From Herbaspirillum sp. (lineage in GTDB: Bacteria; Pseudomonadota; Gammaproteobacteria; Burkholderiales; Burkholderiaceae_D), in assembly GCA_019233085.1 (NCBI GenBank), contig JAFAMT010000145.1:1-40970 (forward strand): a DNA stretch of 40,970 nt. The letters are read 5' to 3'. Under the pieces are notes generated by a model. That model made no database searches. It was not told the origin of the DNA and was given only the letters and a program-made list of their open reading frames with translations. Positions 1 to 40,970 of the stretch are shown one piece after another. A program made the translations under genes and the position numbers. The stretch's first letter is position 1; every line of letters begins with the position of its first letter.

Positions 1-209
1 ACCAGGGCGATGCCGCCCACCACTTCCAGCAGGATCACCGGATAGGCGAACCAGCCCGGTACGCCCAGCGAGGCGAAGAAGCCGACGGTGCCGGCCGGGG
101 TGAAGACGAAGATCTTCAGTCCGGCATGGACCAGAAAGAAGATGCCCATGGTCACGCGCAGCAGGAAGGCGGCGTAGTCGGCACGGGTGTTGGTGGTAAC
201 GGTGGTCAT
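1..209 (-). CDS. DoxX family membrane protein, N-terminal part (runs off the left edge)
   Basis: Reading leftward from the ATG at 209, about 69 codons remain open to the window edge. The peptide has a short polar start (MTTVTTNTRADYAA), then a hydrophobic segment containing LLRVTMGIFFLVHAGLKIF, a turn with FTPAGTVGFFASLGVPGWFAYP, and a second hydrophobic segment (VILLEVVGGIALV). This is the typical opening of DoxX/SURF4-type inner-membrane proteins, with a first helix ending in HAGLK and a glycine-proline loop. A good ribosome site (AGGGGA) lies just upstream of the ATG. The family has been linked to thiol and oxidative stress handling, but the substrate is not known for this branch. An unusual inverted repeat lies 130-164 bases upstream of the start. 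The C-terminal half cannot be seen. Confidence 0.75.
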   Translation of the reverse strand, partial: MTTVTTNTRADYAAFLLRVTMGIFFLVHAGLKIFVFTPAGTVGFFASLGVPGWFAYPVILLEVVGGIAL

Positions 210-338
210 GATTTCCCCTGGAGAGGTGTGGAGTGGATGAAGGCTGGCCCGGCCTTGCGCTGCTTGTCTGCGCAGCGTCGGCCAAGACCATGTCCACACT
301 GTAGGGAAGAATGCGAGCCGGATAAACCGGTCTGGGCG

Positions 339-373
339 GGATGGATTGTCTTGCTTACGTTGACAATCCATCC
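339..373. promoter_or_regulatory. Perfect 12-bp inverted repeat, possible operator
   Basis: The arms GGATGGATTGTC (339-350) and GACAATCCATCC (362-373) are exact reverse complements separated by 11 bases, so equivalent points lie 23 bp (about two helical turns) apart. It sits between the end of the methyltransferase gene (388) and the start of the DoxX-like gene (209). No T-run follows on either strand, which argues against an intrinsic terminator. A dimeric regulator acting on the DoxX-like gene is the simplest reading, and is inference. Confidence 0.5.
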
Positions 374-387
374 GTATTGCGTGCGGA

Positions 388-1644
388 TCAGTCCTCGCCG
401 GTCTTTACCGGCGGCTTGGCTTCCTCGCGGCGGTTGTAGCCGGCCACCATGTCGAAGCGGAACAGGCGGCATTCCAGGGCACCGTTGAAGAAGGGGGTCT
501 TGCGCGACTCCTTCAGGCGCATCAGCTTGGGCAGGCTCAGGTCGGCCGAGAACAGGAACACGCTCCAGCCGGCAAAGCGCTGCTTGAGGGTGCTGGAGAA
601 GGCGCTGAAGAATTGCACGAACAATTCCTCGGTGGGCAGCGCACGGTCGCCGCGCACGCCGATACGTTCGCCGTAGGGCGGGTTGGTGAGCATGATGCCG
701 ACCAGCGGCTTGCCCTCGGCATCGACCGGCGGCTTGATTTCCTGGGCCTCGATCTGCTTGAGCGGCACCTCGAAGTGGATGCCGGCGCGCTGCAGGTTGT
801 GGCGGGTCAGCTCGACCATGTCGCCCGAGATGTCGCTGCCGAACAGGGTGGGTGTGGTCGGGATGGGGTTGGGTTTGAAGTCGCCCTTGATGGCGAACCA
901 GGCATCGGCGCTGAAGTTGTTGAACTTCTCGAAGGCAAAGCGGCGGCGCGCGCCCGGTGGCACGCCGGCGATCATCTGGGCCGCTTCGGCCAGGATGGTG
1001 CCGGAGCCGCACATGGGGTCGAACAGCGGTACGCCCGGCTTCCAGCCGGAGGTGCGCAAGAGGCCAGCGGCCAGGTTCTCGCGCAGCGGTGCGTCACCGG
1101 TTTCCTCGCGCCAGCCGCGCTTGAACAGCGCTTCGCCCGAGGTATCGAGGTAGACCGTGTAGTTGTGGGCATCGACGAAGCCGGCAATGCGCATGTCGGG
1201 CGTGCGGGTGTTGACCGAGGGACGCAGCTTGAACTGGTCGAGGAAGCGGTCGCAGATGGCGTCCTTGATCTTGAGCGTGGAGAATTCCAGGCTGCGCAGG
1301 GGCGACTTCACGGCCGTCAGGTCCACGCGGATGGTGTGGTTCACCTTGAACCAGTCTTCCCAGGGCTGGGCCAGGGTCAGGTCGTAGATGTCGTTTTCGT
1401 TCTTGTAGGAACCATGGCCCATGCGCAGCAGCACGCGGCTGGCGATGCGCGAGTGCAGGTTCATCTGGTAGGCCGCCAGCAGCGTGCCCGAGCAGTGCAC
1501 GCCGCCTGGGACCTGGTTGTGCACCTTGAGATTGGCCGCCGCGCCGGCGTGGGCGGCGATCTCGTTGAGTTCCTCGGCCAGGGCCGCTTCCAGGCCGCGC
1601 GGGCAGGGGCAAAAATAAGAGTAGTTGATGTCGGGGGATTGCAT
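388..1644 (-). CDS. THUMP-domain class I SAM-dependent RNA (23S rRNA guanine-N2) methyltransferase
   Basis: The 418-residue protein matches the RlmL/RlmK N-terminal half family, which makes N2-methylguanosine in 23S rRNA using S-adenosylmethionine. The N-terminus (YFCPCPRGLEAALAEEL) and the following approximately 150 residues form a THUMP RNA-binding domain. The C-terminal Rossmann methyltransferase domain has motif I as FDPMCGSGTILAEAA and catalytic motif IV as LTNPPYGERIG, the NPPY signature of N-methyltransferases acting on exocyclic amines. The length fits a stand-alone methyltransferase without the second (RlmK) domain of the fused enterobacterial enzyme. It starts at ATG 1644, after the strong terminator of the upstream leftward gene series, so it probably has its own promoter in the short gap. 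The target base (G2445 in E. coli) is inferred from family, not shown. Confidence 0.9.
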   Translation of the reverse strand: MQSPDINYSYFCPCPRGLEAALAEELNEIAAHAGAAANLKVHNQVPGGVHCSGTLLAAYQMNLHSRIASRVLLRMGHGSYKNENDIYDLTLAQPWEDWFKVNHTIRVDLTAVKSPLRSLEFSTLKIKDAICDRFLDQFKLRPSVNTRTPDMRIAGFVDAHNYTVYLDTSGEALFKRGWREETGDAPLRENLAAGLLRTSGWKPGVPLFDPMCGSGTILAEAAQMIAGVPPGARRRFAFEKFNNFSADAWFAIKGDFKPNPIPTTPTLFGSDISGDMVELTRHNLQRAGIHFEVPLKQIEAQEIKPPVDAEGKPLVGIMLTNPPYGERIGVRGDRALPTEELFVQFFSAFSSTLKQRFAGWSVFLFSADLSLPKLMRLKESRKTPFFNGALECRLFRFDMVAGYNRREEAKPPVKTGED

Positions 1645-1679
1645 GGGGGTACCTTTTATCCGTTGAAAATCAGGGTTCC

Positions 1680-1730
1680 AATAAAACGAAAACGCCGGGC
1701 TGCGCCTGAGATCTTTGCGCAGCCCGGCGT
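1680..1730 (-). terminator. Intrinsic terminator after the isomerase gene
   Basis: Arms ACGCCGGGCTGCGC (1692-1705) and GCGCAGCCCGGCGT (1717-1730) pair perfectly over 14 bp with an 11-base loop. On the minus strand the stem is followed by a T-rich tract (TTTTCGTTTTATT). It closes the leftward leuS-to-isomerase series and lies 18 bases after the isomerase stop codon. Confidence 0.93.
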
Positions 1731-1748
1731 CATTGTACGCTGGCCGCG

Positions 1749-2354
1749 TCAGCCCTTGGCGAACGCGCGCTCGACGAAGTCCAGACGATCCTGGCCCCAG
1801 TAGCCTTCGCCCTGGTAGATGTACCAGGGCGCGCCGAAGACGCTGGCGGCATTGGCTTCATCGGTGAAGCGGTCGAACTCGGCCTGCACGCTGGCGGTCT
1901 CGGCCGATTTCAGCAGGGCGGTGCCGTCGTGCTCCAGATCGTTGGCGATGGCCAGGAGGGTATCGGTGTCGGCGATATTACGCTGTTCTTCCCAGACCGC
2001 GCGCATGACGGCGCCGGTCAGGCGCAGCGCGGCGGCGGTGCCGTGTGCCAGCTGGGTGGCGATGATCAGGCGGGCGGCGGTGTCGCTGTTGACCGGGAAA
2101 TGGGTCGGCTGCAGGATCATGGGCTTGCCCAGGAATTCGCTCCAGCGCGCCAGTTCCTTCAAGCGATAGGCCTGGCGTTGCGGGGCGCGCTTGGCCAGCG
2201 GCAGGCCGCCGGAGACGCCAAAGATCTTCGACAGGTCGAAGGGCTTGGGCAGGATCTGCACCTGGTATTTTTCGGCGAGGGCGACGAAGCGCTCGTGGCC
2301 CAGGTAGGCGAACGGCGAATGCGGCGCGAAGAAGTACTCACAGACTTTGCTCAT
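1749..2354 (-). CDS. 2-hydroxychromene-2-carboxylate isomerase family protein (DsbA-like fold)
   Basis: The 201-residue product belongs to the kappa-class GST / HCCA isomerase group within the thioredoxin fold. The opening EYFFAPHSPFAYLGHERF carries the family motif in which a serine (Ser13) takes the place of the DsbA/GST active residue. The C-terminal GAPWYIYQGEGYWGQDRLDFVERA is the typical cis-proline and WGQDRLDF ending. In aromatic degraders such enzymes isomerise 2-hydroxychromene-2-carboxylate in the naphthalene pathway using glutathione. Here no other aromatic catabolic genes are near, so the real substrate is unknown and the name is a family label. It is the last gene of a leftward series with hemJ, 55 bases downstream of it, and is followed by a strong terminator. 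Confidence 0.88.
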   Translation of the reverse strand: MSKVCEYFFAPHSPFAYLGHERFVALAEKYQVQILPKPFDLSKIFGVSGGLPLAKRAPQRQAYRLKELARWSEFLGKPMILQPTHFPVNSDTAARLIIATQLAHGTAAALRLTGAVMRAVWEEQRNIADTDTLLAIANDLEHDGTALLKSAETASVQAEFDRFTDEANAASVFGAPWYIYQGEGYWGQDRLDFVERAFAKG

Positions 2355-2409
2355 GACCGGCTCCGGAATGGATGATGGTGTGGGGTGAGAGGTGCGTGGG
2401 CAGGGGGAT

Positions 2410-2835
2410 TCAGAACGGCTTGACGACCACCAGGATCACGATGGCCAGCAGCAGCAGCACCGGCACTTCGTTGAACCAGCGATACCAGACGTGGCTGCGG
2501 GTGTTCTTGCCGTTTTCGAACTTCTTGAGCAGCGAGCCGCAGGCGTGGTGGTAGCCGATCACCAGCACCACCAGGAACAGCTTGGCATGCAGCCAGCCAT
2601 TGCCGGGGCCGCGCCAGAATTGCCAGGTCAGCGCCAGCAGCCAGGCGCCCAGTCCCAGCGCCAGCAGCGAGATCATGCCGGTGAACCGGTACAGGCGCCG
2701 CGCCATGCCCAGCAGGCGCTCGCGCGCGGCCACGTCGTTTTCCTGCACCAGGTTGACGTAGATGCGCGGCAGGTAGAACAGGCCGGCGAACCAGGAGGCA
2801 ATGAAGACGATATGCAGGGCTTTGATCCAGAGCAT
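2410..2835 (-). CDS. hemJ: HemJ-type protoporphyrinogen IX oxidase
   Basis: The 141-residue polytopic protein has the HemJ (UPF0093) pattern: an N-terminal helix MLWIKALHIVFIASWFAGLFYLPRIYV containing the conserved histidine, a loop with LLGMARRLYRF, two further helices, a segment GWLHAKLFLVVLVIGYHH with the second conserved histidine region, and a C-terminal helix ending VVVKPF. The family oxidises protoporphyrinogen IX to protoporphyrin IX, the penultimate step of haem synthesis, in the inner membrane, with electrons passed to the respiratory chain. Length and four to five membrane segments are normal. It lies 30 bases after proA in the leuS-lptE-holA-proA series. Ferrochelatase, the next enzyme in the pathway, is encoded elsewhere in the window (23184-24314). 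Confidence 0.92.
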   Translation of the reverse strand: MLWIKALHIVFIASWFAGLFYLPRIYVNLVQENDVAARERLLGMARRLYRFTGMISLLALGLGAWLLALTWQFWRGPGNGWLHAKLFLVVLVIGYHHACGSLLKKFENGKNTRSHVWYRWFNEVPVLLLLAIVILVVVKPF

Positions 2836-2865
2836 GGCTGTCCTTGAGATTGATGATGATCGATG

Positions 2866-4134
2866 TTACTGGCGCACCTGGCCCTGGCCCAGCACCACGT
2901 ACTTCAGCGAGGTCAGGCCTTCCAGTCCCACCGGGCCGCGCGCGTGCAGCTTGTCGTTGGAGATGCCGATCTCGGCGCCCAGGCCGTATTCGAAGCCATC
3001 GGCAAAGCGGGTGGAGGCATTGACCATGACCGAGGCCGAATCGACTTCGCGCAGGAAGCGCATGGCGCGGCTGTAGTCTTCGGTGATGATGCTGTCGGTA
3101 TGTTGCGAGGAGTGGCGATTGATGTGCTCGATGGCTTCATCGAGGTCGGTCACCACCTTCACGGCCAGGATCGGGGCCAGGTATTCGGTGTCCCAGTCTT
3201 CCTCGGTGGCTGCCTTGAGCAGCGGATAGCCGGCCAGGATCGCGGCGGCCTCGGCGTCGCAGCGCAGTTCCACCTCCTTGGCGCGGTACAGCTCGGCCAG
3301 CGGCGGCAGGATGGTCGCGGCGATCTCGCGCGCCACCAGCAGGGTTTCCATGGTGTTGCAGGTGCCGTAGCGGTGGCACTTGGCGTTGAAGGCCACATCC
3401 AGCGCCTTGCGGCTGTCTGCACGGTCGTCGATGTAGACGTGGCAGATGCCGTCCAGGTGCTTGATCATCGGCACCTTGGCTTCCTTCATCAGGCGTTCGA
3501 TCAGACCCTTGCCGCCACGCGGCACGATCACGTCCACGTACTCCTGCATGGTGATGAGTGCGCCCACGGCAGCGCGGTCGGTGGTCTCGACCACCTGCAC
3601 CGCTTCTTGCGGCAGGCCGGCGCCGGCCAGGCCTTCCTTGACCAGCTTGGCCAAGGCCTGGTTGCAGTGGATCGCCTCGGAGCCGCCGCGCAGGATGGTG
3701 GCGTTGCCGCTCTTGATGCACAGGCCGGCCGCATCCACCGTGACGTTGGGGCGGGCTTCGTAGATGATGCCGATCACGCCCAGCGGCACGCGCATCTGGC
3801 CGACCTGGATGCCGGTGGGGCGGTACTTCATGTTGCTGATCTCGCCGATTGGGTCGGGCAGGGAGGCGATCTGCTCCAGGCCTTCGGCCATGGTGGCGAT
3901 GGCCTTCTCCGACAGCGTCAGGCGGTCCAGCATGGCTTCGGCCAGGCCATTGGCGCGCGCCGCTTCCAGGTCCAGGGCATTGGCTGCGCGCAGGGCGTCG
4001 GCGTCGCGGCGGATGGCCGCGGCGATCAGCAGCAGCGCCTGGTTCTTGGCGGCGGTATCGGCGCGGGCCATGGCGCGCGAGGCGGCACGGGCCTGCTGGC
4101 CGATGCGGTTCATGTACAGTTCGATGTTTTCCAT
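2866..4134 (-). CDS. proA: Glutamate-5-semialdehyde dehydrogenase (gamma-glutamyl phosphate reductase)
   Basis: The 422-residue enzyme reduces gamma-glutamyl phosphate to glutamate-5-semialdehyde with NADPH in proline synthesis. I chose ATG 4134 ([19 protein letters not shown]) over a longer open frame because GGAGGA lies 7 bases upstream and the homologous proteins begin here. Family markers include [31 protein letters not shown]-like text (read here as [15 protein letters not shown]), the catalytic-cysteine region [11 protein letters not shown], and the ending [22 protein letters not shown]. It lies 53 bases after holA in a leftward series. proB, the kinase partner, is not in the window; in many betaproteobacteria it sits with obg instead, so its absence is not odd. 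Confidence 0.97.
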
Positions 4135-4187
4135 GTCGTGTTCCTCCGGGGCGCCGGGTGGCGCGTCGGTGTAGATGTCAGGTCGGT

Positions 4188-5207
4188 TCAGCGTCCGCGC
4201 GCCAGTTTCAGGCCCAGCTGCAGCAGGGCATCCCATGGGTCGCCGGCGAAGGCGCGGGCGCGCAGGCCCTTGACCATGCGGTCGATCAGCGCGGCTTCCT
4301 GCAGGGCCTGCTCCAGGCTGGCGAGGCTGACGCGGCGCAGGGCCGGTTCCATCAGCCGCTCACGCGGCCCCCAGATGCGGTATTCCTTCAGCAAGGCTCC
4401 CACGGCCTTGCCTTGGGCCATGCCGGACTTCAGTTTCAAGAGGGTGCGGATTTCTTCGGTGACGGCCCACAGCACCAGGGGCAGGGCCTCGCCTTCGCCC
4501 TTGAGGCCTTCCATCATGCGTGTCAGGCGTGCGACGTCGCCGGAGAGCATGGCTTCGTTGAGCTTGAAGACATCGTAGCGCGCCACGTTCAGGACCGCAT
4601 CCTGCACTTGTTCGAAGGAGAGCTTGCCGGCCGGGTAGAGCAGGGCCAGTTTCTGGATCTCCTGGTGCGCCGCCAGCAGGTTGCCTTCCACGCGGTCGGC
4701 GATGAAATCCAGGCAGGGCCGGTCGGCGCTTTGCTGCTGGGCGGCCAGGCGGTTGCCGATCCAGCCTGGCAACTGGGCGCGCTCCACCAGCGGGATGTCG
4801 ATGTAGACCGCCGCCTGCTGCAGGGCGCCGACCCAGGCCGCCTTTTGCGTGGCCCAGTCCAGCTTGGGCAGGCTGATGATGGTCAGGTTATCGGGAGAGA
4901 GATTGGCGGCATAGTCCTGCAGGGCCTGGCCGCCGTCCTTGCCGGGCTTGCCGGTGGGAATGCGCAGTTCGATCAGCTTCTTGTCGCCGAACAGCGATTG
5001 CGACTGGTTGGCCGCGATCAGTTCGCCCCACTTGAAGCTGCGTTCGACCACCAGCACCTCGCGCTCGGTGTAGCCGTTGGCGCGGGCGCTGCGGCGGATC
5101 TTGTCGGCCGCCTCCAGCGCCAGCAGGTGCTCGTCGCTGGCGATCACATAGAGGGAGGCCAGCGATTTGCCGAGGTGGGTATCGAGGGCGTCGTAGCGTA
5201 GCTGCAT
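4188..5207 (-). CDS. holA: DNA polymerase III subunit delta
   Basis: The 339-residue protein is the delta subunit of the clamp loader, which opens the beta sliding clamp and forms part of the gamma complex with DnaX and HolB. The sequence shows the delta pattern: N-terminal AAA-like domain with [20 protein letters not shown], the region [22 protein letters not shown] which holds the clamp-binding element, a helical collar region with [19 protein letters not shown], and the C-terminal domain. It has no functional Walker A motif, as expected for delta. It starts 19 bases after lptE, the order leuS-lptE-holA being shared widely among proteobacteria. Length is normal. Confidence 0.95.
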
Positions 5208-5226
5208 GGGTCAGGGAGGGCGGGGG

Positions 5227-5766
5227 TCAGTCGCCGGCCGCCGCCTTTTCCGTGCTCAGCGCCGACTTCGAGGCCGACAGCCGGCGCAGGATCTGCTGCA
5301 CCAGGTCGGACTGCATGTCGCGGTAGAGCAGCGCTTCCTCGGCTTGCTTGGCCAGTTCCTGGTTCTCGTCATAGGTGATGACGCGGCGCAGGGTGATGGC
5401 CGTCGGCGGGATCACGATCACGCCCTTGGCATCGGTCACCGAGAAGGTGAAGCGCTGGAACAGCGCGTACTCGCGCACACGGCCGTTGGTGTTGAGGGTC
5501 AGCACCTGGCGGTCGCGGGTGTCCGTGAGGACCTTCAGGTTGGCCTCGGCCTCCTTGACATCGCTGACCACCTTGGCACCGCTGGCCTCGATGTTGCGCT
5601 TGAGTTCCACACCTGCTGGCGAGTTGGGCGCAAAGCCCAGGTAGATGGTCTTGAAGGGCAGGTCGGCCGCCCCGCGCAGGTGGAAGCCGCAGGCCGTCAG
5701 GATCAGGGCTGCGGCTGCCATCAGCAGCCATTGCGAGAAACGCTTGAGTTGGACTTGAGCGTGCAT
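5227..5766 (-). CDS. lptE: LPS-assembly lipoprotein LptE
   Basis: The 179-residue protein is an outer-membrane lipoprotein that plugs and supports the LptD translocon delivering lipopolysaccharide to the cell surface. It has a basic N-terminus, a hydrophobic signal segment and a lipobox ending LTAC followed by GFHLRG, the usual first mature residues of LptE. The mature part includes NTNGRVREYALFQRFTFSV, PPTAITLRRVITYDENQELAKQ split by normal loops, and YRDMQSDLVQQILRRLSA near the end. It is placed 28 bases after leuS and 19 before holA, the conserved order. The last about 15 residues (KSALSTEKAAAGD) are low complexity and probably disordered. Confidence 0.94.
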   Translation of the reverse strand: MHAQVQLKRFSQWLLMAAAALILTACGFHLRGAADLPFKTIYLGFAPNSPAGVELKRNIEASGAKVVSDVKEAEANLKVLTDTRDRQVLTLNTNGRVREYALFQRFTFSVTDAKGVIVIPPTAITLRRVITYDENQELAKQAEEALLYRDMQSDLVQQILRRLSASKSALSTEKAAAGD

Positions 5767-5794
5767 GGAGTTCCGTGGGTTAGGTTGAGTCCGT

Positions 5795-8884
<3,090 letters not shown>

Positions 8885-8904
8885 TCATACAACCCTGCCT
8901 GCCT

Positions 8905-9978
8905 GTGCGCCCCTCCATCAAACAAGTTGCCCATCTGGCCGGTGTGTCCATTGCCACCGTCTCCCGCCTGCTCAACAAGCCTGGTTCGGTGAGCGCGGAG
9001 ACCGCCGAGAAGATCCATCGCAGCATCGCCGAGCTGGGTTTTCGTCCCAATTTCACGGGGCGCAACTTGCGTGCGGGCAATTCGCGCACCGTCGGGGTGG
9101 TGGTACCGACCCTGTCCAACACGGTCTTTGCGCAATGCCTGCAAGGCATAGAGCTGGCCGCGCGTGCGCTGGACTACTCGGTCATGTTCACCACCACCGA
9201 ATACCTGCCGCAAGACGAGTCGGCCGCCGTGGAACTGCTGCTGGGGCATCGCGTGGACGGGGTGATCCTGACGGTGGCCGATGCCGGGGCCAATGCCACG
9301 CTGGACCTGCTGGAGCGCGAGCGCATTCCCTTCGTGCTGACCTACAACCAATTGACTGCCGAGCCTGCCGGCACGGTGACGCCACGCGCCTCGGTCTCGG
9401 TGGATAACCGTGCCGCCGCCTGTGACGCAGTGAACCACCTGATCGGTCTGGGCCATCGGCGCATCCAGATGCTGTCGGGGCGCTTCAATGCCTCCGACCG
9501 CGCCATCCAGCGCTACTTCGGCTATGTGGATGCGATGCGCGCGGCCGGCCTGGTTCCCCTGCCAGCCATCGAGGTAGAGCGCCACACGCTGACCGCCGCC
9601 AACGAGTACCAGCAGATGATGGCCGACCCCGAACGCCGTCCGACGGCCCTGTTCTGCTCCAACGACCTGCTGGCCTTGAGCGCCATGCGCGAGCTGCGCG
9701 CACTGGGCATGCGGGTGCCGCAGGACATCTCGGTGATGGGTTTCGACGGCATCCCGGTGGGTGCGCTGGTGGAGCCGGTGCTGGCCAGCGTGGTGCAGCC
9801 CTCCGAGCGCATCGGCGATGTCGCCCTGCGCACCCTGGTGCAGGCCATCGAATCCCGCGCACCGGAGGCGGCGCTGGCCGAAGTTCCTCCGGTGTGGACG
9901 CCGGTGCCGCTGATCCTGCCGCACAGCCTGCGCGACGGTGGGACGGTAGGCGCCCCGGCCGCAGCGTCTTGTGCCTGA
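8905..9978 (+). CDS. LacI-family transcriptional regulator
   Basis: The 357-residue regulator begins with a helix-turn-helix typical of LacI/PurR (RPSIKQVAHLAGVSIATVSRLLNKPGSVSAETAEKI), then hinge and linker (ELGFRPNFTGRNLRAGNSRTVGVVVPTLSN), and a periplasmic-binding-like effector domain (HRVDGVILTVADAG, LGHRRIQMLSGRF, LFCSNDLLALSAMRELRALGMRVPQDISVMGFDGIPVG). I take GTG 8905 as start because the next residues, RPSIKQVA, are where the family normally begins. No ribosome site precedes it; the best one (AGGAGGT, 8849-8855) points to an out-of-frame ATG at 8864. It lies 92 bases before a solute-binding protein gene in the same direction and probably controls that importer in response to its substrate. 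Confidence 0.88.
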   Translation: MRPSIKQVAHLAGVSIATVSRLLNKPGSVSAETAEKIHRSIAELGFRPNFTGRNLRAGNSRTVGVVVPTLSNTVFAQCLQGIELAARALDYSVMFTTTEYLPQDESAAVELLLGHRVDGVILTVADAGANATLDLLERERIPFVLTYNQLTAEPAGTVTPRASVSVDNRAAACDAVNHLIGLGHRRIQMLSGRFNASDRAIQRYFGYVDAMRAAGLVPLPAIEVERHTLTAANEYQQMMADPERRPTALFCSNDLLALSAMRELRALGMRVPQDISVMGFDGIPVGALVEPVLASVVQPSERIGDVALRTLVQAIESRAPEAALAEVPPVWTPVPLILPHSLRDGGTVGAPAAASCA

Positions 9979-10070
9979 GTTTCGATTTTCCCGTTGTGCC
10001 CTGGCTGATTTTTTCGCTTCGTTGCCTTTTTGTTTTGTTTTGTTCTCCAACCCATAGGAAAGGATCTGAC

Positions 10071-11078
10071 ATGTTCCTGAAACGTGTTATTCAAACCGCT
10101 GCCGGCGCTCTCCTGCTGTCGGCCTCCGTCGCTGCGTCTGCCCAGACCGCGATCTGCTACAACTGTCCGCCCGAGTGGGCTGACTGGGCCGCCCAGATCA
10201 AGGCCATCAAGGACAAGACCGGCGTCACCGTCCCGCCGGACAACAAGAACAGCGGCCAGGCCCTGGCCCAGCTGACGGCCGAAAAGGCCAGCCCGGTGGC
10301 GGACTTCACCTACCTGGGCGTGTCCTTCGGTATCGAAGCCAAGAACAAGGACCTGGTGGCCGCCTACAAGCCCGCCAACTGGAACGACATCCCCAACGGC
10401 CTGAAGGATCCCGACGGCTACTGGTTCACTATCCACTCCGGCACCATGGGCATCATGGTCAACGTCGATGCCCTGAAGGGTAAGCCGGTCCCCAAGTCCT
10501 GGGCTGACCTGCAAAAGCCCGAATACAAGGGCCTGATCGGTTACCTGGACCCGGCCTCGGCCTTCGTCGGCTATGTCGGCGCGGTGGCGATCAACCAGGC
10601 CCTGGGCGGCACGCTGGACGATTTCTCGCCGGCCATCGGCTACTTCAAGAACCTGCAGAAGAACCAGCCCATCGTCCCAAAGCAGACCTCCTATGCACGC
10701 CTGATCTCGGGTGAGATCCCCATCCTGCTGGGCTATGACTTCGACGCCTATCGCGCCAAGTACAAGGACCACGCCAACGTGGCCTTCGTGATCCCCAGCG
10801 AAGGCACCGTGACCGTGCCCTACGTGGTGTCGCTGGTGAAGAATGCCCCGCACCAGGCGGAGGCGAAGAAGGTGCTGGACTTCCTGCTGTCCGACCAGGG
10901 CCAGGCCATCTGGGCCAATGCCTACCTGCGTCCGGTGCGTGCCTCGGCCATGTCCAAGGAAGCCGAATCGCGCTTCCTGCCGGCGGCCGAATATGCCCGC
11001 GCCAAGTCGGTCGACTACGGCAAGATGGCCGAAGCCCAGCGCAAGTTTGGCGAGCGCTATCTGGCTGAAGTGCGCTGA
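10071..11078 (+). CDS. ABC transporter periplasmic substrate-binding protein (Fe3+/phosphonate-type family)
   Basis: The 335-residue protein has a clear signal peptide (MFLKRVIQTAAGALLLSASV, cleavage near AASA-Q). The mature part follows the iron/spermidine/2-aminoethylphosphonate binding-protein pattern: DKTGVTVPPDNKNSGQALAQL, GTMGIMVNVDALKGKPVPKSWADL, KGLIGYLDPASA, and a C-terminal lobe with KKVLDFLLSDQGQAIWANAYLRPVR. A cysteine pair (CYNC) near the mature N-terminus is uncommon and may form a disulfide. The ribosome site AAGGA precedes ATG 10071. The 92-base gap before it is a pyrimidine-rich run with no gene. Two permeases, an ATPase and a phosphodiesterase follow. The context suggests an organophosphate ligand, but the fold alone does not prove this. 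Confidence 0.88.
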   Translation: MFLKRVIQTAAGALLLSASVAASAQTAICYNCPPEWADWAAQIKAIKDKTGVTVPPDNKNSGQALAQLTAEKASPVADFTYLGVSFGIEAKNKDLVAAYKPANWNDIPNGLKDPDGYWFTIHSGTMGIMVNVDALKGKPVPKSWADLQKPEYKGLIGYLDPASAFVGYVGAVAINQALGGTLDDFSPAIGYFKNLQKNQPIVPKQTSYARLISGEIPILLGYDFDAYRAKYKDHANVAFVIPSEGTVTVPYVVSLVKNAPHQAEAKKVLDFLLSDQGQAIWANAYLRPVRASAMSKEAESRFLPAAEYARAKSVDYGKMAEAQRKFGERYLAEVR

Positions 11079-11099
11079 GTGAAGGATGCAGGAGCAAGC

Positions 11100-11951
11100 A
11101 TGAAGACTGTTCTTCCCGCATCGTCCCGGCCGGTGGCCGCCAGCCAGGCTGTATGGCTGTGGTTTGCCGTGCCGGGCGTGACCCTGTTCTGCGCCTTCTG
11201 GCTGCTGCCCATGGTGCGGCTGGTCGGCGTGGGTGCTTCCGGCCCGCAGGGGGCCATGGCCTACCTGGCCGTGCTGACCAACCGTCACTACGCCGCCAGC
11301 CTCTTCTCTACCCTGGCGCTGTCGGCGGTGGTCACGCTGGCCACGCTGGCCATCTCGGTCTTCGTCGGCTTGTTCCTGCAACGCAACCGCTTTGCCGGCC
11401 AGTCCGTCCTGCTGGCCATGCTGACCTTCCCGCTGGCCTTTCCCGGCGTGGTGGTCGGCTTCATGGTGATCATGCTGGCCGGGCGCCAGGGCATCATCGG
11501 CGCCGTCAGCAACTGGCTCGTGGGCGAGTCGGTGGTGTTTGCCTATTCGCTCTCGGGGCTGTTCCTGGGTTACCTGTATTTCTCGATCCCGCGGGTGATC
11601 CTGACCGTGGTGGCAGCGGCCGAAAAGCTCGACCCCTCGCTGGAAGAAGCGGCCCGCTCGCTGGGCGCACGGCCCTGGCAGGTGTTGCTGCACGTGGTGC
11701 TGCCAGCGCTGTTGCCGGCGCTGATGTCGTCCGGCGCGATCTGCTTTGCCACTAGCGTGGGCGCCTTCGGTACCGCCTTCACCCTGGCCACCAATATCGA
11801 TGTGCTGCCCATGACCATCTACAACGAATTCACCGGCTACGCCAACTTTGCCACCGCCGCCTCGCTGTCCATCGTGCTGGGTGTGATCACCTGGGCGGTG
11901 CTGGCGCTGGCACGTTCGCTCACCGGTAGCGGCGTGGCCGCGGCGGCATGA
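11100..11951 (+). CDS. ABC transporter permease, first subunit
   Basis: The 283-residue integral membrane protein has about six hydrophobic segments and the cytoplasmic EAA loop EEAARSLGARPWQVLLHVVLPALLPA, which docks on the ATPase. I start at ATG 11100, preceded by AGGAGC, rather than the GTG at 11079 that touches the previous stop. The pattern is that of the PotB/PhnU/FbpB-type permeases. The gene lies 21 bases after the binding-protein gene and 10 before the second permease, in one operon. Segments FYLTV-type iron-specific residues are not seen, so the substrate has to be read from context (organophosphodiester suggested by the terminal phosphodiesterase). Confidence 0.9.
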   Translation: MKTVLPASSRPVAASQAVWLWFAVPGVTLFCAFWLLPMVRLVGVGASGPQGAMAYLAVLTNRHYAASLFSTLALSAVVTLATLAISVFVGLFLQRNRFAGQSVLLAMLTFPLAFPGVVVGFMVIMLAGRQGIIGAVSNWLVGESVVFAYSLSGLFLGYLYFSIPRVILTVVAAAEKLDPSLEEAARSLGARPWQVLLHVVLPALLPALMSSGAICFATSVGAFGTAFTLATNIDVLPMTIYNEFTGYANFATAASLSIVLGVITWAVLALARSLTGSGVAAAA

Positions 11952-11961
11952 GGAGTTGACG

Positions 11962-12765
11962 ATGCCCAAGCGTTTGCGTTTCTACGTACAACTGGCCTTC
12001 ACGCTCCTGGTGTGTGCCTTCCTGGTGGTGCCTGTGGTGCTGTCGATGCTGGCCGGCGTGACCGAGAATTTCTTCGTCGGGATATCCAGCGGCCTGACCC
12101 TGCGCTGGGTCGGCCAGGTGTGGGAGATGTACCAGCCCACCATCTGGCGCTCGCTGGTCATCGCGCTGGCCTGCCTGGTGGTGACCCTGGTGGCCGGCGT
12201 GCCGCTGGCCTACATGCTGGCGCGCTATCGTGGCGGCAACAGTCGCCTGGCGCGCGTGATCGAGGAATTGCTGATGATGCCGGTGGCCGTGCCGGGCCTG
12301 GCCACGGCGCTGGCGCTGATCATGGCCTATGGGACCTGGCGTGACTTCCGCGCCAGCATCTTCTTCATCCTGGTCGGCCATGTGATTTTCACGCTGCCCT
12401 TCATGGTGCGTCCGGTGCTGGCGGTGATGCAGTCCTCGCAACTGGCCCAGCTCGAAGAGGCTGCCGCCAGCCTGGGCGCGGGCCGGATGCAGCGCTTCTT
12501 CGGCATCGTCATCCCCAATGCCGCCTCGGGCATCCTGGCCGGCGCGCTGATGGTGGTGACGTTGTCGGTCGGCGAATTCAACATCACCTGGATGCTGCAC
12601 ACCCCGCTGACCCAGACCCTGCCGGTGGGCCTGGCCGATGCCTATGCATCGATGCGGCTGGAGGTCGGATCGGCTTATACGCTGATCTTCTTTTTCATGA
12701 TTATTCCGCTCCTGATCGGCATGCAGTGGGCGACCCAGGCATCCCGCAAGAAAGTCCGTCTATGA
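11962..12765 (+). CDS. ABC transporter permease, second subunit
   Basis: The 267-residue protein is the PotC/PhnV-like partner permease. It has an N-terminal helix (FTLLVCAFLVVPVVLSML), about five further segments, and an EAA loop read as QLEEAAASLGAGRMQRFFGIVIPNAA split over a normal helix-turn. ATG 11962 was chosen because GAGGAG (11950-11955) sits 6 bases upstream; a TTG two codons earlier is less likely. The stop codon overlaps the ATPase start (ATGA at 12762-12765), which indicates translational coupling. With the first permease it would form the heterodimeric membrane channel. Confidence 0.9.
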   Translation: MPKRLRFYVQLAFTLLVCAFLVVPVVLSMLAGVTENFFVGISSGLTLRWVGQVWEMYQPTIWRSLVIALACLVVTLVAGVPLAYMLARYRGGNSRLARVIEELLMMPVAVPGLATALALIMAYGTWRDFRASIFFILVGHVIFTLPFMVRPVLAVMQSSQLAQLEEAAASLGAGRMQRFFGIVIPNAASGILAGALMVVTLSVGEFNITWMLHTPLTQTLPVGLADAYASMRLEVGSAYTLIFFFMIIPLLIGMQWATQASRKKVRL

Positions 12766-13871
12766 AGTCCAACGATTCCAATCAACAAGCCGTCTCCATC
12801 CGCCTGGCCCAATGCGCCAAGTCCTTTGCCAATGGCACCCGCGCGCTGCAGCCGCTGGACCTGGAGATCCATCCCGGCGAGACGCTGGTGCTGCTGGGCC
12901 CGTCGGGCTGCGGCAAGACCACCACGCTGCGCATGATCGCCGGGCTCGAATTTCCCGACCAGGGCGGGCGCGTGTTCTTCGGCGACGAAGACGTGACCGC
13001 GCTGCCCATCGAGAAGCGCGGCGTGGGCATGGTGTTCCAGAACTACGCGCTGTTCCCCAACATGAGCGTGGGCGAGAACATCGCCTATGGCATGAAGATC
13101 CGCCGCATTCCCGCCGGCGAGCGTATCGAGCGCGTCGAGCGGCTGCTGGAGATGGTGCACCTGCAGGGGCTCTCGCAGCGGCGCGTGGACCAGCTCTCGG
13201 GCGGCCAGAAGCAGCGCGTGGCGCTGGCCCGGGCACTGGCCATGGAGCCGCGCGTACTGCTGCTGGACGAGCCGCTCACCGCCCTGGACGCCAAGCTGCG
13301 CGAAGCCGTGCGCAGCGATCTCAACAAGCTGCTGCGCAGCCTGGGCATTACCGCCATCTACGTCACCCACGACCAGGGCGAGGCGATGGCACTGGGTGAC
13401 CGCATCGTGGTGATGGAGCGGGGCAAGATCTCGCAGATCGGCACGCCCCAGGGCATCTACTACCACCCGGCCAACGACTTCGTGGCCGACTTCATCGGCG
13501 CCATGAACCGGGTCGAAGGCATCGTGGCAGGACATCGCCTGCAACTGCCCACCGGCAGCCTGCCGCTGGCGGATAATGGGCGCGACGGCGCCATCGTCCA
13601 GGGCCAGCCGGCCTGGGCCCTGTTCCGTCCGGAGGATGTCCAGGTGATCGACATCACCGAGGCCGATGCGCATTGCGTGCGCGGCCGGCTCATCAATACG
13701 TTTTTCCTGGGTGACCGTACCCGTTTTGAAATCGAGATCGGCGTGGAGCGCCCCATCATCGCCGAGACCAGCAAGCGTGGCTGGTGGGAGGCCGGGCAGC
13801 AGATCGCCATTCGCGTCCTGCCCGAGGCACTGGTGAAGATGGCGCCGCGCGCCGACAAGGAGGCAGCATGA
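12762..13871 (+). CDS. ABC transporter ATP-binding protein (PotA/FbpC/PhnT-like)
   Basis: The 369-residue ATPase drives the importer. It shows Walker A GPSGCGKTTT, the Q-loop in MVFQNYALFPNMSV, the ABC signature LSGGQKQRVALARAL, Walker B VLLLDEPLTALD, and the H-loop in YVTHDQGEAMALGDR. The C-terminal approximately 120 residues form a TOBE-type regulatory domain (PAWALFRPEDVQVIDI), usual for the polyamine/iron/phosphonate group. ATG 12762 overlaps the permease stop, and its own stop overlaps the phosphodiesterase start (13868), so three consecutive genes are coupled. No residues specific for one substrate were recognised. Confidence 0.93.
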   Translation: MKSNDSNQQAVSIRLAQCAKSFANGTRALQPLDLEIHPGETLVLLGPSGCGKTTTLRMIAGLEFPDQGGRVFFGDEDVTALPIEKRGVGMVFQNYALFPNMSVGENIAYGMKIRRIPAGERIERVERLLEMVHLQGLSQRRVDQLSGGQKQRVALARALAMEPRVLLLDEPLTALDAKLREAVRSDLNKLLRSLGITAIYVTHDQGEAMALGDRIVVMERGKISQIGTPQGIYYHPANDFVADFIGAMNRVEGIVAGHRLQLPTGSLPLADNGRDGAIVQGQPAWALFRPEDVQVIDITEADAHCVRGRLINTFFLGDRTRFEIEIGVERPIIAETSKRGWWEAGQQIAIRVLPEALVKMAPRADKEAA

Positions 13872-14689
13872 TACTGGGACAGATTTCCGACCTGCACATC
13901 AAGACCGATGGCAAGAAATCCTATCGCGTGGTCGATACGGCCGAGAGCCTGCGTCGTTGCGTGGCCCAGGTCAATGGCTTGAAGCAGCGCCCCGAGGCGC
14001 TGGTCATCACCGGCGACCTGGTCGATTTCGGCAAGCCCTCCGAGTACGCCTGCCTGCGCGAGCTGCTGGCGCCGCTGGCGATGCCCTACTACCTGCTGCC
14101 GGGCAACCATGACGAGCGCGAAGCCTTGCGCGCGGCGTTTCCCGAGCACACCTACCTGCAGCAGGGCGGCGAGCGCATCGAGTATGTGATCGAGGATCAT
14201 CCCTTGCGCATCATCGCGCTCGATACCGTGATTCCGCGTGCCAGCGCCGGGGCGCTGGCGCCGGCCAGCCTGGTGTGGCTGGACGATGTGCTGGCCCAGC
14301 AACCGGAACGGCCCACCGTGATCGTGATGCACCATCCGCCCTTTACCACCGGTATCGGCCACATGGATGACATCGGCCTGGCCGATCCGCAGGCGCTGGA
14401 GGCGGTGGTGCGCAAGCATCCCCAGGTGGAACGCATCCTGTGCGGCCACTTGCACCGCTCCATCCAGCGTCGCTTCGGCGGCACGCTGGCCACCACTTGC
14501 CCCGGTGTATCACATCAGGTGCAGCTGGACCTGGATCCGCAGGCCCCTTCCTGCTTCGTGATGGAGCCGCCGGGATTCCAGCTGCATTGGTGGGATGAGA
14601 AGGCCAGTAGCCTGGTCAGCCATACGGCATTCATCGGCCAGTTCGAGGGGCCGTATCCGTTCTATGACGGGGATGAACTGATCGATTGA
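13868..14689 (+). CDS. GpdQ-like binuclear metallophosphodiesterase
   Basis: The 273-residue class III phosphodiesterase has the complete metallophosphoesterase ligand set: Asp8 and His10 (QISDLH), Asp50 (VITGDLVDFG), Asn80 and His81 (LPGNHDE), His156 (VIVMHHPP), and His194 and His196 (CGHLHR). From memory these fall at or within one residue of the ligands of the Enterobacter glycerophosphodiesterase GpdQ (8, 10, 50, 80, 156, 195, 197), and the ending also resembles GpdQ. The reaction would be hydrolysis of glycerophosphodiesters or similar diesters, in the cytoplasm since no signal peptide is present. Cyclic AMP phosphodiesterase (CpdA/Icc) is the alternative. Start ATG 13868 overlaps the ATPase stop, tying it to the importer. 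Confidence 0.88.
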   Translation: MILGQISDLHIKTDGKKSYRVVDTAESLRRCVAQVNGLKQRPEALVITGDLVDFGKPSEYACLRELLAPLAMPYYLLPGNHDEREALRAAFPEHTYLQQGGERIEYVIEDHPLRIIALDTVIPRASAGALAPASLVWLDDVLAQQPERPTVIVMHHPPFTTGIGHMDDIGLADPQALEAVVRKHPQVERILCGHLHRSIQRRFGGTLATTCPGVSHQVQLDLDPQAPSCFVMEPPGFQLHWWDEKASSLVSHTAFIGQFEGPYPFYDGDELID

Positions 14690-14755
14690 TCTATCCTGCA
14701 GATTGATGCGCACCAGCAGTTCGATCGGGCAGATAAATGAATCAGGATGGACCCT

Positions 14756-14857
14756 CTACCGTTCGACCTGAGTAGGCCCGCGTCGGGCCATATCGAAGGC
14801 GCGACTTCAGGAGCGCCTTCGATACGCGGCTGCGCCGCTACTCAGGACGAACGGTAG
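14756..14857. repeat. 102-bp palindromic intergenic repeat (REP-like)
   Basis: The outer arms (14756-14775 and 14838-14857, 20 bases each) are inverted copies that differ at one position; each carries CTACCGTTCG next to CCTGAGTAG. Inside them ATCGAAGGCGC and GCGCCTTCGAT form a second perfect inverted pair, and GCCCGCGTCGGGCC and GCGGCTGCGCCGC form smaller hairpins. It resembles intergenic palindromes scattered through betaproteobacterial genomes. It lies between convergent genes and may also end transcription from both sides, although no T-run is present. Confidence 0.8.
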
Positions 14858-14878
14858 GCATCTCGCGATGAAGATCCA

Positions 14879-15205
14879 TTACTTCCAGACCAGCTCGATC
14901 ACCGGCGCTTCGTCATAGTCCTCGCAACGGTCATTGATGGCCGTGCAGCAGAACTCCACCTCTTCCACCAGTTCCGGCAGGCGCTGGTGCAGGTCGGCGC
15001 TGTGGCTGATCTCTATCCTCAGCATTTCCTTGGGCTTGAGCTTGAACTTGCTCATGCCCTCGTCGTCGCGCAGGTAGGACAGGCAATCGACCCAGGCATC
15101 CATGTTGCGGCCATAGAATTCCGGGAAGCCGAAGGCCTGTGCGCTCTCGCTATGGAAGCTGTCCCAGTCGGTGATGCGGTCGCCCGCCAGTTGTACGGTG
15201 GCCAT
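14879..15205 (-). CDS. Barstar-family protein (RNase inhibitor-like)
   Basis: The 108-residue acidic protein fits the barstar fold: DWDSFHSESAQAFGFPEFYGRNMDAWVDCLSYL is the family signature, in which the helix after FYGRNMDA holds the acidic residues that block the active site of barnase-type ribonucleases. The C-terminal strand is EAPVIELVWK. No barnase or other RNase toxin gene is adjacent; it lies 34 bases after exbD in the same direction. Orphan barstars are common in proteobacteria and their partners are mostly unknown, so immunity against an external RNase or another housekeeping role are both possible. Confidence 0.88.
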   Translation of the reverse strand: MATVQLAGDRITDWDSFHSESAQAFGFPEFYGRNMDAWVDCLSYLRDDEGMSKFKLKPKEMLRIEISHSADLHQRLPELVEEVEFCCTAINDRCEDYDEAPVIELVWK

Positions 15206-15239
15206 GGATGCGCCTCTTCTTTCCTGATGAATTGCCTGA

Positions 15240-15671
15240 TTACCTGGTCTTGGCCTGCGCGCGCGGGTCAGTGACGAAGCCCAGCTTGGTCATGCCGGCT
15301 CCCTGGGCGGCGGCCATCACCTCGGCGATGGTCTGGTAGCGGGTCGACTTGTCGGCGCGCAATTGCAGCTCGGGTTGCGGCTCTTTGTGGGAGGCCGCCG
15401 CCAGGCGGGCGTCGAGCTCTTCGCTGCTGACCTGCTGGTCGTTCCAGTACAGCTTGCCGGCCGCGTCTATGCCCAGCGTGATGGTCTCCGGTTTTTCCGG
15501 GGCGGGTGCCGACTGCGCGGTGGGCAGGTCCAGCTTGATTGCGTGGGTGAACATGGGCGCTGCGATGATGAAGATCACCAGCAGCACCAGCATCACGTCC
15601 ACCATGGGGGTGACATTGATGTCGGCCATCGGGGCCGAGTTCTGGTTGTCGTTGAATCCGCCGAAACTCAT
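15240..15671 (-). CDS. exbD: ExbD/TolR-family energy-transducing protein
   Basis: The 143-residue protein has a short cytoplasmic start (MSFGGFNDNQNSAPMADINVTPMVDVMLVLLVIF), one membrane helix with the conserved proton-path aspartate in MVDVMLVLL, and a periplasmic domain ending in MAAAQGAGMTKLGFVTDP. With ExbB it forms the proton-driven stator that energises TonB-dependent outer-membrane uptake. It starts 26 bases after exbB. No tonB is in the window, so the pair could serve a TonB elsewhere, or could be a TolQR-like pair; I favour exbD because tolA, tolB and pal are absent here. Confidence 0.85.
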   Translation of the reverse strand: MSFGGFNDNQNSAPMADINVTPMVDVMLVLLVIFIIAAPMFTHAIKLDLPTAQSAPAPEKPETITLGIDAAGKLYWNDQQVSSEELDARLAAASHKEPQPELQLRADKSTRYQTIAEVMAAAQGAGMTKLGFVTDPRAQAKTR

Positions 15672-15697
15672 GCTTGCCTCCTGTGGGTTGCCAAGGC

Positions 15698-16396
15698 TTA
15701 CTTGCCGCGCATGCCGCCGACACGTTCGCCGGTGGTGAGATAGGCATGCAGGTCATGGGCGAAGCCGTCCAGTTCGGCCAGCACCACGCGGTTGATGCGG
15801 GTGAAGGCGTTATAGGCCAGCACGGCGGGGATCGCCACCACCAGGCCCAGCGCGGTCATGATCAGGGCTTCGCCCACGGGGCCGGCCACCTTGTCGATCT
15901 GCACCGTGCCACTGGAGGACACCGCCGCCAGTGCGTGATAGATGCCCCAGACGGTACCGAACAGGCCCACGAAGGGGGCGGTCGATCCCACCGAGGCCAG
16001 CAGTGTCAGGCCACGTTCCAGGCGCGCCGAGACACGGTTGATTTCGCGGCGCAGGGTGCGGGTGATCAGCTCGCCCTGGTCGGTGGCGGCGTTCAGCGAG
16101 GGCATCCCCTGCTGGCGGGTACCGATGTCGGCGGCCTCGGCGGCGCGCTCGGCCATGGGGGTGTAGATCTGTTCGCTGTCGAGCTGCTGCATGGCGGCGG
16201 TGGCATCGGCCAGCGTGGGCGCCTGCCAGAACTGTTCCAGGGCATTGCTGCCGCGGCGGATGCGCCAGGCCGCCCAGGCCTTGGAGAGGATGTAGAACCA
16301 GCTGGCGATGGACATGATCAGCAGCAGGTAGGCGACAGAGTGGGAAATGGCATCACCCTGCGCCCAGTAGTGGGCAAAACCAACATTCGATTCCAT
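15698..16396 (-). CDS. exbB: ExbB/TolQ-family proton channel protein
   Basis: The 232-residue protein has three membrane segments: LLLIMSIASWFYILSKAW near the N-terminus, then TLLASVGSTAPFVGLFGTVWGIYHALAA, and ALIMTALGLVVAIPAVLAYN. The motifs GSTAPFVGLFGTVWGI and ALGLVVAIPAVLAYN are the MotA/TolQ/ExbB channel signature, in which threonines line the proton route. It is the first gene of a leftward exbB-exbD-barstar set. The 135-base stretch between it and dapB contains a leftward TATATT that could be a -10 box, but I see no convincing -35. Confidence 0.87.
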   Translation of the reverse strand: MESNVGFAHYWAQGDAISHSVAYLLLIMSIASWFYILSKAWAAWRIRRGSNALEQFWQAPTLADATAAMQQLDSEQIYTPMAERAAEAADIGTRQQGMPSLNAATDQGELITRTLRREINRVSARLERGLTLLASVGSTAPFVGLFGTVWGIYHALAAVSSSGTVQIDKVAGPVGEALIMTALGLVVAIPAVLAYNAFTRINRVVLAELDGFAHDLHAYLTTGERVGGMRGK

Positions 16397-16531
16397 GGTG
16401 CGTTCTTTCGTTCAAGGGCCGTGCGCAAGTGCCCGGCGGTCAGTCAATATAGGACGGAGGTCTACCAAAAAAATTCGCTGCCGGACCTGGAAGGCGCGGC
16501 AGCGGATCTCATGGCGGGACGGCAGGCGGGC

Positions 16532-17338
16532 TTACTTGAAGCCCAGCACGTCCTGCATGTCGTACAGGCCCGTTGCCTTGTCGGCCAGGAAGCGTGCGGC
16601 ACGCAGGCTGCCCATGGCGTAGGAGACGCGGCTGGAGGACTTGTGCGAGATCTCGATGCGCTCGCCGATGCCGGCAAAGAGGACCGTGTGGTCGCCGATG
16701 ATGTCACCGCCGCGCACGGTGGCAAAACCGATCGAGGACGGATCGCGTTCACCGGTGACACCTTCGCGGGCGTAGACGGCCACGTCGTCGAGCTTCTTGC
16801 CCAGCGCGTCGGCGATGACTTCACCCATCTTCAGGGCGGTGCCGGAGGGGGCGTCGACCTTGTGGCGATGGTGCGCCTCGATGATCTCGATGTCGTAGCC
16901 GTGCGAGAAATTCTTGGCGGCCAGCTCCAGCAGCTTCAGGGTCACGTTCACGCCCACGCTCATGTTGGGGGCGGCCATGATGGCGGTCTTCTGGGCGAAC
17001 TCGGCGATGGCGGCCTTGCCCTCGGCTTCGAAGCCGGTGGTGCCGATGACCACCTTCACGCCATGGGCAGCGCAGTATTCGAGGTGCTTCAGGGTGCCTT
17101 CGGGACGGGTGAAGTCAATCAGCACATCGGCCTGGGCCAGGCCTTTTGCCAGGTCGGACTCGATGATCACACCGGTGGTCCTGCCCAGGAACAGGCCTGC
17201 ATCGCTGCCGATGGCAGGGGAGCTGGGGGTATCGAGGGCGCCGGCGAGCTTGAGGTCGTCGGCGTCGAGGATGGCTTCGATCAGCATGCGGCCCATGCGC
17301 CCGGAGGCGCCGGCTACCGCGATATTCAATGCAGTCAT
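16532..17338 (-). CDS. dapB: 4-hydroxy-tetrahydrodipicolinate reductase
   Basis: The 268-residue enzyme reduces 4-hydroxy-tetrahydrodipicolinate with NAD(P)H in lysine and diaminopimelate synthesis. It begins with the dinucleotide motif [18 protein letters not shown]; the catalytic segment is [20 protein letters not shown], with the two histidines and lysine of the active site. Length is normal. It starts 13 bases after the bamE stop and is probably cotranscribed with it, an order frequently seen in betaproteobacteria. Confidence 0.96.
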
Positions 17339-17351
17339 GGAAAACTCGGAA

Positions 17352-17909
17352 TTACTTGGTGGCAGAAGAGGGCGCCACCGGCGAGGCCTGGTGGATCTCG
17401 GTATCGCTCAACGCCGGCTTGGCGCCGACCTTGGCATTGGTGATCAGGGTCAGGTATTCGCTCTCGGTGGGCAGGTTCTCGCCGCCTTCGACGTGCTCCA
17501 GCAGGTCATCCTTGAAGAATACCGAGACGCGGCTGGTCATGACCTCGCCACTGCCCTTGGCCAGGCGGAAATCGTAGTCCCAGCGGTTGGAGTGGAACAT
17601 GTCGGTCAGCAGCGGCGTACCCAGCACGAAGCGGACCTGGTCGCGGGTCAGGCCCGTACGCAGCTGCGCCACCATCTCCTTGGAGACGAAGTTGCCCTGC
17701 TGGATATCGATGCGATAGGGCTTGAGGAAGCCGAACAGGCTATTGCTCTTGCCGGACACCTTCACCCCCGACGTGTCTGCCGGAGCGGCCTGGGCGGTCT
17801 GGCTGGGCTCCTTGGTCGAGGAGCAGCCGGCCAGCGACACGGCCAGGGCGGCCAAGAGGCCGATTGCGGCGGAGGGATGACGGGACTTCATTCGGGAAAG
17901 CATGCGCAT
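17352..17909 (-). CDS. bamE: Outer-membrane assembly lipoprotein BamE
   Basis: The 185-residue lipoprotein is a component of the BAM complex that inserts beta-barrel proteins into the outer membrane. It has a signal segment ([13 protein letters not shown]) and lipobox LAGC, then the SmpA/OmlA domain: [50 protein letters not shown] and [15 protein letters not shown]-terminal extension of about 40 residues follows the domain. Three possible ATG starts exist at 17909, 17903 and 17891 and none has a good ribosome site. It is divergent from fur, sharing a 196-base control region, a widely conserved arrangement. Confidence 0.94.
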
Positions 17910-17925
17910 AAAGATTTCAACCGGG

Positions 17926-17955
17926 TTGAGCCATGAGCCTAAAGCACTATATGAT
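17926..17955 (+). promoter_or_regulatory. Sigma-70 promoter for fur in the bamE-fur divergent region
   Basis: TTGAGC (17926-17931) and TATGAT (17950-17955) are separated by 18 bases and read toward fur. The surrounding stretch from 17941 to 17980 is the most AT-rich in the gap. On the other strand TATAGT overlaps it and could serve bamE, so the two promoters may compete. I could not identify a convincing Fur box. The rest of the 196-base gap shows no gene. Confidence 0.6.
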
Positions 17956-18105
17956 AAGCTAGAACTTACTTCTTAAATAGGCATGAGTGCGTTCCGGGCG
18001 CAAAAGGCATTCTCCACACCCTTCGCCCGCAGCCTCCCCAGGCGCTTTCTCCCCGGCTGGCGCATGTCCGTTCAAGACCAGTAAAACCCCGAAACCCACG
18101 CTACC

Positions 18106-18531
18106 ATGCCCAACAATCCATCCGAACTCAAGGCCAGCGGCCTGAAGGCTACGCTGCCTCGCCTGAAGATCCTTGAGATCTTCCAGAACACTTCCGTGCG
18201 CCACCTGAGCGCTGAAGATGTCTACAAACAGTTGCTCTCCGACAATCTCGACGTGGGCCTGGCGACCGTCTACCGCGTGCTGACCCAGTTCGAGCAGGCC
18301 GGCCTGCTCCAGCGCAATCACTTCGAGACCGGCAAGGCCGTCTTCGAGCTGAACGAAGGTTCGCACCACGACCACCTGGTCTGCCTGGATTGCGGCAAGG
18401 TCGAGGAATTCTTCGACGCCGAGATCGAGAAGCGCCAGCTCAAGATCGCCCAGGAACATGGTTTCGAGATCGCCGACCACGCGCTGGCCCTCTACGGACA
18501 TTGCAAGAACTGCAAGAAACTGAAGAAGTAA
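18106..18531 (+). CDS. fur: Ferric uptake regulator
   Basis: The 141-residue metal-dependent repressor controls iron uptake genes. It has the winged-helix DNA-binding domain ([49 protein letters not shown]), then the dimerisation domain with metal ligands in [19 protein letters not shown] and a second cysteine pair CKNCKK at the C-terminus. Length and order are normal. It is divergent from bamE and followed by a bidirectional terminator. Autoregulation is common in the family but no operator is evident here. Confidence 0.96.
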
Positions 18532-18576
18532 GCACGCCGGGATTGCCCGGTTTTACGCAGGCAATCCTTTGCAAAG

Positions 18577-18610
18577 AAAAAGCCACGTGATGTAACACGT
18601 GGCTTTTTTT
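18577..18610. terminator. Bidirectional terminator between fur and hrcA
   Basis: GCCACGTG (18582-18589) and CACGTGGC (18596-18603) pair perfectly, flanked by AAAAA on the left and seven T residues on the right. It can end transcription from fur rightward and from hrcA leftward, the two genes being convergent. Confidence 0.9.
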
Positions 18611-18647
18611 GCATTCCGGCAACGGCAATATGACGCCATGGCCACCG

Positions 18648-19673
18648 TCAGTGCTGGCTCAGGGCGCTGGAGAGCAGCTTGGCCGTGATGTCGACGATGG
18701 GGATGACGCGCTCGTAGGCCATGCGGGTGGGGCCGATGACGCCCAGGGTGCCGACGATGCGACCGTTGACCTCGTAGGGGGCGGTGACGATGCTCATCTC
18801 ATCCATGGGCAGCAGCTGCGATTCGCCGCCGATGAAGATCTGCACGCCGGTGGCCTTGCTGGAGACATCCAGCAACTGCAGCAGGCCGGTCTTGTGCTCG
18901 AACATGTCGAAGAGCTGGCGCAGCGAATTCATGTTCGAGGACAGATCGGTCACCGACAGCAGGTTGCGTTCGCCGGAGATGACGACGTTGTTGTCGGCCT
19001 CTTCGCTCATGGCGTCGCTGCCGGCTTCCACGGCTGCCTGCATGAGCGCGGTCATGTCGTCGCGCAGCTGGCGCAGCTCGCCCTGCAAGTGCAGTCGTAT
19101 CTGGTCGAAGGACTGGCCGGCATAGTGCTGGTTGATGTAGTTGGCGGCCTGGGTCAGCTGGCTGGGGGTGTAGTCGACTTCGGTGAGCAGCATGCGGTTC
19201 TGCACGTCGCCACCCTGGTCGACGATCACCAGCAGGATACGCTTTTCCGACAGCCGCAGGAATTCGATCTGCTGGAACGCCGATTCGCGCCGCGGCGTCA
19301 TGACCACGCCGGCGAATTGCGACAGCGACGACAGCACCTGGGCGGCGTTGGTGATGATCTTCTGCGGCGTGGCATTCTGCAGGCGCGGCTGCAGGCGACC
19401 TTCCAGGGCGCTCTCGTCGATTGCCTCCACCGTCAGCAGGGTGTCGACGAACATGCGGTAGCCGCGCGGCGTCGGTACGCGCCCGGCCGAGGTATGCGGA
19501 CTGGCCACGAAGCCCATCTCTTCCAGGTCGGCCATGATGTTGCGGATGGTCGCCGGCGACAGCTCCAGGCCCGACAGTTTCGACAGCGCGCGCGAGCCCA
19601 CCGGCTGGCCGTCGGCGATGTACCGTTCGACCAGGGCCTTCAGGAGTGTGCGGGCGCGATTATCGAGTTGCAT
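18648..19673 (-). CDS. hrcA: Heat-inducible transcription repressor HrcA
   Basis: The 341-residue repressor binds the CIRCE inverted repeat upstream of chaperone genes and is stabilised by GroEL. The N-terminal winged helix has [64 protein letters not shown] across its first 70 residues (family-typical). GAF-like and dimerisation domains follow ([31 protein letters not shown]) and the end is [19 protein letters not shown]. It lies in the conserved hrcA, nadK, recN, hemH, grpE, dnaK, dnaJ neighbourhood. I see no CIRCE sequence (TTAGCACTC and its complement) in this window, so its targets here, if any, are elsewhere (groESL). Confidence 0.95.
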
Positions 19674-19745
19674 GGTGCATATTCTAGCGGCATATCCGGC
19701 AAATGGTGACAGCGGCGTGACGGGCTGCCTGAATTGACCCGGTTT

Positions 19746-20483
19746 TCAGGCCTGTGACTGCAGCCAGTCATGCAGTTCGTGCAGGTCCCGGCAGATGGCG
19801 TCGGCGACGATGCCTTCGGGCAGGGTACGGTCGAAACGGTTCATCCAGACCGCCCGCAGGCCGGCCTGGCGGGCCCCCTGGACATCGAGCAGCGGATCGT
19901 CGCCGACATAGACGGTGGCGCCCGGCGCCACCTGCAGGGCGGCGCAGGCGGCGTGGAAGATGGCCGGGTCGGGCTTGGCCGTGCCGAAGCGGTGGGCGGC
20001 GATGGAGACGCCGAAGTGCCCCGCCAGGCCGATGCGCTCCAGGTCGGCAAAGCCGTTGGAAACCGAGCCCAGGGTCAGCTTGTCTTTCAGGCGCAGCAGG
20101 CCCGGTTCGACGTCGTCGAACAGCGTCACCGTACTGCGGGCCTCCGAGAACAGGGCCATGGCCGGCTCCACCAGGGCCAGGTCTTCGCCGTGCTCGCGAA
20201 AGACCTGGCTCAAGGCGGTATGGCGTAGTTTCCAGAGATCGATGCGCAAGGCCGGATCGGACTTGATCAAGGCCATGCGGCGCTCGCGCAGGCTGGCGAT
20301 GGTGTGGGCGGCGGTCACGCGCGGGGCGTGCTGGCGCAGCCAGTCGTAGAGCAGGCCTTCGGCGCGCAGCAGCACGGGTTCGATGGCCCAGAGCGTATCG
20401 TCGAGGTCGAACAGGACCGCCTCGATGGGCGGCCTGGCCGGCGCATGGGGCCCGGTGGGCGGGGGAGAAGCGGGTGGTTTCAT
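19746..20483 (-). CDS. HAD-superfamily (subfamily IA) hydrolase
   Basis: The 245-residue phosphatase-like protein shows the HAD motifs: [11 protein letters not shown], with the nucleophile Asp and the Asp two residues on; II, SVSNGF; III, lysine in [11 protein letters not shown]; and [20 protein letters not shown]. The cap inserted after motif I is the alpha-helical subfamily IA type, as in YjjG-like nucleotidases and pyrophosphatases. The substrate cannot be inferred. A proline-rich N-terminus ([13 protein letters not shown]) precedes the domain and may be an overlong start, although no better start is evident. The gene is divergent from nadK, with only 36 bases between starts. Confidence 0.88.
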
Positions 20484-20519
20484 TACAAAGTCATCTCAAA
20501 TTATGGTCTAATCCGCAGC

Positions 20520-21437
20520 ATGTGGCCCATCAAATTACCCGTTCAGGCAGCCGTACCCAAAACCGTCGCCATCGTCGGCAAGTTCCAGGCCGTCGGCATT
20601 GCCCAGATCCTGTCGGATATCGCCGTGTTCCTGGAGTCGCACGGACACACCGTGGTCTTCGAAACCGAGACCGCCGCCAACATCGCGCTACAAGGGTATG
20701 ACAGCATGACGCCCGAGCAGATCGGCCAGCATGCCGACGTGGCCATCGTCATCGGCGGTGATGGCACCATGCTGGGCATCGCGCGCCAGCTCGCCCCCTA
20801 TAACGTACCGCTGATCGGCATCAACCAGGGGCGTCTGGGCTTCATCACCGACATCGCTCAAGACCGCATGATACCGGCTCTGGGCGAAATGCTGGAAGGC
20901 AAGGTCGAAGCCGAGTCGCGTTCGCTGCTGGAGGCGCGGGTCTATCGCGAGGGTGGCGAGATCTTCCGCGCCCTGGCCCTGAACGACGTGGTGGTGGCGC
21001 GGGGCTCCACCTCCGGCATGGTCGAGCTGCGCGTCGAGGTCGATGGCCGCTTCATGTACAACCAGCGCTCCGACGGTCTGATCGTGGCCACCCCCACCGG
21101 CTCCACCGCCTATGCCCTGTCGGCCGGCGGTCCCATCCTGCATCCCAGCCTGCATGGCATCGTGATGGTGCCGATCTCGCCGCATTCCTTGTCTAATCGC
21201 CCCATCACGCTGTCGGACTCCTGCGAGATCGTCATCCAGGTGGTCTCCGGACGCGAGGTCAGCGCCAACTTCGACATGCAGTCCCTGACCAGCGTGCTGC
21301 ACGGCGACCGCATCGTGATCCGCCGCTCGGCCCACAAGATCACCTTCCTGCATCCCGAGGGCTGGAGCTATTTCGACACCCTGCGCGAGAAGCTGCACTG
21401 GAATGAATATCCTTCGATAGAAGGCCGGCTACAATAA
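20520..21437 (+). CDS. nadK: NAD kinase
   Basis: The 305-residue enzyme phosphorylates NAD to NADP using ATP. It carries the catalytic GGDGTML motif in [17 protein letters not shown], then GINQGRLGF, the NDVVVARGS-type second conserved segment, and [25 protein letters not shown] 20520 (MWPIKLPVQ) was preferred over an upstream open frame without family sequence. No strong ribosome site is present. It sits in the conserved hrcA to dnaJ block, before recN, and 67 bases separate its stop from the recN start. Confidence 0.95.
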
Positions 21438-21504
21438 GCGCGGCCGGCGCATGCCGGCCTGCATCAGAATCCGGCCTGTTCGACCAACCCGTTCCGAGAC
21501 CACC

Positions 21505-23151
21505 ATGCTGCGTACCCTAACGATCCGCGACTTCGTGATTGTCGATGCCATCGAGATCGAATTTGCTCGCGGGTTTTCCGTCTTCACCGGCGAGACCGGT
21601 GCCGGCAAATCCATCCTGATCGATGCCCTGGCGCTGACCCTGGGCGGGCGGGGCGATCCCAGTGTGGTGCGCGAAGGCGCAGCGCGGGCCGATGTCAGCG
21701 CCGACTTCACGGCCACTGCCGAGGTCCAGGCCTGGCTGGAAGAACACGAATTCGCCGACGAACACGGTGGCGTGCTGCTGCGCCGGGTCATCGACAATGC
21801 CGGACGCAGCAAGGCCTACATCAATGGCAGTGCCGCCACCGCCGCACAATTGCGCGAAGTGGGCGAGATGCTGGTCGATATCCATGGCCAGCACGCCCAC
21901 CAGTCGCTGATGAAGAGCGATGCCCAGCGCCAGTTGCTCGATAGCCAGGCCGGCCTGCTGGAGCAGGCGCGCGAGGTCGCTGCGGCCTACAAGACCTGGC
22001 GTGCGCTGGCGCGCCAGCGCGAACAGTTCGAGCTGGATGCGCGCAACGTGCTGCTGGAGCGCGAGCGCCTCGAATGGCAGGTGGCCGAGTTGCACAAGCT
22101 GGCTGTCAAGCCCGGCGAATGGGCCGAGATCAGCGTCGAGCACAGCCGCCTGTCGCACGCGGCCGCGCTCATCGGCGCGGCCCAGGACGCGCTGGGTGTG
22201 ATTTCGGAATCGGAGTCGCCGATCCTCTCGCAGCTGTCCTCGATCACGCAAAAGCTCTCCAAGCTGGTCGATGTCGATACGGCCTTGAAGCCCGTGCTCG
22301 ACTCCCTGGAGCCGGCCCAGATCCAGCTGCAGGAAGCAGTCTATGCCCTCAACGATTACCTGGGGCGCGTCGAGCTCGATCCGGCCCGCCTGCAAGCGGT
22401 GGAAGAGCGGCTGGAGGCGATCCATTCGACCGCCCGCAAATTCCATGTGGCTCCCGATGAGCTGCCGGCCGAACACCAGAAGCTGGCCGAGCAATTGAAG
22501 CAACTGGCCGACGCCAGCGACCTCGATGCCCTGCGTGCCCAGGAAGACAAGCTCAAGACCGCCTACCTGGGCCTGGCGCAGAAGCTCTCCAAGGCGCGTG
22601 CCAAGGCTGCCGTGGCACTGGGCGAAGCCGTCACCGCCGCCATGCAGGACCTGTCGATGGCCGGTGGCCGCTTCCAGATCGCGCTCAACGAGGGCGAGCC
22701 GGCAGCCTACGGGCTGGAGCAGGTCGAGTTCCTGGTGGCCGGCCACGCCGGCGTGGCGCCGCGCGCGCTGGCCAAGGTGGCCTCAGGTGGGGAACTGGCG
22801 CGCATCTCGCTGGCCATCTCGGTGATCACCTCGGCCGCTACCAGCGTTCCCACGCTGATCTTCGACGAAGTCGACAGCGGCATCGGCGGCGCCGTCGCCG
22901 AAGTGGTGGGGCGGTTGCTCAAGCGGCTGGGCCAGGAGCGCCAGGTGCTGTGCGTGACCCACCTGCCGCAGGTGGCCAGCCAGGCCAACCAGCACTACCA
23001 GGTCAAGAAGCGCAGCGAAGACGGCAAGACCCTCTCCGATATCGACGGCCTGGACGCCAAGGCGCGTGTAGAAGAAATCGCCCGCATGCTGGGCGGGCTG
23101 GAAATCACCGCCACCACGCGCAAGCATGCGCGCGAGTTGCTGGCCTCCTGA
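21505..23151 (+). CDS. recN: DNA repair protein RecN
   Basis: The 548-residue SMC-like ATPase acts in double-strand break repair, holding DNA ends for recombination. It starts MLRTLTIRDFVIVDAIEIEF, with Walker A at FTGETGAGKSILIDAL, a long central coiled-coil region (approximately residues 150-380), an ABC signature read as VASGGELARISLAI, and Walker B LIFDEVDSGIGGAVAE followed by the H-loop CVTHLPQVAS. I chose ATG 21505 over one 18 codons earlier because family members begin there. hemH follows 32 bases later. In many bacteria recN is SOS-controlled, but no LexA box was recognised here. Confidence 0.95.
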   Translation: MLRTLTIRDFVIVDAIEIEFARGFSVFTGETGAGKSILIDALALTLGGRGDPSVVREGAARADVSADFTATAEVQAWLEEHEFADEHGGVLLRRVIDNAGRSKAYINGSAATAAQLREVGEMLVDIHGQHAHQSLMKSDAQRQLLDSQAGLLEQAREVAAAYKTWRALARQREQFELDARNVLLERERLEWQVAELHKLAVKPGEWAEISVEHSRLSHAAALIGAAQDALGVISESESPILSQLSSITQKLSKLVDVDTALKPVLDSLEPAQIQLQEAVYALNDYLGRVELDPARLQAVEERLEAIHSTARKFHVAPDELPAEHQKLAEQLKQLADASDLDALRAQEDKLKTAYLGLAQKLSKARAKAAVALGEAVTAAMQDLSMAGGRFQIALNEGEPAAYGLEQVEFLVAGHAGVAPRALAKVASGGELARISLAISVITSAATSVPTLIFDEVDSGIGGAVAEVVGRLLKRLGQERQVLCVTHLPQVASQANQHYQVKKRSEDGKTLSDIDGLDAKARVEEIARMLGGLEITATTRKHARELLAS

Positions 23152-23183
23152 TCCTCATTGCAAGACAAGAACCTGGATACCCG

Positions 23184-24314
23184 ATGGCCTTTCGCAAAGA
23201 ACCTCCCCACACCCACGGCAGCATGGCCTCCACGGCCGTGGTACTGGTCAACCTGGGCACCCCGGACGCACCCGATGCGCGCTCCCTGCGCCGCTACCTG
23301 AAGCAGTTCCTGTCCGATCCTCGGGTGGTGGAGATCCCGCGCGCGCTGTGGTGGTTCATCCTCAACGGCATCATCCTGCCGTTCCGCTCCGGCAAGTCGG
23401 CCGAGAAGTACGCCAGCATCTGGACCGAGCAGGGTTCACCCTTGCGCGTGCACACCGCGCGCCAGGCGGCGGCGCTGGGTGCGCAGCTGGCTGCGCGCGG
23501 CCATCATCAGTTGCGGGTGGAGTACGCCATGCGCTATGGCGCCCCGTCGGTCAACGAGGTGCTGGACCGCCTCAAGGAGCAGGGCTGCACGCGCATCCTG
23601 ATCCTGCCGGCCTATCCGCAGTATTCGGGGACCACCACGGCCTCCATCTTCGATGCGGTGTTCGACCACTACCGCGTGGTGCGCAACATCCCCGAACTGC
23701 GCCTGATCCGCAACTATCACGACCAGGACGCCTATATCCAGGCGCTGCGCCAATCGGTGCTCGACCATTGGGATATCAACGGTCGCCCGGACAAGCTGGT
23801 CATGAGTTTCCACGGCGTACCCAAGCGCACCCTGCTGCTGGGCGATCCCTACCACTGCGAGTGCTACAAGACCGCGCGCCTGCTGGCGCAATCGCTGGGC
23901 CTGTCGGAGGAGCAATACCTGGTCACCTTCCAGTCGCGCTTCGGCAAGGCCGAGTGGCTGCAACCCTATACCGCGCCGACCCTGCAGGAACTGGGGCGGC
24001 AAGGCGTGGGCCGGGTCGACGTGATGTGCCCCGGTTTCACCAGCGATTGCCTGGAAACGCTGGAAGAGATCGCCATGGAAGCCAAGGCCGAGTTCCTGCA
24101 TGCCGGCGGCCAGCAATTCCATTTCATCCCCTGCCTGAACGAATCGCCCGCCTGGATCACCGGCATGGTCGAGATCGTCGAACAGCACCTGGCCGGCTGG
24201 CCGACCATGAGCAATGCCGCCGCCCGCGAAGAAATGGCGCGGCAGTGCGCCATCAGTGCCGAACGCGCCAATGCCCTGGGCGCACCCCGGTCATCGGGCG
24301 TCATGGATCATTGA
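23184..24314 (+). CDS. hemH: Ferrochelatase
   Basis: The 376-residue enzyme inserts Fe2+ into protoporphyrin IX, the last step of haem synthesis. Family landmarks are AVVLVNLGTPDAPD, FLSDPRVVEIPR, the middle catalytic region LVMSFHGVPKRTLLLGDPYHCECYKTA with the active-site histidine in SFHG, and VMCPGFTSDCLETLEEI with the conserved glutamate near the C-terminal part. Start ATG 23184 was preferred to the long upstream open frame that overlaps recN. An intrinsic terminator follows. HemJ, the preceding enzyme in the pathway, is at 2410-2835. Confidence 0.95.
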   Translation: MAFRKEPPHTHGSMASTAVVLVNLGTPDAPDARSLRRYLKQFLSDPRVVEIPRALWWFILNGIILPFRSGKSAEKYASIWTEQGSPLRVHTARQAAALGAQLAARGHHQLRVEYAMRYGAPSVNEVLDRLKEQGCTRILILPAYPQYSGTTTASIFDAVFDHYRVVRNIPELRLIRNYHDQDAYIQALRQSVLDHWDINGRPDKLVMSFHGVPKRTLLLGDPYHCECYKTARLLAQSLGLSEEQYLVTFQSRFGKAEWLQPYTAPTLQELGRQGVGRVDVMCPGFTSDCLETLEEIAMEAKAEFLHAGGQQFHFIPCLNESPAWITGMVEIVEQHLAGWPTMSNAAAREEMARQCAISAERANALGAPRSSGVMDH

Positions 24315-24351
24315 ATTGATGTGATTCGCCTGGCGGGCCCGCCATAGGCGG

Positions 24352-24397
24352 AAAGCCACGCGCGGCCTGCTAGAATAGCGGGTTGCCCGTGGCTTTT
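24352..24397 (+). terminator. Terminator after hemH
   Basis: AAAGCCACG (24352-24360) pairs with CGTGGCTTT (from 24388) across a 27-base loop and is followed by T residues (CTTTTTGTT). A second palindrome (GGCGGGCCCGCC, 24332-24343) lies just before it, 18 bases after the hemH stop. The pairing is perfect but the loop is large, so moderate confidence. Confidence 0.65.
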
Positions 24398-24461
24398 TGT
24401 TGCTGATTTGATAATGGTGGCTAGCGACTGGCGAGCGGGGTGGTGCGACCTGCTTGACGCC

Positions 24462-24566
24462 TTACATTGCGTATTCACCGACCAGATGGGTGTAGCTGAT
24501 CCAGGCGGTAGCCAGCACGCTGTAGGCGGCAATGATGATGGTAGCTGCAATCAGTGGCAGTTTCAT
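24462..24566 (-). CDS. Small single-helix membrane protein (34 residues), unrecognised
   Basis: A 34-codon frame (sequence begins MKLPLIAATIIIAAYSVLA) starts at ATG 24566 and is preceded by a good ribosome site (GAGGTG, minus strand of 24572-24577, 5 bases before the ATG). The product is one hydrophobic helix of about 20 residues followed by a short polar tail (TAWISYTHLVGEYAM), so a small inner-membrane protein or peptide is likely. It is in the gap between hemH and grpE, transcribed against both. Codon third positions are G/C-biased but less so than in neighbouring genes. I recognise no family. It may regulate a membrane complex, as many such peptides do, but that is a guess. Confidence 0.6.
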   Translation of the reverse strand: MKLPLIAATIIIAAYSVLATAWISYTHLVGEYAM

Positions 24567-24674
24567 GATGTCACCTCGTTGGCACGACGAAGCAAGAGGG
24601 GGAGGTCAGGCGGACATACTGCCAGACCCGTCTTCAGTTTAGGTCGGGCTGGAGTGAACTTGAAGCCCGGCCTG

Positions 24675-24698
24675 GTAATTTCTGTAACTGCCCGTAAC
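24675..24698. promoter_or_regulatory. Three helically phased GTAAC/T repeats, possible response-regulator site
   Basis: GTAAT (24675-24679), GTAAC (24684-24688) and GTAAC (24694-24698) start 9 and 10 bases apart, about one turn of the helix each. This is how OmpR-family regulators bind; the CpxR consensus is GTAAA-N5-GTAAA. The site lies 110-130 bases upstream of the small membrane protein (leftward) and about 150 bases upstream of grpE (rightward). Which of the two it would serve is open. Confidence 0.4.
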
Positions 24699-24736
24699 AA
24701 TTTTGGACTTGAACGGGCAGGAATAGGCAAAAAGCC

Positions 24737-24764
24737 CTTGAAAAACCAGGGATATGCCTTACTT
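24737..24764 (+). promoter_or_regulatory. Weak sigma-32-like promoter upstream of grpE
   Basis: CTTGAAA (24737-24743) matches the sigma-32 -35 element exactly. The best downstream match is CCTTACTT (24757-24764), only partly like CCCCATNT, at 13 bases. CCCTTGAAAAACCAGGG here is also a small hairpin. The rest of the 280 bases before grpE holds the phased repeats and the small-protein leader. Confidence 0.3.
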
Positions 24765-24846
24765 GAGCGGCATCTTGCGCTGACGGCGCCGCGAAATTGA
24801 CCGTCAGCCGCATATAACTCATTGATTTGTTGGAGGTATTTCAGGA

Positions 24847-25395
24847 ATGCAAGACATGGAAAAACAGGAAGCCCAAACCGCCCAGCAAGACGCACCGGTC
24901 GACCAGGCCGCCACCGCCGAGGCAGCGCCTGCCGAGCCGACCCTGGAAGACAAGCTGGCCGCTGCTGAAGCCAAGGCTGCCGAGATGCAGGACGCCTTCC
25001 TGCGTGCCCGTGCCGACGGCGAGAACATCCGCCGCCGTGCCCAGGAAGATATCGCCAAGGCCCACAAGTTCGCCATCGAAGGCTTTGCCGAATCCCTGCT
25101 GGCCGTCAAGGACAGCCTGGAAATGGCCCTGAAGATCGAAAACGCGTCTCTGGAATCGCTCAAGGAAGGCGTGGACATGACCCTGAAGCAACTCTCCTCG
25201 GCCTTCGAGAAGAACAAGCTCCAGGAAGTCAACCCGCAAGCCGGCGAGAAGCTGGACCCGATGAAGCACCAGGCCGTCTCGGCCGTGCCGGCCGAGCAAG
25301 ACCCCAACACGGTCGTGGCCGTGCTGCAAAAAGGCTACATGATTTCCGACCGTCTGCTGCGCCCGGCGCTGGTGACGGTAGCCCAGGGAAAGTGA
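24847..25395 (+). CDS. grpE: Nucleotide exchange factor GrpE
   Basis: The 182-residue cochaperone releases ADP from DnaK. An acidic alanine-rich N-terminus ([21 protein letters not shown] begins it) leads to a long dimeric helix ([29 protein letters not shown]-type) and a C-terminal beta domain with [39 protein letters not shown]. Start ATG 24847 follows GGAGGTATTTCAGGA. It is 155 bases before dnaK. Normal length, no oddities. Confidence 0.95.
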
Positions 25396-25462
25396 CGGGA
25401 CTGGCGTCGGCGGCAGGAAGCAGGAAAAGGCATCATTTTTGCTTCATGAAGTGGTTCCGGCG

Positions 25463-25490
25463 CTTGAAAGTCCGCTTTTCCTCCACATAT
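25463..25490 (+). promoter_or_regulatory. Sigma-32 heat-shock promoter of dnaK
   Basis: CTTGAAA (25463-25469) matches the -35 consensus fully, and CCACATAT (25483-25490) matches CCCCATNT at all but one or two positions, 13 bases apart, which is in the allowed range. It lies 60 bases upstream of the dnaK start. No CIRCE repeat is present, so dnaK appears to be under sigma-32 rather than HrcA. Confidence 0.8.
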
Positions 25491-25550
25491 TAAAACCATT
25501 CAAAACTACTGTAGCCCGGCATCCAGGGCTGAAAGATCGAAGGAAAAATC

Positions 25551-27500
<1,950 letters not shown>

Positions 27501-27540
27501 TCCGGGACTGACGCGTCGTTTCACCTGACGTCAGCGCTCG

Positions 27541-27578
27541 CGCCCGGGTGCGGTTTGCCGCAGCCCGGGCGGCTTTTT
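27541..27578 (+). terminator. First terminator after dnaK
   Basis: CGCCCGGGTGCGG and CCGCAGCCCGGGCG pair with a single-base bulge around a TTTG loop and are followed by a short T-run (GCTTTTTAG). It begins 41 bases after the dnaK stop. Confidence 0.8.
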
Positions 27579-27636
27579 AGGAAGTCAGTTCCAGCAGCAT
27601 CCACCCGGCCGGGGCAGTTTTCGGCCAGGCCGGTAC

Positions 27637-27672
27637 GCCGAGTCCGCAGTCAAAAGCTGAACTCGGCTTTTT
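27637..27672 (+). terminator. Second hairpin with T-run before dnaJ
   Basis: GCCGAGT (27637-27643) and ACTCGGC (27661-27667) pair around a 17-base loop and are followed by TTTTTC. It lies 92 bases before dnaJ, so transcripts from dnaK must pass two terminator-like hairpins to reach dnaJ. No clear promoter is visible between it and dnaJ, in the remaining 90 bases of this 263-base gap. Confidence 0.6.
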
Positions 27673-27763
27673 CACATTGTTGGTTTCCGGTCGTGCTTGC
27701 GCGGCCGCAGATGCAGGCCATCGCAGCAGCGACGGAACACAATAACAAGGTGGGTTATACAAC

Positions 27764-28894
27764 ATGGCAAAACGCGATTTTTATGAAGTGCTCGGACTGG
27801 CCAAGAACGCCACCGACGACGAGATCAAGAAGGCTTATCGCAAGCTGGCGATGAAGTACCATCCTGACCGCAACCCGGACAGCAAGGGTGCGGAAGACAA
27901 GTTCAAGGAGGTCAAGGAAGCCTACGAGATGCTGTCGGACCCGCAGAAGCGCGAGGCCTACGACCGCTATGGACACGCCGGCGTCGACCCCAACATGGGT
28001 GCCGGTGGTGGCGCCGGTGCGGGCGGCTTTGCCGACGCCTTCGGCGACATCTTCGGCGACATCTTCGGTGGCGGCGGCGGACGTGGCGGGCGCAATGCAG
28101 GCCCGCAGGTCTATCGCGGCGCGGATCTGCGCTATAACCTGGAAATCACCCTGGAACAGGCCGCTCACGGCTTCGACACCACCATCCGCGTACCCTCCTG
28201 GGACCAGTGCGACACCTGCCACGGCAGCGGCGCCAAGCCCGGGACGTCGCCTGTGACCTGCTCGACCTGCGGTGGCCACGGCCAGGTGCGCATGCAGCAG
28301 GGCTTCTTCAGCATCCAGCAGACCTGCCCCAAGTGCCACGGCAGCGGCAAGGTCATCCCGGAACCCTGCACCACTTGTGCGGGTGCCGGTCGTATCAAGC
28401 GCAACAAGACGCTGGAAGTGAAGATCCCCGAAGGCATCGACGACGGCATGCGTATCCGTTCCTCGGGCAATGGCGAGCCGGGTGTCAACGGCGGTCCTCC
28501 GGGCGACCTGTATGTGGAAATCCACATCAAGCCTCACGATGTGTTCCAGCGCGATGGTGACGACCTGCATTGCGAGATGCCGATTTCCTTCGCCAAGGCC
28601 GCCCTGGGCGGCGAGATCGAAGCGCCTACGCTCAACGGCAAGGCCTCATTCTCGATTCCTGAAGGCACCCAGAGCGGCAAGACCTTCCGTCTGCGCGGCA
28701 AGGGTATCAAGGGCGTGCGTTCGGGCTTCCCGGGCGACCTGTTCTGCCACGTCGTGGTGGAAACCCCGGTCAAGCTGACCGAGCGCCAGAAGGAACTGCT
28801 GCGCGAATTCGAGCAGCTCACCACCGAAGGCGGCGCCAAGCACAGCCCGCAGACCAAGACCTGGAAGGACAAGGTCAAGGAATTCTTCGAGTAA
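27764..28894 (+). CDS. dnaJ: Chaperone DnaJ
   Basis: The 376-residue Hsp40 delivers substrates to DnaK and stimulates its ATPase. The J domain (about residues 1-70) has the HPD motif in [12 protein letters not shown]; a Gly-rich segment follows ([15 protein letters not shown]); then four zinc-finger repeats, [30 protein letters not shown] and [10 protein letters not shown], binding two zinc ions; then the C-terminal substrate domains. The end is [12 protein letters not shown] ribosome site AGGTGG precedes ATG 27764. It is in the same direction as dnaK. Confidence 0.97.
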
Positions 28895-28920
28895 TCCGGT
28901 ACGACCCTTAGCAACAAAGC

Positions 28921-28949
28921 AAAACGGCCAGCGATTCGCTGGCCGTTTT
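28921..28949. terminator. Bidirectional terminator between dnaJ and panB
   Basis: AAAACGGCCAGCG (28921-28933) and CGCTGGCCGTTTT (28937-28949) are perfect inverted repeats around a 3-base loop, with A- and T-runs that serve both strands. dnaJ and panB are convergent across it. Confidence 0.9.
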
Positions 28950-28988
28950 CTTATCCACAGGCCGGATCAGCCCGTCGGTGCCACCGGA

Positions 28989-29816
28989 TCAGAAGCAATG
29001 TTCCTGAGCCGGGAAGCTGCCGTCCTTGACGGCCGCCACGTAGGCCTTCGCGGCCGCCTCGATGCCATCGGCGCCTTCCATGAAGTTGCGCACGAAACGG
29101 CTCTTGTGACCTGGGAATACCCCCAGCATGTCATGCATCACCAGCACCTGGCCCGAGCAATCGGGGCCGGCGCCAATGCCGATGGTGGGAATGGCCAGGC
29201 GGTCGGTGACTTCCTTGCCCAGTGCCGCGGGCACCGCCTCGATCACTACCAGCGAGGCACCGGCCTGCTGCACCGCCAGGGCGTCGGCGTGCAGTTGCGT
29301 GGCGCCGTCGCTGGTCTTGCCCTGCACCTTGAAGCCGCCCAGCTGGTGTACCGACTGCGGCGTAAGGCCGATATGGGCACACACCGGAATGCCGCGCTGG
29401 GTCAGGAAGCTGATGGTGTCAGCCAGCCAGACCCCGCCTTCGAGCTTGACCATCTGCGCGCCTGCCTGCATCAGCAGGGCCGCATTGCGGAAGGCTTCTT
29501 CGGGCGTGGGATAGGTGCCGAAGGGCAGGTCGGCGATCACCAGCATGGTACTGCTGCCACGCGCCACGCTGGCGGTGTGGTAGGCGATATCGGTGATGGT
29601 GACCGGCAGGGTCGAATCGTGTCCCTGGCACACCATGCCCAGCGAGTCGCCAATGAGAACCGTTTCCAGACCCGCACGTTCCATCAAGGTCGCGAAGCTG
29701 GCGTCATAACAGGTCAGCATGCTGATCTTGTCGCCCTTGGCGCGCATGGCCTGCAAGGTAAGTGTCGTCACCGGCTTGGCGCGCACGGCGCCGGATTCCT
29801 GAAGATAGCCTGCCAT
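28989..29816 (-). CDS. panB: 3-methyl-2-oxobutanoate hydroxymethyltransferase
   Basis: The 275-residue enzyme makes ketopantoate from 2-oxoisovalerate and methylenetetrahydrofolate, the first step of pantothenate synthesis. It shows the TIM-barrel family text: [76 protein letters not shown] (spread across residues 95-130), [20 protein letters not shown], and [21 protein letters not shown]. The ribosome site GAGGAGG precedes ATG 29816. panC is not adjacent; folK and pcnB are about 10 kb away on the same strand, beyond the chemosensory operon. Confidence 0.96.
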
Positions 29817-29966
29817 TGGTATTGAACCTCCTCAACGAGTAAGGCGCGCTTGCCGCGCATCATCCTGGTGCGCACTCCAGCGGGCGCGCCGGCCGGGCAT
29901 TGTAGTTGATTTCAGGCGGGCCGGAGGGGGCCGGGCGCAAGCGTAGTATTGCCAGATTGATATTTT

Positions 29967-29995
29967 TTGACGGTTTTTCCTGTGTGAAGGATAAA
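29967..29995 (+). promoter_or_regulatory. Candidate sigma-70 promoter upstream of the chemosensory operon
   Basis: TTGACG (29967-29972) and GATAAA (29990-29995) are 17 bases apart. The site is in the 421-base gap between panB and the first chemosensory gene, about 240 bases upstream of the start. The rest of the gap holds the panB leader on the other strand, a small hairpin near 30070-30090 (CTCGCC/GGCGAG) and the sigma-28 site. Confidence 0.45.
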
Positions 29996-30131
29996 CAGCC
30001 CGAATTAGCCCTTTATTCCTCGCAAGGGCAGCCCCTGGCAGCCAGCACAATAGAATCACCACTAGTGCGCTCGCCGTGCAGGGCGAGGCCTGAAACAAGT
30101 GAAAAACAACTTAAATCTTTGGCCTGGCGCC

Positions 30132-30158
30132 AAAAGATCGCTCTTCGCTTGCCGATAA
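30132..30158 (+). promoter_or_regulatory. FliA (sigma-28) promoter of the chemosensory operon
   Basis: The -10 element GCCGATAA (30151-30158) is an exact match to the flagellar sigma-28 consensus. AAAAGATC (30132-30139), 11 bases upstream, matches TAAAGTTT at five of eight positions. It predicts a start near 30165, about 70 bases before the first gene. This would bring the operon under the flagellar late-gene programme. Confidence 0.65.
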
Positions 30159-30237
30159 CGTCGATGGAGGAGAGCTGCGCGCGTCCGGGCACATGCAGGC
30201 CGGTCGCACCGACAACAACGAACTATGACCTGGGATA

Positions 30238-31308
30238 GTGGCTTTGAAATCGCTTCGCAATATCTTGCCTGTGCTGTGCATGGTGAACCTGCTGCTGTTC
30301 ATGATGCTGGCGCAGCATTGGTGGCTGGGTGCCCTGGTGGGCTTGCTCATCGGTGGCGCCTTTTACCTGACTTGCCTGCCGGCGCCGTCTTCGTCGGTCG
30401 TCCTGGCTGAGGGGGCGTCACGGTCCACGCCGGAACCGGCCCTGGCGGCCGACAGCCGACTGGCCGCTCTCTTGCGTGATGTCCTGCCGGTATGGCGTGG
30501 CAACGTGCAATTGGCCCGTGCCCAGACGCAGTCGGCCATCGACAGCCTGTCGGCGCGGTTCGTGGGCATCCATGAACGGTTGGGCCAGGCGCTGGATCCG
30601 GCGCGCCACGGCGCCAGCGCAGAGATCTTGCAGACCGTCGAGCACGCCGCCGAGCAGCTGGGCAGCATCGCCGTGGCGCTCGAAGGCATGCTGGCGCAAC
30701 GCCAGGCCCTGGCCAGCCGCTTCGATGCGGTGATGTCCGGCAACGACGAGATCCGTCGGCTGGCGCAGCAGAACGAGCAACTGGCCGGGCAGACCGGCGT
30801 GACCGACCTGCTCAGCAGCGAACAGAGCTGGCAGGAGCTGGCCGAGCGTTCGGCCGAGAACAGTCGCCAGATCGCTGCCCGTGCCAAGAACACGCGCCAG
30901 CAGATCCTGGCCGCCATCGGCGCGAGCGCCGAGGATCCGGCCAGCGGCGAGATCGTCGAAAACACGCGTTCCGTGATCGATCGCGTGATTGCCGATTTCC
31001 GCCAGTCGGCAATGAAGCTGAGCACGACCGTGGAGCAATTGCAGGACGAAGGCCGCGAGGTCGACCGTGAGGTCAGCGACATCCTGGTACAACTGCAGTT
31101 CCAGGACCGCATTAACCAGATCCTTGACCACGTGCAACTGGATATCGTGCGCCTGCGCGAGGCTGCCGATGCCGACGCAGCAAGCTTGCCGAGCTCCCAG
31201 CAATGGCTGGCCGACCTGGAAAAGACCTATACCACGCAGGAACAACGCCAGGTGCACGCCGGCCAGCAGGGCGGCCAGGCACCTTCTTCGCAAGTAGACT
31301 TCTTCTGA
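30238..31308 (+). CDS. Membrane-anchored coiled-coil chemotaxis protein with CheZ-like DxxxQ motif
   Basis: The 356-residue protein has an N-terminal hydrophobic pair (about residues 9-46: ILPVLCMVNLLLFMMLAQ, then LGALVGLLIGGAFYLTCL), then a helical, Gln/Glu-rich cytoplasmic part with strong coiled-coil character. Near the end LVQLQFQDRINQILDHVQ contains FQDRINQ, with Asp290 and Gln294 spaced as the catalytic pair of CheZ (FQDLTGQ, Asp143/Gln147 in E. coli). The C-terminus SQVDFF recalls the CheY-binding tail of CheZ. It is often annotated as an MCP-like protein, but no MCP signalling hairpin is present. It is the first gene of the operon, followed 9 bases later by cheY. GTG 30238 is the start that opens the frame; TTG 30244 is an alternative. 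Phosphatase activity is inference. Confidence 0.6.
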   Translation: MALKSLRNILPVLCMVNLLLFMMLAQHWWLGALVGLLIGGAFYLTCLPAPSSSVVLAEGASRSTPEPALAADSRLAALLRDVLPVWRGNVQLARAQTQSAIDSLSARFVGIHERLGQALDPARHGASAEILQTVEHAAEQLGSIAVALEGMLAQRQALASRFDAVMSGNDEIRRLAQQNEQLAGQTGVTDLLSSEQSWQELAERSAENSRQIAARAKNTRQQILAAIGASAEDPASGEIVENTRSVIDRVIADFRQSAMKLSTTVEQLQDEGREVDREVSDILVQLQFQDRINQILDHVQLDIVRLREAADADAASLPSSQQWLADLEKTYTTQEQRQVHAGQQGGQAPSSQVDFF

Positions 31309-31317
31309 GGAAGCACG

Positions 31318-31686
31318 ATGGAAAAAAGCATATTGATCGTCGACGACTCGTTCAGCCTGCGCCAGACCATCACGGCAGCCTTGAAGAGTGCCGGCTATCA
31401 CGTCGAGGAAGCCGCCGACGGCAAGCAGGCGTTGGCCAAGCTGGACGGGCGCAAGTTCAACCTGGTCATCTCCGACCTGAACATGCCCAACCTCGATGGC
31501 CTGTCCTTCGTGCGCGAGATGAAGCAGATGCCGGCCTACAAGTTCACGCCGGTCATCATGCTGACCACGGAAAGCAGCGACGCCCGCAAGCAGGAAGGCA
31601 AGGCCGCCGGCATCCGGGCCTGGGTCCACAAGCCCTTCCAGCCGCCGGTGCTGCTCGATGCCGTGGCCAAGCTGGTGCAGCCGTAG
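31318..31686 (+). CDS. cheY: CheY-type single-domain response regulator
   Basis: The 122-residue receiver domain has the acid pair in ILIVDDSFSLRQ, the phosphoacceptor Asp53 in LVISDLNMPNLDG, the switch Thr83 in VIMLTTES, and Lys105 in WVHKPFQPP. It carries no output domain, so phosphorylation by CheA is the signal. The sequence is of the PilG/CheY-like subtype found in cluster-specific systems more than flagellar-motor CheY. A ribosome site (GAGGAAG) precedes ATG 31318. The gene lies between the CheZ-like protein, a candidate phosphatase for it, and the STAS protein. Confidence 0.92.
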   Translation: MEKSILIVDDSFSLRQTITAALKSAGYHVEEAADGKQALAKLDGRKFNLVISDLNMPNLDGLSFVREMKQMPAYKFTPVIMLTTESSDARKQEGKAAGIRAWVHKPFQPPVLLDAVAKLVQP

Positions 31687-31737
31687 GCCAGGACAGTAGG
31701 GAAAGCAGAGAAAGCAGAGAAAGTTGAGAGCAAGACG

Positions 31738-32133
31738 ATGCCGCTGAAGTACACCGTGCAAGAGGACAAGTTGCAGCTCACCTTGCGTGGCAGCCTGACC
31801 ATTTTCCAGGCCGCCGAGCGCAAGCCCGAGCTGCTGCACGCGCTCACGCAGGCACAACGGGTGGTGGTGCTGGATACGTCGGGCGTGGATGAGATCGACA
31901 CGGCCGGTATCCAGTTGCTGCTGCTGTTGCGTCGCGAGCTGGACGCCAGTGGGCGCCACCTGGAACTGGGACCATGCAGTCCGGCCGTGCTGGCGGCGTT
32001 GGACCTGCTGCAGCTGCATGAGCGCTTCCATGCGCCTGCCGTGGAAAGCATCGGGGACGATGATGACGGCGATGACGGCGATGACGGCAATGGCAGCGAT
32101 GGTGGCGAGAGCCTGGCCGAGGAGGGCGCATGA
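31738..32133 (+). CDS. STAS-domain protein (anti-anti-sigma-like) of the chemosensory operon
   Basis: The 131-residue protein has a STAS fold: LKYTVQEDKLQLTLRGSLTIF, then VVVLDTSGVDEIDTAGIQLLLLLRREL. In phosphorylatable SpoIIAA-type proteins the site is DSSG; here it is DTAG (residues 54-57), so the phosphorylated serine is replaced by alanine and regulation by a serine kinase at that place is unlikely. After residue 105 comes a disordered Asp/Gly tail encoded by a 9-bp repeat. The stop overlaps the cheA start (ATGA, 32130-32133). A regulator of protein contacts, or a partner of CheA or its receptor, is plausible; function unknown. Confidence 0.85.
   Translation: MPLKYTVQEDKLQLTLRGSLTIFQAAERKPELLHALTQAQRVVVLDTSGVDEIDTAGIQLLLLLRRELDASGRHLELGPCSPAVLAALDLLQLHERFHAPAVESIGDDDDGDDGDDGNGSDGGESLAEEGA
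32062..32106 (+). repeat. 9-bp tandem repeat encoding an Asp-Asp-Gly tail
   Basis: GATGACGGC occurs three times exactly in tandem (32062-32088), followed by two degenerate copies (to 32106). It encodes the acidic C-terminal tail of the STAS protein in frame. Nine-base units keep the frame when copy number changes, so the tail length may vary between strains. Confidence 0.75.
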
Positions 32134-34304
32134 GCAAGGACTCCGCGCGTGACGCCGTCGTCCAGGAAGCCCGCGAGTTGCTGGTAGCCATGGAAGCTGC
32201 GCTGCTGCAGATCGAGATGGAAGGGCCCAGCCGCGAAAGCATCAACGCCATCTTCCGCGCGGCCCACACCATCAAGGGCTCGGCGGGCCTGTTCGCCTTC
32301 GACAGCATCGTCCACTTTACCCACCAGCTCGAACATGTGCTGGACAAGGTGCGCGACGAGGAACTGGCGCTGAACGGGCACATGATGTCGCTGTTGCTGC
32401 AGTGTGGCGACTATATCGGCGAACTGGTGGATGCCATCGAACGCCGCGAGGAACTCCAGGAACCCAACCCCGAGCGTCGCGCCACCTTGCTGGCCGAGCT
32501 GGAGGCCGTGGCACAGGCGGCCACCCGTGTCGATGCGGCGGTCGATCCCGCCCCGCAAGGGGCCGCGCCGGCCGCAGGCGGCGAGTCGCCGGTGATCTCT
32601 GCCATGGACGCGGCGCCGGCAGATTATCCGTACTGGCACCTGTCGCTGGCCTTCAACGAAAACGTATTGCGCGACGGCCTGGACCCGATGTCCTTCCTGC
32701 ATTACCTGCGCTCGCTGGGTCGCATCGTCGCCATCCTGCCGCTGGAATCGGCCATTCCCGCGGCTGACGAGATGGATGCCGAAAGCTGCTACCTGGGCGT
32801 GGAAATCTGCCTGGCCTCGGACTCCTCGCGACAGACGCTGGAAGATGTCTTCGAATTCGTGCGCGACGACAGCCGCATCGACATCCTGCCGCCGCGCAGT
32901 TCCCTGTCGGCCTATGCCGAGGTGCTGGCGCGCCTGCCGCGTGAGGATGCCGCCCGCCTGGTGGGCATGTGGCGGCGCCTGGACCAGTTCAGCGAAGCGC
33001 AATGGCGCAGCCTCGGTGCAGCCACCGTGGCCGAGGCGATCGCCCCGGTGGTGCCGGTGGCCGCAGGTGACGTGGTGCAGCGTCCGCGTCCGCTGGACGA
33101 GCGCCGGGCGCATGAGCAGAAGTTCATCAAGATCGAGGTCTCCAAGCTGGACCAGCTCATCGACCTGGTGGGCGAGCTGGTCATCGCCGGTGCCAGTGCA
33201 CGCCTGGTGGCACGCCGGCGCAAGGATAGCCAGTTCGAGGAAGCCACCCAGGCCATCGATGCCCTGATGGAGCAGATCCGCGATGCCGCCCTGACGCTGC
33301 GCATGGTGCAGATCAATGAAGTGTTCCAGCGTTTTCCGCGCATCGTGCGCGACCTGGCGCGCGACCTCAACAAGGATATCGAGCTGGTCATGACCGGTTC
33401 GGACACCGAGCTGGACAAGTCCATGATCGAGCGCATCGCCGATCCGCTCATGCATATCGTGCGCAATGCCATCGACCACGGCATCGAACCGGCCGCCGAG
33501 CGCATCGCCGCCGGCAAGCCGGCCAGGGCGACGCTGCGCCTGAACGCCATCCACGAGTCCGGCAGTGTCGTGGTGGAGGTCATGGACGATGGCCGCGGCA
33601 TGGACCGCGAGCGCATCCTGGCGCATGCCATCGCCAGCGGCCTGGCCGCGCCGGAGGCTGAGTTGAGCGATGCCGAGATCTATCGTTTCGTCTTCGAACC
33701 CGGGTTTTCCACGGCCCGCGAGGTGACCGAATTGTCCGGGCGTGGCGTGGGCATGGATGTGGTCAAGCGCAATATCGAGGCCCTGCACGGCGAGGTCGTC
33801 ATCGATACCGAACGCGGACGCGGCACCGTGGTGCGCATCCGCCTGCCGCTGACGCTGGCCATCATTTCCGGATTCCAGGTGGTGGTGGGCAATGCGGTCT
33901 TCGTCATTCCGCTGGACATGGTGGTGGAGTGCATCGACATGCCTCCCCAGCACGCCGGCTGCAATATCGTGGCCGTGCGCGGCGAGCCCTTGCCCTTCGT
34001 GCCGCTGCGTGAGCTGTTCGACCTGCCGGCGCGCGAGCACGGCCGCAACAGCCTGGTGATCGTGCAGTATGGCAAGCTGCGTGCGGGCTTGCTGGTCGAC
34101 GGCCTGCTGGGGGAGTGCCAGGCCGTGATCAAGCCCCTGGGGCGCTTGTTCGGCAAGGTCAAGGGCCTGTCCGGATCGACCATCCTGGGTGACGGCCGGG
34201 TCGCACTGATCCTGGACATTCCGCACCTGGTGCAGCACACGCAGCAGCAGGAACAGGGCAATCCGGCGCTCTATGTCGAACGTGGCGTAGGTATTGCGCC
34301 ATGA
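32130..34304 (+). CDS. cheA: Chemotaxis histidine kinase CheA
   Basis: The 724-residue kinase has five recognisable parts: an Hpt domain with phosphorylated His46 ([14 protein letters not shown]); a P2-like regulator-binding segment around residues 165-260 ([19 protein letters not shown] to RIDILPP); a dimerisation helix pair ([22 protein letters not shown]); a HATPase with N box [13 protein letters not shown]1 [13 protein letters not shown] and G2 GRGVGMDVV; and a C-terminal CheW-like domain ([21 protein letters not shown]). It autophosphorylates on receptor signal and passes phosphate to CheY, CheB and perhaps the REC-EAL protein. Start and stop both overlap neighbours (ATGA), so translation is coupled. 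Confidence 0.96.
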
Positions 34305-34351
34305 CTAGCCCAACGAGACAGTCAACCGCCGCAGCACAAGGGGAAGCTAGC

Positions 34352-36139
34352 ATGCAAGTATCGATGACCCACAGAATGAGCATCAAGCAGCTCTTCATCT
34401 GGCTGGCCCTGGTGGTCTCCATTCTGGTGGCCGTGGTGATCAGCCTGATCCACACGCTCAAGGATGCCAATGCCGCGCTGGAGCAGGCGCACCAGTCACG
34501 CTATGCGTCGGCGGCGCTGGCCGATGAGTTGCGCCGCACCAGCGAGGACATGACCAAGTTCGCGCGGGCCTATGTGACCACGGGCGATCCCAACGACGAG
34601 GACCGCTACTACATGATCATGGACATCCGCAACGGCAAGCGGGCGCGTCCGGCCAACTACGAGCGCTTCAACTGGGACCTGGTCAATGCACGCAAGCTGC
34701 CGGTGGAGGCCGGCGCGCAGGCGGTGCCGCTGATCGAACTGATGCAGCGTGCCGGCTTCACCGAGCAGGAACTGGCCAAGATGAAGGAGGCCCTGTCCAT
34801 CACCGACCAGCTGTCACGCATCGAGATCACGGCCTTCCATGCAGTCAAGGGCGAGTTCGACGACGGCGAGGGCAAGTTCACCGTGATCGGCGCCCCCAAC
34901 CAGGCCATGGCGCAGGAGCTGGTGTTCGACCAGACCTACCGCGCCCTGTTCGGCAAGGTCATGAGCCCGGTCAACGATTTCCTGCGCCTGGTGGATGAGC
35001 GTACCGAGGCCAAGGTGATTCGCGCCGGTCGCGAATATGCGGAGCTCGAACAGAAGATCTTCTGGCTGCTGACCGCTTCCGTGCTGTTGCTCTTTGCCTG
35101 CCTGGGGTTTGCCTATCGCACCATCCGCTCGCAGATCGGTGGTGAGCCGCGTGACGCCATGAGCGTGCTGCGCCGGGTGGCCGAGGGCGACCTCACCGTA
35201 TCGGTGCCGCTGGGCAAGCGCGACAGGATCAGCGTGCTCTACAGCACCCAGCAGATGGTCAACAAGTGGACCGATGTGATCGGCGACGTCAGCGGCACCG
35301 CCGGTGCCCTGGCCTCGGCGTCGGAGCAGATCTCGTCGTCCTCGCAGGCGCTGTCGCACAGCGCCTCGCAGCAGGCCGCCAATGTCGAGGAAACCAGCGC
35401 CTCGGTGGAAGAGATCACCGCCACCATCGCCCAGAATGCCGACAATGCCCGCACCACCGATGGCATTGCCAGCCTCTCGGCCCATGCCGCCACCGAAGGC
35501 GGGGAAGCCGTGCGCGAGACGGTAGCCGCCATGAAGCAGATTGCCAGCAAGATCGGCATCATCGACGACATCGCCTACCAGACCAACCTGCTGGCCCTGA
35601 ATGCAGCCATCGAGGCGGCCCGTGCCGGCGAGCACGGCAAGGGCTTCGCGGTGGTGGCCGCCGAGGTGCGCAAGCTGGCCGAACGCTCGCAGACGGCCGC
35701 CCAGGAAATCATCGCCGTGGCCGAGCATAGCGTGGGCCTGGCCGAGAAGGCCGGCGGCCTGCTCAACCAGATGGTGCCGTCGATCCGCAAGACCGCCGAC
35801 CTGGTGCAGGAGATCGCCGCCGCCTCGGCCGAACAGTCGACCGGGCTGGAACAGATCAACAATGCCGTGCACCAGATGGCGCAGACTACCCAGATGACCG
35901 CCTCGGCCTCGGAAGAACTGTCGGCCACCTCCGAGGAGATGAGCGCCCAGGCCATGCACCTGCAGGACCTGATGCGTTTCTTCCAGGTGGGTGAGATGCG
36001 CAAGGCCGTGCCACGCAGTGTCAAGGCAGGACCCGGTCCCGGCGGCCCAGGCAAGCAGGAACGCATGCGCCGCCTGTCGATGCTGGACGCTGCCGAGGAC
36101 GAGGCAGCGGTCGACGAATCGTCGTTCAAGCGTTTCTGA
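34352..36139 (+). CDS. Methyl-accepting chemotaxis protein, short (34-heptad) class
   Basis: The receptor has an N-terminal membrane helix ([23 protein letters not shown]), a periplasmic four-helix-bundle-type sensor of about 200 residues, a second helix ([20 protein letters not shown]), a HAMP domain and a signalling hairpin with tip [20 protein letters not shown] and [17 protein letters not shown]. By hand alignment with Tsr each arm lacks one heptad, giving the 34H class. No NWETF-type tail is present (ends ESSFKRF), so CheR docks elsewhere. The ATG at 34301 overlaps the cheA stop, but I prefer ATG 34352, which has AAGGGGA 7 bases upstream. Ligand unknown. Confidence 0.92.
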
Positions 36140-36167
36140 TAAGCGGGATCAGCAAGGAGAGAAGGCA

Positions 36168-36734
36168 ATGCCCAGTGTGTCGTTGAATGGCGATTCCTTC
36201 AAGAAGCGGCAACAGGAGGAAGTCATCGAAAGCCGTCAGTTCCTGACCTTCCTGGTCGGGTCCGAGAGCTTTGCCATGCCCATCGCCAGCATCCGTGAGA
36301 TCATCGAATACGGCGGCCTGACCGAGGTGCCCTTGATGCCGGGCTTCCTGCGTGGCGTGATCAACCTGCGCGGCTCGGTGGTACCGGTGATCGACCTGTC
36401 GGCGCGCTTTGGCCGGGCTCCCACGGTGGAGGCCAAACGCACCTGCATCATCATCATGGAACTGCAGCAGGAGGGCCAGTTGCTGCTGCTGGGGGTCATG
36501 GTCGATGCGGTCAGTGCGGTGCTCAACGTCAACGTCGACGACATCGAGCCGCGCCCCACCTTCGGTGCCGGTATCCGCTCCGATTTCATCGACGGCATGA
36601 TCAGCGTCAGCGAGCGCTTCATCGTGGTGCTCGATGTACCCCGGGTGTTGTCGCTGGATGAACTGGCCAGCCTCCTGGGCATGAGCGCCGAGAACGCACT
36701 GGGCGGTGGGCCCGGTGACGGATTGCGGGAGTAG
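36168..36734 (+). CDS. cheW: CheW adaptor protein
   Basis: The 188-residue protein couples the receptor to CheA. After a 20-residue polar lead, the CheW domain begins SRQFLTFLVGSESFAMPIASIREII and continues with LPGFLRGVINLRGSVVPVIDLSARFG (split by normal turns) and FIDGMISVSERFIVVLDV. The ribosome site AGGAGAGAAGG precedes ATG 36168; an earlier frame start overlapping the receptor was rejected. cheR starts 5 bases after it. The C-terminal 20 residues (after LASLLG) are an extension beyond the domain. Confidence 0.94.
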   Translation: MPSVSLNGDSFKKRQQEEVIESRQFLTFLVGSESFAMPIASIREIIEYGGLTEVPLMPGFLRGVINLRGSVVPVIDLSARFGRAPTVEAKRTCIIIMELQQEGQLLLLGVMVDAVSAVLNVNVDDIEPRPTFGAGIRSDFIDGMISVSERFIVVLDVPRVLSLDELASLLGMSAENALGGGPGDGLRE

Positions 36735-36739
36735 CGACC

Positions 36740-37573
36740 ATGAGCGGCTGGAACGGCATTCAGGCGGAAGATGACGTCAGCGACCACGACATGTTGCTGT
36801 TCCAGCAGTTGTTCAAGCAGCAGATCGGCCTGCACCTGCCGCTGTCCAAGAAGGCCCTGCTGCAAAGCCGCCTGGGGGCCCGCCTGCACGAACTGGGACT
36901 GCGCCAGCTCGGCCAGTACCACGCACTCATTGCCGGCGAACAGGGTGCCCAGGAGCGCCAGCGCGCCATCGACCTGATCACCACCAACGAAACCTATTTC
37001 TTCCGCGAACAGGGGCATTTCGATTTCCTGGTCGAGGAGTTCCTGCCGCAGTGGAGCAGCCAGCAGCACCTGCGCGTCTGGAGCGCGGCCAGCGCCACCG
37101 GCGAGGAAGCCTATACCCTGGCCATGCTGCTGGATCGCCATCGCACTGCTGGAAGCTGGTCGGTGTTCGGCTCCGACGTCAGCATGCGGGTACTGCGCTT
37201 TGCCCGCCGGGCGCTCTATCCGCTGGCGCGCGGGCAGAACATCCCGCGCCAGTACCTGCGCCGCTACTGCCTGATGGGGACGGGGGAATACGAAGGACAT
37301 TTCCTGGTGCAGGCCGAGCTGCGCAAGCAGGTCGAGTTTGCCCAGCGCAATCTCACGCGCCTGGATGAATTCGATGATGGGCTCTATGACCTGATCTTCC
37401 TGCGCAACGTGATCATCTACTTCGATTGCCCCACCAAGCTGCAAGTGCTGCGCGATGTGATCGCCCGCCTGCGTCCGGGCGGCTACCTGGTGGTGGGGCA
37501 CTCGGAATCCCTGCACGGCATGGACCTGGCGCTGGAGATGCATTCGCCGTCGATCTACAGGAAGCCGACATGA
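36740..37573 (+). CDS. cheR: Chemoreceptor glutamate methyltransferase CheR
   Basis: The 277-residue enzyme methylates receptor glutamates with S-adenosylmethionine for adaptation. The N-terminal helical domain (HDMLLFQQLFKQQIGLHLPLSKKALLQSRL) is followed by TTNETYFFREQGHFDFL, the SAM-binding motif VWSAASATGEEAYTLAMLL, and FLRNVIIYFDCPTKLQVLRDV near the C-terminus. It overlaps cheB by four bases (ATGA). Length is normal. Confidence 0.95.
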   Translation: MSGWNGIQAEDDVSDHDMLLFQQLFKQQIGLHLPLSKKALLQSRLGARLHELGLRQLGQYHALIAGEQGAQERQRAIDLITTNETYFFREQGHFDFLVEEFLPQWSSQQHLRVWSAASATGEEAYTLAMLLDRHRTAGSWSVFGSDVSMRVLRFARRALYPLARGQNIPRQYLRRYCLMGTGEYEGHFLVQAELRKQVEFAQRNLTRLDEFDDGLYDLIFLRNVIIYFDCPTKLQVLRDVIARLRPGGYLVVGHSESLHGMDLALEMHSPSIYRKPT

Positions 37574-38730
37574 ACGCCCCGCTCATCCGGGTGATGGTGG
37601 TCGACGACTCCTCGGTGGTGCGCCAGCTGGTGCAGCAACTGCTGGCCGAGACGGTCGATATCCGTGTCATCGGCACCGCGCCCGATCCGGTCTTCGCCCT
37701 GCGCAAGATGAACCAGGAGTGGCCTGACGTGATCCTGCTGGATATCGAGATGCCGCGCATGGATGGCATCACCTTCCTCAAGCAGATCATGGCGACCCGG
37801 CCTACGCCGGTGGTCATGTGCAGTTCGCGTGCCGAGGATGGCAACGGCGTGGCCGCCGCCGCGCTGGCCGCCGGCGCCGTCAGTGTCATTGCCCGCCCGC
37901 AACTGGGTGTTCGTGACTTTCTGCATGAGGCCGTGGCCGAACTGGCCTGTGCCATTCGCGCGGCTGTGCAGGCCGGACCGGCCGCGCGTGCCCTTGCAGC
38001 AGCGGGGCCGCGCGGCAGTGTACCTGCGGCACACGTGCGCACGGTCAAAGCAGGCTCGGACGAAATGTTGCATCATGATGGCTGGGTGTCAGGTTTGCAA
38101 CGCTACAGCGCCGATGCGGTGCTGAACCCGCCAGGCCCGGAAGACGGGCATCATCCCGCAACTGCCCGCATCGTCGCCATCGCCGCCTCCACGGGAGGAC
38201 CGCAGGCGCTGGAGCGGGTGCTGGGCCGGCTGGGACCGGATTGTCCGGGGCTGGTAGTGGTGCAGCATATGCCGCAGCGCTTTACGCGCAGCTTTGCCGA
38301 GCGGCTGCACCGGCTCTCAGGGGCCGAGGTCAGGGAGGCCGAGCACCAGGACATGGTGCTCCCGGGACGCGTGCTGATCGCACCCGGTGGGAAGCATCTG
38401 GTGGTCAGGCGGGATGGGCTGCAGTACTATGTGGAAACATTGGATGGCCCCCTGGTGAGCCGGCACAAGCCCTCGGCGGATGTGCTGTTCCGCTCGCTGG
38501 CCAAGGCCGCAGGCAGCAATGCGGTGGGGATCATCATGACGGGGATGGGGGACGATGGCGCGCACGGTCTCAAGGAGATGGCCGAATGCGGGGGCGCCAC
38601 CTATGCCCAGGACGAAGCCACCAGCGTGGTCTTCGGTATGCCGAAAGAAGCGATACAACTGGGTGGTGTCGGTGACGTCATCGCTCTCGACAACATCTCT
38701 GCGGTGATTGAACAATATGCCTCCCGATAA
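37570..38730 (+). CDS. cheB: Chemotaxis response regulator / protein-glutamate methylesterase CheB
   Basis: The 386-residue protein removes receptor methyl groups or deamidates glutamine when phosphorylated. It has a receiver domain (VDDSSVVRQL; phosphoacceptor Asp58 in LLDIEMPRMDG), then a linker of about 55 residues, and an esterase domain with the catalytic Ser207 in IAASTGGPQAL, His233 in VVQHMPQRFT and Asp329 in TGMGDDGAHG. The start ATG 37570 overlaps the cheR stop. The linker (about residues 140-197) is unusually rich in charged and Pro/His residues. It overlaps the following REC-EAL gene by 14 bases. Confidence 0.95.
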   Translation: MNAPLIRVMVVDDSSVVRQLVQQLLAETVDIRVIGTAPDPVFALRKMNQEWPDVILLDIEMPRMDGITFLKQIMATRPTPVVMCSSRAEDGNGVAAAALAAGAVSVIARPQLGVRDFLHEAVAELACAIRAAVQAGPAARALAAAGPRGSVPAAHVRTVKAGSDEMLHHDGWVSGLQRYSADAVLNPPGPEDGHHPATARIVAIAASTGGPQALERVLGRLGPDCPGLVVVQHMPQRFTRSFAERLHRLSGAEVREAEHQDMVLPGRVLIAPGGKHLVVRRDGLQYYVETLDGPLVSRHKPSADVLFRSLAKAAGSNAVGIIMTGMGDDGAHGLKEMAECGGATYAQDEATSVVFGMPKEAIQLGGVGDVIALDNISAVIEQYASR

Positions 38731-39979
38731 CCTCAACGAGCTGATCGAATCCGCGCTGGTGGTGGATGACAGCACCTTGCAGCGCCAGCACAGCGTCACG
38801 CTGCTGCAGGAGCTGGGGGTGGACCTGATCTACGAAGCCGGCAACGGCAACGAGGCACTGGACCTGCTGGCCTTGCTCAAGCTGCCACCCAGGCTGGCCG
38901 TGATCGACCTGGAAATGCCGGGCATGGATGGCATCGAGCTGATCCAGCAGCTGCAGCACAAGGGCATCGACATGCCGCTCATCGTCGCCTCCAGCCGCGA
39001 GACCTCGCTGCTGCTGTCGGTGGAAACCATGATCCATGCCCTGGGCATGAACCTCATCGGCGTGCTGCAAAAGCCGCTCAACCAGAGCCAGCTGCGCGCT
39101 GCCCTGGAATCGTTCCGTCCGCATGGCGATGACGCGCGTGCCGATGACGACCCGCTGCCCTCGATGTGCGAGAACGACCTGGGCGCGGCCATCGCCGCCG
39201 GCCAGGTGCTGCCCTACTACCAGCCCAAGATCGACGTGCAGACCGGCATCCTCAAGGGCGTCGAGGCACTGGCACGCTGGATCCATCCGGAGCGCGGCAT
39301 GATCCCGCCGGACCGCTTCATTCCCATGGCCGAGCAATGCGGGCTGATCCACGAACTCACCATCAGCATGATGGACCAGGCCATGGGCCAGGCGGCGGTG
39401 TGGCACAGTCGCGGACTGACGATCAAGGTGGCGGTCAACCTGTCACCGCTGTCGCTGGAGCAACCGGATTTCCTGCATCGCATCCTGGAGCTGGTGGACA
39501 AGCATGCGCTGCCGGCCGACCACGTGGTACTGGAAATCACCGAGAGCTCGGTGGTGGCGCACAAGGGTAATTCGCTGGGCATGCTGGCGCGCCTGCGCCT
39601 GAAGGGTTTCGGTCTGTCCATTGACGATTACGGCACCGGTTTCTCGTCGATGCAGCAGCTGGCGCGCATCCCGTTCACCGAACTGAAGATCGACCGCTCC
39701 TTCGTCCACGGCGCGCATGACCGCAAGAACCTGCGCGTGATCCTGCAGTCCGCGCTGGACATGGCGCAACGCCTGGAGCTGGTGACCGTGGCCGAGGGCG
39801 TGGAGACCATGGAAGACTGGCGGTTGCTGCAGGACTTCGGTTGCAGCCTGGGCCAGGGCTACCTGATTGGCAAGCCCATGCCGGCCAATGAATTGCCGCT
39901 GTGGCTGAAGGGGCATCACCGGCGCCTGCCGGAATTGCGTCCGCTCGGACGCGGCGCAGCCAATGGCGGCGCCGTATAA
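38717..39979 (+). CDS. REC-EAL response regulator, cyclic-di-GMP phosphodiesterase
   Basis: The 420-residue protein joins a receiver domain (ALVVDDSTLQRQ; phosphoacceptor Asp64 in AVIDLEMPGMDG) to an EAL domain (from about residue 155). The EAL catalytic set is complete: EALARW, NLSPLSL with its Asn, EITESS, the DDYGTG loop, LKIDRSFV with the catalytic lysine, AEGVET and LGQGYLIGKP. It should hydrolyse c-di-GMP to pGpG when activated, as in RocR/VieA-type regulators. ATG 38717 lies inside cheB; a TTG three codons earlier is less likely. It ends the operon; no clear terminator follows. CheA phosphorylation is inferred from the operon. Confidence 0.93.
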   Translation: MPPDNLNELIESALVVDDSTLQRQHSVTLLQELGVDLIYEAGNGNEALDLLALLKLPPRLAVIDLEMPGMDGIELIQQLQHKGIDMPLIVASSRETSLLLSVETMIHALGMNLIGVLQKPLNQSQLRAALESFRPHGDDARADDDPLPSMCENDLGAAIAAGQVLPYYQPKIDVQTGILKGVEALARWIHPERGMIPPDRFIPMAEQCGLIHELTISMMDQAMGQAAVWHSRGLTIKVAVNLSPLSLEQPDFLHRILELVDKHALPADHVVLEITESSVVAHKGNSLGMLARLRLKGFGLSIDDYGTGFSSMQQLARIPFTELKIDRSFVHGAHDRKNLRVILQSALDMAQRLELVTVAEGVETMEDWRLLQDFGCSLGQGYLIGKPMPANELPLWLKGHHRRLPELRPLGRGAANGGAV

Positions 39980-40053
39980 ATCCATCCCAGATCTCTTTTA
40001 CAGGATGATTGAACTGGCCGCGGCAACTTGCCGGCCAGCTTCGCCATTGCGCC

Positions 40054-40539
40054 TCAGAGCTTGCTGATGGGCTGGTCGGTGATGCCGGCCAGCAGGGGGG
40101 CTGCCGCGCCCAGTCCCGGGATCACCACGGCGGCATCGATCTCCAGCAAGGGAGCCAGCACGAAGGCGCGTTGTCCCATGCGCGGATGCGGCACGGTCAA
40201 TGTGTCGCTGTCGATGCAGTCCTGTCCATACAGCAGCACATCCAGGTCCAGCGTACGCGGCGCGTTGCGGTAGGGGCGCTCGCGGCCGTGCTGCAATTCG
40301 ATCGCCTGCAAGGCCAGCAGCAATGCGCTGGCCGTGAGGGTGGTGGAGAGCTGCGCCACGGCATTGATGTAGTCGTCACCGCTGGAGTCGACCGGGGCGG
40401 TGCGGTACAGCGACGAGCAGCGCAGCAGGTCCGTCTGCGGCAATGCCGCCAGCCGCGCGATGGCGTCTACCACCGTGGCGCGCGCATCACCCAGGTTGCC
40501 GCCGATACCGATGTAGGCAATCGTGGGAGCGTTATGCAT
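40054..40539 (-). CDS. folK: 2-amino-4-hydroxy-6-hydroxymethyldihydropteridine pyrophosphokinase
   Basis: The 161-residue enzyme transfers pyrophosphate from ATP to the dihydropterin in folate synthesis. It shows IAYIGIGGNLGDARATVVDAI, SSLYRTAPVDSSGDDYINAVAQL, and the signature ELQHGRERPYRNAPRTLDLDVLLYG with HPRMGQRAFVLAPLLEI. The start ATG 40539 is 7 bases after the pcnB stop; a longer frame covering the pcnB tail was rejected. pcnB-folK is a conserved order. The gap of 74 bases between the REC-EAL stop and folK stop holds a partial hairpin (40014-40038), not a clear terminator. Confidence 0.95.
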   Translation of the reverse strand: MHNAPTIAYIGIGGNLGDARATVVDAIARLAALPQTDLLRCSSLYRTAPVDSSGDDYINAVAQLSTTLTASALLLALQAIELQHGRERPYRNAPRTLDLDVLLYGQDCIDSDTLTVPHPRMGQRAFVLAPLLEIDAAVVIPGLGAAAPLLAGITDQPISKL

Positions 40540-40546
40540 CTGCGGC

Positions 40547-40970
40547 TCAGTCGTTGGCGTCGCCGGCCGGCGCGGTGCCGCCGGTGCTGCCCTCGCCAGT
40601 GTCGCTGCTACGGCGGCGGCGACGGCGCTTGGGCGCCTCACCGGTGCCGGTATCAGTGCCTGCTTCGGCGACGGGAGCCGGGTCCGGGCTGGGTGCTGCC
40701 ACGGCGTCGGAGGCAGCGTCGAACTCCGCACCTGCCGCACCCGACTTGGAACGGCTGCGGCCACCACGGCGCTTGCGCTTCTTGGGACCTTGCGCGGAGG
40801 CCGTGTCGGCCGGCTTGCGGGCAATCAGTTCCTCACGCTCGGCACCATTGCCGGCGATGAAGGCTTCCCACCATTCGCCGACCTCGGCATCCAGTTCGCC
40901 GGACTGGCAGCGCAGCAGCAGGAAGTCGAAACCGGCGCGCAGGCGCAGGTGTTCCAGCAGCTTGTAGGGG
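40547..40970 (-). CDS. pcnB: Poly(A) polymerase PcnB, C-terminal part (runs off the right edge)
   Basis: The visible 140 residues (minus strand) begin PYKLLEHLRLRAGFDFLLLRC and continue GELDAEVGEWWEAFIAGNGAEREELI, matching the end of the proteobacterial poly(A) polymerase. A basic tail follows with KKRKRRGGRSRSKS and, near the end, KRRRRRRSSD separated by an acidic and Ala/Pro/Thr-rich stretch. Such arginine-rich ends are typical of PcnB and help bind RNA. The enzyme adds 3' poly(A) tails that promote RNA decay. The catalytic N-terminal domain is outside the window. The stop at 40547-40549 is 7 bases from folK. Confidence 0.93.
   Translation of the reverse strand, partial: PYKLLEHLRLRAGFDFLLLRCQSGELDAEVGEWWEAFIAGNGAEREELIARKPADTASAQGPKKRKRRGGRSRSKSGAAGAEFDAASDAVAAPSPDPAPVAEAGTDTGTGEAPKRRRRRRSSDTGEGSTGGTAPAGDAND

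Follow-up and report, generated by a model that had tools for sequence, protein, structure and literature searches.

The gene at positions 30,238–31,308 (forward strand) of the window, which is the whole stretch of 40,970 nucleotides analysed here (Herbaspirillum sp., assembly GCA_019233085.1, contig JAFAMT010000145.1), encodes a membrane-anchored protein of 356 aa with a CheZ-like module that, judging from alignments with its homologues, descends from a short chemoreceptor (MCP) whose CheA/CheW-binding tip has been lost. This protein is probably a phosphatase of phosphorylated CheY (CheY-P), related to CheZ and acting at the membrane on the CheY encoded by the adjoining gene. Sequence analysis demonstrated the membrane anchor, descent from an MCP, the constancy of the motif's Asp and Gln, the kinship of their region with CheZ, the conserved tail and the linkage to cheY. 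The original prediction of a CheZ-like membrane protein was borne out in its relation to CheZ, anchor, tail and cheY linkage, but it had missed the chemoreceptor ancestry and the lost tip.

The reading frame begins with GTG and ends with TGA. The two N-terminal membrane helices that had been predicted are placed at residues 3–46 (30,244–30,375) both by hydropathy, with 19-residue peaks around residues 7 (1.86) and 31 (1.75) and values of at most 0.96 past residue 55, and by the AlphaFold2 helices at residues 3–24 and 28–46. They are followed by a conserved, family-specific N-terminal cytoplasmic region (30,460–30,702; LPVW...ARxQ...F..I..RL in alignments A1 and A6) and by the turn of a helical hairpin at residues 189–194 (30,802–30,819), which in alignment A1 lies near the site of the MCP tip of relatives. 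Further on comes LQFQDRINQ (residues 286–294; 31,093–31,119), of which FQDRINQ occupies residues 288–294 and in which a 23-sequence alignment and the CheZ register single out Asp290 and Gln294 as CheZ-like. A second family motif, YTTQEQR (residues 331–337; 31,228–31,248), has Y331 and T332 conserved to at least 90% in A1, and the protein ends in SQVDFF (31,288–31,305), a candidate CheY-docking peptide. In many family members YTxxEQR or YTMxEER is found about 40 residues past DxxxQ.

AlphaFold2 modelled the protein alone (pLDDT 74.2, pTM 0.39) with further helices at residues 67–188, 195–231 and 235–312, in agreement with the long coiled-coil that had been noted beside the membrane helices; they form a long hairpin that turns at residues 189–194 and the motif is located in the returning arm, with helix 235–312 running unbroken through it. 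When the protein was modelled as a fusion to CheY through read-through of its stop (pLDDT 81.7, pTM 0.41), the returning arm was broken at residues 286–287, the start of the motif, a weak hint, as the alignments differ between the two models.

The gene heads a cheY-STAS-cheA-mcp-cheW-cheR-cheB operon of chemosensory class F7 or F8, with all genes on the forward strand. Nine bases separate its stop from the start of cheY (31,318–31,686), the proposed substrate, which consists of a single receiver domain (Pfam Response_reg) and has V. cholerae CheY4 as its closest solved structure. The operon continues with the genes for a STAS-domain protein (31,738–32,133), cheA (32,130–34,304), the full chemoreceptor of the operon (34,301–36,139; MCPsignal), cheR (36,740–37,573) and, at its end, a receiver-EAL protein (38,708–39,979), all assigned by Pfam, and with cheW (36,168–36,734) and cheB (37,570–38,730), both read from open reading frames with their starts inferred. 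The receiver-EAL protein at its end suggests that the operon may act through c-di-GMP instead of on the flagellar motor. The operon CheY carries a Trp (AWVHKPF) at the position that we take to be Tyr106 of E. coli CheY, and a Trp is also found there in V. cholerae CheY4. The predicted lack of CheZ, CheC and CheX holds for the operon, where none was seen in the list of open reading frames or by Pfam on seven of its proteins, but two different genuine CheZ genes are located elsewhere in the same genome (contigs C289 and C313; L032 and L033), so that another phosphatase may not be needed. The genome also holds a second, compact family member of 192 aa (G000:C63:11836-12411; L093:1337-1912); it has LQFQDMTSQ, ends in GDIELF and is encoded directly ahead of a further cheY-cheA cluster.

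The position directly before cheY, as originally noted, is a common property of the family. cheY lies downstream on the same strand within 130 bases in 28 of 31 loci, the exceptions being a gap of 304 bases (L028), cheA as the next che gene (L030) and a gene that follows cheY (L031). Nineteen further regions comprised ten members directly before cheY, one about 870 bases before it (L103), four elsewhere in a che cluster and four short relatives without a clear che neighbour. On plasmids of Pseudomonas sp. HR96 and Aeromonas sp. BC14, a member annotated 'methyl-accepting chemotaxis protein' precedes a response regulator, a STAS protein and CheA.

The 31 loci, obtained by a scan of contigs, consist of 15 from Herbaspirillum, one from Duganella and 15 distant ones, the latter mostly from Gammaproteobacteria MAGs together with two Bryobacterales, a planctomycete and an alphaproteobacterium (MAG labels as given); the distant rows of A1 are 16–26% identical to the window protein. 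Matches were found in 29 of the 34 genomes of the same genus at E 1e-10, and a phylum-wide search of 398 genomes with the C-terminal module (alignment A2) was positive in 109 at E 1e-3. Among 2561 open reading frames from all collected loci, 120 matched the family at 1e-4: 115 with Q..D...Q (97 distinct sequences), four CheZ with D...Q and one matching only beyond the motif. Members occur as MCPs with an anchor, MCPs without one, compact proteins of about 190–230 aa and large proteins of about 1200 aa. Four of the stand-alone proteins (L094–L097; 190–231 aa), with no clear che neighbour, carry FQFYDKLTQ or FQFYDRLSQ and YTMEEER or similar and end in DDIELF. The large proteins, of the type called f15 (L081, L083, L086, L087, L090, L092 and L110), have one or two LQNIDRVxQ...YVMEEER modules, often adjoining EV- or EQ-rich repeats, and no tail; their host genomes form one family, of about 2–2.5 Mb, and one of them, a 1245-aa protein (L110:5141-8875, minus strand), is encoded directly before cheY-cheA. 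The idea that these frames of about 1200 aa were noise was rejected, as they hold DRxxQ...YxMEEER modules.

Alignment A1 places the MCP tip, or a variant of it, in most distant relatives; the window protein lacks it, as do its close relatives. The Pfam MCP signalling domain (PF00015) scored above its cut-off in seven of nine relatives in one set, with L027 narrowly below and the Duganella protein (L016) without a match, and in ten of ten in another; Pfam gave no PF00015 match for the window protein either. By the Pfam definition the window protein is thus not an MCP, although the alignments indicate that it is of common descent with MCPs. One genome of the same genus retains the tip in a protein with LQYQDRVSQ and the end DGDVTFF, followed by cheY in the same gene order, so the loss of the tip took place near or within the lineage of the window protein. 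Neither Pfam, NCBIfam nor the PDB sequences gave a convincing match to the whole window protein. Foldseek on the AlphaFold2 model returned no match at E ≤0.001, generic coiled-coil hairpins being among the matches listed, and VIA-align gave its best Z among the matches listed (11.5) to p85 coils and also listed the chemoreceptors 2ch7 (Z 11.0 over 256 residues, rmsd 10.2) and 3zx6 (Z 10.9 over 262 residues, rmsd 12.1). CheZ was absent from the best 50 matches of both programs, fold searches being uninformative for long helices, and the best 50 matches of the CheY-fused model were essentially receiver domains only.

The spacing DxxxQ by itself does not exceed chance, since D...Q was present in 17,571 of 20,000 shuffles of the window protein, whereas FQD...Q was present in 85 of 20,000. 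The first scan for relatives included QFQDRINQ among its seed patterns and its set leans toward the motif; for this reason, motif conservation in the first distant relatives was discounted and a motif-free query, the N-terminal cytoplasmic region alone (A6), was instead run against 274 genomes from the class. Twenty genomes were positive, with 23 matches including that of the window, and QFQDxxxQ was found in all 23 (once, in L132, as MQFQDRVSQ), which raises this motif above chance. Between Asp and Gln these matches have RIN, RTS, RVG, RIS, RVS, RMS, RVT or TTR, and they end in FF in 22 cases and in MF in one. In the 23 sequences aligned in A1, L286, Q287, F288, Q289, D290, R291, I292, Q294 and the final F are invariant, only residue 293 varying within LQFQDRINQ. 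The wider family, represented by the 97 distinct sequences and itself drawn from the search weighted toward the motif, shows LQFQDRINQ, LQFQDMSSQ, LQFEDMVTQ, FQFYDKLTQ, LQNIDRVMQ and other forms; the residue preceding Asp is Q, E, Y, G, A, T, I or D, and Asp and Gln are constant throughout. Additionally, 89 of the 97 end in F, nearly all with hydrophobic-x-[FL]-F (ITFF, VDFF, IELF, VELF), the eight without such a tail all being of the large f15 type; in members of the xLF type the tail resembles QxSxDEGEIELF. CheZ itself ends, by inspection, in VDDLLxSLGF or DIDALF-like peptides. The CheZ-like C-terminal tail of the original prediction is therefore conserved and similar in kind, but it differs from that of CheZ in sequence.

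A tail conserved nearly as well as the motif, on a protein encoded beside cheY, could also belong to a protein that binds CheY-P through tail and helix and does not dephosphorylate it. Such a membrane sink, scaffold or localisation factor would keep CheY near the array or pass it to another output, and the two genomic CheZ could take care of dephosphorylation. We regard this as rather unlikely, since docking by the tail leaves unexplained why Asp and Gln are kept at i and i+4 while the residues between them change. A phosphatase that uses both residues on CheY-P is the reading that we prefer.

The relation to CheZ was approached from both sides. The Pfam CheZ profile (PF04344), not listed for the whole window protein, aligned with a fragment of it at 13.6 bits (E 0.061), below the gathering score of 30.7 bits, with Asp290 at profile position 129, the same position as that of the catalytic Asp of a CheZ from the same genome (L032). 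Other family members gave sub-threshold rows as well (L076, E 8.2e-4; L085, 0.0097; L072, 0.053; L093, 0.0083), with the motif Asp at position 129 also in L076, L085 and L072, and no CheZ row was obtained by Pfam for the other seven of ten and the other six of seven family proteins in two sets. The predicted placing of FQDRINQ in the catalytic DxxxQ register of CheZ was thus recovered by this profile below its threshold, and exactly by hhalign. With small alignments, hhalign against CheZ gave P 0.0042 (A2) and 0.014 (A1), at probabilities of 8% and 3%; with 80 family fragments against 22 CheZ the probability was 85% and P 6.1e-6 over 80 columns, the catalytic Asp being in register. The controls gave P 0.16 when reversed, 0.0032 with the motif masked and the register unchanged, and 0.036 for 30 other chemoreceptors. 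These P values are pairwise, uncalibrated on a database and inflated by helical coils, and the same applies to those of the subgroups (xFF 4.9e-5, xLF 5e-5, short 0.0013, tail-less 0.054). In the reverse direction, CheZ was the only match of the family profile at E ≤0.05 in a genome of the V. cholerae clade (4.1e-4); another Vibrio also yielded CheZ (5.1e-4), as did G310, where it ranked second (9.4e-4), and these matches align on AQDFQDLTGQ or AQDYQDLTGQ. CheZ has been described in excerpts of PMC7750401 as having a conserved AxxFQ motif that adjoins the phosphatase motif DxxxQ. The hhalign controls, together with the exact register, point to a true relation between the DxxxQ region of the family and CheZ. 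The HHpred-type result named beforehand as refuting the original prediction, no relation to CheZ at DxxxQ, thus did not occur.

This relation bears on a further explanation, in which the protein is a decayed or specialised receptor, LQFQDxxxQ serves dimer packing or receptor–receptor contacts, and the resemblance to CheZ is due to a shared helical-hairpin shape with a chance FQD. The clear MCP ancestry, the 85 shuffles with FQD...Q, a CheZ match far under the Pfam cut-off and the generic coiled-coil hairpins that match the model best among the matches listed are in line with it. Conversely, the compact members of about 190–230 aa, without an MCP hit in the Pfam run on them, keep Asp, Gln and tail, and the motif-masked profiles align to CheZ in the same register whereas other chemoreceptors do not, all of which makes this explanation improbable.

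By its profile, the family extends to the McpA-like receptor that Vibrio F7 clusters encode at the VCA1088 position. In the genome of the V. cholerae clade (CheY4 97% identical to the PDB sequence), this receptor has LQFTDIVSQ and the end SIDEGEVELF and matches the subgroup profile at E 8.7e-48, its own sequence being within that profile; the other receptor of the cluster, which is Aer2-like, ends in DEWEEF. The L104 cluster likewise contains a receptor ending in DWEEF and, before cheY, a family member ending in GEVELF. VC1394, a V. cholerae F9 receptor named alongside McpA in excerpts of PMC7534058, was left out as a member, as the V. cholerae-clade genome gave one match, at the VCA1088 position. 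In the excerpts of PMC7184735, McpA-like receptors form an uncategorised class that is dispensable for the F7 array and lacks the CheR pentapeptide motif (P. aeruginosa McpA has a valine at its second position), and their C-terminus is strikingly conserved, with a role termed 'important yet unclear'. According to the same excerpts, early-type F7 systems have their own CheY, and cheZ occurs at early F7 stages only with an F6 system (PMC7184735). VCA1088 is said in excerpts of a review to have no experimental reports available (PMC7534058). The end of the window protein, QVDFF, agrees with the McpA-like description in its conserved C-terminus, its lack of a CheR pentapeptide and its V at the second position. 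The literature searched, which left most subscription papers and all bioRxiv preprints aside, contained no prior report of a CheZ-like site in McpA-like receptors, and the excerpts of PMC7184735 and PMC7534058 make no mention of one. It is highly improbable that the tail is a tether for CheR or CheB that aids receptor methylation like the receptor pentapeptide, even though a receptor-like protein here ends in an aromatic peptide and its operon has cheR and cheB, since an aromatic residue is needed at the second position where the family has V or I, McpA with V there does not bind CheR (excerpts of PMC7184735), and another receptor of the same clusters, Aer2-like, ends in WEEF.

In the preferred reading the protein evolved out of a short chemoreceptor, anchored by two helices, whose CheA/CheW-binding tip was lost. 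If it is a CheY-P phosphatase, two antiparallel hairpins would dimerise to form a four-helix bundle like that of CheZ and of chemoreceptors. The tail would capture CheY-P. In CheZ, Asp143 contacts a Lys of CheY and Gln147 places the attacking water; correspondingly, Asp290 would contact the conserved Lys of CheY and Gln294 would position the water that attacks the aspartyl phosphate. Held by its anchor, the enzyme would work at the membrane, close to the operon's own receptor array, and in the tip-bearing relatives the phosphatase would be located in or beside the array itself. Counted against the phosphatase are the Pfam score far below the cut-off, the two genuine CheZ of the genome, the four short relatives without clear che neighbours, the tail-less subgroup, which gives no match to CheZ (P 0.054), and the lack of a CheZ among the fold matches listed.

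A broader proposal can be put forward tentatively, and we consider it somewhat less probable than its negation: this widespread family as a whole, with the McpA-like receptors of F7 systems among its short chemoreceptors, would carry a built-in CheZ-type phosphatase with which the array ends its own signal. CheZ would share its origin with the family and might be a chemoreceptor that has shed both its anchor and its tip, and the Herbaspirillum protein would have gone half of the same way. Relatives so far catalogued as ordinary receptors without an assigned role may provide the off-switch that is missing from such chemosensory systems. Should this be true, a CheZ-like site with a docking tail would explain both the conserved C-terminus of McpA-like receptors and F7 systems without their own CheZ, the receptor itself could carry signal termination, and an origin for CheZ would be at hand.

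Compared with known systems, the window protein would have in common with CheC, CheX and FliY the presumed task, removal of CheY-P, but it has no such match in Pfam; these phosphatases have a different fold and an ExxN motif. It has the membrane anchor and the long antiparallel hairpin of MCPs, and its relatives carry the signalling domain (PF00015), but the window protein and its Duganella relative differ in having neither a PF00015 match nor the CheA/CheW-binding tip. McpA-like receptors (P. aeruginosa PA0180/CttP, V. cholerae VCA1088) have the membrane region and the conserved C-terminus, with V at the second position of the pentapeptide site, in common with the family; unlike the window protein, they keep the MCP tip, and they have been published only as receptors. 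With CheZ (PF04344) the window protein has in common the catalytically placed FQDxxxQ on the returning arm of a helical hairpin, a similar tail and a gene by cheY, and it differs in its Pfam score, its two membrane helices, its MCP ancestry and the extra YTxxEQR, as well as in the tails of its family (VDFF, ITFF, IELF) versus the longer VDDLLxSLGF of CheZ. As its score stays below the Pfam cut-off, the protein is not filed as a CheZ, and the claim made here is that it probably works like one.
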